From Cyanocohniella sp. LLY (GTDB taxonomy: Bacteria; Cyanobacteriota; Cyanobacteriia; Cyanobacteriales; Nostocaceae): a stretch of DNA of 64,000 nucleotides. The stretch covers positions 27,904 to 91,903 of the forward strand of contig JAKOMP010000014.1 in the NCBI GenBank assembly GCA_022241785.1, in the 5' to 3' direction. Below are positions 1 to 64,000 of the stretch, piece by piece (position 1 is the stretch's first letter; each line of letters starts with the position of its first letter). The notes below the pieces were generated by a model, which searched no databases, was not told where the DNA came from, and saw only the letters and a list, made by a program, of their open reading frames with translations. A program made the position numbers and the translations under genes.

Positions 1-119
1 TCGGCTGGGGTGACGACAACACCAAGCAGTTCTATATGATCCATCGTCAACAGCAGCATAGTTGCTAAATAATCATCTACACCGCCATCGTGATCCATGA
101 ATACGAGTTGTTTTGACAT
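1..119 (-). CDS. Nucleoside hydrolase (IunH-type), N-terminal part, runs off window
   Basis: Reverse-strand read from ATG at 119: MSKQLVFMDHDGGVDDYLATMLLLTMDHIELLGVVVTPA; carries the DxDxGxDD motif of nucleoside hydrolases. Not in ORF track because partial. Confidence 0.8.
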   Translation of the reverse strand, partial: MSKQLVFMDHDGGVDDYLATMLLLTMDHIELLGVVVTPA

Positions 120-136
120 ATCAGGAGAATTAACAA

Positions 137-568
137 ATGGATGAATTTATGGAAGCTGCGATCGCCCAAGCAAAACAAGGTAGAAAAGAAGGTGGCATTC
201 CCATCGGTTCTATTCTTGTCAAGGATGGCAAAATCATCGGTAAAGGACACAACAAGCGTGTACAAGACGATGATCCTGTCACCCATGCGGAAATAGATTG
301 TCTCCGCAACGCTGGGAGAGTTGGTAGCTATAGAGGTACAACCTTATATTCAACCTTAATGCCGTGCTATTTGTGCGCTGGGGCTGTAGTGCAATTTGGC
401 ATTAAAAAAGTCATCGCCGGCGAATCGAGAACTTTTCCCGGTGCTAAAGAGTTTATGGTATCCCACGGAGTGGAAGTAATTGATCTAAATCTGGATGAAT
501 GCGAACAAATGATGAGTGAATTTATTGAAACCAATCCCGAACTTTGGAATGAAGATATTGGCAAGTAG
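137..568 (+). CDS. Nucleoside deaminase / cytosine deaminase (CDA fold, yeast Fcy1-like)
   Basis: 143 aa; HAE (THAEIDCLRN) and PCxxC (MPCYLCAGA) zinc motifs; AGGAG ribosome-binding site upstream. Confidence 0.85.
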   Translation: MDEFMEAAIAQAKQGRKEGGIPIGSILVKDGKIIGKGHNKRVQDDDPVTHAEIDCLRNAGRVGSYRGTTLYSTLMPCYLCAGAVVQFGIKKVIAGESRTFPGAKEFMVSHGVEVIDLNLDECEQMMSEFIETNPELWNEDIGK

Positions 569-594
569 CAATTGCGGCATACTTGGTGTCGATG

Positions 595-679
595 AGTACA
601 TAATGGCAGGCAAGATGCCTACCCTACAAGATTTACAATATGTAAGTCTGTATTTCATTTATTTGCAAAACGCTGTATC
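595..679 (+). repeat. Dispersed short repeat, copy A (hairpin-containing)
   Basis: agtacataatggcaggcaaga-tgcctaccctacaagatttacaatatgtaagtctgtattt...aaaacgctgtat; a second copy is at 5537-5715. Confidence 0.75.
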
Positions 680-728
680 ACAAGGGAATAGGGAACAAGA
701 AAATTTCTCAAGAGTGCCAAATACCAAA

Positions 729-757
729 ATCCCCAACTTCTTGAAAAAGTCGGGGAT
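729..757. terminator. Hairpin between convergent genes
   Basis: ATCCCCAACTT-cttgaaa-AAGTCGGGGAT, one mismatch, between deaminase and der. Confidence 0.4.
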
Positions 758-783
758 CTGGATCATCAGTATATGATTATTGT

Positions 784-2172
784 TTATTTAACGCGAGTCG
801 CTCTATTTGCACTACCAACTTCCATATCCCTGACTTTTTTACTGCGCCAGAGTAAACGCATGGGTGTGCCTTTAAATCCTAATTGTTTGCGGAATTGCCT
901 TTCAATGTAGCGGCGGTAGTTATCATTGAAGCGTTTGGCTTCGTTGACGAATAGGGCGATTGTTGGTGGTTGGATACCTACTTGAGTACCATAATAAATT
1001 TTGCCCTGACGACCACCCCGCGATGCTGGCGGTGAATGCCAACTCACTGCGTCTGTGAGGACTTCGTTGACTACAGATGTGCTGACACGGCGTTTATGTG
1101 ACTCAGCAGCTTGATTCACCAATTCTAAAATCTTTTCTACACGTTTACCGGTGGAGGCACTGACAAAGATAGTTTCTGCCCATTCGGTAAAGTGTAACCG
1201 GGATTCTAAAGTTTTTTCGTAGTCGTAGATGGTGTAAGAGTCTTTCTCTACAGCATCCCACTTATTGACGACGATAATACAAGCTCGACCTTCATCGATA
1301 ATCCGCCCAGCTAATTTTTGGTCTTGGTCGGTAACGCCGTCTAGGGCATCTATGACCAATAACACCACATCGGCGCGGCGAATAGCTTTGAAGGCGCGGT
1401 TAATGCTAAAAAATTCTGTGCCGTAGTCTATTTGTTTCTTTCTACGAATACCGGCGGTGTCAATTAAGCGGTAAATTTGCTCATTTCGTTCTATGACGGT
1501 ATCAATGGCATCACGGGTGGTGCCAGAAATTGGGCTGACAATTGCCCTCTCTTCGCCAACGAAAGCATTTAATAGACTGGATTTACCGACATTGGGGCGG
1601 CCGACAATGGCAACTTTAATTTCGTTAGTTTCCGGTACTTCTGTGACGATGGGGATGTGATTAATTAACTCGTCGAGTAATTCACCAGTACCACTGCCAT
1701 GAATGGCGGAGATGGGGAAAGGTTCACCTAATCCCAATACCCAAAATTCAGAAGATTGAATTGCACCTTGTTCGGGAGATTCACATTTATTCACCGCCAG
1801 CAAGACGGGAACGGGTTGTTGGCGTAACCATGTGGCAATTTCTTGATCAGCCGCATTAGGGCCTGTTTGACCATCAACAACAAAAATAGCAGCGCTGGCT
1901 TCTTTGAGTGCCGTTAAGGCCTGTTGACGAATCAGGGGCAAAAATTCGGTATCGTCGTCAAATACTAAACCACCTGTATCGACCACGAGAAATTCTCTGT
2001 CGCACCAGTAAGCTGGCATGTAAGTGCGATCGCGTGTTACACCCGGTTCATCGTGGACGATCGCCGTTTGTTCCCCGGCGAGGCGATTAACCAGGGTTGA
2101 TTTGCCCACATTCGGGCGTCCGATAATAGCAACAATTGGCAGTCCCATAAAACCAGGGTGAGTGAGAGACAC
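784..2172 (-). CDS. der: Ribosome biogenesis GTPase Der (EngA)
   Basis: Tandem GTPase domains [14 protein letters not shown] and [14 protein letters not shown] plus C-terminal KH-like domain. Confidence 0.97.
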
Positions 2173-2306
2173 AGTATATCATGTCTCTCTATTTTAGCGA
2201 CTTTAAATTATTTATTTAATTTTTTCGCTCCCATACTGATTCACTGCCAAATTTAAAGAAATATCATAACGGAGAACCTGGCAGTCACGTCGAAGGAGCT
2301 TGTGCC

Positions 2307-3167
2307 TTGATCAATCGTAAGTGGCTAAAAAAAGCCAGTCGTTTAACTTTTCGATGTGTAAGATGGTGCTTACTGTTAGGCTGTTGCACCTTATTATACG
2401 CCAAGTTGATTGAACCCAATTGGATTGAGATCAATTCTTTGCAATTAACGTTACCTCACTTAGCTAAGGAATTTAACGGTTATCGCATTGTCCAAATTAG
2501 CGATATTCACCGAGATCAATGGATGAATCCCCAGCGGTTACGGCGTGTTGTGCGGTTAGTCAATCAACAATCACCAGATTTGGTAGCAATTACAGGTGAT
2601 TTAATTACTCGTGATTCGCCGCAGTTAATTCTTTCCTTGGGTTCTACTTTGAGTGGATTAACCCCTAAAGATGCCACTGTGGCGACATTAGGCAATCATG
2701 ATCATGAAAACAACGTGTCGGCAATTCTCCGGGTTCTAGAACAAAATGGGATAGTCCATCTATGTAATGAAGTTTACACCTTGAAACGTGGTTCCGCGTT
2801 GTTAAATATTGCTGGTGTAGATGATGTAGGTGCGGGTAAAGCCCGTTTAGATTTGGTGTTAAAGCAGTTACCTCAACAAGGTGCAGCAGTTTTATTAGCA
2901 CATGAACCAGATTTTGCCAAGACTAGTGCGACTACTGGGCGGTTTGATTTGCAATTATCTGGACATTCTCACGGTGGCCAGGTGCGTTTACCTGTGTTGA
3001 AGCCGCCGATTTTGCCACCTTGGGGTAAAAAGTATTATTTAGGAAGTTATCAGGTGGGTAATATGCAGTTGTATACTAACCGTGGTTTAGGTATGACGGG
3101 AATGCATATACGACTATTTGCTAGACCTGAAATTACGGTGTTTACTTTGGTGGCGCCTGCTTTGTAG
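2307..3167 (+). CDS. Metallophosphoesterase (YkuE-like)
   Basis: ISDIHRDQW, GNHDHE and SGHSHGGQVRLP metallophosphatase motifs; N-terminal membrane segment. Confidence 0.85.
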   Translation: MINRKWLKKASRLTFRCVRWCLLLGCCTLLYAKLIEPNWIEINSLQLTLPHLAKEFNGYRIVQISDIHRDQWMNPQRLRRVVRLVNQQSPDLVAITGDLITRDSPQLILSLGSTLSGLTPKDATVATLGNHDHENNVSAILRVLEQNGIVHLCNEVYTLKRGSALLNIAGVDDVGAGKARLDLVLKQLPQQGAAVLLAHEPDFAKTSATTGRFDLQLSGHSHGGQVRLPVLKPPILPPWGKKYYLGSYQVGNMQLYTNRGLGMTGMHIRLFARPEITVFTLVAPAL

Positions 3168-3240
3168 TAGTTATATTAAGGGTGATGGGGTGATGAAAAC
3201 AAAAGATTTTGGTATTAGCCTAAATTCTTCTCCCTATCCC

Positions 3241-3272
3241 CTTGTCCCCTTGTCACCTTGTCACCTTGTCCC
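3241..3272. repeat. 8-bp tandem repeat CTTGTC(CC/AC) x4
   Basis: cttgtccc cttgtcac cttgtcac cttgtccc read directly. Confidence 0.8.
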
Positions 3273-3304
3273 CTGATTAGCCTTTGTTGTTTCTAGGTAA
3301 AGTT

Positions 3305-5521
3305 ATGAGTACTGACAAAACACCAGATGTAGGCGGAGGAATACCTGTAATTAAATATTGGGCAGAAAAGACCATATCTGCAAATGGTGTCCAGGTTTGG
3401 CAGAAATTATTGCATAAAAGTGCTTGTCTTTCTTGCGCGTGGGGAACTGGTGGACAAAAGGGGGGTTTTGTCAATGAAGATGGTGAAGTGTTACAGCGCT
3501 GTGCTAAGAGTGTAGAAGCGATCGCCTCGGAATTACAAGCTGCTACTTGTTTTGAACAGCAGTATACTTTGGCACAGTTGCAGGCATTAAATTCTCAGTC
3601 AGCGAATAATTTAGGTAGGTTGAGTCATCCTGTGATTTTACGGGCTGGTAGTTCCCGTTATGAAAGAATTTCTTGGGATGAAGTGTATCAAATTGCTAAG
3701 ACAGCGCTGAAAAAACCACCAGAGAAAATTGCTTCTTATAGTTCTGGTAGGTCATCGAATGAAGCGGCATTTTTGTTACAATTGATGATGCGATCGCTTG
3801 ATTCCAATAACTTAGCTGATTGTTCAGATTTGTGTCATGCAGCTTCGACGGTGGGATTAAAGCAGATGTTTGGTTCTGGGACTTCGATGGTGAGTTTGGA
3901 AAGTCTCAAACAAGCTGATTGCGTAGTTTTAATAGGTTCTAACGCCCCAGCCAATCATCCCCGGTTAATGAACGAATTGATTAAGTTACGGGAACGGGGC
4001 GGGAAGGTGATAGTTGTCAACCCGACTGTAGAAGTTGGTTTAGTCAGATTTGCTTCCCCAGCATATCCTATTAAATCCATGCTGGCTGGTGGTTCGGAAA
4101 TTTCTTCGCTATATCTGCAACCAATTCCCGGTAGCGATGTGGCTTTATTTGTGGGTATCCAGAAAGCGTTAATTGAGCAAAATTTAATTAAACCAGATTT
4201 TCTGCGATCGCATACCGAAAACTGGGAAGCAATTCTGCAACACGCCCAAACCACTCCTTGGGAAGTCATCACTGCAACTTGTGGGATTTCCCAGGACGAA
4301 ATTCACGCCGCCGCCCAGATAATTGGTACATCTACAGGTGTCGTATTTGCTTGGGCAATGGGAGTGACTCAGCAAGCCAATGGTGTGGATAATATTCATA
4401 GTATTGCCAATACTGCTTTGTTGACGGGAAATGCCGGCAAACCAGGTGCAGGAACTATGCCAATTCGCGGACATTCCAACGTCCAAGGATTTGGTTCGAT
4501 GGGTGTCACCATCAACTTAAAAAAAGAAATTCAGCAAGCTTTAGAAAAACTGTTGCAACGTCCCCTCAGTCGCACTCCAGGCTATGATACCAGGGCTTTA
4601 ATTACGGCTGCGGATCAGGGAGAAGTGGACACCTTGATTTGTTTGGGGGGAAATCTTTATGCAGCCAACCCTGATTTAAACCAAGCAAAACGCGCTTTGG
4701 GACAAATTGAAACTATATTTTATGTTGCAACTAAACCAAATCTCGGACATTTTCATGGTTTAGCCAAGCAAAATACAATTATTCTGCCTGTATTTACTCG
4801 TTTTGAAAATCCTCACAAAACCACTACAGAATCGGGGAACAATTTTGTGCGGTTGAATGATGGGGGGAAAACTCATTTACAAGATGCTGAGTTGATTTCT
4901 GAAGTTGAATTAATTGTAGAATTTGCCCATCGAGTTTTAGGTGATTCTCCGATAAATTGGCGAAAGTTGCTAGATACTAGATATGTGCGGGAATTGATTG
5001 GTCAGACAATTCCTGGTTATGAAAAGATTGCCAATATTGATAATATTGGGGAAGAATTTACGATTTCAGGACGGATTTTTGTTGAGCCGAAATTTGCCAC
5101 ACCTACAGGTAAAGCAAAGATGTTTGTTACTGATTTACCTAACTTGAATTTACCTAATAAAACATATTTTGGAGTTAGTGAAGATACGCGAGGTATTATT
5201 TTAATTTTAGGTACAGCTAGAAGTTATTCGCAACATAATACCGTTGTGTATAAAGATGGTGATTATTACCGAGGAATGCCGCATCGTCATTGTATTTTGA
5301 TGAATCATCAAGATGTGAAACAAGCAGGTTTTCAGGAACATCAACGGGTAACAGTTCAAGGTGATGCAGGTAAGTTAGAAAATGTAGAAATTATTTGCGG
5401 CGATATTCGTGCTGGTGCGGCAATGATGTTTTATCCCGAAGTTAATGTGATTTTTCACGCCAATATTGACCTGCATTCTGGTACGCCTGCTTATAAGAGA
5501 GTACCAGTTTTTGTTTATTAA
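3305..5521 (+). CDS. FdhF/YdeP-type molybdopterin oxidoreductase (formate-dehydrogenase-like)
   Basis: About 738 aa from ATG 3305; molybdopterin oxidoreductase features (SSGRSSNEAAFLLQ, GSNAPANHPRL, molydop-binding C-terminus). Confidence 0.85.
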   Translation: MSTDKTPDVGGGIPVIKYWAEKTISANGVQVWQKLLHKSACLSCAWGTGGQKGGFVNEDGEVLQRCAKSVEAIASELQAATCFEQQYTLAQLQALNSQSANNLGRLSHPVILRAGSSRYERISWDEVYQIAKTALKKPPEKIASYSSGRSSNEAAFLLQLMMRSLDSNNLADCSDLCHAASTVGLKQMFGSGTSMVSLESLKQADCVVLIGSNAPANHPRLMNELIKLRERGGKVIVVNPTVEVGLVRFASPAYPIKSMLAGGSEISSLYLQPIPGSDVALFVGIQKALIEQNLIKPDFLRSHTENWEAILQHAQTTPWEVITATCGISQDEIHAAAQIIGTSTGVVFAWAMGVTQQANGVDNIHSIANTALLTGNAGKPGAGTMPIRGHSNVQGFGSMGVTINLKKEIQQALEKLLQRPLSRTPGYDTRALITAADQGEVDTLICLGGNLYAANPDLNQAKRALGQIETIFYVATKPNLGHFHGLAKQNTIILPVFTRFENPHKTTTESGNNFVRLNDGGKTHLQDAELISEVELIVEFAHRVLGDSPINWRKLLDTRYVRELIGQTIPGYEKIANIDNIGEEFTISGRIFVEPKFATPTGKAKMFVTDLPNLNLPNKTYFGVSEDTRGIILILGTARSYSQHNTVVYKDGDYYRGMPHRHCILMNHQDVKQAGFQEHQRVTVQGDAGKLENVEIICGDIRAGAAMMFYPEVNVIFHANIDLHSGTPAYKRVPVFVY

Positions 5522-5536
5522 ATTAATATAAAAAAC

Positions 5537-5715
5537 AGTACATAATGGCAGGCAAGACTTGTACTGAGCAGTTCGGCAGGCTCACTGTATCACTTGCCGT
5601 AAAGTCCTGAAGGGCATAGCTGCGCTTACCGCGTAGCGTCTTGTAGAGAAGTATGCCTACCCTAGAAAATTTACAATATATAAGTCTGTATTTTCTTCAC
5701 TTACAAAACGCTGTA
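5537..5715 (+). repeat. Dispersed short repeat, copy B, interrupted by a nested ~95-bp insertion
   Basis: Outer sequence matches 595-679; extra sequence (gtactgagcagttcggcaggctcactg...cttgtagagaag) sits at the loop of the ggcaggca/tgcctacc hairpin. Confidence 0.75.
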
Positions 5716-5862
5716 TTAGTGAAAAATGTAGAAGCAAATAAGGGGATAAGGCTGAAAACCTGGCATTTATAGCGGTAGCCACAATTTTTAGGATATTTCT
5801 TTGTTCCCCGTTCCCTATTCCCTACCCCCACAAAAAAGACTTTTTCAACCAGTCTCAGATAA

Positions 5863-6981
5863 TTAAGATCCGCCTGCGCCTGCTGAGTGAATCAGTACAT
5901 TTGTTTGGTAGCTACTCGGCTTAGTTCCTACCGTTACGCCACCGTGAATCATACCTTGTAGTTCCGAACTAAAGAAACTGTAGGGAAACTGTGATTCAGG
6001 ACGACTGATAATTTCTAGACGATGAGTGAGTTCACTGGGAATATCAAAATCAAGTGCTTGCAAATTATCTTCTAATTGAGACTGTTTAGTAGCACCGATA
6101 ATCACTGAGGCAATCCCAGGGCGATTAACTGTCCAGTTGACTGCAACTTGAGCCATACTACGTCCAATTTCTTGTGCTATGGTTTCTAACTCAGCGACAA
6201 TTTTCCAGTTGCGATCGCTAAATTTCTGAAACGCTGGATTAGATACTCCTTGAACTGTTTCTAATCTACCTTCGCCTGTAAATCCACCTTCACTCGGCTT
6301 ATATTTGCCGCTAAGAAGACCACTAGCTAAAGAACTCCACACCATTGTACCCATACCCAGTTCTAAACCCAAAGGAATAAATTCTCTCTCGATGTTACGC
6401 TCAATCAAAGAGTATTCGAGTTGCAAAGTACAAAGTGGTTCGTAATTGCGCCATTCAGCTATAGTTTGCGCCCGTGCTGCATACCAACTTGGTGTATCGC
6501 TAAATCCGATGTGTCTGACTTTACCCGCACGTACTAAATCATCCAGTGTCCGCATGACTTCTTCTACAGGAGTAATCATATCCCAAGTATGAAGAATGTA
6601 GAGGTCAATATAATCAGTTCCCAACCTACGTAGTGAACCTTCCACCGCCCGCATTATATTTTTACGTCCATTTCCGCCAGCATTGGGATTACCTGGTTCG
6701 GCATTATAAGTAAACTTAGTAGCAATAATGATGCGATCGCGTAGGTGGCGTTCTGTGATAAATTTACCTAACCAAGTTTCACTGGTACCATTGGTATATA
6801 AATCTGCTGAGTCAATAAAGTTACCTCCGGCATCAACGTAGGTATTAAACATTTGCTGTGCAGTGGTTTCATCGCTTCCCCAACCCCATTCAGTCCCAAA
6901 AGTCATAGTACCCAAGGCGAGACGGCTAACACGTAGTCCAGAACGTCCGAGAGTGTAATAAGTATTGACAGACATCATCAC
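5863..6981 (-). CDS. Aldo/keto reductase
   Basis: GRSGLRVSRLALGTMTFG, DSADLYTNGTSE, YIDLYILHTWD motifs. Confidence 0.92.
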   Translation of the reverse strand: MMMSVNTYYTLGRSGLRVSRLALGTMTFGTEWGWGSDETTAQQMFNTYVDAGGNFIDSADLYTNGTSETWLGKFITERHLRDRIIIATKFTYNAEPGNPNAGGNGRKNIMRAVEGSLRRLGTDYIDLYILHTWDMITPVEEVMRTLDDLVRAGKVRHIGFSDTPSWYAARAQTIAEWRNYEPLCTLQLEYSLIERNIEREFIPLGLELGMGTMVWSSLASGLLSGKYKPSEGGFTGEGRLETVQGVSNPAFQKFSDRNWKIVAELETIAQEIGRSMAQVAVNWTVNRPGIASVIIGATKQSQLEDNLQALDFDIPSELTHRLEIISRPESQFPYSFFSSELQGMIHGGVTVGTKPSSYQTNVLIHSAGAGGS

Positions 6982-7173
6982 TCCTGAATTTGTGTTGATT
7001 AAGTATAATTTAAAGAATCTATCTCAATAACTCACGCTCAATGCCGACGCAGTTATATCAAAATCATCCCGTATTTAGGGCATGAATTTAAAAGTTATTT
7101 TTAATCTGCTGATGGCAGAGAATCTTGTCAGTAAAGTTTTTGGTATGCTAACGCAAGATTTTACTACGAGACA

Positions 7174-7902
7174 GTGAAATTGAAAATGGGCAAGAAAAAA
7201 TCTCTCAATGCAAAACGACTCACAAAAAACCAGGTTCAAGAACTAGTAGAATCTGAGGGGAAGCTGCATAAAGAATTTACAGAGTGTTTTGAGGAGACTT
7301 ATAGTAATGGATGCAAAAATCAACCTCTAGTTTATGAGCTATCAAATGATAGATTTTTATTTATTTTTGATCCCAAAGAAAGCTTAATACCCGGCAAAGG
7401 CGATATTTACTCCAAAGAATATTTTTTACGCATGATTCAATGGACACAGAAAGTAAGAGAAGACTATGCTAATGGTCGTGGTAATTCTGTAGCTCATTGG
7501 CTATATTATTCAAAATATAAAGTGCAGCTTGTTAATAATATTGATAAATTAAACGATGATTTGAAAATGTGTTTAGACATTGCAAACGATCAGCTAGACT
7601 TTTCTTACAAAAGTTTAGATATTTTATCTAGTAAAGCTGAAGATTATGAACTGGAAAAAATTCAAGCTGAGTTGTATGACAATTTAGTCGCATATGTGGG
7701 AGAGGTTATGCGGCGTAGAGTAAAAGGTAATTGGGTTGTTAGAGAAGATTATCCAGGTTGTGAATATCCTTTTATTGGTGTGAATCAGGGTATGCTAATG
7801 CCTATTAATGTTGTCTGGCAAGAGTTATCTGGGCTTGAATCAATGAATTTACGCAAAGAAGCTGCTAATGAAGTACGACGCTTTTCACTCAGGTATGGGT
7901 AG
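7174..7902 (+). CDS. Hypothetical protein (242 aa)
   Basis: Long ORF with no competing ORF; no family recognised. Confidence 0.6.
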   Translation: MKLKMGKKKSLNAKRLTKNQVQELVESEGKLHKEFTECFEETYSNGCKNQPLVYELSNDRFLFIFDPKESLIPGKGDIYSKEYFLRMIQWTQKVREDYANGRGNSVAHWLYYSKYKVQLVNNIDKLNDDLKMCLDIANDQLDFSYKSLDILSSKAEDYELEKIQAELYDNLVAYVGEVMRRRVKGNWVVREDYPGCEYPFIGVNQGMLMPINVVWQELSGLESMNLRKEAANEVRRFSLRYG

Positions 7903-8054
7903 ATATGCGGCGTAACAACTATGGAATCAGTGACGCAAAAACGAATATTTAGGTAATCCTAATGAACAATATTGAAGTTATTGGTAATAAGTTGTTTAGC
8001 AGATTTTTCCCTAAATACTGCTAATTTTTAGTGCCAACAAGCAGGAATTATTTA

Positions 8055-8360
8055 TTAAAAGAAAGCTTCTACATTGTGGCGGTAGGCAATTAAAGCGTGA
8101 TTACCCTGCTCCTCTTTCACTGACAAAAAGATAGCATCAGATAATTCTAGTGAAACAATAATCTTAATTTCAATGTTGGTGTTGTAACCTGCTAAGTCTG
8201 ACAAGCGTCTTCCATGTCCGCCCTCACCTTGTACTTGACTAATGGTATAACCGCTGACATCGTAGGTTTTTAATAATTTAACAATCCGGTCTTTAAGTAC
8301 TGTTTCACAAATGATAGTGATGAGGACAGCAGGTTCAACAGGAAAAGATAAGTCTGTCAT
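8055..8360 (-). CDS. PII-like nitrogen-regulatory family protein (SbtB-like fold)
   Basis: VSGYTISQVQGEGGHG and overall PII/SbtB-like length and pattern; probable start MTDLSFPVEP, later than the ORF-track start (8402). Confidence 0.65.
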   Translation of the reverse strand: MTDLSFPVEPAVLITIICETVLKDRIVKLLKTYDVSGYTISQVQGEGGHGRRLSDLAGYNTNIEIKIIVSLELSDAIFLSVKEEQGNHALIAYRHNVEAFF

Positions 8361-8492
8361 AGACAACTCCAAAAAGTAAGTTTTTACAACTCTAAATACC
8401 AAAAAGGCTCAAGCATTTTTGCCTGAGCCACTGCAAAATAAGATGAATTTACTAGATCAATAAATTAGCGCAAACAGCTCAATTTATCAAAC

Positions 8493-8810
8493 TTAGTAGC
8501 GGTTGCGTGAACCACCGTATCCACCGCCGCGGTTAGCACCACCGCCACCACCAAAGGAACCTCTTTCTTCTCTGGGTTTAGCCTTATTGACTTTCAGGTC
8601 ACGACCCATCCACTCTGCACCATTTAGGGCATCAATGGCAGCTGTTTCTTCATCGTCTGTACCCATTTCTACGAAACCAAAGCCGCGTAAACGTCCTGTT
8701 TCACGGTCGGTAGGTAGCTGAACACGCTTAACAGAACCATATTCTGCAAACACGGCATTAAGTGTATCTTCTGTAACGTCGTAAGAAAGATTGCCTACGT
8801 AAACTGACAT
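8493..8810 (-). CDS. RRM-type RNA-binding protein with Gly-rich tail (cyanobacterial Rbp family)
   Basis: RNP2 VYVGNLSY and RNP1 RGFGFVEM; C-terminal GGGGGANRGGGYGGSRNRY. Confidence 0.95.
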   Translation of the reverse strand: MSVYVGNLSYDVTEDTLNAVFAEYGSVKRVQLPTDRETGRLRGFGFVEMGTDDEETAAIDALNGAEWMGRDLKVNKAKPREERGSFGGGGGANRGGGYGGSRNRY

Positions 8811-9059
8811 AGATTGTCTCCGAAATTGTAAATATGTAGAGATTTAGATTTCGGAGAAAAATTTGTAAATACCAAAAACGCAAAAGCTGTCAATACTAAA
8901 AACAAATGCTGTTAACCGATCTAACTCTCATCACCAATTATGGCATAGCAAATAACTTTTAGGGAGGAAATGGCAAAAGTGTTATATAAATTAATATAAA
9001 CAATTGCAGCTAGGTCAGTATACTGAGAAATTAATTTTGACTACATTAAATGTATTGAC

Positions 9060-10157
9060 TTATTTTAATGAGCGAAATATGACTCTTCCCGGAGACTCTT
9101 GTTGATTAATGCGTGTATACACCCGCAGACAAGTTAAAACTTCCCCCGGAATACCGCCGCAGTCTAGTTGCAGGTCATCTTTGGATAAAAGGCAGATATC
9201 GGCATAAATTCCTGACAATTGACGAATCCGTACGTCATGACCTGCACTAATGGCCGTTTGTGCCATTTTTTTCAAGATGCGCCGTGATTCTTGTTGCAAC
9301 TTACCCCACCAAGAATAGCGTTCGGCTGGGGGGACAAATATTAATGAGTGTATGGCTTCATCTAAGTCAATGCCAGCCCGTAGGGTTAATAAGGGGTCAA
9401 GATTTTCTTCAGCTTTTTGGATGCGGTGCAGGCGATCGCCTAAGGTATCTATATATTGAGTGCGCTGTTCTGGTTTGGATTGCAAGTTGATCACATCGAA
9501 GCTAAACACGCTTTTTAAGGAATGATGTAATTCTGGGTCTATGTCTATCAGTTTGAGTAATAAATGGACAAATCCGGCGAATAAGTACACGTCTTGAGAA
9601 GCTGCATTGGGGTCGATGTCACAATTAAATAGAACTTTTTCTGATAAGCACAAGCCTTTGGCTTTGACGGTACCATTTAATCCGGGGTACATAATTTCAT
9701 CACGACTGAAAGGCAGTTTAACTAAATGCACATTATCTGCTGTAGCCCCAATTTCTTGGGCTAAGTCTAATGCTTTTTGTCGCCAAGTTATTGCCAAATT
9801 TTCTGGTATGCGGAGCAATTTTCGGTGAATTTCATTCCATAATTCGCCGTCGGTTTGGCTTTGTAATGGCGAATTTCCTAAATATAAGTTGAGTTCGCTG
9901 TCAGTATTAAAAGCATCGCGCAGATGTATGAGTTTTAGTTCACTAGCAAGGGTGATTATTTCGGGAATATCATCGGTTTTTGGTTGCAATAAGTTATGAA
10001 TTTCTTGCAGTAGTTCGTCGCATATTTCGGCCCCTGGATCTAGTGGTAGTTCTGTGCGTGCCTGGTTTAAGGTCGCCTCTAGTCCGTGGAGACTAAATTT
10101 GAGTAGTTTGGCTAGTTCTGAGTTTTTTATTGCTAATAGTTGGTGTAAATGCTGCAT
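9060..10157 (-). CDS. Hypothetical protein (365 aa), third gene of the dynamin/Hsp70-like cluster
   Basis: Long ORF, same strand and order as the two upstream genes. Confidence 0.7.
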   Translation of the reverse strand: MQHLHQLLAIKNSELAKLLKFSLHGLEATLNQARTELPLDPGAEICDELLQEIHNLLQPKTDDIPEIITLASELKLIHLRDAFNTDSELNLYLGNSPLQSQTDGELWNEIHRKLLRIPENLAITWRQKALDLAQEIGATADNVHLVKLPFSRDEIMYPGLNGTVKAKGLCLSEKVLFNCDIDPNAASQDVYLFAGFVHLLLKLIDIDPELHHSLKSVFSFDVINLQSKPEQRTQYIDTLGDRLHRIQKAEENLDPLLTLRAGIDLDEAIHSLIFVPPAERYSWWGKLQQESRRILKKMAQTAISAGHDVRIRQLSGIYADICLLSKDDLQLDCGGIPGEVLTCLRVYTRINQQESPGRVIFRSLK

Positions 10158-10370
10158 GAAGATTAAGAATTAACTAACCGAAAAAGGGGCAAAGCTAAGA
10201 GTGTGGGAGAGTTGAGAAAGATAAAACCAATTCGCAATTCCCAATTCGCAATTCGCAATTAATTCAGCCACCCACAAGGGGCGAGGTTTTAAACCTAACT
10301 TTTCTGATAAATAAGGGAACTACTCTAAAGTCTTCCCCCTATTCCCTACTCCCTACTCGCCACTCCCGTC

Positions 10371-13300
10371 TTAATGTATGCCGCAAAAGGGATCGCGTTC
10401 TTTATCTACTTCGTTGGGTTGCAGTTCTAGTTCGGCACGATAAACGCATCCTTCTTGTTTGAGACATTCTTGACTGGTGGATGTCCAGTAGGGAACTTCG
10501 CCGGCGTGCATTCGCAAAATGCCTCGGTTATCCAGGGTGACGCAATATTGGCAAGGATAATCTGTGGTGATGTCGGGTTTACTTAAAGCGCCAATGCGTA
10601 TCCATTTTTTAGTGTTAGTTGTGCTATCTGTTTGATAGATATAAAAGGTGTGCTGACTGGTATGGGGAAAGGGAGGTAAGGAGTTACTAACTAAACCATA
10701 TTCTGGATGGGTGGCGTTATCATGGACATAATGAAATTCTCGCAGCAATTGATTATTATCTTTGTCGATTTCAAAGACTAGGTGATAGGCGTTTGGTTGA
10801 TCAACGGTGGCTGACTCAATGACATTGACGGCAATATCACCATCATTTAAGTTTTGTTTGGGGCCTTCTACGGCTATATTCCATTTCAAGTTACCATCAG
10901 CAAATAGCGCTGATGTTTCGGAGGCTGCGGCTAAGGCTGCGCCGACATCGATTCCGGGAACATCAATTAAATAATGGGGTGTTCCTTGACATAGCAGGAC
11001 GCTAAATTGTAGGGTTTGGTCGATTTCAAATTGAACTTTGATTTTTTTGAGAAACTCGGCTTCTTGCATTCCTAGTTTCTGCATCAGGTTTTTGCCGTCG
11101 AAGCTACCCCAAAGTCGTAAGTCTCCGTCTTCGTAATCTTGACGGTAAATTATGTTAGTTAATTGTATCCCTTGCCATTCGGTACGCACTTTGGCGGCTG
11201 TTTCGCTGGGGGCGATTTGATAAAGTTCTTGTCCGGCTTTGAATATGGGTAAGAGTTCGTTACTTTGGGTTTTGCGTTTGAAGTTGCAGGGCAAATAATA
11301 AAATAAGTTTTTAACGTCTATTTCCAGTTGATTTGCACCTTTTCGTAGTAATTCTTTGGATTCTTCGGGATCGAATCTGAGTCTTCGCAGTTTTTCGGCG
11401 TAGCAAGCACCGGCGGAGGTGGCTAGTTTGGTAAATTCTAAAACAAAGGTAATGCGTTCTGGATTCCAAACGAAATACGGTGAGTTGCTAAATTCTTGAT
11501 AAATATGGCGCTGTACTAAATCAAGATTACAAGTTTTACCAGAAAGAATTAACCAATCAACTTTGTGGGTGTTCCAAGTATCTGTATCTTGGGCGCTGAG
11601 ACGACTTTCCATAAGTCCTTTAGCAATGCCAATCCCTTCTTTGATGGCGGAAGATGCCGCACGTTCAAATTGCTGACTATCTAAGGTGACACTGATACTA
11701 TCTGGATCTCTAACTTGGAATTTAATTACACTTTGATGCAGTAATTCTAAAATCTGTTGTTCGGAAACTGTAAAGGTTAGAAGTGAATTATCTGCTGGTG
11801 GTTTTTGTCCGAGTTGCAGTTTGGCAGCTTCGGCATAATCCCACAATGTATAAAAGGTTTGTAGTCGTTGGGGTGCTTGTTGCCAGCGGGTTGGTAATAC
11901 TTTTTCGGCTGTATCTAGGGCATCTTTATAAGCAGCATCGCCTTCAGGATTTTCTCTATCTAAGCATTTTAATAGGCTGCCGTTTTTAAATTTGCCTTTT
12001 TCGAGGAAACGTTCGTTTAATTCGGCACTAATTAAATCTTCTAACTTTTCACAATCAATGTCACCGTTGGTTACTGCTGTGAGAAGAAAATCGGCGATCG
12101 CTACTTTCAACAATCTGAAGATTCTCAGGGTGATTAATTCACCACCCAACTGTAAATGTCCCGATGAACCTAATAGTTTTGGGGTGAGTTTATAGTAACG
12201 TCCACCTAATCCTCTATCTTCATGTTCAGCAAAGGATGGGGTTTTATCTTCTAAAGTTAATTCTATTAATGCTAAGTCAGTAGTTCCGCCGCCGATATCC
12301 AAAACTAAAACGTTTTGTGACCATTTATTCCCTACTTGGCGACAACGAGTTTTAAATGACTCAATCCCAATATTCAGATTACCGCCAAATTCTCGCCAGA
12401 GAAAGAATATAGCTACCGAGACGGCTTCATCGTAGGCGGTTTGGACATCATCAATACCCAACTGTTCAACTAATTGTCTCACTTCCTTCCGCACTACGGG
12501 AGGGGCGACGGTGGGATAAGTGACCACGGCTGTGAGAAATTCGCCCTCAGAAAATTTGCGTCTGGCGCGTTGGCGGTAGTCTTCTGTTAACTCGATGAGA
12601 TGGGCCCAGGCTGCTTGAATCAGTTCACTAACATGAATTGACTCTTCCTCACCACCTATCATTATCGGAAAAGACCGATCTTGCCCAAAATAGCGCTTGG
12701 GTGAATGGTGAAATCTGCTGATAATTTCCTTTAATGAACTACTTGTACCTTGGGCGATCGCTTTTTTGCGATTATCTCTAGCTTCTCTTCCCATGCGTAA
12801 GCGTAAATCTGGTAAGCTAGCCACTTCCAACTCACTGGGAATTTCTGTATCCCGGCGGTCAATATCTAGAACTACAGGAATTAAATTTTGCGATTCTAAG
12901 GTAGGGACACGAAAAACTTCATGATATATCTGGTACAGTTTTTTACTAACCGCCCGGCGGAATTTATCACTATTTCCTAAACATAATTCGATTTGACGAA
13001 TGGCTTCCAAAAATCCTGCCTTTTGGTCACTCGCAAAAATTTCACACAAGCGACTCGGTTCAACTTCCAAGTTTTTACTAATATCAGCAATAAACTTTTC
13101 CCATTCATAGGGATTGACATCAGGTAACGCTTCTTCAACGGGAGAACTCAACCATTGTGACAGGCGATCGCGTAATCTAATTTCTTGTTCTTTTGGTAAA
13201 ATTTCCGCAATTGGCACTTCAATGGGGTCAAACAGCGTCACTGTAGAATTGGATGTGCCAAAATCTAAAGCAAACCATCCAGGAAATCGTTTTTGCTGTT

Positions 13301-13769
13301 TTTTAATTGCTTGTTGCAAAACATAATTGCTCAGTTGAAAATCGGCGCTAACAGCATCTATATCGATAATTTTTTCATCATAAACTAGAGGTGACCACAA
13401 ATAGCAGGAAGCTTCACTTTGCCGAGGTTCAGATAGTAGCGGATCTCCTAAAGGATCAGAATCGAAATACTCAACAGTTACTTCTAAAGTACAATTAATT
13501 GGTTCTGTTAAAGGGGTTTCTAATTTACAAGGATATTGTTCTAATTGCCCAATTTGCGAAATTTTGGGAGTTACCGAATCAAATGGTTTATATGCTTTTT
13601 TAATTTGCCTAGCTAAGTCATCTGGTGTCCCAGTAACAATGCAGTTAATTCTGGCTATGTGAGGCACATTATCACCAGCAGCGACAAGTTGAATAGTGGG
13701 TAGTTCTAAATATTCACTTTCGTTAATACGTATCTGGAAGTTGGGCGGGAGTCGAATTTCTACAGGCAT
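10371..13769 (-). CDS. Large Hsp70/actin-fold ATPase-like protein (SrfB-like)
   Basis: Phosphate-1 WFALDFGTSNSTVTLFD, phosphate-2 VLVLDIGGGTTDLALIE, adenosine-like WLILSGKTCNL motifs. Confidence 0.8.
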   Translation of the reverse strand: MPVEIRLPPNFQIRINESEYLELPTIQLVAAGDNVPHIARINCIVTGTPDDLARQIKKAYKPFDSVTPKISQIGQLEQYPCKLETPLTEPINCTLEVTVEYFDSDPLGDPLLSEPRQSEASCYLWSPLVYDEKIIDIDAVSADFQLSNYVLQQAIKKQQKRFPGWFALDFGTSNSTVTLFDPIEVPIAEILPKEQEIRLRDRLSQWLSSPVEEALPDVNPYEWEKFIADISKNLEVEPSRLCEIFASDQKAGFLEAIRQIELCLGNSDKFRRAVSKKLYQIYHEVFRVPTLESQNLIPVVLDIDRRDTEIPSELEVASLPDLRLRMGREARDNRKKAIAQGTSSSLKEIISRFHHSPKRYFGQDRSFPIMIGGEEESIHVSELIQAAWAHLIELTEDYRQRARRKFSEGEFLTAVVTYPTVAPPVVRKEVRQLVEQLGIDDVQTAYDEAVSVAIFFLWREFGGNLNIGIESFKTRCRQVGNKWSQNVLVLDIGGGTTDLALIELTLEDKTPSFAEHEDRGLGGRYYKLTPKLLGSSGHLQLGGELITLRIFRLLKVAIADFLLTAVTNGDIDCEKLEDLISAELNERFLEKGKFKNGSLLKCLDRENPEGDAAYKDALDTAEKVLPTRWQQAPQRLQTFYTLWDYAEAAKLQLGQKPPADNSLLTFTVSEQQILELLHQSVIKFQVRDPDSISVTLDSQQFERAASSAIKEGIGIAKGLMESRLSAQDTDTWNTHKVDWLILSGKTCNLDLVQRHIYQEFSNSPYFVWNPERITFVLEFTKLATSAGACYAEKLRRLRFDPEESKELLRKGANQLEIDVKNLFYYLPCNFKRKTQSNELLPIFKAGQELYQIAPSETAAKVRTEWQGIQLTNIIYRQDYEDGDLRLWGSFDGKNLMQKLGMQEAEFLKKIKVQFEIDQTLQFSVLLCQGTPHYLIDVPGIDVGAALAAASETSALFADGNLKWNIAVEGPKQNLNDGDIAVNVIESATVDQPNAYHLVFEIDKDNNQLLREFHYVHDNATHPEYGLVSNSLPPFPHTSQHTFYIYQTDSTTNTKKWIRIGALSKPDITTDYPCQYCVTLDNRGILRMHAGEVPYWTSTSQECLKQEGCVYRAELELQPNEVDKERDPFCGIH

Positions 13770-13908
13770 TGTTTTTCTTTTGTTGGGAAGGGGTTTATTA
13801 AAATTTATTGGTGTTGATCATTGAATATCTGAATTTATTCCGCGCAAAGGCGCAAAGGTACAAAGAAAAAAATATGAGGTTGTTTATGCAGATGTACTGA
13901 GTTCTCTT

Positions 13909-16470
13909 CTAACCCCTTTCTACCTCTGAATAAGACATAGTAGAAATTGCCGAAAGAATCTGCAACCAGGTGGGAATAGCAACTTTACCTGGAGAATCGC
14001 TAGCAGCAATATGTCTGAGTAATTCTTCTTTTTTAGACAAATTTTGTAGCGTCGGAATAATTTGATCTAAAATCCCTTCGAGTTCGGCGTTTACTTGCTG
14101 ATTGATTTCGCTGACGTATTGCACTAAATGTAAACTGGCACTAGCGATGATTTCATCTCTGAGTCGCAATACAAAAAGTTGATGATTGGCAGTTCTTGGG
14201 AAGTCTTGACTTTTTTCTGGGGCCCAATCAAATATTTGACCAATATTATGTTTTTCGTCTTGTCGCGCTAAGGGAAACATTATCTCTGGTGAAATTGTTT
14301 TTTCTTGACTATTAATTTCCGAAATAATTGCTTCTTGCCATTGGATAGGATCACATCCCAGTAGCAATTGATAAAATATATCGGCTGCTTCTACACCAAA
14401 TTTGCTTTCAATTTCTGGTTCCATTTCTGGTTGCAGAAGTTCTTGTAAATAATCACGTTCTGGGGCTATGTGATTTGATAATTTACTTAATAAATCTGTG
14501 ACGGCTTGATGAATGCGATCGCGGGCAAAGTTTTCTAGTTCTTTAACTGTTTTTTCAAAGGACGGATAAAAGTCATCACTCTTTGTTGGTAAGGCACTAT
14601 TAACTCGATTACCTCGGTTAAATAATTTGCCTGCTGCACCTTTAGATTCCGATAAAGAAATCATCCCATTACTGGCTTTGTTAAACAGCAAAGTCCACTC
14701 ATTCCAATTGAGAATTTTAAATGTAAGTTCATCTTTAACTACATCACTAACTACCTCTCCTCGGCGGTCTTTGAGTGGTTCTTTTCCTAAATCTTTTTGG
14801 AAATTACGATAAGTTTTATCCAAGTTTTCAATGGCAGCACGCAACTCGATTAAATCAGGATTATCTGTTGTGGGTATGCCTTGTTGATGAATTTCTTCAA
14901 TAATATTTTTCAGGTAATCTTGCTGCTGGCGTAAATTATCGGCAGCCCTACAAGTATCTTGATAAAGTTGTTTTAATCCGTGGGTGGCGACGTGATTTTG
15001 AATTAATTCTCGGAGTTTAGCAATACCCCCATCTTGGGCAAAGTAACCTAGTTGTCTGCCTAAACGACTCCGAGGATCAGATTCTAACAACCGTTCACTT
15101 AATAGCTGCCATTTTCGTTGCAACCGCTTCGATCGTTCTAGATAATCAGGATAGTCCAAATTCGCCAAAAATTCTGGTGAACCTGCTTTGACGCTACTAG
15201 AACGTTTAGCTAACTCAGCTAGTCCTAACAGTGGCGATGATAAAACAATGCGGTCTGGTTGGCTGGTGAATGCACTAGCGGCGTCAATGGTGGTTTGCAG
15301 AACTTTCAACCTGGATAAGACATCTTTTTCTGTTAAAGGATGAGGATCGGCGATTAGTTGATCAAGTTCTCGTTCACCACCTTCACTATCTAAAGGTAGC
15401 TGGTCAAAACGACCCACAGCCACCAAAATCAAATCCTTGAGGTCTTGTCCTGGTCGCTGCTGCTGCATCATGGTGAAAATTTTATTGGCGCGATCGCTTC
15501 CGGGGGTTTTCCCATTCAGCAAGACTAAAATTGTCTGTACTTCTGCCAATTCCCGCAGTGATAAAAAGGTATCCCTAGCACCGGAATTAGCCGCCCCTAA
15601 GCCGGGAAAATCCAACAAGATAAATTCCGAAGCACCTGTAAAATCCCAAATTTCCCGTGCTATTTTCACCTCAATATCCACACGGCGAATTAATGGGAAG
15701 CTATTTTGTAATAACTTGGTAGGTAATCTCTGGGGTGGACTCGGTAATTTAATATGAACAGGCGGTAAATCCTCAAAATTGAGAGTTTGGATAGCCATTG
15801 GCTGTTCGGCTAGCTGTAGCCCCTCACGGGCAGTGATGGCATCAATTTGGTAGCGTCCATTGCACATCGCTTGCCCATAGGATTGATAAGCACGTACAAA
15901 CAATACCAATTCCCGCAGTAAATAACGTAACTCTAGATTCTTACTGGTGTTCCACGCATCCTCGCACCAATTTATAATATCTCTGCCACTGTTTAACTTT
16001 GACGGAGAAATCAGGGACAGCCCCGCGGCTTTAGCCCTCTGATTGGCTTCTGCCAACATAAAACGTAGACACTCATTGACACCTTCATGGGACAGGTACT
16101 CTATAGTGAAATTACCTATTTGAGTAGTTAAAAAGCTTTCTTGGGGTACAAGATGAATAGCGGTGACATTCCCTGTGGTGGGATTTTCACTAATGGGCAA
16201 AGCATCTGCATACCCCATTAAACTACCTAAAAGCAAGGTCTTGCCGCTACTAAATTCTCCCATCACCCCAATTTTCACAGGCGATGTGGCAAGTTCTACC
16301 GTTTTCTCAGCAGCTTCGCGCAGACGCACCAGACAATCATCCAAGCTGACAGGTATCCAATCTTCTTGTTTAGAGGGATATTGCGGTACTGAATCTATTT
16401 TTTGGAGAATAAATTCCCCGTACTCTTTAAAACATTCCAGTTTTTCTGGTTCCATAAAGCATTTTTCCAC
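13909..16470 (-). CDS. Dynamin-like large GTPase (SrfC-like)
   Basis: G1 GVMGEFSSGKTLLLGSL; G3 LLDFPGLGAANSGARD; long helical C-terminus. Confidence 0.8.
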   Translation of the reverse strand: MEKCFMEPEKLECFKEYGEFILQKIDSVPQYPSKQEDWIPVSLDDCLVRLREAAEKTVELATSPVKIGVMGEFSSGKTLLLGSLMGYADALPISENPTTGNVTAIHLVPQESFLTTQIGNFTIEYLSHEGVNECLRFMLAEANQRAKAAGLSLISPSKLNSGRDIINWCEDAWNTSKNLELRYLLRELVLFVRAYQSYGQAMCNGRYQIDAITAREGLQLAEQPMAIQTLNFEDLPPVHIKLPSPPQRLPTKLLQNSFPLIRRVDIEVKIAREIWDFTGASEFILLDFPGLGAANSGARDTFLSLRELAEVQTILVLLNGKTPGSDRANKIFTMMQQQRPGQDLKDLILVAVGRFDQLPLDSEGGERELDQLIADPHPLTEKDVLSRLKVLQTTIDAASAFTSQPDRIVLSSPLLGLAELAKRSSSVKAGSPEFLANLDYPDYLERSKRLQRKWQLLSERLLESDPRSRLGRQLGYFAQDGGIAKLRELIQNHVATHGLKQLYQDTCRAADNLRQQQDYLKNIIEEIHQQGIPTTDNPDLIELRAAIENLDKTYRNFQKDLGKEPLKDRRGEVVSDVVKDELTFKILNWNEWTLLFNKASNGMISLSESKGAAGKLFNRGNRVNSALPTKSDDFYPSFEKTVKELENFARDRIHQAVTDLLSKLSNHIAPERDYLQELLQPEMEPEIESKFGVEAADIFYQLLLGCDPIQWQEAIISEINSQEKTISPEIMFPLARQDEKHNIGQIFDWAPEKSQDFPRTANHQLFVLRLRDEIIASASLHLVQYVSEINQQVNAELEGILDQIIPTLQNLSKKEELLRHIAASDSPGKVAIPTWLQILSAISTMSYSEVERG

Positions 16471-16856
16471 TTGGCATCAATTTCTGTGAGTTTTATAACA
16501 TAAATACATGAGATCAGCAGATATTCATGCAAAGTGTTGATCAAACATTTGGCATTTACTACTAAACTATTTTTTACTACCGGCTTACACAATTATGAAC
16601 CGGATACTTATGTAAAAAAGATTAAGAATTAAAAATCAACCTTATTGATATTAAGTATAATTTTTTCTGTAAATACATTATCCAATTACGTAAATAGCTG
16701 ACTTCAGATTACCCCTTGATGGGAGCTTTTTATACAAAATTTCAAATTGCAGGCAACAAATTTAATATAGAGACATTTCGATAAAACATCTTGACAAACT
16801 ATCCATGTATAGCAAAGATTTTGGGAAACGGCACTATTGCTCAAATACCTGATGAA

Positions 16857-17036
16857 TTATAAAGATTTAACTTTATCATCCTCAATGGGATCATCGGCTA
16901 ATCCATTAATAATTACTGATACACCTTCTTTGGCAAATTTATGAGCGATCGCCTCGCCAATTCCAGCACCAGTCACAATCGCCACTTTACCATCTAAGCG
17001 TCTAACCAAAGGAATACCTTCTGTACATTTCATCAT
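16857..17036 (-). pseudogene. Short-chain dehydrogenase N-terminal remnant
   Basis: Reverse read MMKCTEGIPLVRRLDGKVAIVTGAGIGEAIAHKFAKEGVSVIINGLADDPIEDDKVKSL*: Rossmann start with the TGxxxGxG motif shortened, then early stop. Confidence 0.75.
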
Positions 17037-17268
17037 CTGTTAGTCGGCTGTTTCAGGTTGCCAAGCATGATTCTTACTTTTGGATTTGAGTATTTTGTCC
17101 ATTTTCAATACTTGTAATCCTGATATACAAAGCATCCAGCTTCAATTAGGTTCTTTTTATAATTGTTCTACTCTTTGATTTAGATACATCTGTCTTCAGT
17201 AGGGTTAAGTAGCAAATAGCTTTTGTTACGGTTATTCGTAACACTCATTAATCACAAGAACATTTGTT

Positions 17269-17760
17269 ATGACATACACCCAAACCAGCGATCCCAATAT
17301 TCGTGAATGTGTCGAATCTTGGAAAAACTTAGATGTAGATCAACAGTTGGCTTTGTTTTGGTTCATTTATGAAGAAATGGGCAGTTCCATTACACCAGCA
17401 GCCCCCGGTGCTAGCACTGTTTCACCAGAAATTGCCGAAGGTTTATTCAACCAAGTTCAAGAATTAAGCCACGAAGAACAATTGCAACTTCAGCGCGACA
17501 TCATCAACAAAGTAGATAATCAACTTAGCCGTGAATATGGCTCTTTAAGTGATACCACAAAGCTATTATTTTGGTATCGTTTAGCGCAAGGTATGGAAAA
17601 TTCGAGAATTATTCCTATGCCTCCTGGTTACAAGCTTTCATCTTCAGCGGAAACACTGCTGAACAAAATTAAGGCACTACCTTTTGAGAAACAGATTAAT
17701 CTTTTCCGTGATTACGTTTCACCAATGGGTGCTGAACCGAAACCAGGTGCTGAAGTTTAA
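17269..17760 (+). CDS. Helical carotenoid protein (OCP N-terminal-domain homolog)
   Basis: 163 aa with OCP-NTD features (LDVDQQLALFWFIYEEMG, PAAPGA, LLFWYRLAQGM); no C-terminal NTF2-like domain. Confidence 0.9.
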   Translation: MTYTQTSDPNIRECVESWKNLDVDQQLALFWFIYEEMGSSITPAAPGASTVSPEIAEGLFNQVQELSHEEQLQLQRDIINKVDNQLSREYGSLSDTTKLLFWYRLAQGMENSRIIPMPPGYKLSSSAETLLNKIKALPFEKQINLFRDYVSPMGAEPKPGAEV

Positions 17761-17849
17761 ATATTTGCATTAACTGCATCCCGTTTTAGTGTGAACGCCT
17801 GCTGATAAGTAGCAATCTTCATCCTTAATTCTTTGTAAAAGCACATAAA

Positions 17850-17876
17850 TAACCCCGGTTTTTTGTCGGGGTTATC
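17850..17876 (+). terminator. Hairpin downstream of HCP gene
   Basis: ATAACCCCG / CGGGGTTAT, 9-bp perfect stem. Confidence 0.6.
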
Positions 17877-18350
17877 AAGTCTTGTAAACAAAATCTTCTG
17901 ATATCTGGCGATTTATTATTCGTGAGTGCTAGTAAATAACTCAGACAACACTATAATTTCATAATATATAATCTTAAATAGACACAGAGTAAAGAAGTGA
18001 ATTTTTACCCTGTGTTAATCTAGGCTTTTCATTACAGAAGATGCACTCAAGTCGTAACGCTCTTTGTTTTATATGTAAAATATAAGCTAATTACTAAGTT
18101 TATTTCATCTATCTTGTGGGTAATTTCAATATTTTTGTTTTTGCAGTAAGATTTTTCATTCTTTTTTTATAGGAGAATTTAATTTGAATATAAATCAAGT
18201 TATATACACAACAGTTAGATTATTAACATTGTAGATTTTGTCACACATGCTCAATATAATGTCTGATATATAGTGCTGAATTAATACTGCATAAAATACT
18301 ATATCTTAACGTTGAATTTTATCATCCAGATATTATCAAAATGAAAAGTA

Positions 18351-18380
18351 AAACCCCAGGACTGGGAATCCCTGGGGTTT
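18351..18380. other. 10-bp perfect inverted repeat (hairpin)
   Basis: AAACCCCAGG-actgggaatc-CCTGGGGTTT; not followed by a T-run. Confidence 0.6.
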
Positions 18381-18718
18381 CTAACCTGACCACACTTCTA
18401 TTTGTAATATAAAATTTTGGAAAAATCAAAATTACAGTGGACATAAATCTGTAAATTTAGGCTAAAAAAAATGATGTATTTTCATGCTAAAAGTATGCTA
18501 GCAAGTAATTATTTAATGCCAATTACTAATCCACACATATAAAACTATACCCAAGGTAAAAATTATTATTTAAAGATACAAATAGAAAAGATATAATTCC
18601 CTGGTTTATGTCTAAAGACGTAATTTTTTAGACTTGATTTCTAATTGGGAATAGAGAAAAATAAAAACATCATGATACAACATGATTGTAGCCAATAAAA
18701 GTGACAGAAAGCCTACTT

Positions 18719-18745
18719 AATGCCCCGCCTGTGGGCATTTTTTAT
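18719..18745 (+). terminator. Rho-independent-type terminator in intergenic region
   Basis: AATGCCC-cgcctgt-GGGCATT followed by TTTTTATTT. Confidence 0.6.
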
Positions 18746-18826
18746 TTCTCGTAAGTAAGTTGGTGATAAAATTCAATTTATATGAAGGAAGATAAAATAT
18801 TCGTAGGGTGTGTTGTCGCGCCGCGC

Positions 18827-18871
18827 TTAAAAGCCCCTTTCCGCGTCGGAGAGGGGTTGGGGAGAGGTTCA
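18827..18871. repeat. Fragment related to the 46643 repeat family
   Basis: agcccctttccgcgtcggagaggggttggggagaggttc. Confidence 0.5.
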
Positions 18872-19171
18872 TCAAACTCACTTTTAATTAAATATCCCTG
18901 GCTATTTGTTATTAGTTTAATGAAGAGTTAAAGCAGGCTTTGGCTAAATAACTCTCGTTAAATCACAACTAAATAATCAGGGATTAAGAATATTTAATAT
19001 GTCTTATGTTGTAATAAGCCCGATCTACTGGAATGGCTAAACAAATTCAGTCTTTACTCTGTGGGAAGACGCTATACTTCATGTTTGTGTAGCTTCAGGA
19101 ATTGATTACTGAAGGCTTTTGGTGTTTGAAAGTCTTTTTTGAGGACTAAAGTCCTCACTACAAATCTTTAA

Positions 19172-20314
19172 TTAACTTTTTATGGAGGAAACATTTGGCA
19201 TTACAGAACGAATTGTATTGATAAAATTTTCGGCATAACGTTGTGTCGAGAAATCGAGAGCGCGTTGGCGTGCTGCAACTCCCGCACGTTGGGCAAATTC
19301 TTGCTCGTCCAGATAGCGGAGAATTGCGATCGCTAGTGCATCTGGATCGCCGTAAGGTGTAAGTAGCCCATTCATGCCGTCTGTAATAATCTCTGTGGGG
19401 CCGCCTGCATTACCAGCTATCACTGGTTTCCCTAATGCCATCGCTTCAATAATCACAATACCAAAGGGTTCTTTATCGGAAGCATGAACAAATACATCCA
19501 TTGCTTGCACCCACTCTGGAATATTACGCTGTAACCCAGCCATGATTACTTCTTCTTCCAACCCTAGCTTGGCTATTTTGTTGTTGACAAATTCCTCATA
19601 ATCTGGTTCTAAATCGTGTTTACCGCCAACGATTACACAATGGGCATCAGGATATTTTTGCAACACTTTGGGCATGGCATCTATAAGGACATGCATTCCT
19701 TTCCATCGTTGCAATCGTCCGACAATACCAATTAATGGCCCGTGCAGTGGTAAGCCCAATTTCTGCCGTGCTTCTATGGGAGAAGGCAGATTAGCAGGTT
19801 CAAATCTATCTAGGGCGACACCAGGATAAACCAAAGGTGTGGGCCTGTGGGGCCAGATTTCCGCCTGTGCTTGCTTACCATCTTGGGAAAGGGTAATAAC
19901 TGCACGGGCGGGGATTGCTGTTGCTAACCGGACTAACTTAGGCTTGTCATAAGGTACTTCTAGTTGGTACCACACAGCAGGTAACCCCGCAATTATGGCT
20001 GCTAAACCCCCATATATATGGGTAATCCACATCCAATTAACGATCGCATCGACATGTTCATTTTTAGCGATCGCAGCTATTTGGAAAACTGTCGCTATTA
20101 AACGGTGGACTTGGCGCAATCTACCACTTTCTAAGACACGGATCTTAATTCCCAAGGCCCTTACCTGTTCCACCATTGGGCCATCTTCCAAAAAGACAAC
20201 CAACCATTCCACGCCTGCATTACGTCCCTGATGCATCAAATCCCACAGCATCATTTCACCGCCGCCTCTTTGTTCGGCTAACGGCATGACAACTATAACT
20301 TTCATAATTTCCAC
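19172..20314 (-). CDS. Glycosyltransferase family 4
   Basis: GIVGRLQRWKGMHVLIDAM and EPFGIVIIEAMALGKPVIAGNAGGPTEII. Confidence 0.93.
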   Translation of the reverse strand: MEIMKVIVVMPLAEQRGGGEMMLWDLMHQGRNAGVEWLVVFLEDGPMVEQVRALGIKIRVLESGRLRQVHRLIATVFQIAAIAKNEHVDAIVNWMWITHIYGGLAAIIAGLPAVWYQLEVPYDKPKLVRLATAIPARAVITLSQDGKQAQAEIWPHRPTPLVYPGVALDRFEPANLPSPIEARQKLGLPLHGPLIGIVGRLQRWKGMHVLIDAMPKVLQKYPDAHCVIVGGKHDLEPDYEEFVNNKIAKLGLEEEVIMAGLQRNIPEWVQAMDVFVHASDKEPFGIVIIEAMALGKPVIAGNAGGPTEIITDGMNGLLTPYGDPDALAIAILRYLDEQEFAQRAGVAARQRALDFSTQRYAENFINTIRSVMPNVSSIKS

Positions 20315-20316
20315 CT

Positions 20317-21768
20317 TTATTTAAATGTCGAAATGTCGTAATTTCTAGCTTGATGTTGATGATATTTATGTGCTGCCATAGCCATGGCTAAGAATCCCCA
20401 AAGAATCATGCCGGCTACACTCAGCATCCCGCTACCGATAACTAGCTGGGCGCAAGAACTAATGCCAATGGCGCGCGCCGTACTGACAAAACTATCAAAA
20501 CGCGCTTCACGATATTGGATGACACTGAAAAGAATCATGATTAATCCACCCAGATAAAAGATGGCGCCAAACCAACCCAGGGTGAAAAACATATCTAAAA
20601 TGCCACTGTCAATCACAAAAACTTCGATTTGTCCGGTTTTTTCGTTGACTTTCCAAATATTGCCTAAACCGTTACCTAGTCCATTAGAAAGGGCTAAAGT
20701 AAGGTTTCTGTCATAGCTGCCCGATCTATCTTTAAAGCTAGTATCTTTTTCTAAGTTAGAAAAACTTTCTAAACGGTCTGATACCACATCGGAAATCGGC
20801 TCGATGGTGACTAACGGCACTACACATATTGCCATGACAACAATTATGGCCAGCAAGCGCATTTGAATTTTGGCTTTAACTGAACCCATAATCATAATGA
20901 CCCCTAAAAGCCAGCCGATCCAGTTAGTTCGTGCTTGTGCCAACAAAAACGACACATAGCCTACCGCTGAGGCTGGAAAGATTAAGGGACCAGAACTAGT
21001 AAATAATAGTAATAAACCAGTCTGCATCACCGCACCAAACGGCCCAACAGAGTGCAGAGTACTCCATACCCGCATTCCAAAAGGTACAGGGTCGCCGGAA
21101 CTAGTAAATAGTTTGGACTCAATTAGCCAATATCTATCCCACTCTGGTGCTACCACAAATTGATATATACCATAGGTGCCGATAACCAATACTGTCCACA
21201 GGAATACCCGTTGAATATTTTGGCGATAGGTGGGATAGTCTCGCCAGTTCATAAATAAGTGGAACGCAAAGATAATAGGACTTAGCCAATCTAAAAGACC
21301 ACGGGCTACAGGGACAGGTGCGTGATAAATTAGACCCACTAAAAAGCCATAAAACACCCCGATAAAAGCCAAAATAAACGGTAAACCCCCTTGACGAGCC
21401 GACCGGGGACAATGCCGTAAAAATGTGGCTATAGTGACAAATACTACTAAATAAGGGGCGATGAGCATTTGCCTGGTGGGGTCCCAACCAATGCGATAGT
21501 CAACTAAACGGGTAACTAAAGGTGAAAGAAACCACATCCACCAAGTAAAGCCGATATACAAAATGGGATGGCGTAAGTATAAAAACACAGCTACCACCAA
21601 AGCTGTCACCGGATAAATTAACCGTAATTGACCAGCTGCACCGGCAAAATAACAAGTAATTGTCAGCAGCACAAACCCCACAATTGCTAACCAACCTTGT
21701 AGCGATCGCTCTCGCGGAGAAAAGTGTGCTTCTAAAAAACTATTAAAATGTATTTCTTGAGAAATCAC
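20317..21768 (-). CDS. O-antigen ligase/polymerase-like membrane protein
   Basis: Multiple TM segments; Wzy/WaaL-like region LAQARTNWIGWLLGVI; position in GT cluster. Confidence 0.75.
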   Translation of the reverse strand: MISQEIHFNSFLEAHFSPRERSLQGWLAIVGFVLLTITCYFAGAAGQLRLIYPVTALVVAVFLYLRHPILYIGFTWWMWFLSPLVTRLVDYRIGWDPTRQMLIAPYLVVFVTIATFLRHCPRSARQGGLPFILAFIGVFYGFLVGLIYHAPVPVARGLLDWLSPIIFAFHLFMNWRDYPTYRQNIQRVFLWTVLVIGTYGIYQFVVAPEWDRYWLIESKLFTSSGDPVPFGMRVWSTLHSVGPFGAVMQTGLLLLFTSSGPLIFPASAVGYVSFLLAQARTNWIGWLLGVIMIMGSVKAKIQMRLLAIIVVMAICVVPLVTIEPISDVVSDRLESFSNLEKDTSFKDRSGSYDRNLTLALSNGLGNGLGNIWKVNEKTGQIEVFVIDSGILDMFFTLGWFGAIFYLGGLIMILFSVIQYREARFDSFVSTARAIGISSCAQLVIGSGMLSVAGMILWGFLAMAMAAHKYHQHQARNYDISTFK

Positions 21769-21859
21769 TGTGCATTTACCAATTTGAGATTTTGGATTGG
21801 GAATTACAGTTTGTAGTAGGGACTAAAGTCCCTAAAGTCCTGACTACGAGCAAATATTT

Positions 21860-22804
21860 TTATTCAGTTTGATTAACCGGATATGAGATTACGAATTGCC
21901 GATGTGCTTGCCAACGTCCCCGCCAAGAGGCTAGTAACTTTTGTCCGGCTAGTTGTCCTTGACTGGGTAAAAGTCTCAGCCATTGCACTAAACCCAAGCT
22001 ATCTTGTGTCCCTACTAATAAGGCCCAAAGCCAAAAGATGGCGCGACGCAGAGGTGGCAAATGTTCTAGTAAAACTAAAGTTTCGTTATGAACTAAATTA
22101 ATTAAGGCAATTTCATTAAAATTATTGCGCTGGTCTTCATCAAAACGTTGCGCCGGATAGTGATCTACTGCCACTTGCGGATCATAAATAATTTTCCAGC
22201 CAGCTCGCTTGATGGCTAAAGTAAATGCCATTTCAAAGTGTACCTGTGCGCCTGTACCTCGCATCCGTTCATCAAAGCGTAATTGCCCAATGGCCTGAGT
22301 ACGAAAACTCATGTTTACGCCTTTGAGGACATCGACTTCACGGGTTTCACCTACTCCCAGGTGATGATTACCAATTACGCGGCCAAACCATTGCAACTTA
22401 CCGACAACTGCTTGGGAATCGGCTTCTAGTTTGTCACCGTGATATATCCAATCACGTCCACCGACACCACCAATGCAACTATCTGCTACCAAGTGAGCGG
22501 TAATTCTCTCTAACCAATCAGGATGCGGTGCAGCATCGTCATCAGTAACGGAAAGAATATCTCCGGTGACTGCGGTAAGTCCGGCGTTGAGGGCGGCGAC
22601 AACTCCTGGCTGTGTAACAGTTACAGTGTACAATGGCAAGTTATGTTCTGGAAATTCTGCGAGAAATTGCCAAGTTTCTGCATCTGTGTCCCGCACCACC
22701 ACAATCACTTGGTGAACAGGTTTAGTTTGTGCTTGCAGTGCCAAAAGGCAGCGTGATAGATCTTGAGGACGGCGATAAGTCGGGATGAGAACTGTGTTCC
22801 TCAT
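21860..22804 (-). CDS. Glycosyltransferase family 2
   Basis: VLIPTYRRPQDLSRCL, SVTDDDAAPHPDWLE. Confidence 0.92.
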   Translation of the reverse strand: MRNTVLIPTYRRPQDLSRCLLALQAQTKPVHQVIVVVRDTDAETWQFLAEFPEHNLPLYTVTVTQPGVVAALNAGLTAVTGDILSVTDDDAAPHPDWLERITAHLVADSCIGGVGGRDWIYHGDKLEADSQAVVGKLQWFGRVIGNHHLGVGETREVDVLKGVNMSFRTQAIGQLRFDERMRGTGAQVHFEMAFTLAIKRAGWKIIYDPQVAVDHYPAQRFDEDQRNNFNEIALINLVHNETLVLLEHLPPLRRAIFWLWALLVGTQDSLGLVQWLRLLPSQGQLAGQKLLASWRGRWQAHRQFVISYPVNQTE

Positions 22805-23918
22805 GATGAATTAACTCCTCAAATAAATCCATATAAGTTTGTGCCATAGTCGTCCAGCTATATTTTTCTGCAACTATGCGGGCTGCTTGTCCCATTTGTT
22901 GCAAACGAGTACGATCGCTTGTTAAAGACAACATTGCATTTGCTAAAGCCCCGGTGTCGTCTGAATTTGATAAAACAATCCCACATTCGGGAGTCACCAA
23001 TTCTGCACCGCCGGTAGCTGTGGCTGTAATTACAGGTAGTCCTGAAGAAAGGGCTTCTAGTAATACCAAGGTGCAAGCTTCGTAACGGGAAGGAAAGACA
23101 AATAAGTCTGCTGAACGCATAATTTCGGGAATATCCCGGCGATATCCCATAAAATGCACCCGTTCATTTAACCCTAGAGAAGCTGCTAACTGCGGAAAGG
23201 GGCTACCTTCTGGGTTCCCCACCACTGCTAAATGTAAATCAGGAACTTTCACCAAGGCGTGCAATACTGTATCTAAGTTTTTCCTGGGTGTGCGGATATC
23301 TCCGGCAAATAAGGCTAAATTTACATTTGTGGGTAGACCTAATTTTTGGCAATCGCCTACACCAGGAGCAAATTCTTGCAAGTCAACGCCATTGACAATT
23401 ACCCGAATCCGCGAACGTGGTACGCCAATGTTAACTAGTTCTTGGGCTACTTTCTCGGATACAGCTACAACAACTTTAGCCTTTTGAAAAGCTTGTTTTT
23501 CCCAACGGGCATTAAAAGCCGTATATAACCACTGATAAAACCCGTACAAATCGCGGCGAATGCGGGAAATATGCACAGGCGATCGCAGCCAAGAACTATG
23601 GACAAAATGTACAGCATTGACATCGGCCGCAACTTTAGTAATAGCGCCGTTGACTTTAATTAAATCGAAATTTGCGCGATGTTGATTTAACCAATGGGCG
23701 CTTTTTTGGGCAAAGATTAAATTGCGGATAAATTCAGTAGGATAACTTTCTACTTGAATCGGTATCCAGGTGACAGCATCTTTTAATTCTGGTGCTATTT
23801 CACTAGCCACTAATGTGAGTTGATGACCACGACGAATGGCTTCTTGGGCGACTTCGTAATTAACTCTTCCTTGACCATCACCTTTTTTTAATGTGTGAGT
23901 AACAATGCAAAGTTTCAC
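22722..23918 (-). CDS. Glycosyltransferase family 4
   Basis: FAGDIRTPRKNLDTVL, FPSRYEACTLVLLEALSSGLPVITA; ORF overlaps next gene by 83 nt. Confidence 0.92.
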   Translation of the reverse strand: MKLCIVTHTLKKGDGQGRVNYEVAQEAIRRGHQLTLVASEIAPELKDAVTWIPIQVESYPTEFIRNLIFAQKSAHWLNQHRANFDLIKVNGAITKVAADVNAVHFVHSSWLRSPVHISRIRRDLYGFYQWLYTAFNARWEKQAFQKAKVVVAVSEKVAQELVNIGVPRSRIRVIVNGVDLQEFAPGVGDCQKLGLPTNVNLALFAGDIRTPRKNLDTVLHALVKVPDLHLAVVGNPEGSPFPQLAASLGLNERVHFMGYRRDIPEIMRSADLFVFPSRYEACTLVLLEALSSGLPVITATATGGAELVTPECGIVLSNSDDTGALANAMLSLTSDRTRLQQMGQAARIVAEKYSWTTMAQTYMDLFEELIHHEEHSSHPDLSPSSRSITLPFGTASTN

Positions 23919-23969
23919 GTATCACCTCCTTCTATAATTCGTAATTCATAATTCGTAATTATGTTTAAC

Positions 23970-24059
23970 AGGACTTACGTAACCAACCACGTATTTTCGT
24001 CATTGCGACCGTAGGAAAGCAATCTCAAAGCCTTGGTTTTCGTAGCGAGTGCGTAAGTC
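23970..24059 (+). repeat. MITE-like element, copy 1
   Basis: AGGACTTACG...CGTAAGTC terminal inverted repeats; near-identical inverted copy at 44804-44895. Confidence 0.85.
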
Positions 24060-24072
24060 ATATTTAACTAAT

Positions 24073-25116
24073 TTATTTGGCTATCCCAAGTAAGGAATTA
24101 GCTAATATTTGTGGAGTAAAGCTAAGAGTTAAAGCTACTAATGTTCGCATATTAGCTTTTTGTTGCCTGAGAGATTTCCACAAATAAGAACGGGCTTCAA
24201 TAGTTTCTTTATTTCGTAGTAAACCTATACCTAAAGTTGTTTGAGACTCTAACCATTTTTTAGAAAAATATGTTTGAAATTCCTGTAATCGTGAATCTTG
24301 CATCATGATTTGGTAACAAAATATTTCACTTTTCGCTTTGCGAATTTTTGCCTGGACATTACGACTGCCACTGAGCATAGTGTCAGTTTGCTCATGGGCG
24401 CGATATCGTGTCAGTCTGTCTGCACAATAGTAAGCACCAAGTCCAGATATACAGCAAAGATAAGTTAAATATAAATCCCACATACCGCCAATTTCTGAAG
24501 GAATGCTATCCCAATCAATTACATGATTACGAATTAAACAAGCTGCGGCGGTGGCGATACTTTTATCGATTAATCCAATTTTCAAGAAATTTTTATGGAT
24601 TCCTGGTGCTAGTTTATGGCGCTTATAACCCCGTGTATTCGCTTCAGTCCCAGCAACTTTAATCTTGCCTTGGGCATCAATAATATATTGGTCACAAAAA
24701 GCTAAAATTAAATCAGAATTAGCTTCTAATGGTGGGACAAGTTTGGCTAAAAAATCCTCATTCCACATATCATCATCGTGGAGGCTAGCCACATACTTAC
24801 CCTTTGCCATTTTAAAGGCATTCATTTGATTGGCAATCATACCAATGTTTTGCGGGTGTCGCCAAAATTTGATGCGTGGATCTTGAAAAGATTCTACAAG
24901 GGCTTGGGGATTTTCTGGACTACAGTTATCAGAAACAATGATTTCGATATTTTGATAAGTTTGTTTCACAGCACTAGCGATCGCCTGCTGTAAATACTCT
25001 GGTCGATTATATGTAGGAATAATAACGCTGACTAGTGGTTGTGGTGATTTAATAGTTAATGACATAAGACAATGTTTGATTTTAGATTGAGAATTTACCC
25101 TACTCCCCACTCCCAT
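24073..25116 (-). CDS. Glycosyltransferase family 2
   Basis: PLVSVIIPTYNRPEYLQQAIASA, SLHDDDMW. Confidence 0.92.
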   Translation of the reverse strand: MGVGSRVNSQSKIKHCLMSLTIKSPQPLVSVIIPTYNRPEYLQQAIASAVKQTYQNIEIIVSDNCSPENPQALVESFQDPRIKFWRHPQNIGMIANQMNAFKMAKGKYVASLHDDDMWNEDFLAKLVPPLEANSDLILAFCDQYIIDAQGKIKVAGTEANTRGYKRHKLAPGIHKNFLKIGLIDKSIATAAACLIRNHVIDWDSIPSEIGGMWDLYLTYLCCISGLGAYYCADRLTRYRAHEQTDTMLSGSRNVQAKIRKAKSEIFCYQIMMQDSRLQEFQTYFSKKWLESQTTLGIGLLRNKETIEARSYLWKSLRQQKANMRTLVALTLSFTPQILANSLLGIAK

Positions 25117-25119
25117 TTC

Positions 25120-26283
25120 TTAAATTGGAAACAAATTTAAAGCAACGGGATCAGGATTTCTCGCCTCAAACTCAGCGATAGTTTTGGCATAAATTTCTGC
25201 CAATCGTTGCACGTGGATATCCATCGTAAATTCTTGCTGATACCAGGCTTGACCGATTTCACCCATGAGTCGGCTTTTATCATAATTACTTGCTAGTTCG
25301 TTAATGGCAGCAGCTAACCGTTGGATATTATTAGGTGGAACTAAAATACCTGTTTCACCATCTCGCACGTGTTCGGGAATACCACCGACTGCGCTGGCTA
25401 TAATCGGTCGATAGCGACCATAAGCTTCGAGAGTTACCAAACCAGCAGGTTCTGGCCACAAGCTAGGAAAGACTACAGCCAAACATTGTTGATAAAGTGC
25501 TTCTAGTTTTTCGCCATTACACCATCCATGCCATGTGACGCGATCGCTTAACCCCAGATCACGCACTAATTTTTCCATGCTGGGTTTACTCCACCCATCG
25601 CCAGCAATATCAAGATGAATCCGGCTGTCGGTTTTTACCATCGCTTTAATCAGCCATTCCACACCTTTATCGGGAACTATCCGACCAGCAAATAAAATGC
25701 GCTGATATTGATGAATGTCTAAACTTAAAGGTTCAGGAGTACTTTTAGGTGGTTGCACACCAAAGCGCAGAGTTACAACTCTTTCAGGTGTTAAACCACT
25801 ACTAATGATTTGCTGACGCACATAATCACTATTAGCAATTACTGGAATCTTCAGCTTTTTCAAAATTTCTAGAGGTTGGGAAGCCTGTCGCCAATTCTGC
25901 ATAATTCTTTGGGGTCGGCGGCTACCACAACCATCTACTAAATGTCCCAAAGTACAACCTAGAGGATTCATCACGCGATCGCAAACCTTTCCGCGATTCG
26001 CTAAATATTTAGTACCACTAGGACAGTAATTACAATGATTGTGCAAAGTCAAAATTGCTGGGCATTCTTCCCGCAGATGAACCAGCATATCTGGGTCATG
26101 AATATGCAGCAATTGAGCCTGTTGTTGGTCTATATTTTTTAGACAAGAGATAGTGCGATCGCTTACTCCAGGAATTTGAGAATTTACTAAAGATGCTAAA
26201 TAAGTTTCAATCCCACCACCACCCTTAATATCAGCACGGGAGCAGTGATAAATCATTTTTGTATCAACCAATGTATAGCTCAT
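25120..26283 (-). CDS. Glycosyltransferase family 4
   Basis: FAGRIVPDKGVEWLIKAM, WPEPAGLVTLEAYGRYRPIIASAVGGIPE. Confidence 0.93.
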   Translation of the reverse strand: MSYTLVDTKMIYHCSRADIKGGGGIETYLASLVNSQIPGVSDRTISCLKNIDQQQAQLLHIHDPDMLVHLREECPAILTLHNHCNYCPSGTKYLANRGKVCDRVMNPLGCTLGHLVDGCGSRRPQRIMQNWRQASQPLEILKKLKIPVIANSDYVRQQIISSGLTPERVVTLRFGVQPPKSTPEPLSLDIHQYQRILFAGRIVPDKGVEWLIKAMVKTDSRIHLDIAGDGWSKPSMEKLVRDLGLSDRVTWHGWCNGEKLEALYQQCLAVVFPSLWPEPAGLVTLEAYGRYRPIIASAVGGIPEHVRDGETGILVPPNNIQRLAAAINELASNYDKSRLMGEIGQAWYQQEFTMDIHVQRLAEIYAKTIAEFEARNPDPVALNLFPI

Positions 26284-26418
26284 AAAGATTCTACTTATTT
26301 GTAGATAAAATCCTAATTTTTAGAAGATAAACTTGAAAATATAGTCATGCTTGTGTGAATACCTTACTAATTGATTTACACCACTTTTTATATCAATTGA
26401 GTACCTTATCCCTAGCCC

Positions 26419-27255
26419 CTAGCTAGCATTCATCCAAAACTTGTGCCTTACATCACTAACGTAATGCCGTAAAGCAATTTCTTTCCTAGCAAACTTATCT
26501 GGATAAATAAATTGGTCTGCAACATTGAGAACGTATTTTTGTGGGCATAATGGTATACCTTGATTATGGTGAATTGTCAGATGGACAATTGTTTGTTCCG
26601 TGAAATAGTTAGGTACTCCCGTGATATTTGCCAAACGTCTGATAGCAAAATCCCAATTTAGTTCATCCTTAAATAAAATAAATCCCGCATTTACAGGATT
26701 GACTTTTTCAGTATCCTCATAAATTATTCGCTCATCTAGTGAATTGGAACAATCGGGTAAATAATGACAGTATTTACTATCTAACTTCGCTAAACTAACT
26801 AAATCAATTCCCCCTGGGAAGAATAAAATATCTGAATCTGTATAAATAGTTGCACCATTAACAGGAATTGACATCAAAGCTGATAACTTTCGACCCATAG
26901 GATGGATTTGGGCATAGTCAGTTACACATTGTGGTAAATCTGTTCTAATAAATTTATTGATATGTACAACCTGAATGCAGGGATGAAGGCTGCAAAGTAA
27001 CTCACAACTTAAATCAGTGTAGCTACCATCAGAAATAACAGTGAATGTATTGGGAATGCCAACATGGCGGATAAATGAGCGAATACTTGCTACTTGTTCA
27101 GCTAAATCCCGCTCACAAGATAAAGCATAGACATTTAGAGGGACTTGATGAGTTGACTTGATAGCAATTTTTGCTGTTTTAGTCAGCTTTGATTTATATA
27201 AAGAGCGGTTGAATTTACCGTGAAATTTAGCCGAATGATAGCCAATATTTACCAT
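26419..27255 (-). CDS. Glycosyltransferase-like (nucleotide-diphospho-sugar transferase fold) protein
   Basis: GATIYTDSDILFFPGG (DxD-type motif), position in cluster. Confidence 0.65.
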   Translation of the reverse strand: MVNIGYHSAKFHGKFNRSLYKSKLTKTAKIAIKSTHQVPLNVYALSCERDLAEQVASIRSFIRHVGIPNTFTVISDGSYTDLSCELLCSLHPCIQVVHINKFIRTDLPQCVTDYAQIHPMGRKLSALMSIPVNGATIYTDSDILFFPGGIDLVSLAKLDSKYCHYLPDCSNSLDERIIYEDTEKVNPVNAGFILFKDELNWDFAIRRLANITGVPNYFTEQTIVHLTIHHNQGIPLCPQKYVLNVADQFIYPDKFARKEIALRHYVSDVRHKFWMNAS

Positions 27256-27433
27256 TTCTTCACCTCAGTTAAAAACCAATTCCTTAGTCTCAATTTAGTT
27301 TGCAAACTAGAAGACTAAAATCCGGAAGAATTTGGGGACTGGGGAGATGAGGGAACTCGGCGACGAGAAGACTGGAAATACAAAGTTTTTCCCCCACTCC
27401 CTTCCTACCTAACTTTTCACGGTATCTGGTGGA

Positions 27434-27560
27434 AAACCTCTCTCTAAATCTCTCTCCTGCGAGGAGGAGCCACTGCGTTGCGCGGGTTCCCAAGGCACTC
27501 CGTTGGGCGGGTTTCCCGACTTGAAGGAAGTGCCGCCGCGTTGTAAAAAGTGGCGTTAGA
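27434..27560. repeat. GC-rich dispersed-repeat-type intergenic sequence
   Basis: gaggaggagccactgcgttgcgcgggttcccaaggcactccgttgggcgggtttcccgacttgaagg; composition and style typical of multi-copy Nostoc intergenic repeats. Confidence 0.5.
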
Positions 27561-27631
27561 GACTTTGAATTGAAAAGTCAGCCTTCCTAATCCCTACTCA
27601 CCACTCCCTACTCCCTACTCCCTTCTTAAGA

Positions 27632-29494
27632 TCACGCTTGACCCATTTCGTACTGAGTCTTGTGGTACTCCCACAACTTACCTTTGAGGTCGAGTAATTC
27701 CTGATAATTACCTTGTTCAACAATGCGTCCTTGTTCGAGGACAACGACCTTATGAGCTTTAGCAATAGTAGAAAGACGATGAGCGATAGCAATCACTGTT
27801 CGACCGACAGATAGCTGTTCAATAGAGTCTTGAATCAAGCGTTCCGTCATGGAATCTAAGGCGCTGGTGGCTTCATCCAAAATCAAAATTTCTGGGTCAC
27901 GTAGGAGAGCGCGGGCGATGGCAATTCGCTGGCGTTGACCTCCAGATAACCGCACACCTCTATCTCCTAGTTGGGTATCAAAGCCTTCTGGCATTTCTTC
28001 AATAAATTCAAGTGCATTGGCTAATCGCGCAACTTGGCGAATTTCCGCTTCACTAGCCCCTTCTGTACCGTAAGCAATATTATTCAAAACAGAAGTATTG
28101 AAAATAAATGTATCTTGACTGACAACGGCAATTTTCTGTCTGAGTGATTTAATGTCAAAGTTGCGGACATTCACTCCATCAATCAGGACGTTACCTTGTG
28201 TGGGATCGTAAAATCTGGGAATTAAATCAATCAATGTACTCTTACCAGCACCAGTCCCTCCGACTAATGCTGTTGTTTTTCCTTTTTCGATGCTCAATGT
28301 AATATTATTTAGCACCATAGAAACGGCATCATAACCAAAATCTACCGAGACAATATCAATTGAATGCTTCAGTCGTTTAAACTTAGTCTCGCCATTTGGT
28401 AAATAATATTTATTGTCGGTTCTTACCAGATTTTTAATATTATCTGCTGCTCCTTGGAGTGTACTCAGATGCGCTCTCGTACCATTAATATCCTGAACAA
28501 TGGGTACGACCCGAAATAATACAAAGAAAAATGTCAGTAAAGAAGCAACTTGTAAGTTGCCATTAACCACAAATACAGTAAAGGCAAAAATAATCATGCC
28601 AATAAGAATCGTACTAGCTATAGCTTCAGCTAATGGTCTGACAAGGGCCCAAGCTAAAATAACTTTTGTGGCAGTAGTGACTACTTTATCACTAGCATTA
28701 TAAAAACGTTGCCGTTCAAAATCTTGCGTAGCAAATGCCTGTACAGTGCGAATTCCATTAATAAATTCTATGGCTATAGAGGTAAAATTACCGTTAGCAA
28801 TGGAAGTGCTAAAACTCGCTTCTCTAGCGCGAGAATTTAGAGTTGATAATCCCACTCCCACCAGAGTAAATAAGAGAAAAGAAATAATTGAAAGCTGCCA
28901 TGATAATAAAAACATGGAGATAAAGTAGACCAGAGCCGTTATACCTCTAGTCATCAGAAATGCTGCGCCGCTAAACCACTGTCGCATTCTTTCAATTTCA
29001 GTGGTAATAGTGTTAACCAATTCGCCAGAACGAGTCTGAGCAAAATAACTCAGCGGTAATCCTTGCAGTTGTTCAAATATTTGCTTGCGTAAGCGATTCG
29101 CTAGCAATAATTGAGCCATTTCTGTATATACTTGTGATAAGTAATTAAACCCAGCACGTATCCAGGTACTCAATAAAATCAAAAAAGATATGCGATATAG
29201 CCGATTAATTGCCGTTGTATGAGCCGCCAAAATCCAGGTATCAAACCAAGCAACACCAGTTTGTATTGGTTCAGCATCGGGAGTAGTTAAATTTTGCAAA
29301 AACGATAGCAAAAAACCAATACTAAACCCTTCAAAAGTAGCAGCTAAAAAAGAAAAGCCTAAAGCAAATATGGCAACTTTACGAAAATATTTAAATTCTC
29401 GCAAAATTAAATAATTATTTTGCCAAAATTTAGTAGATTTAAACCAATTATGACTTTGTTGAGAAAGAGAAAATTTCATTGTATTTTCTAACAA
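27632..29494 (-). CDS. hepA: ABC exporter (fused TMD-NBD), HepA-like
   Basis: Walker A GGTGAGKSTLIDLIPRFYDP, signature LSGGQRQRIAIARALL, Walker B ILILDEATSALD; 620 aa; immediately downstream of hepC-like sugar transferase as in the Anabaena HEP island. Confidence 0.75.
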   Translation of the reverse strand: MLENTMKFSLSQQSHNWFKSTKFWQNNYLILREFKYFRKVAIFALGFSFLAATFEGFSIGFLLSFLQNLTTPDAEPIQTGVAWFDTWILAAHTTAINRLYRISFLILLSTWIRAGFNYLSQVYTEMAQLLLANRLRKQIFEQLQGLPLSYFAQTRSGELVNTITTEIERMRQWFSGAAFLMTRGITALVYFISMFLLSWQLSIISFLLFTLVGVGLSTLNSRAREASFSTSIANGNFTSIAIEFINGIRTVQAFATQDFERQRFYNASDKVVTTATKVILAWALVRPLAEAIASTILIGMIIFAFTVFVVNGNLQVASLLTFFFVLFRVVPIVQDINGTRAHLSTLQGAADNIKNLVRTDNKYYLPNGETKFKRLKHSIDIVSVDFGYDAVSMVLNNITLSIEKGKTTALVGGTGAGKSTLIDLIPRFYDPTQGNVLIDGVNVRNFDIKSLRQKIAVVSQDTFIFNTSVLNNIAYGTEGASEAEIRQVARLANALEFIEEMPEGFDTQLGDRGVRLSGGQRQRIAIARALLRDPEILILDEATSALDSMTERLIQDSIEQLSVGRTVIAIAHRLSTIAKAHKVVVLEQGRIVEQGNYQELLDLKGKLWEYHKTQYEMGQA

Positions 29495-29674
29495 TATTTT
29501 TGTAACTTACACTAGCCACCATAGACGTAACCCCTTTATCGAATAACACCCCAACCGGAAAACATGAGAATAGGACAACATTAGTAGTTTGGTTTTCCTC
29601 AGAAGGAACCACAGATGCAAATACCTACTTTTATCAGTCTCTGCAACTGTGATTTCCATTCCTTAAAGAGCAAA

Positions 29675-30400
29675 TCAGAGCGTTGGGCTATCCAACTGCA
29701 ACAACTGGGAATCTTCCCAGGAACCCGTAATTGCTTGTTGTTCTTCCACAGTCAGGCGCACTGCACTAGACAAACTCAAACTACGAGATCCCATTAAACT
29801 CATTTCCCCTCGTAGTACATTGAACAACTGCGGTAGATAGTCTAAATCGTATTTCCGCATCCAGCGCCCTAAAGCTGTCATGTTGTGGTTTGCTGTTGTG
29901 CAAAACTTGACGGCGCGAAACAGTTTACCTCGTTCGCCAACATGCCACTCATAAGTAAAAAGTGAGCCTGGTAAGTCAATTTGCATGAGTACCATTAATG
30001 CCAGCATCATTGGACTCATTAATAGTAGTAACCCTAAAGCTACCATCCAGTCAATTAACCGCTGTAATTGGCTACTGTGATTGATTTGTTTACTGCTAGA
30101 TGGTATGCGGAGGAATACAGGTTTACCAGCTTGTTCACAAGCTTCAACCCACAGTTTTACACCATATTCACCAATATTTGGATCTATAATTACCAAATTT
30201 ACTAGAGAATGTTTTAAACAATTTACTAACAATTGTTGGTTATTTAAAGAAGGCAAAGATATCTGTTTCGCCTGTGTAGGAAGTTTCACCAACAACTTAC
30301 CGCGCCGCCACTGAAGTGAGCAATATGGAGAGCAATTATGTTGTTTAGCTGGGGTTGTGGAAGCCGAATCTTGTAGCGCAGGAATTAATGAAATCGTCAT
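29675..30400 (-). CDS. hepC: Bacterial sugar transferase (undecaprenyl-phosphate glycosyltransferase type), HepC-like
   Basis: ALMVLMQIDLPGSLFTYEWHVGERGKLFRAVKFCT, YDLDYLPQLFNVLRGEMSLMGSR. Confidence 0.75.
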   Translation of the reverse strand: MTISLIPALQDSASTTPAKQHNCSPYCSLQWRRGKLLVKLPTQAKQISLPSLNNQQLLVNCLKHSLVNLVIIDPNIGEYGVKLWVEACEQAGKPVFLRIPSSSKQINHSSQLQRLIDWMVALGLLLLMSPMMLALMVLMQIDLPGSLFTYEWHVGERGKLFRAVKFCTTANHNMTALGRWMRKYDLDYLPQLFNVLRGEMSLMGSRSLSLSSAVRLTVEEQQAITGSWEDSQLLQLDSPTL

Positions 30401-30861
30401 ATGTCTTTGGATTTATACCATAGTGAGTTGCTGAGTTGATATTGAAGGCTATCAATACCAAAGACTTTGAACCAAATCTTGATTTACTCCGGAAAACTGT
30501 AGATAATTGCGGGGAAAAATATGATATTTTAGCTGACCCTCTAGGCAAGTCTACATATTTCTTGTAAGTGTTGAGCCACCAAATTTTGTTTGTAGAGATA
30601 CCCTTGTTGCAACTTCTCGCTGAGTAAAAGTTAGTCAATCAGTGAAGTAGACTTTTTATTTAAATGTTGAGTGTGGGGCTTTAATCTCTAGGATATAAGA
30701 CTCTGTAGAAATCACCATATGCTAGGATAAATTCTTTATTTACTCTTCAAACAGTCAGTAGTTTTGCTAGTATATGATAAAGTTGACATAAATATACTGA
30801 TTTTTCAGTGAAATTATGTGCAATTGATTATTGAGTAATCAAAAAAATTAACCAAAAATAT

Positions 30862-30911
30862 ATGTGCGATCGCATACATACAAACTGTACATACGAAGCG
30901 CGATCGCACAT
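30862..30911. promoter_or_regulatory. Inverted repeat built from paired HIP1 sites, upstream of hepC-like gene
   Basis: ATGTGCGATCGC (30862-30873) / GCGATCGCACAT (30900-30911), 12-bp perfect arms. Confidence 0.45.
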
Positions 30912-30944
30912 CAATAAAACTTCAGGATTTAGTCGTCCTACTAA

Positions 30945-33176
30945 TTATTTTTCCAAGGCTTGTTTGAGGGCAAATTGAGACGGCTGGGGATACTGCACAT
31001 AGGTACTACCAGAATCTGAGACTCCATTCGCCACAACTCCAATTAGATTTAACTTGCTCAACATAGCTGTAGCTTGGGCAAGTTGGCTGCGAGTCACTTT
31101 ACTCATACTTGCAGCTAATACGACACTGCGACAAGACGATGCTGTGAGCATAGCATCTACCAAACCTATAACTGGTGGAGCATCTATCAGCACCAAATCA
31201 TAATTCTCCTCAAATGCTTTCATCAATTGCATCATCCGGGGAGAACTTAAAAGATTCGCTGGGTCAGTTGGTCTGGGCCCGGCTGTTAAAATATCAATAT
31301 AGGCGGAGCCTAAAGTTTGGATACCAATTTGCTCAGGTAAAGTGACATCACTAGCTAAGAGTGTCGAAAGTCCCTGTTCATTGGGAAGATTCAGCTGTTC
31401 GTGCAGATTGGGATCTCTTAAATTGGCATCAATCAGTAGTACCCGTTTGTGTAAACGTGCAGCACTCATAGCCAAACCCAAAGCCAAAGCAGATTTACCC
31501 TCATCCGGTAAAGCCGAGGTAATCATCAAAGACTTCAAACTAGTAACAGTATTTAACAGTTCAATATTTTTGAAAATCAAATCCAGAGATTCCCAACGTG
31601 ATGGAGATTGCAACACCTGAATTGTCCAAGGTGCCAGCACTTCAGGCTTACCAAAGGGCAACTTAATAATTGATTCTCTGGTTTTGGTAGATGGCAGTTT
31701 AGGAGTTGTTCCCAGCAATGGTAAAGGTACTTGCTTTTCCAATTCAGCCGTAGTGTGAACAGCATCATCAGATGCTTCTCGAATAAAAGCAGCAATCCCT
31801 CCCAACATCAAACCCACTACAGCACCCAATAAAAGATTTTGCTGGAGGTTGGGGCCCAACTGTGACCCTAATAACGGTTCTTCCACAATTTCCCAATTAA
31901 ATCCACCTTTGGCAAGTTCTTGACGTAATTTTTGTTCTGCACGTAACAACTGTTCTAACCTTTCGCGGCTAAATTGTAGCTGTGGCATGATGCGATTGTA
32001 ATAAGCTAACAAAGGCGGAAAGCGTTTGATTTCAAAACTCAGTTGACTTTCTTTCTCTGCCAAAGTTTGATCACGGGCGCTTAAAGCAACTATGGTTGTT
32101 TGTGTCTCTACTAATTGACTAGCCAAGTTGAGGTCAATTTCACCGAATTGTCCTTGTTCGAGTAACTGTACCCTGGAAGACAATACTCCATTGGACTGTA
32201 CGCCTAAAGTTCTGCTTACTTCTTGTTGCAATAATTCCTTCTGGCTTTGCAGTTGTTCTCCGAATTTCTGCACACTAGGAGTTTCATCTGTAAACCGCAG
32301 ACGTTCTTGAGCTAGGGCTAATTCTGTTTTTTGAATTTCGTTAAGTAAGCCTTGGTAACGAGTAGATTGACTTAAACGAGAAGCCACCAAAGCATTTTGT
32401 GGGGAACGATTAAGTTGTTCTTGCAGAGATTTTTGGCGCGCCACAGCCTCTTGATATTGGGAACGAGTAGCACGACGTTCTTGCTCAATATTATTTAAAG
32501 CATCTTCAAGCGCCTTGGCTTGTGATTCAGGATCAATTAAGTTCTGGTTGCGGCGAAAACGTTGTAGGTTAGTTTCCGAAGCATTCACTTCTTCACTCGC
32601 CTTACTTAACTGTTCTCTAATAACTTGTAGACCTTTTTGTAAACGCGAATCTTGCTGCTGTTTGTTGTATTCTACATACACTTGTTGAATGGCAGCCAAA
32701 ACTGTTTGTGTTTTTTGTGGGTCTTGGGCAGTATAGTCTACTTGGAAGATTTTTGTGGCTACGTTATCTTCTGGATTCCTGATTTGATTGAGGACTAAAG
32801 ATTGTTTGATTTCGTTAACAGTGATATCAGGATATGTCGGCTTCAGTTTATCAACCGCTTTTTGAATCAGTCCTGAACTTTGCATCAAATTTAGCTGAGT
32901 TGCCGTATCTATTTGCACATCAGGCTCAAGAAACTGACTATCTGGCCCTGGTTCTCTTCTACCTTGATAGTTTGGTTCTACCAGCAATTGCATGGAACTT
33001 CTAAAAGTAGGTTTGGTTCTCGAAGTTACAAAAGCTGAAATGGCAACACAACTAATAAATACTGCCAAAAACCAAGGAAATCGGCGAATAAATATTTTAA
33101 ATAACTGTCCGTAGCTTGGTTCAGTATTAGAGTCAATACCTGGATTGAGACTCGGATTTAGTCTAACTTGATTCAT
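30945..33176 (-). CDS. Wzc-like polysaccharide co-polymerase / BY-kinase-type protein
   Basis: Wzz domain at N-terminus, coiled coil, C-terminal P-loop-like LMITSALPDEGKSALALGLAMSAARLHKRVLLIDANLRDP. Confidence 0.9.
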   Translation of the reverse strand: MNQVRLNPSLNPGIDSNTEPSYGQLFKIFIRRFPWFLAVFISCVAISAFVTSRTKPTFRSSMQLLVEPNYQGRREPGPDSQFLEPDVQIDTATQLNLMQSSGLIQKAVDKLKPTYPDITVNEIKQSLVLNQIRNPEDNVATKIFQVDYTAQDPQKTQTVLAAIQQVYVEYNKQQQDSRLQKGLQVIREQLSKASEEVNASETNLQRFRRNQNLIDPESQAKALEDALNNIEQERRATRSQYQEAVARQKSLQEQLNRSPQNALVASRLSQSTRYQGLLNEIQKTELALAQERLRFTDETPSVQKFGEQLQSQKELLQQEVSRTLGVQSNGVLSSRVQLLEQGQFGEIDLNLASQLVETQTTIVALSARDQTLAEKESQLSFEIKRFPPLLAYYNRIMPQLQFSRERLEQLLRAEQKLRQELAKGGFNWEIVEEPLLGSQLGPNLQQNLLLGAVVGLMLGGIAAFIREASDDAVHTTAELEKQVPLPLLGTTPKLPSTKTRESIIKLPFGKPEVLAPWTIQVLQSPSRWESLDLIFKNIELLNTVTSLKSLMITSALPDEGKSALALGLAMSAARLHKRVLLIDANLRDPNLHEQLNLPNEQGLSTLLASDVTLPEQIGIQTLGSAYIDILTAGPRPTDPANLLSSPRMMQLMKAFEENYDLVLIDAPPVIGLVDAMLTASSCRSVVLAASMSKVTRSQLAQATAMLSKLNLIGVVANGVSDSGSTYVQYPQPSQFALKQALEK

Positions 33177-33234
33177 GTTTATTATCCTGATCTACGAGAC
33201 GCTACGTTTAGCGGGCTAAAAATCACCAAAATAA

Positions 33235-34323
33235 TTAATTGGCACCACAAGTTTTCTCAATAAGTTTCTCAACCTTACTGAAAAAAACTGGTTCTGAAAA
33301 ATTGTTCACTGCATGATTACGAATAGTTTCATAATTCCAAGCGATTGCTCCGGATTCTAGTAATGCAGCTTGTAAGGATTCGGGTGTTTGTCTTTTAAAT
33401 AAAACTCCGGTTTCGCCATGTATTTGAGTATCTAATACCCCACCTGCACCGTAGGCAATAACTGGTGTACCACTGGCATTTGCTTCTACTGGAACTAATC
33501 CATAGTCTTCTAAAGCAGCAACTATGATGGACTTGGCTTTGGAAAATAAGTTTTTGCGTTGACTATCACTGACATGTCCTAAGAATTCTATATTATCTAA
33601 AGCTTTGGCTTTTAAACGTGCTTGTTCTGGCCCATCACCTGATATTAACAAGCGCCAACCTAACCAATTAAACGCTTCGATAATTATATCCAGGCGCTTA
33701 TAGCTGATCATCCGCGCTGAGGCTAGATAATATTCATCCTTTATATCAGAAAACAAAAAATTATTTGTATCAATTGGATAGTTAATGACAATTGACGGTT
33801 TATTGTAAATTTTTTGGATACGGCGAGCGACTACACTGGAATTAGCAATATAAAGGTCAGGTTCTTGAGCATATTTCAAGTCTACATTTCGCATTAACTG
33901 AAATACTTGTTCAATTAACGGAGCGAAGTAGCGATAATCTCCATATTCACGTAAATAAGTTTCCGTATCCCACAAGAAACGGGTAACATTATGACAAAAA
34001 CAAATATGTTTGGCATCTGGTTTTTTGCGTACTGCTTTGGCGAAGCTGGTACTACTACTAATAATTAAATCATAGTCTTGCAGATCCAATGCACGAAAGG
34101 CCGGAAAATACAATGGAGCCATCAATCTAAAATACTTACTTGCCCCCGGAATATTTTGCAAAAAAGTAGTTTTGACTAGGCGATCGCCCATATCAATAGT
34201 TTTTTGCGGATTATACAAAGAGGTGAAAACATCCGCGTCAGGATAGCGTTTACACAGTAATTCAAATACGCGCTCTGCTCCACCGCGTTGGGTTAAGTAA
34301 TCATGGACTAGAGCAATTTTCAT
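33235..34323 (-). CDS. Glycosyltransferase family 4
   Basis: MKIALVHDYLTQRGGAERVFE, ASARMISYKRLDIIIEAF, EDYGLVPVEANASGTPVIAYGAGG. Confidence 0.93.
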   Translation of the reverse strand: MKIALVHDYLTQRGGAERVFELLCKRYPDADVFTSLYNPQKTIDMGDRLVKTTFLQNIPGASKYFRLMAPLYFPAFRALDLQDYDLIISSSTSFAKAVRKKPDAKHICFCHNVTRFLWDTETYLREYGDYRYFAPLIEQVFQLMRNVDLKYAQEPDLYIANSSVVARRIQKIYNKPSIVINYPIDTNNFLFSDIKDEYYLASARMISYKRLDIIIEAFNWLGWRLLISGDGPEQARLKAKALDNIEFLGHVSDSQRKNLFSKAKSIIVAALEDYGLVPVEANASGTPVIAYGAGGVLDTQIHGETGVLFKRQTPESLQAALLESGAIAWNYETIRNHAVNNFSEPVFFSKVEKLIEKTCGAN

Positions 34324-34620
34324 AGTTCGTAATTAGTAATTAGTAATTCGTCATAGCAGTCCAATGCACCCAACGTGAAGGCTTTAGCAATACGTAATTC
34401 TGAATTAAGAAAAGAAAGTATTTGTGATATTAGGTTTCTTTCTGCAACTTAATTTACCAAAAGATAAGGTTTAAAGCCCCACTCCTTGTGGGTGGTTTTT
34501 CTCCCCTGCCCCCTCTTTTTCACGCAGGTTTATTTGTTGAAGATTCCCCCCAACTCCTTTTGGACGGAGTTAGAGGGATCAAAACCTTAACTGAACGATA
34601 TTGGTAGAGAAATATTGCTG

Positions 34621-35934
34621 TTATCCAACCATGACGAGAACTTTTTCTAATGCAAAATAAGTGTTTTGTTCAGCGCGTAGTTGGTCGCAAAGTCTGGCTG
34701 CTGGCAACTCTACATCATCGTAAGTGAGGACTTGATCCTGGGGAATATCTCGTTTGAGACGACATCCTTCGGCTAAACCGATTGGTAGGAGGTTTTGCTG
34801 TTGGACTATGGGAGAATTTTCACATTGGCCGTAGGTCATGTAGTAGCCAATACCATCTAAGGTTTCTCCTGCTTTCAGGTTAATTTTGGCGGTGGTGACT
34901 ACATCTACTACTGGGCCAGCTAGTGGAGATAAAACAGTATCTTGGAACAGGACAGCCCGTGCCACAGATAGGGGAACTTCAAAATGACAGAGGTGATAGG
35001 GGGTATAGAAGCTATAAAGAGGGCCTTCACCTAATTTGTATAAGTCCAAATAGTGGCGTTGTTTGGGGTCTTCGTGAGTGGCAAAGACAAACACACCAGG
35101 GCTAGGTTTAGCACCAACGACATAATCAACTATGCCACCTAATTCTTGAAGTTGGTCAACGTCATACATATGGGTCATTTCATCAACATGACCGCTGAAG
35201 TTGTACCCCAGCATTCCGCGCTGGGCGACTTTCATTCCTGTGGCGTTGGCAACTATTGCTTGCTCGAAGGAGATTTTTGTGCCGTCGGCAAAGCTGGTTA
35301 CCATGTGGGCTTTTTGACCCCAACGTTTGGCAAAGCTTTCTTGAGTGGTGGGATTGCGGTAGGGGTCTTGGAGTCCTTTAATGTTACCGCACAATAACGG
35401 AGTCAGACCAATACTTTTGACAAATCGGTAGAGATTCATTTCTACCCCTGGTTGGTCACCATCACAAGCGCTGAGAATGACTCCAGCTTTGTCGGCGTAC
35501 ACTTTGAGAATAGGGCCGATGGTGGCATCGAGTTCAGCATTCATCATAATCACATGTTTGCGATGCGCGATCGCTTCCATGACAATATGAGCGCCAAATT
35601 CTACTGCACCAGTCACCTCGATGATGGCATCAATACCCTCAGCTTGGCAGAGCAATTGAGCATCTTCGGTAACTGCATACTTATGGTTAGCGATCGCGTC
35701 TTCTAATTCAGTTACACTCGTAACAACTTGCACATTTTCTATGCCTGCTTCTGTGTAAGCTCGTTTAGCAGCATCAACTTGACGGCTAAAAACAGCAACC
35801 AACTCCATTCCAGGAACTGAATTAATAATTTGATTAGCAATTCCCCCACCCATAAAACCAGCACCAATCATTCCCACCTTTACAGGATTACCTGCTGCTG
35901 CACGGGCTTGTAAGGCACGATCCATAATAATCAT
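34621..35934 (-). CDS. NAD(P)-binding homoserine-dehydrogenase-like protein with SAF domain
   Basis: VKVGMIGAGFMGGGIANQI Rossmann motif; C-terminal SAF-like region. Confidence 0.75.
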   Translation of the reverse strand: MIIMDRALQARAAAGNPVKVGMIGAGFMGGGIANQIINSVPGMELVAVFSRQVDAAKRAYTEAGIENVQVVTSVTELEDAIANHKYAVTEDAQLLCQAEGIDAIIEVTGAVEFGAHIVMEAIAHRKHVIMMNAELDATIGPILKVYADKAGVILSACDGDQPGVEMNLYRFVKSIGLTPLLCGNIKGLQDPYRNPTTQESFAKRWGQKAHMVTSFADGTKISFEQAIVANATGMKVAQRGMLGYNFSGHVDEMTHMYDVDQLQELGGIVDYVVGAKPSPGVFVFATHEDPKQRHYLDLYKLGEGPLYSFYTPYHLCHFEVPLSVARAVLFQDTVLSPLAGPVVDVVTTAKINLKAGETLDGIGYYMTYGQCENSPIVQQQNLLPIGLAEGCRLKRDIPQDQVLTYDDVELPAARLCDQLRAEQNTYFALEKVLVMVG

Positions 35935-36059
35935 TAGTTAAGTTCCTCTATATATTTGTCTTGGGATTGGGGACTGGGTAAATGAGGAAAAGTCAGAAGG
36001 TTTTTGTTACGATTCCAAAGTTTTCTTCTCCTTGTCTCCTTGTCCCCCCACTTCTTCGT

Positions 36060-36611
36060 TCAGTCTCTACAACCGACAGGCATCATTTCTAATAACATCC
36101 AATTTGAGTCTTTCTCGGAAATTTCAGTTACCTCTAACGGCCATTCAATATTAAAAAATGGGTCATTATAACGTAATCCCCGTTCATATCCAGGTGTATA
36201 AAATTCACCCACTTGATACACTACTTCAGCGTCATCTGTAAGAGTTTGATAACCGTGGGCAAACATTTCTGGCACATACAAAGCCCGGTGATTTTCTGCG
36301 GATAATTCCACACCGATATGTGATAAAAAAGTCGGTGATTCTGGACGCATATCAATAATTACGTCATAAATAGCGCCTTGAGTACAACGAACTAATTTTG
36401 TTTCGGCGGCTGGGGAAACCTGATAATGCATTCCCCGTATTGTGCCTTTTCGATGATTGAAAGATATATTGCATTGGGCGACTGTGGGCTTCAATCCATG
36501 CGCTATAAATTCTTGAGCGCAGAAACCACGGGCAAAAAATCCCCGATGATCCGGTTTTTTTTCTACGTCAACAATGAGCGCGTCTTTGAGTGCAGTTGTG
36601 GTAAATATCAT
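36060..36611 (-). CDS. rfbC: dTDP-4-dehydrorhamnose 3,5-epimerase family
   Basis: DHRGFFARGFCAQEF, KGTIRGMHYQ, YVPEMFAHGYQTLTDDAEVVYQV. Confidence 0.9.
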   Translation of the reverse strand: MIFTTTALKDALIVDVEKKPDHRGFFARGFCAQEFIAHGLKPTVAQCNISFNHRKGTIRGMHYQVSPAAETKLVRCTQGAIYDVIIDMRPESPTFLSHIGVELSAENHRALYVPEMFAHGYQTLTDDAEVVYQVGEFYTPGYERGLRYNDPFFNIEWPLEVTEISEKDSNWMLLEMMPVGCRD

Positions 36612-36705
36612 TAATTCGTAATTCGTAATTTAGAAACTCACATCTAGGTTTCTGGGTAAAGGGTCTGTTGCTCGATTGAAAAGAATTGGTATGCAAACAT
36701 CTAAA

Positions 36706-37815
36706 TCAGCAAACAACCGACATAGGCTGTTCTACACGACTAGATAGTTGCATAAACTCTTGAATTTGGGCTTGACTTTTTTGCTGCATATCGCAGCCTT
36801 GTTGCCATGCTTTCGTCCAATCCACAATCCAAGCTAAAGCTGTGGGTAAGTCTAATTGAGGTTCCCAGTTAATTTGGGTGCGGGCTTTAGAACAATCTAA
36901 GGTTAATAAATTGGCTTCATGGGGTTGCACTCCACCATCTTTAATCCAATTGGCATTTTCGCCCCAAAATTGCTGGAGTTGGTCAACTACCCAAGCTACA
37001 GTCTTAACTCCTGATTCACTCGGCCCAAAATTCCAGCCTCCACAATATCGTGAACCTTGAGTAAAGAGTTTTTCTGCCAGCATTAAGTAACCATTGAGTG
37101 GTTCTAGAACATGCTGCCAAGGACGCACAGCTTGAGGATTTCTAATAACAACTTCTTTACAGGCTAACCAAGCATTGAGAATATCAGGCACTAAACGGTC
37201 TTTAGCCCAATCTCCTCCGCCAATGACATTACCGGCGCGGACACTGGCTACAGCTACTTGATGTTGGTTGTAATCAGCAGGATTAAAGAAAGACTGACGA
37301 TAAGCAGTAGTGACTAATTCAGCACATCCTTTACTGCTACTGTAAGGGTCGTATCCGCCCATAGCATCAGTTTCGCGGTAACCCCAAACCCACTCACGAT
37401 TTTCATAACACTTATCAGAGGTAACTGAAACTACGGCTCTGACGCTGGATACAGATCGTACTGCTTCCAATAAATTGACTGTACCCATAACATTCACAGC
37501 ATAGGTATCTACTGGGTTGTAGTAAGATTCCCGCACCAATGCTTGAGCTGCCATATGGATGACAATATCTGGTTGGTAGGCTTGCATCACTTGTTTGAGC
37601 AAGTCTAAATCTTTAATATCTCCTACTACCGATGTCATACCATCAGCAACATGAGCCAACTCAAACAAATTTGGGGATGTGGCCGGAACTAAAGCATAAC
37701 CACACACCTTAGCGCCTAACATTTGTAGCCACAGAGATAACCAACTACCTTTAAAGCCAGTATGTCCTGTTACAAAAACTTTTTTTCCAGTCCAAAAATT
37801 TGATTGCATTACCAA
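36706..37815 (-). CDS. rfbG: CDP-glucose 4,6-dehydratase
   Basis: KVFVTGHTGFKGSWLSLWLQ, VSVTSDKCYENREWVWGYRE, YSSSKGCAELV. Confidence 0.93.
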   Translation of the reverse strand: MVMQSNFWTGKKVFVTGHTGFKGSWLSLWLQMLGAKVCGYALVPATSPNLFELAHVADGMTSVVGDIKDLDLLKQVMQAYQPDIVIHMAAQALVRESYYNPVDTYAVNVMGTVNLLEAVRSVSSVRAVVSVTSDKCYENREWVWGYRETDAMGGYDPYSSSKGCAELVTTAYRQSFFNPADYNQHQVAVASVRAGNVIGGGDWAKDRLVPDILNAWLACKEVVIRNPQAVRPWQHVLEPLNGYLMLAEKLFTQGSRYCGGWNFGPSESGVKTVAWVVDQLQQFWGENANWIKDGGVQPHEANLLTLDCSKARTQINWEPQLDLPTALAWIVDWTKAWQQGCDMQQKSQAQIQEFMQLSSRVEQPMSVVC

Positions 37816-37949
37816 ATATGCCTTGTTGTTTGACCAGAATTTCTGAAGCCATCTTGGCTAGGAGGTTAAGTTTACCTAATTTATCCAGGCGATCGCCTGG
37901 TCATCCGGGACAATTGATCACGAATTGGATTAATACTAGCCTCTAGCCT

Positions 37950-38723
37950 CTACCACATTTTCCAAGGAGCCTGACCACTCTTCCATAGCTCCTCTAAGTG
38001 TTGTTTATCACGTAAAGTATCCATCGGCTGCCAAAAACCGTTATGTTTAAAAGCCGATAACTGCTCCATTTCAGCTAACTTTTCCAGTGGTTCTTTTTCC
38101 CAAACTGTGGAGTCATCAGCAATTAAGTTAATTACTTCTGGTTCTAAAACGAAGTAACCGCCGTTAATCCAGGCACCATCACCTTCAGGTTTTTCCTTAA
38201 AGCTATTGATTTTAGTTTGTTCTTGACCTAACGAAATAGCACCAAACCGTCCTGCTGGTTGTACTGCACTGAGTGTTGCTAAACTATTTTGTTCTTTATG
38301 AAATTGAATTAGTTCTGTGATATTTATATTACTCACCCCATCACCATAGGTGAAGCAAAATGTGTCATTACCAAGATGTTCACTGACACGTTTTAAGCGT
38401 CCACCTGTCATGGTGTAATCGCCCGTATTTACTAGAGTGACACGCCAGGGTTCAGCATAACCAGAATGGATATTCATCTGGTTAAATCGCATATCAAAGG
38501 TCACATCCGACATGTGTAAAAAGTAATTAGCAAAATACTCTTTAATGATGTAGCCTTTATATCCACAACAAATAATGAAGTCATTGATACCGTGAGCCGA
38601 ATAAGTCTTCATTATGTGCCAAAGAATTGGTTTACCACCAATTTCTACCATTGGCTTTGGTCTGATACTAGTTTCTTCACTGAGGCGTGTACCAAGCCCT
38701 CCAGCCAGAATCACCGCTTTCAT
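37950..38723 (-). CDS. rfbF: Glucose-1-phosphate cytidylyltransferase
   Basis: MKAVILAGGLGTRLSEETSIRPKPMVEIGGKPILWHIMK. Confidence 0.95.
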   Translation of the reverse strand: MKAVILAGGLGTRLSEETSIRPKPMVEIGGKPILWHIMKTYSAHGINDFIICCGYKGYIIKEYFANYFLHMSDVTFDMRFNQMNIHSGYAEPWRVTLVNTGDYTMTGGRLKRVSEHLGNDTFCFTYGDGVSNINITELIQFHKEQNSLATLSAVQPAGRFGAISLGQEQTKINSFKEKPEGDGAWINGGYFVLEPEVINLIADDSTVWEKEPLEKLAEMEQLSAFKHNGFWQPMDTLRDKQHLEELWKSGQAPWKMW

Positions 38724-39139
38724 AAAATTACCTTGGAGATTTGCAGGGAGATTATTTTATTTCAATTTTTCGGAAATGAAGAGGATGCACTTGGATTGAA
38801 TAAAATTGACTGAATAATGTCTTTTCTCAGTACATAATCTAACGATTATTTCGAGCAAAATCGTAAAGAATATGTAAATAAATTTCTTTTGTATATAAAA
38901 CCTTGATGAATATTTATCTTAATTCAAATCAAACAGTTGTAAGTTAGCTAAAAATACTACCCGACAACGACAAAAGATAAGTAATGTCAACTGTTATTGT
39001 GCTAAAAATTGTATTATTCAAAACAAAAATAATTATTTAAAACCAGAAACTAAGCTTATAGCAAGCACAGTAAATTTTAAGGTATAAAATTATCAAAATA
39101 CTTGGATAAAAATAAAATTTCACCTCTGTTTACTGTTAA

Positions 39140-39197
39140 CTGTTAGAGGGTGTTTTAAAAGTTTTGGGTAAATATAATTTGCTACTACACAAGCAAA
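39140..39197 (+). repeat. Dispersed repeat copy (second copy at 49096)
   Basis: gttagagggtgttttaaaagttttgggtaaatataatttgctactacacaa; close match to 49096-49154. Confidence 0.6.
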
Positions 39198-39297
39198 AGT
39201 TATCTCCGTGGATTAATAAAAAGGTAAGGATCGATGAGACAACGCTGCTGAAGGGTTAGGCGATTTTCATTGGCGTAGCGTGTCCCATTCGACTCTA

Positions 39298-40537
39298 TTA
39301 CGAATTACGAACGACCATCTCCAGATGAGATTGTTGGGGAATTTGTGCCACAACAGCTTTGCCGATTTCCAAAGAAGAAGTAGCCGCTGGGGAAGGAGCA
39401 TTGCAAACATGGATGGAGTTTTGACCTGGTACGATCAAAAAGTCATCTACTAGTTTGCCGTTATTCATCAATGCTTGTGCGCGGACACCTGCATGAGTGG
39501 GGACTAAATCTTCGGCTTGAACTTCGGGAATGAGCTTTTGCAAGCTTCTGGTGAAGGCGGTTTTACTCAAGGAACGGATAATTTCTTGAATACCTTCATC
39601 TACATGTTTAGCTGCTAACTTCCAGAAACCAGGGTAGGTAATAACCTCGGCAAAATCTCGCAAATTAAAGTCGGTTTTTTTGTAACCTTCGCGTTTGAGG
39701 CTAAGAACTGCATTTGGCCCAGCATGAACGCTACCATCAATCATCCGGGTGAAATGAACGCCCAGGAAGGGGAAATCTGGATTAGGAACTGGGTAAATGA
39801 GAGTTTTGACCAGATAACGTTTTTCGGGGGTGAGTTCGTAATATTCTCCGCGAAAGGGGACTATTTTTGCCTGGGGTTCTACCTGGTTTAATTTAGCCAG
39901 GCGATCGCTATGCAATCCGGCACAATTGATCAAGAAACGTGTGGCAAAATTACCGTTGTTGGTTTCCAGTACATGATTTTTACCACTAGAAGAGATTTTT
40001 AGCACCTTGGTATTCAGGCGTAAATCTCCACCCTGCTTCGCAATTAATTCGGCATATTTTAAACAAACTTGTTTGTAATTAACAATACCCGTATAAAATA
40101 CCCGAACTCCACCTACACAATTAACATGAGGTTCAATTTCTTTAACTTCTGCGGGGCTAATTTTTTGAACTGGTATGCCGTTTTCTAAGCCGCGTTGATA
40201 GATGTTTTCTAAGCGAGGTAGTTCTTCTGCATCAGTGGCTACAATGACTTTGCCGCAAACGTCATGCTCAATTCCGTGTTCTTGGCAAAATTCCACCATT
40301 GAGTGACTACCATCACGGCAAAATTTAGCTTTGAAACTCCCTGGTTTGTAGTAAATTCCGGAGTGAATAACTCCACTGTTATTACCAGTTTGGTGAACAG
40401 CTATTACCAGTTTGGTGAACAGCCCAGTTATTTTCTTTTTCTAGGACTAAAATTCGTGCATTGGGATAGCGCTGACCTAAAGCCATCGCTGTAGACAGTC
40501 CAACTATTCCCCCACCGATAATGGCAAAATGATACAT
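39298..40537 (-). pseudogene. lhgO: L-2-hydroxyglutarate oxidase gene disrupted by a 22-bp tandem duplication
   Basis: N-terminus MYHFAIIGGGIVGLSTAMALGQRYPNARILVLEKENNWAVHQTGN reads into SCSPNW*; removing one 22-nt copy restores ...HQTGNNSGVIHSGIYYKPGSFKAKFCRDGSHSMVEFCQEHG, joining the 333-aa ORF. Confidence 0.88.
40380..40423. repeat. Perfect 22-bp tandem duplication inside lhgO
   Basis: tattaccagtttggtgaacagc x2, read directly. Confidence 0.95.
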
Positions 40538-40577
40538 GGGATGCACTTAAAAATTTTGTGTAGTTAACATCTATTAA

Positions 40578-40637
40578 CTACCATACTTTCCCTGGAGCCT
40601 GATTTTTCTTCCATAGCCCCTCTAAGTATTGTTTATC
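40578..40637 (-). pseudogene. Remnant of glucose-1-phosphate cytidylyltransferase C-terminus (rfbF fragment)
   Basis: Reverse translation DKQYLEGLWKKNQAPGKVW* aligns with the intact RfbF end DKQHLEELWKSGQAPWKMW*. Confidence 0.85.
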
Positions 40638-40761
40638 TCACTGTATCACCGTAAGTGATAAGGAGTCAGCTAATGCCAACTCTTATCATGTGCAATTTTG
40701 TCCCATCAAAGACAAAAAATATTTATGCAAAAACTAGTGTTTAAAGTTACTAGTTTTCTAA

Positions 40762-42945
40762 TTAATTTGTATTTGTGTATTGCCACATGGCAGAGCTTTG
40801 TAAAAAAGCACTACATTGACTTTCTATAATTACACAAATACTACTGAGTGCTTGTTGATAAATTTCCGTATCCTCTTGTTCTAGGGAAAATTTGGCGGCT
40901 GCTTGTAAATCTTCAATAGCTTTGAGATTATTAGGATCAGATTCCTGACCACTATATTGTGTGAGTTCATAGCGAATCATCCCTCGCTTGAGATAGACTT
41001 TTGCCAATTTGTCATTGATTTTCAGTGCTTGGTTAAAGTCAGCGATCGCCTGTTGATAATCTTGAATAAAATCGCTACTAAATTGGGCCATTTTGTAACG
41101 CACATCACCTCGTTGAAAATACGCTTCGGCGTTAGATACATTCAATCGAATTGCCTGGGTAAAATCAATAATGGCTTGTTTGTAATCTCGTAAAGATTCG
41201 CTACTATATCTAGCCATTTGTGAACGGACAATACCTCTTCTGAGGAAAGCTTCTGTTTCCTGACTGTTGATCCGCAGAGCTTGATCGAAATCCGCGATCG
41301 CTAGGTTATATTCTCGATCAGGATCATGGCTAAATTCAGCTAGCATGTAACGAGCATTGCCCCGATTGACAAAAGCTTTAACTTCTTGGGGATTAATTTT
41401 CAAAGCTTGGTTATAGTCTATCAGCGCGCCTTCATAATCTTTCAAGTTGTAGCGCGCATTACCTCGGTTAACATATGCTCTGGCACTTGTGGGTTCCTGT
41501 TTTATGGCTTGGCTAAAGTTTTCCACTGCTTGCTCATAATCTCGGATTTGGTAAGCAGCATGACCTTGTTGATAGTAATCTGCGAAACTTAAAGTCTCCT
41601 TATCGGGTGTCGGGCGTGCCATCAACGCTTGTTGAGTGTAAGCATTTTGGGAAACATAGGGACGAGTAAATTTCACCATCACGTCCAAATAACCCAAGAC
41701 GCCCACACCGAGTAGACACAAAACAGCCGGATACACTTTCGCTTTCTTCTGAACGTGATAAGACGAATAGCTAGGGTTAGCTACAGGCTGCCAAGAATTG
41801 ACTGGATATAGCGGCATCACTGGCTGTGGTGACCGGGGCCGCTGGGCATATCGCCTTTTAGGGATACTTCTTGGACGGAGATGTTCTTTATTTTCTACTG
41901 CGCGTGACGACGGAAAAGGATCACGTCCACCCAAGCGGGAAGCACGTTCACACCAAGGACAGCTCTCTAAATGGTTGTTGTAACGATGCTGAGGATTAAC
42001 AGTGCAAGTAATTAGACTATCTTCAGCCTCCGCTAAAGCTGATAGCCAAGTTTGGGCATTTGGGCGTAGCTGCGGGTCATTGTAACCATCCTCAAAACAA
42101 CGTAAAAACAATTCCTGTAACTTGGGATGCAGAACTTCCCAAGCCGGTGCTATGGGGGTAGGCCGATAAGGTACTTGTCGCTTTTGACTGTAGGTAAAAT
42201 GTCCAGCCGCAATTCTGGCTTCGTAAGGTGGTGGCTCAGGAATCCCTTGAAATATCCCCGAAAATGGGTGAGTACCTTCCATTAACAGTTGAAAGACCAA
42301 CACCGCCAAACCAAAGGAATCGTGGACAATTTCCCGGTCATGTTGAGCAAAAGTTTTATTCTGTAGTTCCGGTGGAGTAAACTCTGGTTTACCCACTGGA
42401 CAGCGATAAACAAGATCATTATTATCTGGGTCGCGCACCTGAAAAGAGTCTGTATCTACCAAAGTGACTAATGCTGTGTCGCTGACCAGAATATTTGACT
42501 CATTCACATCACCAACGCAATATCCACTATTATGCAAAGCCGCAAAAGCCGCCGCTAAGTTGCGTGCAGTGCGAAGCAAGTACTGATAGTTGAATAAAGG
42601 ACAGTGTTGCCGCCGAGTGCTGGGATTATAAAAATCGATAATTGGCCGCATCCCGCGAATTCGGGGCATTAAAAAGCCGATAATGCCATGACTAGCATCT
42701 GTCGCCCTTAATAAATCTTGTGGCCAAGCAATAGAAATATGCCCCAAGCTAGCTGTAGGGTTTTCCGGCGGGTTGGCAAGCATCGCTCGGAGTTTGTGGG
42801 CGTGAGCATCTGTAGGCTTATGATAAACCTTTGCTACTAAATCACCAGAAGACGGTACGGCATAAATACAAGCTTCACCGCCGCGCCCCAAGCTAACGCT
42901 AAGGTTGATAATTTCTTGCTTGGGAAAACAACGTAGTACCTGCAT
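40762..42945 (-). CDS. Protein kinase-like domain + zinc-ribbon-like motif + TM + TPR repeats (TerY-P triad kinase)
   Basis: LGRGGEACIYAVPSSGDLVAKVY, GYCVGDVNESNILVSDTALVTLVDTDSFQV; C-terminal TPRs (AYVNRGNARYNLKDYEGALIDYNQAL). Confidence 0.85.
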   Translation of the reverse strand: MQVLRCFPKQEIINLSVSLGRGGEACIYAVPSSGDLVAKVYHKPTDAHAHKLRAMLANPPENPTASLGHISIAWPQDLLRATDASHGIIGFLMPRIRGMRPIIDFYNPSTRRQHCPLFNYQYLLRTARNLAAAFAALHNSGYCVGDVNESNILVSDTALVTLVDTDSFQVRDPDNNDLVYRCPVGKPEFTPPELQNKTFAQHDREIVHDSFGLAVLVFQLLMEGTHPFSGIFQGIPEPPPYEARIAAGHFTYSQKRQVPYRPTPIAPAWEVLHPKLQELFLRCFEDGYNDPQLRPNAQTWLSALAEAEDSLITCTVNPQHRYNNHLESCPWCERASRLGGRDPFPSSRAVENKEHLRPRSIPKRRYAQRPRSPQPVMPLYPVNSWQPVANPSYSSYHVQKKAKVYPAVLCLLGVGVLGYLDVMVKFTRPYVSQNAYTQQALMARPTPDKETLSFADYYQQGHAAYQIRDYEQAVENFSQAIKQEPTSARAYVNRGNARYNLKDYEGALIDYNQALKINPQEVKAFVNRGNARYMLAEFSHDPDREYNLAIADFDQALRINSQETEAFLRRGIVRSQMARYSSESLRDYKQAIIDFTQAIRLNVSNAEAYFQRGDVRYKMAQFSSDFIQDYQQAIADFNQALKINDKLAKVYLKRGMIRYELTQYSGQESDPNNLKAIEDLQAAAKFSLEQEDTEIYQQALSSICVIIESQCSAFLQSSAMWQYTNTN

Positions 42946-43022
42946 GATTTAATCACGGTGAATGGAGTTATGAAAAAAAACCGATCTAGCAGATCACCAA
43001 AAAATCAATTCGCAATTCGTAA

Positions 43023-43907
43023 TTATTCTCCCCTGCTCCCTGCCCCCTGCCCCTCTGCCTCCTCTTCTTTAAAGGCAGCTACAATCAGCGTCAAATCATC
43101 ATCAGTACGTTGTGTAATTCGCTCAGAACCTAAAAACTTCACCAACTGCTCTTTTGCTAGTGTTTTATCTTCGGCACTTTCTACAAAGTCGAACAAGGGA
43201 AAAAAGAATGGTTTGTGCGGTTCACCAACAACCATATTTAAAGCCAGCATTTGTAATCCGTCGGTGAGGAGACTAACGTTAACTATGGTTTCCCGCCATA
43301 ATCTCATTTGTGCCGAGTCTAAGGCACCAGGTGAAGTTAAAAAAATGGTTTCGTTGATGTATTCGCCATTGTCCGGTATTGTCAGCGCCAGTAAGTTACC
43401 TTGATTATCCTTGGCTACTGCCAAACCATCACCAATCTGGACAACTGCCACCATCTCTGGTGTAGCAACCATAATAATTAAAGTTGTGGCTAAATCTTGA
43501 GGCTGTTTGCTACATGCTACTGCTTCATCCTCCACTGCTTTTTTGGCAGCTAGCAAAGCCTCATTTAATAGTGATTGCACAAATACATCTTGTGCCAAAG
43601 ACTCTCTAGTAATTTCTTTGAGAGATAGAGTCTCTATTGCTGTTTCCACAGCCACCATTGCTCCCACTTTCCCTTGGCTGGCAGAACCTGCACCATCAGC
43701 AGCAGCAGCTACTAACACATTACCCGGCAACAACTGCCAGTGGTGAGCATCTTGACACAGCTGCTTGTTTTTGACGTGGCTGGTACCACATACAGATGCG
43801 GCGACTACCCGCCAATGAGATATCTGTTTTGTTGTGTTCATAGATTTTGTAAAGGCAGCTAGCTGTGTGAGTAAGCTGTTAAGTAGCTTAAAGTGTTCCC
43901 CAGCCAA
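43023..43907 (-). CDS. PP2C-family Ser/Thr phosphatase
   Basis: AAAADGAGSASQGKVGAMVAVETAI, VVQIGDGLAVAKD, DDDLTLIVA. Confidence 0.85.
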   Translation of the reverse strand: MAGEHFKLLNSLLTQLAAFTKSMNTTKQISHWRVVAASVCGTSHVKNKQLCQDAHHWQLLPGNVLVAAAADGAGSASQGKVGAMVAVETAIETLSLKEITRESLAQDVFVQSLLNEALLAAKKAVEDEAVACSKQPQDLATTLIIMVATPEMVAVVQIGDGLAVAKDNQGNLLALTIPDNGEYINETIFLTSPGALDSAQMRLWRETIVNVSLLTDGLQMLALNMVVGEPHKPFFFPLFDFVESAEDKTLAKEQLVKFLGSERITQRTDDDLTLIVAAFKEEEAEGQGAGSRGE

Positions 43908-44589
43908 TGGGTGGTAGTGCTACCTGTTCGTCTACCTGAGAATGGGAAACTGCTGACATACTAGCTGACAACCAAACAAACATCTCAATAAAGTTTAATC
44001 CTTTGAGTTTGAGCGGAGTTCGCACAGCTAATTGATTTAAACGCATCATATTAGCATTTTCCACTCCTACTGTGAAGAAAGCTACGCGCTTATTAACTTC
44101 ATCTGCTTGTAAGCGTTGTGCCGCTTGCTCTATCAGATGATCTAATTCGCCCTGTGGCTCTCCATCTGTAATCATAAAGACCCAAGGACGATAATAAGCA
44201 ATGCCGTTAGCACGATAGAGAGATTTACGCTCTTGCACCATGTCTAAGGCTTTATGAATTCCCGCCCCCATAGTTGTTAGACCCTGTGCTGTCAAAATCG
44301 GCGGGTTGAATTGGTCGGCTGTCACAAAGTCTTGGACTATATTGACATGACTATCAAAAGTGATGATGGCTACTTCTACTCTTCTGGCTGCCAAAGAATT
44401 TTTGACTAATTCATCTTTTAAACTCAACAAGCCCTGATTTAAAGCCTCGATGGGATCTCCTTGCATTGAGCCAGATGTGTCCAACAACAAAACACAAGGA
44501 CAACGTGGTTCTGGATTTTCCGCAAACTCTACTACTTCATCAAGTCTTAAGGTATCATGCATAACTTTTTGTGTTATGTTATATGGCAA
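43888..44589 (-). CDS. vWA-domain protein (TerY-like)
   Basis: LLLDTSGSMQGDPIEALNQGL MIDAS motif; FMITDGEPQGELD. Confidence 0.9.
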   Translation of the reverse strand: MPYNITQKVMHDTLRLDEVVEFAENPEPRCPCVLLLDTSGSMQGDPIEALNQGLLSLKDELVKNSLAARRVEVAIITFDSHVNIVQDFVTADQFNPPILTAQGLTTMGAGIHKALDMVQERKSLYRANGIAYYRPWVFMITDGEPQGELDHLIEQAAQRLQADEVNKRVAFFTVGVENANMMRLNQLAVRTPLKLKGLNFIEMFVWLSASMSAVSHSQVDEQVALPPIGWGTL

Positions 44590-44803
44590 TTGCTTTATTT
44601 TCCTTTTTTCAAAGTATATAGTTTAATTTCCGGAGCCTACAAGACCAAAGATGGATGTTTACGAGTTATTAGTTGAATCTTTATTAAACAGATAATTTTC
44701 CCTAAATTAACTACACATTTATTTAAGAAAATCTTTATAATTGTTCCTTAGTGAAGCAAAAGAATTACTCATATGGGATTTTTGGCATATAGGTAACATA
44801 GGT

Positions 44804-44895
44804 AGGACTTACGCATTCGCTACGAAAATCAAGGCTTTGAGATTGCTTCCCTACGGTCGCAATGACGAAAATACGTGGTTGGTTACGTAAGTCCT
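44804..44895 (-). repeat. MITE-like element, copy 2 (inverted relative to copy 1)
   Basis: aggacttacgcattcgctacgaaaatcaaggctttgagattgcttccctacggtcgcaatgacgaaaatacgtggttggttacgtaagtcct; reverse complement of 23970-24059 apart from a few differences. Confidence 0.87.
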
Positions 44896-45084
44896 GATAA
44901 GCTTTTGCAAAAATTTCTAGGTTTTGGTGAGTAATTCTTACCCTACTACCTACAATTGCTGACCCCAGAATCCGCGCCTTTTTAAAGGACAGAATGTCAA
45001 GAATTATTAAAAATCACCAAGTCTCACAGCTTAAGGATTCCCAATAAACATATTTTCGGTATAATTACACAAAAACTTGAAAAT

Positions 45085-46464
45085 ATGAATAATTTGGGCA
45101 CCTTCATCACACTACGTCCCCAAAGCTTGTTAAGACAATTATCTAGCTGTTATGACACTACCTGTATAACCGCCTCTAATAATTTAGTTACTTGGTTAAT
45201 TTACTTAGACCGGGGGAGAATAACTTATGCGACCCATTCAATCGAGCCTTTTGAGCGAATAGAACGCCATCTCAATCGCCTCAGTCATGAAATTCCTCAC
45301 ATTAGTCATGAAGTTCATGTGCAATTACGTTTGATTTTTGAACCTGAATTATACAATCAGTGCAGTGAATATGACCGTGTTAGCAGTGAGCAGCCTCCTG
45401 ATTATCAAGCTATCTATTGGCTAATTAATCAAGGATATCTGGATCATACACAAGCAACATTGCTAATTCAAGAATTAGTCAAAGAAGTAATTGAATCATT
45501 TTTATTAATCAAAACTGGTACTTATGAGTTAAGCGATGCACAAGTAGAAGTACGAGAAATATGCAGATTAGATGTAGAAAAAGTTATAGAATGCTGCCAA
45601 ATACAATTACATAATTGGCAATCTTTTTCGCCCTATATTTCTTCACCTTATCAACGACCGTATGTGTTAAGCACTAACACATTACCCAGTAAAAAATTTC
45701 CCGACCTACAAACAAATTTAATTAACAAAATGAAAGGTCTCAGTTTACGTCATCTTGCGGAAATTACGAATCAAGATGAACTTGAACTGGCTAAAAAGTT
45801 ATATCCTTACATTATCAAAGGCGGGATTATATTACATGAACCAGATCCCCCATTTGATAAGTTACCGCATACAGGAGAAAAGTTTTCAGCAATTCCTACC
45901 CATCAAAAAATCTTACTTAACCGCAAAACAGTAGATACAGCAGTCACAGTAAGTAAAAACTTGACTCACTTTGATGCAGATGTGTCCACCAGTGACTTGC
46001 CAGGTATTTCTGTGCCGCCAAGAGAACAAGAACCAGTAATATCAAATAACATAAATATACCCTCCCAAAGAATAACCGCTGCTACCCTAACGCCTAAAAA
46101 GCTTTATAAAATTGTTTCGGTGGATGATAGTCCCACAATTCTCAAGGAAATTAGCCGTTTCTTAGAAAATGAAAATTTTAATGTAGTCGCCATTAATGAA
46201 CCATTAAAGGCAGTAATGTCAATTATTAGGCACAAACCAGACTTGATTTTATTGGATCTAAATATGGCAGGTATTGATGGTTATGAGTTGTGCCGCATTA
46301 TCCGCAATAATCCCATATTTCAACATACTCCAATTATTTTTGTCACAGGTTACAAGGGAATTGTCGATAAGGTGAAAGCAAGATTCGTCGGGGCATCTGG
46401 GTATTTAACTAAACCTTTTACCCAGGCAGAATTGTTAAAAATAATTTTCAAGCACTTGAATTAA
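45085..46464 (+). CDS. PatA/PixG-family response regulator (PATAN domain + C-terminal receiver)
   Basis: Receiver IVSVDDSPTILKEI, DLILLDLNMAGIDGYELCRIIR, YLTKPFTQAELL; PATAN-like N-terminus. Confidence 0.85.
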   Translation: MNNLGTFITLRPQSLLRQLSSCYDTTCITASNNLVTWLIYLDRGRITYATHSIEPFERIERHLNRLSHEIPHISHEVHVQLRLIFEPELYNQCSEYDRVSSEQPPDYQAIYWLINQGYLDHTQATLLIQELVKEVIESFLLIKTGTYELSDAQVEVREICRLDVEKVIECCQIQLHNWQSFSPYISSPYQRPYVLSTNTLPSKKFPDLQTNLINKMKGLSLRHLAEITNQDELELAKKLYPYIIKGGIILHEPDPPFDKLPHTGEKFSAIPTHQKILLNRKTVDTAVTVSKNLTHFDADVSTSDLPGISVPPREQEPVISNNINIPSQRITAATLTPKKLYKIVSVDDSPTILKEISRFLENENFNVVAINEPLKAVMSIIRHKPDLILLDLNMAGIDGYELCRIIRNNPIFQHTPIIFVTGYKGIVDKVKARFVGASGYLTKPFTQAELLKIIFKHLN

Positions 46465-46529
46465 AAAAACACAAGCTATTAGTAACATGATATTAACATC
46501 TTATTGGGGGACGTATTCCTGTTTAAATC

Positions 46530-46945
46530 ATGTTTGAGCCGATAAATCTTGTTGATATTAATAACCATTGGGCGCAACAATGTATGACTCAGTTAGTATC
46601 TCGGCAAATAGTTAAGGAATGTGGATTTAATAAAATACAAAACCTCACCCCCAACCCCTCTCCTTGGTAAGGAGAGGGGAGAATTTGACGCAAGTCAAAG
46701 GCGGGGTGAGGTCAAAAACTAGACTTGGATGTTATTTAATCTATATTCCTAAGGGTTATCGAGACAAAACTGTGCCGAAAAGCCATTGGGTATTATATGC
46801 CATTCAAATAGCTGCATATAGAAATTTTTTTGTAGGTTATCCTAACGGAACATTTCAGCCCAATCAAATCAAAATATATCTCGTGTTCAGGCGATCGCAC
46901 TTATCAGAAACATATTTAATTTTCCTGAACAAAAGAATACAGAGC
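46530..46945 (+). pseudogene. S-layer homology (SLH) domain gene remnant, MITE-interrupted and frameshifted
   Basis: DINNHWAQQCMTQLVSRQIVK before the repeat; SHWVLYAIQIAAYRNFFVGYPNGTFQPN then, after a frameshift, NQNISRVQAIALIRNIFNFP. Confidence 0.8.
46643..46711. mobile_element. Small MITE-like insertion with CCTCACCCC/GGGGTGAGG inverted ends
   Basis: cctcacccccaacccctctccttggtaaggagaggggagaatttgacgcaagtcaaaggcggggtgagg; related sequence at about 18827-18871. Confidence 0.7.
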
Positions 46946-47051
46946 ATCCCCGCAGGAGGAACTGCCGTCAGAAGACCGTCGTCAACTCACTCTTAAAAGT
47001 GACATGTGGGACTTCTACTGTAAAAGTTAAATTGAGCTAATTCCCCAGCCT

Positions 47052-48953
47052 TTACAACTTATTGCCACACTCAGAGCAAAAGTTGTGTGTGGGAGGATTT
47101 GTTGTCCCACAATGGCTACAAGCAACTGGTTCTGCTGAGGCTTTTGGTAACTGCTTAGGTAAACCAATCATTTGAGCGTTGTTTTTGCCTGGGGCTACCA
47201 TTGGGTAGCAGTTTTCGTCTTTGGTGACTCGGACATCAACAACGACTGGGCCATTATGTGCTAACATTTCGGCGATCGCATCGTTTAATTGATCCCGACT
47301 ACGAATTACCATGCCCTTAATGCCATAGGCTTTGGTTAAAAACTCTATGTCTGGCATCCCTACTTCCATGTTTGAGCAGGAGTAACGCTCGCCATAAAAG
47401 GCTTGCTGCCACTGGCGCACCATTCCCTGCCAGCCGTTGTTCATAATTACTGTCTTGACATTAATGCCATATTGTGCAAGTGTGCCTAATTCTTGTAAAC
47501 ACATTTGGAAACTGGCATCACCACTAATACAAATGACTTCTTCATCCGGGAAGGCTACTTTAGCACCCATAGCCGCAGGCACACCAAAACCCATTGTTCC
47601 TAAACCAGCACTAGAAATCCAACGTCTGGGGCCATTTTTGAGGAATTGTGCTGCCCACATTTGGTGTTGACCCACATCTGTAGTGTAAAACGCGTGGGGT
47701 GCTTGGCGACTAATTTCCACAATCACCTCTTGGGGCGAAATGCTATCAGCATGATGAGGCACTTCTAGCGGATAATCTTGCCGCCAACGGTTAATTAAAT
47801 TCAACCACTCTTGATTTTTATGGGGGATGTTCTTGATGCCTGATTCTTGACAGCGACGCAATAAGTCAGTTAAAACGTTCCGGACATCACCAACTATAGG
47901 CACTTCAGGAACTCGATTTTTGCCGACTTCTGCTGGGTCGATATCAATGTGAATTACTTTGGCGTGGGAAGCAAATTCATCTAACTTCCCAGTTACCCGG
48001 TCATCAAATCTAGCACCAACACAGATTAGCAAATCGCAATCAGTCACAGCAAAGTTGGCGTAGGCTGTACCGTGCATTCCCAACATACCCAATGCTAGGG
48101 GATGATGTTCGTCAAAGGCACCAATACCCATCAATGTTGTGGTGACGGGGATATTAAATAACTCAGCCAGGGCTTTAATTTCTTCGTGGGCACCTGAGGC
48201 GATCGCACCACCACCAACATACAATAGTGGTCGCCGACTTTCACGAATTAACTGGATTGCCCCATTAATCTGTCGTGGATTTCCCTTAACTGTGGGACGA
48301 TACCCTCGTAGTTTCACAGTTCCAGGTTCTACGGGTACATAATCACATTCTTCTAAAGCCACATCTTTGGGGATATCAATTAACACTGGCCCTGGTCTGC
48401 CGGTGCTAGCAATATGAAAAGCTTCAGCCACAATCCGTGCCATGTCAGCCGGATCACGGACTACATACGAGTGTTTAACTACTGGTAGGGTAATGCCGTA
48501 AATATCGGTTTCTTGAAACGCATCCGTACCAATTGCTGCCCGTGGTACCTGTCCTGTGACTACAATCATGGGGATTGAGTCCATGTAGGCTGTGGCAATG
48601 CCTGTGACTAAATTAGTTGCCCCAGGTCCAGAAGTACCAAAACATACTCCCACCTTGCCAGTAGCACGGGCATAGCCATCTGCTGCATGGGCTGCCCCTT
48701 GTTCGTGCCGCACTAAAATGTGCTTAATAGCACCAGTTGCTTCCACTTTGTACAGGTCATCGTAAATTGGCAGGATTGCCCCACCAGGATAACCAAAAAT
48801 GTACTCAACTTCATGGCGTAAAAGACTGTCAAGCAAGGCAAAACCACCAGTTGCCCGCTTGGGCGCAACTACTGGCGATTTAGTGACAGCAGACTGATGA
48901 TTCTCGGTTTGTGGAAGACTAGTTAGGGATGGCAAGCGCACGGTCACGGTCAA
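47052..48953 (-). CDS. ilvB: Acetolactate synthase large subunit with C-terminal zinc ribbon
   Basis: TPP enzyme motifs ([45 protein letters not shown]); tail [22 protein letters not shown]. Confidence 0.95.
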
Positions 48954-49095
48954 ACCTCAAGCAATAGCTAAGTTAACACGTAAATTTTGTAGTCGATACT
49001 TCATTTTAATGGAAAACTTCCATCAAATCATCAAATAAAAATACAAAGATGCACACAAACCCGGAATTATGATGATTAACGAATGCTTAGAAGGC

Positions 49096-49154
49096 TGTTT
49101 AGAGGATGTTTGAAAAGTTTTGGGCGAATATAATTCGCTACTACACAAACAAAG
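49096..49154 (+). repeat. Dispersed repeat copy (matches 39140-39197)
   Basis: gtttagaggatgtttgaaaagttttgggcgaatataattcgctactacacaaacaaag. Confidence 0.6.
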
Positions 49155-49219
49155 TCCGCCTGCGCGGAATAACACAAAATCAAGGTTTTTTAATCCACGT
49201 AGGTGGGTTTTGTCTGTTG

Positions 49220-49545
49220 CCAGGACAAAATACAAGTGTCAGAATCCGTTTAGAACCACATTTAGTGAGATTATTGAGCAAGGGTCAGAATGACGCTCAA
49301 AGTCAGAACCTAGAAAGTATAGCAATACCAGGTATTCCAAAAGCACTAACCAGAGATAGACTAATTGAGTTTATTGATTCCACAAATCCTTTTAACAGAG
49401 GAACGGTGATTCAACTCAACTATACTCACAACAATATCCTCAATAGCCAACTACAAGCACAGGCTTATTATCGCCAAACCAGAACTGTTGCACCCCTTTT
49501 CGATCTCCGTGTATTTAGTACCGACAGTCCTTTAGGTGTGAATCG
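49220..49545 (+). pseudogene. Probable TonB-dependent siderophore receptor fragment
   Basis: IPKALTRDRLIEFIDSTNPFNRGTVIQLNYTHNNILNSQLQAQAYYRQTRTVAPLFDLRVFSTDSPLG has the beta-barrel pattern of cyanobacterial TonB-dependent receptors; no plug or remaining barrel. Confidence 0.55.
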
Positions 49546-49559
49546 TTCAGTAGTGACAT

Positions 49560-49866
49560 CTGAAAGATTTGGGGTTTGTACATCCTGCCATCGTTCATCT
49601 ACAGAAATACCAGAAAAAAACATCGAGATGGTAACATTTTATTTACTAAAATCACAGATTTATCTCGTGAGCAACCCATATCACCAGAAATAGAAATTCG
49701 TCCTACAGGATGTTTATGGGCGTGTGAGCGTGGTTGTGCAGCCGCTATTTGTAGCCGAGAAAAACCTACTTATCTCATCGTTGATTTACCAGTTGATGAA
49801 AGTCCCGCCGCATTAATGGAATTTATGCAACTGTACATCAATAAAGATAATGGTGCAGCGAGTTAA
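49560..49866 (+). pseudogene. DUF1636-type metal-binding protein remnant, frameshifted at an A-run
   Basis: SERFGVCTSCHRSSTEIPE in frame 1 continues in frame 2 as KKHRDGNILFTKITDLSREQPISPEIEIRPTGCLWACERGCAAAICSREKPTYLIVDLPVDESPAALMEFM. Confidence 0.65.
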
Positions 49867-50203
49867 CCAAGTGAAAACAACCAAAAGACCGGAAATTTCT
49901 GCCTACACCCAAATCTTAGCCGGGTTAAAATTTAGAAAGGATTTGATTAGACAACTATTTCGGGAGGGTGTGATGCGCGAGTCAGTAATTTACCAAGAAA
50001 TTCTCGAAGAAGGCGAACAGCGAGGGGAACAGTGAGAGCGCAGTCTGGTTCTGCGTCAACTTACTCGCAAGGTGGGAGAATTACCACCAGGGACAAGAGA
50101 ACAAATTGAAACTCTATTGTTAGAGCAATTAGAAAATCTTGGTGAGGCTTTGTTGGACTTTACCAGTTTGTCAGATTTAGAGACATGGTTAGTAAATAAG
50201 TGA
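49850..50203 (+). pseudogene. Rpn/DUF4351-type nuclease (putative transposase) C-terminal remnant with in-frame stop
   Basis: ILAGLKFRKDLIRQLFREGVMRESVIYQEILEEGEQRGEQ*ERSLVLRQLTRKVGELPPGTREQIETLLLEQLENLGEALLDFTSLSDLETWLVNK. Confidence 0.7.
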
Positions 50204-50209
50204 TTTCTG

Positions 50210-51478
50210 CTAAATCACATCTTGTAGGACTCGCCTGGTATTTTTCCATGTCCAAATACCCACACCCGCTACTACTATACTCATGCCGATCAAGACAACG
50301 CGTAAGCCCAAAAAATCAGTTAATGGGCCAGTTATAGCCAATGGTACAGATAAAGCAATATTGACGACATGATTTTGAAAGCCAAAAACCTTACCGTGCA
50401 TAGTAGGTGGTGTTTGCTGTTGAATTAAAGTCTGCATGGGTACGCCAATTAGCGCCGCACCTACACCCAAAAATGCCGATAGTCCTAAAGCCAGCCCTAG
50501 ATTATGGGTGAAAGTGAACACCCCTAAAACTAAAGACATAATCAAGAAGCCAATTAAAGGTAGGGGCTTGTGATGAAATTTATCACCACAGTGACCCAAA
50601 ATTGCTGCACCTAATACCATACCCACACCAGCTGCTGCTAAGAAAAAGCCAAATTGTTTTTCTTTTAAACCAAAATCGGTGGCTAATCTAATGGTCAACA
50701 CCATTAAAGATGCAAACACACAATATAAAGTGGTGAGTTGCAGCATGGCATTTAATACCAGACGATTTTTGGTGAGATAGTTCAAGCCTGATTTAAAGTC
50801 AGCCCAAGGATGAATTACGGCGCGCTGTTCATCACCAGGGAATTGGTTTTCATTGCCAAAGTTAATTGGTTGTACAGCCAATCCCGACAACAGGTATAGT
50901 CCACCAACTACCAGTTCTTGACCATATTCTGATCCTAGCCAAGTTTTTGACAAACTTAATATTGGTTCTCCAATGGCAAAACCCACAATTAATGCGCCCA
51001 TCATGGTACTGCTGTACACCGCATTGGCTGCCATAAAATTTTCTCGTCGGACTAAAACTGGGATAGCCGCCTGTTGAGCCGGTGTAAAAAACTGGGCCAA
51101 GGTGGAAATGCCAAAAGTCAGCACCAATAACATGAAAAAGTCCCTGGGCAAAAATGCTATGAACAGCATTAATACCGTTTGAATGTAATTAGAGCCAGTT
51201 AAAACCAGCTTTTTAGAAAAGCGATCTACAAAAATACCACCCGCAGAACCGAACAAAATCGCCGGTAATGTAAAAGCCAGCATCAAAGTTGAGTACATGG
51301 AGTTTTGAGCTAATCCAGCGGGTGCTGGATAGTTTTCTAGCAATCCTACCATTAAGACGAAAAAGACTTTATCTCCCAACTGGGAACACAACTGCCCAAT
51401 CCACAGGAGCATAAAACCACGATTTTTTAGTAGTGAGTTAAACCCGTTATTGATAGCAGCTGGTTCAGTGGGAAACAT
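50210..51478 (-). CDS. MFS transporter
   Basis: 12-TM pattern; ILFGSAGGIFVDRFSKK; EntS-like family appearance. Confidence 0.85.
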   Translation of the reverse strand: MFPTEPAAINNGFNSLLKNRGFMLLWIGQLCSQLGDKVFFVLMVGLLENYPAPAGLAQNSMYSTLMLAFTLPAILFGSAGGIFVDRFSKKLVLTGSNYIQTVLMLFIAFLPRDFFMLLVLTFGISTLAQFFTPAQQAAIPVLVRRENFMAANAVYSSTMMGALIVGFAIGEPILSLSKTWLGSEYGQELVVGGLYLLSGLAVQPINFGNENQFPGDEQRAVIHPWADFKSGLNYLTKNRLVLNAMLQLTTLYCVFASLMVLTIRLATDFGLKEKQFGFFLAAAGVGMVLGAAILGHCGDKFHHKPLPLIGFLIMSLVLGVFTFTHNLGLALGLSAFLGVGAALIGVPMQTLIQQQTPPTMHGKVFGFQNHVVNIALSVPLAITGPLTDFLGLRVVLIGMSIVVAGVGIWTWKNTRRVLQDVI

Positions 51479-51624
51479 TTAGATACTTGGGGATTGGGGA
51501 TTGGGGACTGGTGATCAGGTGCAATGGATATTGGGAATGAGGGAGAAAGATGGTGGTAACAAGTTCAATATCTTCCCCCTGCACCTTACTACCTACTACC
51601 TACTGATTAATTCTGTTTTCCGGA

Positions 51625-52197
51625 CTAATTTTCTTCATAGCGGTTTACCAGAATATGCAAAAATTCACTTGCAGTCAGGCGTACTGGTGAAGACGAAACC
51701 TCAACAGATGAGTCTACCCAGCAACCTTTTACTTTTTGGGGCGATCGCCACATGGATAAATGGTCTACTGGTGGTTGTGCGTAAAAATTATTATGCCCAC
51801 CACCTAGTAAGGAAGAACTCCAATGAGTGAAATAATCATGACTCATCCGATGGATAGGAAAGTTTCCTGAAAGTGGTACTCCCCAACCATCTATGGCAAT
51901 AAACGCTTTGACATTACCGCCTAACAGTTGCCAGGCACAAGCCCCGCCTATTGCTCCGACTACGCCAGCACTAAAGCTGAGAAATATCACTGGCGATTCT
52001 AACTCATGCTGTAGGCGATCGCCTAAAAACTGCACAATGTGAAGTGATGATAACGCTAATAAACTGTGACCCGGATAAATCAGGACTTTGCCTTGGTTTT
52101 GCCGCTTTAAACTATCAAAGACTGGATCTAACCACTCCAAAATAAAGCTTTCAGTTAAGTCCGGTTCATGAATTCCCGGGCAAATGATAATACTCAT
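51625..52197 (-). CDS. Hypothetical alpha/beta-hydrolase-like protein
   Basis: PVIFLSFSAGVVGAIGGA (nucleophile-elbow-like), LHILVNRYEEN. Confidence 0.6.
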   Translation of the reverse strand: MSIIICPGIHEPDLTESFILEWLDPVFDSLKRQNQGKVLIYPGHSLLALSSLHIVQFLGDRLQHELESPVIFLSFSAGVVGAIGGACAWQLLGGNVKAFIAIDGWGVPLSGNFPIHRMSHDYFTHWSSSLLGGGHNNFYAQPPVDHLSMWRSPQKVKGCWVDSSVEVSSSPVRLTASEFLHILVNRYEEN

Positions 52198-52574
52198 TTT
52201 TCTTAGGTACTCACAATTTGGCAGTTATCCATAAAATATCTTGTATTTAATTATACTTGTATCTCAGTAATTGAAAGTAAATGAAGTGCCAACCAAAATG
52301 CACTCAATTACTCACCCCTGCTTCTAGGATATATGAAAATTTCTTGATGACACAAATCAGGCTATAGATACAGAATAATAAAAAACAGATTTTCTAATAC
52401 TCAGTATCTGGTAATAACTCTAGTACGTCTTTTGATATATTGTTGTTAATTTTTTAGTTATCCCTTCCAGGGGGATGGGATAATATTTTACTAATCAGGG
52501 AAATAATGGAGCTATAACCTAGCTCGTTTTGCTTTTAACTCTGGTTTATATAGATTTATATTGAGGAACTAATT

Positions 52575-53699
52575 GTGGTTGCCACGCCAGAAAAACAGCA
52601 ACACATCCATGAGCAATTACCGAGTCAAAACCGAGTAGCTGTCTTACTCATGGGCTATGGTGAAGTCGAAAGCTACGAAGATTTTGCCAACTATAACGAA
52701 CAAGCATTAAATCTACTGACGGCAAAATTTGCACCAGTGCCAACCTGGATTTATCCCCCTTTAGCAAAGCTCTTAGCTTTATTTGACCGCCATGAATGGG
52801 GACACACCCATCACGATTTTATCTCCCCACACAACGCCATTTTTGAACAGCAACGCGCTGGTATTGAAAAGAATTTACAAGCCAAGTGGGGCGATACTAT
52901 CCAAGTGTTCAAGGCTTTCAACTTCTGCGCTCCCCATTTACCGCACCAAGTTCTGGCAGAAATTAAAACTCAAGGCTTTAACAAAATCCTCATTTATCCC
53001 TTGTTAGTTGTTGACTCTATCTTTACCAGTGGGATTGCCGTTGAGCAAGTGAATAATGCTTTAGCAGAAATGGCAGATGGAGAGGAGCATTGGGTAAAAG
53101 GACTGCGTTATATTCCTTCTTTCTACAACGAGCCAGCTTACATCGATTTAATGGCTAATTTAGTAGAAGAAAAAATAACCGCCGACTTACGTGCAAATTA
53201 CCTTCCTTCTCAAATCGGCATTGTCCTCATGAATCATGGCTGTCCCCACAAAGCCAAGGGATTCACATCGGGAATTGTCGAAAGTCAAACGCTATACGAT
53301 TTGGTACGCGATAAGTTAATTAACCGTTATCCCTTAATTTCGGTGGGTTGGCTGAACCACGACACACCTTTAATTGAATGGACGCTACCAAATGCCGAGC
53401 AAGCTGCTAATAATTTGATTCAATTGGGTGCAAAAGCTATCGTCTTTATGCCCATTGGCTTTGCTACAGAAAACCACGAAACTCTATTAGATGTCCACCA
53501 CATCATTCATGGTTTGGCGAAAAAGCATCCCGATGTGAATTATGTCCAGATGGCCTGTGTCAACGATAATCCAGAATTTCTGGAGATGGCTGCTGAATGG
53601 GCAAATGCTCACATTGGTGAGTTAATGAATCAGGAAGCTATGGCGGTTAATCCCCAGTTGGCGGGAAATCACCATCACCATCACCATCACCATGATTAG
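52575..53699 (+). CDS. Ferrochelatase-family protein with C-terminal His8 tail
   Basis: VAVLLMGYGEVESYEDFANY, VFKAFNFCAPHLPHQVL, VLMNHGCPHKAKGF; ends GNHHHHHHHHD. GTG start. Confidence 0.75.
   Translation: MVATPEKQQHIHEQLPSQNRVAVLLMGYGEVESYEDFANYNEQALNLLTAKFAPVPTWIYPPLAKLLALFDRHEWGHTHHDFISPHNAIFEQQRAGIEKNLQAKWGDTIQVFKAFNFCAPHLPHQVLAEIKTQGFNKILIYPLLVVDSIFTSGIAVEQVNNALAEMADGEEHWVKGLRYIPSFYNEPAYIDLMANLVEEKITADLRANYLPSQIGIVLMNHGCPHKAKGFTSGIVESQTLYDLVRDKLINRYPLISVGWLNHDTPLIEWTLPNAEQAANNLIQLGAKAIVFMPIGFATENHETLLDVHHIIHGLAKKHPDVNYVQMACVNDNPEFLEMAAEWANAHIGELMNQEAMAVNPQLAGNHHHHHHHHD
53670..53693. repeat. (CACCAT)x4 hexanucleotide repeat encoding the His tail
   Basis: caccatcaccatcaccatcaccat read directly. 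Confidence 0.95.
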
Positions 53700-54248
53700 T
53701 TGACAGATTCCAGGGGGATAAATAAATTACTTTATTATCCCCTTGGTTTAACAATCCTTGCGGGAAGTCCCCCAGTTCCGAAGACTCCACTGGGGAATGA
53801 AAGCAAGGGCAGGGACTTGATTACACAACGAGAACGTGGGAAAATACTTATGGTTGTTAACCCACCCGACCGTATTGAACAGACAGGCTAACTTCAAAGT
53901 AGTGGTACGACATTTGCCGCAGATAAATCGGTAGATCGGGAAAGACGCAAACTTAGCTGGTTGACCATTGTCATAAATCCAAGGTGAGCGTGTCATAAAA
54001 AAATCAAACTGTCCCAGGAAGTGGGATGGCTGCGCGGGTTCTCCCTATGAGGAGATAAAGGCAGAAATGCCAGAGACGTTGTGTAAGACCAATCTGTACT
54101 TGTACAAAGCGGCAACGGCGAATGAGACGCGAAACCGCAAGTGTAGCAAAGCGAAACTTGTGGTACTTCACATTTAGTTGCTAACCTGAAAGTAACTAGA
54201 AGATTTGGCTACAACCGTCTTCACAAGTATTAGTTTCAGGACGGACTG

Positions 54249-54851
54249 ATGACACAAACTGACTTATTTTCAGCCATTGCCGTCAATATCCCCAACACGC
54301 TCATCCTGAAAGTTTCCCACGAGCAATTTGTTGATCTGGCAATCGCTAACCGAGACTTACAATTAGAACGAAGTGCTACGGGTGAGTTAATTATTATGCC
54401 ACCGACCGGAAGCGATACTGGCAATAAAAACCTAGATATGGAAGGGCAATTGTGGCTGTGGAATCGTCAGAGTAAACTGGGTCAAGCTTTTAACTCTTCA
54501 ACAGGTTTTCATCTTCCTAATGGTGCTAATCGCTCTCCTGATGCAGCCTGGGTACGTCAAGAAAAATGGGATGCCCTCACTTTAGAACAGCAGGAAACTT
54601 TTGCGCCTATTTGTCCTGATTTTGTGCTGGAACTACGTTCTAAAACGGACTCTTTAGAAAAGTTGCAAGCCAAGATGAAGGAATATATAGAAAATGGAGC
54701 TTGTTTAGGTTGGTTAATTGACCGACAAAATCAACGAGTGGAAATTTATCGTCCAGGTAGAGATGTGGAAGTTTTAAATCATCCTATAAATTTATCAGGG
54801 GAAGATGTTTTACCTGGGTTTGTGTTGGATTTAACCGAGGTTTGGAGTTGA
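54249..54851 (+). CDS. Uma2-family endonuclease (DUF820)
   Basis: LERSATGELIIMPPTGSDTGNKN, SPDAAWVRQEKWD, PDFVLELRSKTDSLEKLQAKMKEYIENGACLGWLID. Confidence 0.93.
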   Translation: MTQTDLFSAIAVNIPNTLILKVSHEQFVDLAIANRDLQLERSATGELIIMPPTGSDTGNKNLDMEGQLWLWNRQSKLGQAFNSSTGFHLPNGANRSPDAAWVRQEKWDALTLEQQETFAPICPDFVLELRSKTDSLEKLQAKMKEYIENGACLGWLIDRQNQRVEIYRPGRDVEVLNHPINLSGEDVLPGFVLDLTEVWS

Positions 54852-54885
54852 AGTTTCTGGTATTGCTAATTTGTAGAAAATCATT

Positions 54886-56034
54886 TTAAAGCATTTGATG
54901 AATTTCATTGATTGCACTAATTATCAGAGAAGATGTCCTTTCTATTTCGGCTTTGGTTGTAAATTTACCAACACCAATTCTTAACGCTCCCTCAATCATA
55001 TTTTCTGAAAGATTCAGAGATTGTAAAACGTGAGATGGTGCAACAACGCCTGATGAACAAGCAGCACCTGTAGAAATAGCTAATTGGTGGCGAATCCTAG
55101 CAATAATGGCACTATTCGGAATATTTGGTATAGAAATATGTAAGTTACCTGATAAGCGGTTGTTTAAGTCTCCATTCACCACTAAGTCAGGGATGTTTGA
55201 TTGTAGTAGGTTTTGCAGTGTATCTCGCAGTTGGGCGATCGCCTTTTCATCTGCTTCCATCTCCAAACCTCTCAACCTGCAAGCTTCCCCCAAACCAGCG
55301 ATTCCGGGGACGTTGAGTGTACCAGATCTGAGTCCTTGTTCGTGTCCACCACCGTAAATCATCGCTGGGAGATCATGATCTTTTCTGACTACCAACGCAC
55401 CAACGCCTTTGGGTGCGTAGAGTTTATGGCCAGAAATCGCCAGATAGGTGATACCCCAGTCTTGAAAGTTGAGGGGAATTTTCCCGACGGCTTGGGAAGC
55501 ATCACATAAAAAAGGGATATTGTAAGAGGATGCGATCGCACCAATTTTTTCTATGGGGTAAATTGTCCCGACTTCGTTGTTAGCAGCCATCACACAAAGT
55601 AAGGAAGCCCCCTCACAGCAGACTTTTTCTAGATGTTCTAAATCAATCTGGGCTTGTTGATTGACTTTTAACCAAATAATTTCCGCTAGTCCTTTTTTAG
55701 CTAAAGCTTTGCAGGTATCTAAAACGGCTTTGTGTTCAACTGGAGAAACAATGATTTTAGCGGGGGTATTTTGTTGAGCAATATGTCCTTGAATGGCTAA
55801 ATTAATGCTTTCCGTTGCACCTGATGTAAAGATAATTTCTTTGGGTGAGGCGTTGATTAATTCTGCTATTTGTTGACGGGCTTGTTTAACTGCTTTTGCT
55901 GCTGTGTCTCCATAACCATGATCTACACTATTAGCATTACCAAAGGCGGTAGTCATATAGTACATGACTTTCTCGGCTACTCTGGGGTCAACGGGAGTAG
56001 TTGAGTGGTAATCGAGGTAGATTATGTTAGTCAT
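54886..56034 (-). CDS. Cysteine desulfurase (IscS/NifS/DndA family)
   Basis: IYLDYHSTTPVDPRV, ISGHKLYAPKGVGALVVRK (PLP Lys), STGAACSSG (catalytic Cys loop). Confidence 0.93.
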   Translation of the reverse strand: MTNIIYLDYHSTTPVDPRVAEKVMYYMTTAFGNANSVDHGYGDTAAKAVKQARQQIAELINASPKEIIFTSGATESINLAIQGHIAQQNTPAKIIVSPVEHKAVLDTCKALAKKGLAEIIWLKVNQQAQIDLEHLEKVCCEGASLLCVMAANNEVGTIYPIEKIGAIASSYNIPFLCDASQAVGKIPLNFQDWGITYLAISGHKLYAPKGVGALVVRKDHDLPAMIYGGGHEQGLRSGTLNVPGIAGLGEACRLRGLEMEADEKAIAQLRDTLQNLLQSNIPDLVVNGDLNNRLSGNLHISIPNIPNSAIIARIRHQLAISTGAACSSGVVAPSHVLQSLNLSENMIEGALRIGVGKFTTKAEIERTSSLIISAINEIHQML

Positions 56035-56038
56035 TTTT

Positions 56039-56530
56039 TTAACGCGGAGTCACGCTAAGGAAATGCAAAGTAACGCAGAGAATTATCATAACAACTTTCT
56101 CTGCGTCTGGAGCGTGAGATTTAATTAGGGCTTGCTGAAAGGTTAAATATTCTAAAATTAGTAATCTTAAGTAATCTAACATTCTTAGGTATGATTTGAT
56201 ATTTTCGTATTCATGAGAGTTATGCAAATACAACTGGGAAATATTAGGAAAATCAAACACTCGTTTTTGTTTGAGTTGTTTAATTGCTTGTTGTGTATTC
56301 TCTATATATCCTCTGGCTTTAATTTGACTAGCGTAACCTCGAATATCTGTAGTTAATAGTTGAATTTCTTCTAATAATGTAAATTCCGTTTCTGATACAG
56401 GGAATTGATGAGCGATCGCTTGTCTTTCTGATTTACTATTTTGATAGTCAATTGTTAATTTTTCTAACAGTTGAATGATGTAATTTTTAGTGATTTCAGG
56501 ATTTTGATTAGTCAGGGTAGTATTAGTCAT
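56039..56530 (-). CDS. Hypothetical protein (163 aa), helical
   Basis: Tightly packed between cysteine desulfurase and ATPase genes, same strand; C-terminal end runs into a repeat-like sequence. Confidence 0.6.
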   Translation of the reverse strand: MTNTTLTNQNPEITKNYIIQLLEKLTIDYQNSKSERQAIAHQFPVSETEFTLLEEIQLLTTDIRGYASQIKARGYIENTQQAIKQLKQKRVFDFPNISQLYLHNSHEYENIKSYLRMLDYLRLLILEYLTFQQALIKSHAPDAEKVVMIILCVTLHFLSVTPR

Positions 56531-56541
56531 TGTTCACTTTT

Positions 56542-58365
56542 CTACTCATTTTCTAAAAACCTTCTCGCCACTCTCCCCCAATCAATGCGCGTATCTACAG
56601 CATTTTCTTTGCGTTTACCATCTAATTCATCCTCATATCTTGCCCATGCCATGAGTAGTAGTTTCAATCCACTTAAGGAGTTAATTAAACGAGAACGTAA
56701 AGTATCTATATCAGCGTTATCTACATCCTCTTCTAAAATTTCTACTAACTTTTGATAAGCAGGATGATTAGTATTCAAAGTAACAATAATTGCTCCCCCT
56801 CTAGGTTGAACAGTGAAAAATTCAGGGCTATCAATAGGAGCTTGGGTAAAGGTATATTTTAAGCCATCATCTACTGTGGTTGCTGCTAATAATTCTGCTT
56901 GGGCTTCCGTAACTCCTTCTTCTTTTAAAGTTTCTTTAATGACTTGTTTCCGTTCTTCCTTTGGTAATTGTTCATCTTCATCACTTTTACCTTTATAGCC
57001 TTGTGATTGACGTTCTTGAGTTACAGTCGTAGCTACTTTTTCAGGTTTGTAGGGGTCGTGTCCGTAGCGTTTTTCCGAGGTGCGAGTGCCTTTTGTTTGG
57101 GCTTTGATTAAGCGACGAATCAAACTTAGTTGACTGCTAATTTTATGGGCTAATTCTAACAGAGGCAGTTTTGGATCTTCATCTTGGAGTAATTCTTCTT
57201 TTAGTTCAGCAACAGTTTTGCCTTCTTCTAATAAAGATTCAATATCTAGTTGTAAAATCTCTCCAAAATTACGGGCTGATTGTTTGTTATTGGTAACTCC
57301 AAAAATATCATCAAGAGATGGGGGAAATTCAACTTCAATCCCCCACCACCGTTCTGTAGGGTCGTAATTATTAACTAGGTTTTGGTCTAATTCTAATTCT
57401 CGCCCCGCACGCACTACGGAAACTCCCAAATTTTTGGCGGCGTGTTGTCCATGTGGTAAGCTACCGGGATTTTTTCCGGGTTCGGCTTGACGTGCTTCTT
57501 CTTTAGCGTAAGAAAAACGCACTTTTACATCATGTTCTTTGTCTTTAAAATTAATTTTATAAGTAGCTTCATAAGATGTATCGCCTTGCCAAGGACAGAA
57601 CATTGCTTGATTATCAAATGGTTGAGGACAGGAAGTTTTTTCTATTAAATAACCTGGGTCGTTGGGTAGGGTATATTTTTCTAAAATCAGGCTATATAAA
57701 GCATCTAAATCAAAAGCTACCATGCGGATTTTGACTGCACCGCTATTAATAAATTTGCGATACATTCTCCCAATCACAAATTCAGAATTATCAATAATTG
57801 CTTTGCTCGTTCGCCACATACAACGGTCGATTTTTGACCATACTACTAATGTGCCACTATCACCAAATTTATGCCCGATGTTTCGCCAAATCATGGGAAT
57901 TGGTTTAGCATTCGGTTCTGGTACTTCTGTCAGTCGGCGATTTTTAATTTCATCTAAATCTAGATAACTATGCAGTGCATTTTCTAGGCCATTTTGCCAT
58001 GACCACACATCAACCCGTTGACATTGAGAAATAGAAGACGAGGGTAAACCCATACCAAAACGACCGATTCCGGTGTGTTGATCTTCATCTAAATGAGTAC
58101 CGTTACCAAATTGCAGGGCGAGACGTAAAACATTCGCATCCATCCCACAACCATTATCTAACACGGCGATTTGTTCAATGCGCGATCGCCTTTTCCCTTC
58201 CACCGATTGTTTGCGTTCGCCACACAGCAGTTCTACTTGCGATGCACCAGCTTGAATGGCATTATCCATTAATTCGGCTAAAGCATAAGCGGCGTTTTTA
58301 TAACCGTTATCCCGCATGGCTTGGACTGCGAGGTGAGTGGGAACGATATCATGGGCGTTATTCAT
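56542..58365 (-). CDS. HSP90/MutL-type (GHKL) ATPase
   Basis: Probable start MNNAHDIVPTHLAVQAMRDNGYKNAAYALAELMDNAIQAGASQ; N-box ELMDNA, DNGCGMD, GIGRFGMGLP; start overlaps the helicase stop. Confidence 0.88.
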   Translation of the reverse strand: MNNAHDIVPTHLAVQAMRDNGYKNAAYALAELMDNAIQAGASQVELLCGERKQSVEGKRRSRIEQIAVLDNGCGMDANVLRLALQFGNGTHLDEDQHTGIGRFGMGLPSSSISQCQRVDVWSWQNGLENALHSYLDLDEIKNRRLTEVPEPNAKPIPMIWRNIGHKFGDSGTLVVWSKIDRCMWRTSKAIIDNSEFVIGRMYRKFINSGAVKIRMVAFDLDALYSLILEKYTLPNDPGYLIEKTSCPQPFDNQAMFCPWQGDTSYEATYKINFKDKEHDVKVRFSYAKEEARQAEPGKNPGSLPHGQHAAKNLGVSVVRAGRELELDQNLVNNYDPTERWWGIEVEFPPSLDDIFGVTNNKQSARNFGEILQLDIESLLEEGKTVAELKEELLQDEDPKLPLLELAHKISSQLSLIRRLIKAQTKGTRTSEKRYGHDPYKPEKVATTVTQERQSQGYKGKSDEDEQLPKEERKQVIKETLKEEGVTEAQAELLAATTVDDGLKYTFTQAPIDSPEFFTVQPRGGAIIVTLNTNHPAYQKLVEILEEDVDNADIDTLRSRLINSLSGLKLLLMAWARYEDELDGKRKENAVDTRIDWGRVARRFLENE

Positions 58366-59455
58366 GGGTTTTCCTCCAAACGTCTTCCCAATTGTGGAAG
58401 GCTGATGCGACTGAACCAAAACCAGGGAGTTGGCTATCGACAACGGTGACAATTTCAGCCGTAGCATTACCCCCAGCTTTGATTCCTCTGATGGCGCGTC
58501 CCACCATTTGGCTGTAGAGAACAAGGGATTTGGTGGGACGGGCGATAACGGCGGCGCTGGTTTTGGGTGCATCGAAGCCAGTGGTTAAAACGCCGTAGTT
58601 ACATAAAATCTTGGTTTGGGTTTGTTCGTCTTTAAAGCTGTGAATCAGTCTTTCTCGTTCGGACTTGGGGGTTTCACCTGTAACAGCATCAGCATTCAAG
58701 CCTCGTAAACGCAATATCGAAGCGATAAGTCGGGCGTGTTCCACGGAGGTATTAAACACGATGATGCGTTGATGATGTGGGGCGAGTGCTTCTAGTTCGA
58801 GGATGATGCAGAGGTTGCGTTGTTCGTCTGCGGCTAACCGATTGAGAATATATTGAGGGATGTCTAAGTCTGTATTAATCCGCTTCAAGTCTTGGGGAGT
58901 AAGTTCAATCCCAGTTTCATAAAATAAGGAACGATAGTTAACTTTAGCCAGGTATTGTTGATCTACGAGATAATCAATGGGGTTGTCATAACCGGGAATT
59001 TCTAAAATAACTTTCTGTTGGGCGAAGAATTTTGCTAGTTGTGCATCGGTGTTAATATCAGCCCAAGTGCGTCCGGGTGTGGCGGTTAAACCTAATAAAG
59101 CGGTGGTTTCGTAGGGGACGACGAGAGAATCTAAAACGAGTTTATAGGTTTCGGCTACTGCTTGATGGGCTTCGTCGATAATTACCAATGAACAACGCAC
59201 ACCCAGTTGATTAATAAAGCGGATACTCTTTTTGGCAGCGTGATAGACTTTCGCTAATCCTGCTACTACTAAGCCATCTTGCGCTTGTGCTAAGTCTATC
59301 TCATGGTTGCCCCAGAAGCGGTAAGTTGAAAGGGTGCGATTTCCTAAACTGTCCCAGGCTTTTTGAAATTCTGTAGCTGCTTGTTCGCAAAGTTCTTCAC
59401 TATAGGCTAACCAGATTACTAATGTGGGTTCATTGTTTCTTAAGCATAAACCCAA
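58358..59455 (-). CDS. SF2 (DEAD/DEAH) helicase, N-terminally truncated
   Basis: SLVIIDEAHQA (motif II), GLTATPGRTW (motif III), VLTTGFDAPKTSAAVIARPTKSLVLYSQMVGRAIRG (V/VI); no Walker A in the ORF. Confidence 0.85.
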   Translation of the reverse strand: MGLCLRNNEPTLVIWLAYSEELCEQAATEFQKAWDSLGNRTLSTYRFWGNHEIDLAQAQDGLVVAGLAKVYHAAKKSIRFINQLGVRCSLVIIDEAHQAVAETYKLVLDSLVVPYETTALLGLTATPGRTWADINTDAQLAKFFAQQKVILEIPGYDNPIDYLVDQQYLAKVNYRSLFYETGIELTPQDLKRINTDLDIPQYILNRLAADEQRNLCIILELEALAPHHQRIIVFNTSVEHARLIASILRLRGLNADAVTGETPKSERERLIHSFKDEQTQTKILCNYGVLTTGFDAPKTSAAVIARPTKSLVLYSQMVGRAIRGIKAGGNATAEIVTVVDSQLPGFGSVASAFHNWEDVWRKTHE

Positions 59456-60570
59456 TTAGGAGTAAAACCTTGTAGAGTTGCTAACGAAATTAAAGGTATG
59501 GTTGTAATTTCATAAGCCTTCAGCAAAACTTCTAGGTTTAATAAATCCTCAGCTTGACTAACTTTTAAGTCAAATACAAATGATTCAGTATATTTTAACC
59601 ATTGATTTTTAGATATATTCTCATAGGCAACAGTTAAGGCGCGATGTTGCAATTCGACAAAATCATGAAAATATTTTCTAGCTGGTAAATTGTTAGATTT
59701 AGAAGAATTAACAGATTGCGTAGTTGGAATTATATTCCATAGTTGATTATGAGCTACAAAAGACCAGGGTAGATAATGATCTAATGAAATTTCATTCTTA
59801 TTTAATAAAATCTTAGAATAAATACATTCAATATCTCTATACTCTAAAACAGTTTTCCAATATTTCTTTTGCTCTGGTAGAGAATCCCTTTGTTGTGGCA
59901 TAAATAATTTATTAACCACATTAGGGGTACTGGGGTTCTTTTGTTGCATATAATTTAACCATTCCCAAGATGCCCAACCCCTAACTATTGCGTAATTTTC
60001 CTTTAAATATTTAATCCATTCTGGGTGCAAAATAATGCTATCACTATCTTTATAAATATTTGAATTAAAACGATACAAGGGTTTATAAACATCAAAATAT
60101 TGATTAGCTATTTCTGGAGTTCTCAGAACAACTTCATAATTTACCTCAAAGTTATGCAGTTTTTCTAATAAAAATGGACGTAATAATCTAAAGGGAACAT
60201 TTTTCTTAAAATAGTTAATAATTCCTGTTAGATTGTTTTGATTAATTGTTTTTCTTAATAATGATTTATCTGTATCTGTAAATTTTAAGATTGGTTCTGT
60301 AATGTCTAATATCAGACTATCTAATAGCTTATCTATTCGGTCTTGTTTTCCAAAAGAAAGTTTAAAATAATTGTGAGGATACCAAGCATTAGCTAACATT
60401 TCAACAATAATTTCTCGAAAGCCAATAGATAATGAACTATTGAAATTATTTCTTTTTACAATATCTAACAATGATAAGAAATACAGGTATTTATAAGAAT
60501 TAGTTCTTGAATCAAATAATCCTGCTAAAGCTGAAATGTTTAAATTATCATAGCTTGGTAAATTATACAT
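59440..60570 (-). CDS. HNH endonuclease-like protein
   Basis: CIYSKILLNKNEISLDHYLPWSFVAHNQLWNIIPTTQSVNSSKSNNLP resembles an HNH motif. Confidence 0.75.
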   Translation of the reverse strand: MYNLPSYDNLNISALAGLFDSRTNSYKYLYFLSLLDIVKRNNFNSSLSIGFREIIVEMLANAWYPHNYFKLSFGKQDRIDKLLDSLILDITEPILKFTDTDKSLLRKTINQNNLTGIINYFKKNVPFRLLRPFLLEKLHNFEVNYEVVLRTPEIANQYFDVYKPLYRFNSNIYKDSDSIILHPEWIKYLKENYAIVRGWASWEWLNYMQQKNPSTPNVVNKLFMPQQRDSLPEQKKYWKTVLEYRDIECIYSKILLNKNEISLDHYLPWSFVAHNQLWNIIPTTQSVNSSKSNNLPARKYFHDFVELQHRALTVAYENISKNQWLKYTESFVFDLKVSQAEDLLNLEVLLKAYEITTIPLISLATLQGFTPNWVYA

Positions 60571-60620
60571 ATTTAATTAATATTTAAAAATTAAAATATA
60601 ATATTTAACATTGGTGAGAA

Positions 60621-61421
60621 TTATAAATTACAAGCTAAACAAGGTAAATTATCATCTTCTTGAGCTAAAATTTCTTCTAATGTTTCAGCTACATAAGGAG
60701 TAAAAGCTTCTTTTTTCTCTTTAGCCATTAACTTCTCATGTTGAGCAATAATTTCATCCTTGCGTTCTAGAAGCTGCAATAAACTTTCCCCATCTGTCCA
60801 TGTATAGGTACGCCCATCAGCATGATTAGTTTCATACTCAACAGCCTTTTGAAATAAATCAGGATGTTCCTGGGCTAACATTACCCATTCATACTTGCGT
60901 TGGAAGAAACAGAAGAAACACCCAGAACGACTGCGCCAGCGATAATAGTCAGGGAGTCCAATTCCACTTTCTTCTAATAGCCGAATAATATCAGCCCTAA
61001 CTAAACCCCGTTCCTTAAAAGGAAACACAGGTTTAATATTCGGTTTAGTGGAGATATAACCATCACGGTTTTCATCAGCACGAATGCCAACGTAACTGAT
61101 AGCCTCATCATCCCCCACAAAATCCTCCAACGGCTTAATTTTCATCTTCACCGTACACCAACGCATTTGGGGGGAAGGTAATAAACCATCATGAATCGCT
61201 AACCAATGGTCAAAACCGCGTTTGTCACTGAGATAATGAATTTTAATCCCCAGACGGGCTTTAATGCGGTCAAGATATTCGTAAGTTTCCGGTAATTCCT
61301 TATGGGTATCACAAAAAAAGTATTCCATCTCTGGAATTTCCTTATGCAGTAATACCGCTAAAGCCGTGCTATCCTTTCCCCCAGAAAGCCCTAATATATG
61401 TCTAACTCTTTTCTCTGCCAT
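60621..61421 (-). CDS. DndC/PAPS-reductase-like ATP-pyrophosphatase
   Basis: LGLSGGKDSTALAVLL (SGGxDS P-loop), RWCTVKMKIKPLE, SGCFFCFFQRKYEW. Confidence 0.88.
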   Translation of the reverse strand: MAEKRVRHILGLSGGKDSTALAVLLHKEIPEMEYFFCDTHKELPETYEYLDRIKARLGIKIHYLSDKRGFDHWLAIHDGLLPSPQMRWCTVKMKIKPLEDFVGDDEAISYVGIRADENRDGYISTKPNIKPVFPFKERGLVRADIIRLLEESGIGLPDYYRWRSRSGCFFCFFQRKYEWVMLAQEHPDLFQKAVEYETNHADGRTYTWTDGESLLQLLERKDEIIAQHEKLMAKEKKEAFTPYVAETLEEILAQEDDNLPCLACNL

Positions 61422-61673
61422 GCTGATTTTTTAGTGCTGTTTGGCAAGTATATTAGTAATCCTAATATCTTAGCAAATATGTAAAGTTAATGTGTAGTGT
61501 TTCATAAAAAATGTTAAAAATACTTAGTAATATTACTGAAATTATCTGTGGTTTATAAAATAAGCATTTACGCTTTTATACAAATAAATTTCAGGCGTAG
61601 TTTAGTTTCCTAGTACAGCAAGGCGTAAATAGGCATACCATTTTAAATCGTCAAACAGCCTGTTTGATAAGCC

Positions 61674-61708
61674 TTTTGACTTTTGACTTTTGACTTTTGA
61701 CTTTTGAC
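61674..61708. repeat. 7-bp tandem repeat TTTTGAC x5
   Basis: ttttgac ttttgac ttttgac ttttgac ttttgac read directly. Confidence 0.93.
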
Positions 61709-61757
61709 TTCCGCGCAGCGGTACTAGTGCTTTCTGGCGTGAGCGCATCCAAAATTG

Positions 61758-62177
61758 TTAGCTTTCTTCATCAGATTTGAGCCAGTTTTCTACTTTTAAA
61801 TGAGAAACGCGGGAAAATTCACGAACATTGGCTGTCACAAGAGTTAGGCCAAGGCTTAAAGAATGAGCCGCAATTAATAAATCATTTCCTCCAATCGGTT
61901 GACCTTGCTCTTCTAAATCTGTACGTATTTCTGCATAATATTGCTCTACAGGATGAGTTATCGGTAGTATTTCGATACTATCCAAGATAATTTCAAGTTT
62001 TTCTATAAGTTTTTTAGAGTTCTTTTTTCTTGCCCCAAATTTTGATTCACAAGCTACGATAATACTTGTACAAACTTTATCTTCTCCGATATTTGGAATT
62101 TTGGAAAATATCACTCCTCTGGGGTTTTTAATTAGTTCGGAAATGATGTTTGTATCTAATAAGTATAAATAACTCAT
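61758..62177 (-). CDS. PIN-domain toxin (VapC family)
   Basis: YLLDTNIISELIK, GGNDLLIAAHSLSLGLTLVTANVREF. Confidence 0.93.
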   Translation of the reverse strand: MSYLYLLDTNIISELIKNPRGVIFSKIPNIGEDKVCTSIIVACESKFGARKKNSKKLIEKLEIILDSIEILPITHPVEQYYAEIRTDLEEQGQPIGGNDLLIAAHSLSLGLTLVTANVREFSRVSHLKVENWLKSDEES

Positions 62178-62179
62178 TT

Positions 62180-62410
62180 TTAAAACTCAATATCATCTAA
62201 AGGTAATAATCCTTCATCTAAATCGGCTAAGTCTTCATCTAGTGGTTCAAGAGTGGAAAGGGTTTCTAGCAGGGATTTTTTCTGAATAGGGGAAATGATA
62301 GCGAAGGGAATACCATTTTGGATGATAGTGAGGAGTTCACCTGTTTTTTTAGCTTGGTTAATTAAGTTTTGAACAGTTTCGGGAAGTTCGGTAAAGGTAA
62401 TTTGTTTCAT
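62180..62410 (-). CDS. Antitoxin (Phd/YefM or VapB type)
   Basis: 76 aa directly upstream of the PIN toxin; ITFTELPETVQNLINQAKKTGELLTIIQNGIPFAIISPI. Confidence 0.85.
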   Translation of the reverse strand: MKQITFTELPETVQNLINQAKKTGELLTIIQNGIPFAIISPIQKKSLLETLSTLEPLDEDLADLDEGLLPLDDIEF

Positions 62411-62537
62411 GGTAGTTTCTCAAGATTAAGGGATAGAAATTCATCTTAATTTTTTAAGCTTAGGTAGCTTAGATACTCAACTTATTCAAGAAGTTGGGTA
62501 TCTAGTTTTATTCTCTCTTACCATCATAATGCTTATA

Positions 62538-63726
62538 TTAACCGGCATTTTTCCCCGTTATTTCATCATTACCCTTATCCCCAATCTGCGTCACCGTCTC
62601 TGGTAAATCAGCATTTAAAATGCGTTCACTCAACCTTGCTAAAATTGCTTGGCGTAACTGCTGTTCATCGGGTAATTCTGCCAAAATCTTATCAACAATC
62701 TTCTCAACCTGCGACTCTCTCCCATGATCTACCCATACCATTTGATGGATTTCCTGACCATCGGGACGAGTCATGGTAATGCGTCGCGCCTCAAAACCTT
62801 CACCCTTGGCGGCGACTTCCTTTTGCAAAGCTTCCAAATTCTTAAACCGACGCACCAAATCTGCTAATTTCATCTCAAACGCAGTTGCATCATCATCAGT
62901 CCAGGATTCCGCCGGTTTATCCGCTACAATCATCACCAAAGCTTCCAACCATTGAGCATCACTCTTGGTTTCATCCGATGCGGCGAGAATAAAGGTTTTA
63001 GTAAAGGTTCAATACACTTTCCCGCCAAATAATTCGCCCTTACCCGCAAATCTTCCCTGAGTTTTGTTTCCTGACTTCTCACCCCAAAGGCTTCATAAAT
63101 CAGTTTTTGACAATCACTCAATAAATGATCATAAGCTGTATGAATATCTCTCAGGGAATGAACTAACTTAGTCCGTAAAGTTCTCGCCGTCACGCCATCA
63201 TCCCCAGTTTCCGTCCCAATTGGGGGTAAATTACAAGCTGCTGGTAAAGCTTTAAACAACAATTCATCGGGTTCAACAGTCGTTTGTAATACTTTTAAAA
63301 TGGCTCTGGGTTCTGCTTCCAGTCTTTGGGTTTGTTTGGTATATTTAGGTAATTTTTTGACAAATTGATAAAGCGGAGTAACCACCGTTAACAGCGTGGC
63401 GTTACGCACCTTACCTAAATTCTTTAATTGAGGATTGCGTAAAATTGCTTCTAATTCTTTGAATACTTCCGCCCTTAATCCCACGACTGCAAAATACTTC
63501 ACAGCAAATCGTTCCGGATATTTTACTAATAATTCAAAATGTTCTGTTCCCAATACCGGAATAAATGTCCCGTCTTGATACAGTCCCAAATCATCAGCGT
63601 GATATAACAGCACAGCCGCTAAAATCACGGGAATAGCACCTTGTTTCACACCAAATGGTGGTGCTGCTAAATATTGATAGAGTAAATCAAACCTTTGGCT
63701 GGTTTCTGTGGCGGCTAAATTTACTT
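62538..63726 (-). pseudogene. Large ATPase-like defense-associated protein, C-terminal remnant, frameshifted and truncated
   Basis: LAATETSQRFDLLYQYLAAPPFGVKQGAIPVILAAVLLYHADDLGLYQDGTFIPVLG... continues after a frameshift near 62990 as TFILAASDETKSDAQWLEALVMIVADKPAESW... Confidence 0.65.
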
Positions 63727-63778
63727 AGCAAGCAAAGTAATCTACAAATAACGGCTCTCCCAGACTAGATATGCTAAA

Positions 63779-64000
63779 TTAACAACAGAAATACCAATTC
63801 AGTAAAATCCTTCTTCTAAAATTATTAAAATTAGTTAAGCCATAAGCCCTTCTTTTAATGAGCTTAATTTTCTGATTAATCCCCTCAACAATACCTTGAG
63901 TAGTTCTGTGATCAAAATAAGCGAGAATCTCATCTATCCATCTACTAATGGTTCGACAACTTTTTGGGAAAAATTTATAAGCCGTTTGAGTCCATTCCAG
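63779..64000 (-). mobile_element. ISL3-family transposase, C-terminal part, runs off window
   Basis: Reverse read LEWTQTAYKFFPKSCRTISRWIDEILAYFDHRTTQGIVEGINQKIKLIKRRAYGLTNFNNFRRRILLNWYFCC*; matches the ISL3 DDE C-terminal pattern (EG.NxKIKLIKRRAxGxxNFxNFR). Confidence 0.85.

Follow-up and report, generated by a model that had tools for sequence, protein, structure and literature searches.

The stretch of DNA analyzed here, hereafter the window, comprises 64,000 nucleotides of a contig of Cyanocohniella sp. LLY, and its last position, 64000, is the end of the contig. Between positions 54886 and 63719 the list of open reading frames contains every gene named in the first-pass annotation. As described there, the genes lie on one strand, the minus strand, and are separated by short gaps or overlap. 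Upstream, the 3' end of an ISL3-family transposase gene (63779..64000, minus strand; PF01610, 5.5e-21) interrupts sspC. It is followed by an SspC relic (62538..63719) that represents the last third of an AAA+ ATPase of about 1170 aa, and by a Phd/YefM-like antitoxin (62180..62410; PF02604, 3.2e-4, below the cut-off) and a VapC-like PIN toxin (61758..62177; PF01850, 1.6e-16; NCBIfam VapC). The latter two are the toxin-antitoxin pair already recognized inside the locus (61758-62410), which places the toxin gene between sspC and sspD. Next come SspD, an intact PAPS-reductase-like ATP pyrophosphatase of 266 aa (60621..61421), an HNH nuclease of 376 aa (59440..60570; PF13395, 1.1e-8), an N-terminally truncated RadD-like SF2 helicase (58358..59455) and an intact MORC/MutL-like GHKL ATPase of 607 aa (56542..58365; PF13589, 3.3e-21). 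The likely start of the GHKL gene is at 58365; the start of a longer open reading frame runs into the helicase gene. A 163-aa protein (56039..56530) shares 87-94% identity with open reading frames of 127-132 aa in related loci (L027, L029 and L030), and an intact SspA-type cysteine desulfurase of 382 aa (54886..56034; PADLOC DndA 1.9e-143, SspA 1.5e-142) completes the locus.

The first-pass annotation had regarded this gene set as a sulfur-chemistry defense locus of unclassified type. Genes for sulfur-based DNA modification are indeed present, but they belong to the Ssp module. Profile searches with each protein, which the annotation had proposed, led PADLOC to name SspA, the SspC relic and SspD, which assigns the locus to the Ssp systems of DNA phosphorothioation instead of an unclassified chemistry. 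The SGGKDS protein, previously called DndC-like, matches SspD over its full length (4.4e-112, versus 1.3e-9 for DndC and 4.8e-15 for BrxP). The desulfurase is of the SspA/DndA type, and in relatives its gene closes the operon. The large ATPase relic of that annotation turned out to belong to SspC, of which it preserves the C-terminal third; contrary to the earlier statement, SspC is therefore represented in the window. Judged by the profile matches (E values of 4e-112 for SspD, 1.5e-142 for SspA and 4.5e-100 for SspC), the gene set lies far beyond chance, and the same genes recur in 13 other cyanobacterial genomes and in nine phyla.

On the same sequence evidence the window locus is a decayed Ssp locus, i.e. 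a relic. The SspC remnant spans positions 764-1104 of the 1104 positions of profile PDLC02781 and carries one frameshift. Alignment with the sspC gene of locus L029 (blastn) places a one-base deletion near 62993 and shows that homology starts at 63719, just inside the end of the ISL3-type transposase gene. A complete SspC is absent, and a genome-wide profile search revealed no further piece of it in the assembly, which is estimated to be 100% complete. SspB (DUF4007), which had been reported missing, was found neither in the window nor in the genome using the Pfam profile and the protein of a close relative. The Pfam model does recognize the SspB of a relative (4e-97); the negative results for SspB and for further SspC pieces have no positive control within the same genome. 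In relatives SspB is present (PADLOC, 5.9e-118) and SspC is complete. Compared with intact relatives of 540 aa, the window helicase lacks approximately residues 1-175 including the Walker A motif, which also makes the window copy a relic.

The intact form of the locus can be seen in other genomes. A close match to the GHKL ATPase occurs in 14 of 386 sampled cyanobacterial genomes, the window's own included, and all 14 carry SspC (p 1e-13; 37 genomes of the sample have strong SspC matches). The 13 other cyanobacteria show, in whole or in part, the gene set SspB, SspC, SspD, a variable insert, a 540-aa helicase (HEL), GHKL, usually (outside the window's family) a PLD/HKD nuclease of about 310 aa (PLD), and SspA. 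An intact copy of this HEL-GHKL-PLD cassette, or triad, resides on plasmid A of the laboratory strain Trichormus (Anabaena) variabilis ATCC 29413 (AVA_RS27570 to AVA_RS27530). Among the inserts, one of 751 aa was considered as SspE and rejected, being a DGQHR/DndB-like protein instead; others of 760-786 aa are true SspE. BrxL-like genes are found in a few of the relatives' loci. Of 398 sampled Pseudomonadota, 6 possess GHKL and 11 SspC, and in all six HEL-GHKL-PLD lies beside ssp genes, in one case together with SspE. Thus the cassette is found at 6 of 11 SspC loci versus SspFGH at 3, the remaining two having something else; without the seed genome, which is one of the six, the count is 5 of 10. 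The SspC profile was built from such cassette loci and may favour that subtype. Neither the cyanobacterial nor the Pseudomonadota genomes were chosen for their neighbourhoods.

A scan of 84,980 species genomes yielded 78 loci in nine phyla (Cyanobacteriota, Pseudomonadota, Chloroflexota, Bacillota, Actinomycetota, Bacteroidota, Acidobacteriota, Armatimonadota and Chlorobiota) and a scan of viral contigs added three more. Eighty of the loci, including the 3 viral contigs, hold a GHKL open reading frame. HEL lies directly upstream of GHKL in 75/80, at least one of sspB, sspC or sspD is nearby in 67/80, and PLD follows GHKL directly in 49/80. The co-occurrence across cyanobacteria and beyond, which the annotation had suggested examining, is thus strong and conserved. 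Ssp genes are missing from 13/80 loci, of which 8 are truncated where a contig stops. Among the true orphans, the best-sampled come from Microcoleus (one) and Chloroflexota (three); they consist of HEL-GHKL without PLD, and SspC was not detected in these four genomes.

All three cassette proteins carry conserved catalytic motifs. HEL is RadD-like (RadD in PDB, 1.2e-42), with the helicase motifs GKT, DEAH and QMxGRxxR invariant in 33 sequences. In the GHKL family, E31 and D70xGxG are near-invariant in 58 sequences. MORC2 is the best PDB sequence match of the family profile (6e-9), MORC2-4 are the nearest PDB sequences, and the predicted structure (pLDDT 88) resembles SMCHD1, MutL, MORC and Hsp90 in Foldseek. 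The PLD residues H97, K99, S111, N113, N126 and E128 are invariant in 48 sequences, and the predicted model (pLDDT 92) matches the fold of the NucT nuclease. The cassette matched no system in PADLOC 2.0.0, where the best partial matches were HEL with PbeA (4e-28), GHKL with MzaB (1e-18) and PLD with ZacB/DrmC (~1e-7). The restriction-type module that had been suspected beside the sulfur genes corresponds to this unlisted HEL-GHKL(-PLD) cassette.

No named system matches the locus in full. The modification genes are those of SspABCD-SspE (SspA, the SspC relic and SspD in the window, SspB in relatives), but the partner in most relatives is helicase-GHKL-PLD; SspE occurs in a few relatives and was not found among the window proteins by PADLOC. 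With SspABCD-SspFGH the locus shares the modification module and a multi-protein, ATP-driven restriction partner, and in both PT, the phosphorothioate mark, probably protects. HEL, GHKL and PLD did not match SspF, SspG or SspH in PADLOC, these three were absent from the window proteins, and the cassette rarely stands alongside SspFGH genes (L103, L108 and L174). Also comparable are the methylase-based MORC/paraMORC restriction-modification operons described by Iyer et al. (2008; PMC2292703), in which GHKL ATPases accompany SF2 helicases together with nucleases of the HKD or HNH type. The relatives likewise place a GHKL-S5 ATPase next to such a helicase and such a nuclease (the window helicase being truncated), and the GVSVVRAGREL stretch of GHKL differs from the MORC-specific GhXhhpXXRhl motif at one position. 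In contrast to those operons, the partner here is phosphorothioation and not a methylase, and helicase and PLD are separate proteins. As the first-pass annotation had noted, a methyltransferase was not found among the window locus proteins (PADLOC, Pfam); in the relatives, the profile labels covered ssp genes and a selection of nucleases. The text of that study mentions neither PAPS-reductase nor dnd genes. Dnd/PbeABCD also combines a cysteine desulfurase with a sulfurtransferase, and PbeA is an HKD-SF2 helicase fusion and HEL's best match, but here the sulfurtransferase is SspD and neither a DndD/CxC ABC-ATPase nor DndE was matched in the locus by PADLOC, in agreement with the earlier reading. 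MzaB is the nearest catalogued defence GHKL, a similarity confined to the ATPase domain, whereas full-length similarity and the partner genes of MZA are absent. PglZ, which had been listed as missing, and BrxL of BREX type 4 were unmatched in the window locus (PADLOC). Membership in Dnd, Pbe, BREX-4 or MZA was therefore dismissed, as their defining genes are missing.

Gene identities and their association are well supported. The window holds a decayed Ssp locus, and we consider it probable that in intact relatives the co-inherited HEL-GHKL-PLD cassette serves as the restriction side, with PT as the mark of self. From gene content, a further restriction partner of Ssp phosphorothioation is the most likely role of this cassette. 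By analogy with characterized Ssp systems, SspA and SspD of intact relatives would deliver sulfur, which SspB (nickase) and SspC (AAA+ ATPase) would insert into the DNA backbone as a self mark. We infer that the cassette restricts DNA, that PT is protective and what step each protein performs: the GHKL protein may be a DNA clamp that closes upon ATP binding like MutL and MORC, the RadD-like helicase may use ATP to move along DNA or to unwind it, and the PLD/HKD protein may be the cassette's nuclease. Unmodified (phage) DNA would most likely be attacked and PT-marked DNA spared, and SspE, SspFGH, HNH or GIY-YIG nucleases may accompany or replace PLD. The HEL-GHKL orphans in the SspC-less Microcoleus and Chloroflexota genomes count against this reading, as does frequent swapping of the modification and restriction halves. 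Distances among SspB, SspC, SspD and SspA correlate strongly (r 0.84-0.93; SspB-SspC 0.88), as do those of GHKL and HEL (0.79), whereas the correlation between GHKL and SspC is weak (r 0.39 for all loci, 0.13 when cyanobacteria are left out), indicating that the halves travel together but are often re-paired.

Many loci are interspersed with toxin-antitoxin genes, transposases and further defence genes, as would be expected if genes of unrelated systems had merely come to lie side by side in a defence island. Such chance clustering is highly implausible given one gene order in 75 of 80 loci from nine phyla and the strong co-occurrence in the sampled genomes. A second alternative concerns the Nostocales variant. 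By comparison with other lineages, PLD is gone from the window's lineage and an HNH gene takes the place of the helicase N-terminus; HNH is a lineage-specific addition to a conserved core of RadD-like helicase, GHKL and PLD. The 163-aa protein, which has no Pfam or PADLOC match, sits where other lineages carry the PLD gene; it was considered as a PLD fragment and rejected, the sequences being unrelated. Over its first ~132 residues it matches a small protein that is conserved at the same position in close Nostocaceae relatives. The helicase deletion junction is common to most other HNH-bearing Nostocales loci, which is why the truncated helicase is an inherited or exchanged allele, and the interleaving of truncated and intact copies in the HEL and GHKL trees points to exchange of cassettes. 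HNH might thus have taken over in a working combination with the truncated helicase and GHKL rather than marking a wreck. Most HNH loci have the one junction despite up to ~40% difference among the HNH proteins, whose DHY...N motif is invariant in 15 homologues and which often have relatives with an N-terminal HTH (~460 aa). Furthermore, members of the HNH family are associated with SspC elsewhere as well (p 6e-7), and dN/dS is 0.21 for HNH, 0.11 for the truncated HEL and 0.13 for GHKL. As a functional test of the truncated helicase, the omega of 0.11 is uninformative owing to recombination, as shown by the mixing of truncated and intact copies in the HEL trees. The truncated helicase has lost its Walker A motif and carries additional breaks at roughly half of the loci, and the window copy lacks SspB and most of SspC; a working HNH variant is improbable.

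The role of the cassette's nuclease deserves separate consideration. Where PLD is missing from an Ssp locus, another candidate nuclease (SspE, SspFGH, HNH or GIY-YIG) is nearly always present, which suggests a shared core with interchangeable nucleases, although the pattern is not significant once relatedness is considered. Outside cyanobacteria PLD and SspE/SspFGH tend toward exclusion (Fisher 5e-5, uncorrected for relatedness), but after correction 3-4 of 5 independent changes support this, which is not significant. Strict exclusion was discarded on these grounds and because of the counterexample L183, which like L069 holds both PLD and SspE. This coexistence implies that the triad may be auxiliary. 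HEL-GHKL, the invariant pair, could accordingly be a helper, a DNA clamp plus translocase, for whichever nuclease the locus provides, be it PLD, SspE, SspFGH, HNH or GIY-YIG. We regard this as a real but somewhat doubtful option, given the loss of significance after correction, the loci L183 and L069 with both nucleases, and the absence of HEL-GHKL genes from the published assays of SspE and SspFGH.

With respect to the direction of self-recognition, sspBCD is complete in 42 of the 44 loci whose triad is complete; the two exceptions (L032 and L050) reflect only the point at which the fetched stretch starts. Modification is complete and the triad incomplete in 8 evaluable loci, while no complete triad is found at any of the 14 loci whose sspBCD genes are broken or missing (Fisher 3.6e-7, uncorrected for relatedness). 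L095 and L096 were rejected as counterexamples to this order of loss, their sspD being present and hidden by the ORF filter. An intact triad was thus never firmly seen with broken modification, which hints that PT protects self DNA. The pattern is expected when a restriction arm harms cells devoid of PT, which has been reported for SspFGH (PMC8092258); joint loss of triad and sspBCD could also reflect shared decay rather than toxicity. Alternatively, GHKL or the helicase might sense PT and only then attack phage DNA, leaving the triad harmless in unmodified cells, as for the PT-activated restriction partner SspE (PMC8092258). SspE does occur in some of these loci and HEL-GHKL pairs are tolerated without any SspC, but all SspC-less orphans lack PLD, and harmless intact triads with broken sspBCD should accumulate and none was firmly seen. 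We consider PT activation rather unlikely.

Ssp modification is known; the new part is the conserved helicase-GHKL-PLD cassette. Neither SspE nor SspFGH is encoded at 84% of sspBCD loci, and the existence of further restriction partners has been asked about (PMC8092258, 2021). The cassette is a concrete, testable candidate for such a partner and may fill part of this recognized gap in the cutting of phage DNA. Our literature search, with subscription journals and most preprints outside its scope, found no report joining Ssp with the GHKL, helicase and PLD set, and GHKL is unmentioned in two recent surveys of Dnd and BREX. More tentatively, it is possible that HEL-GHKL(-PLD) constitutes a widespread third Ssp arm, in which an interchangeable core of MORC-type clamp and RadD-type translocase, working with several nucleases (PLD, SspE, SspFGH, HNH and GIY-YIG), reads the backbone mark. 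If true, this would to our knowledge be the first case of a MORC-like ATPase linked with phosphorothioation. The value of the window relic is that of a pointer to the conserved cassette. MORC-like ATPases silence foreign DNA in eukaryotes, and the cassette would link them to a backbone epigenetic mark in bacteria.

The space 3' of sspD is occupied in some loci by a GIY-YIG protein paired with a DGQHR/DndB-like protein of ~750 aa (L025:10092-13016 and L173:5348-8169, as well as L153 and L157), and this pair was also found where ssp loci are without the RadD-like helicase (HEL) and the MORC/MutL-like ATPase (GHKL). BrxL-like genes adjoin ssp genes in two further relatives (L032:4067-9646; L093:7621-8604), a hint of gene exchange between Ssp and BREX type 4 systems. 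In the window, a plus-strand gene for a Uma2-family putative endonuclease (54249-54851; PF05685, 3e-44) immediately adjoins the locus, which lies on the opposite strand.

The core genes also occur in unusual arrangements. Double GHKL paralogues flank the PLD nuclease gene within single loci (L071:4030-12540; L079:9980-13533), and L071 has a second HEL as well. Where Nostocaceae have lost PLD, its position is taken by genes for 114-aa and 132-aa proteins (L027:6342-7077; L030:13266-14001), the second of which corresponds to the 163-aa protein of the window. A family search with this pair gave no match; it could be toxin-antitoxin-like. Several unicellular cyanobacteria encode SspC as two ORFs divided near profile position 737 (genome contigs G056:C3, G119:C1 and G145:C5); the gene could be naturally split there, or it could have decayed or taken up an insertion. 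On an Agrobacterium plasmid (L174:5705-18991), an endonuclease-like protein of 359 aa lies between HEL-GHKL and SspFGH; sspBCD was not found within the stretch read.

Several matches place the Ssp plus HEL-GHKL system on plasmids, some predicted to be conjugative; plasmid A of Trichormus variabilis ATCC 29413 (NC_007410.1; L173) is among the carriers. Full SspBCD-HEL-GHKL-PLD loci were also observed on three putative viral contigs from IMG/VR (L120, L121, L122), representing either phage cargo or misbinned host DNA.

SspC was present in 14 of the 27 cyanobacterial genomes with an HNH_4 protein (p = 6e-7). The association with sspC, seen in L161, L165, L166, L167, L169 and the window, extends to loci without HEL-GHKL, and HNH_4 proteins frequently carry an N-terminal HTH. 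In many Nostocales the end of the HNH gene meets helicase codon ~176 at a single common junction (window 59440-59460), shared by L028, L043, L046-L049, L052, L053 and L116, while the HNH proteins of these loci diverge by up to ~40%. The HNH-truncated helicase junction is an old cassette, swapped among ssp loci.
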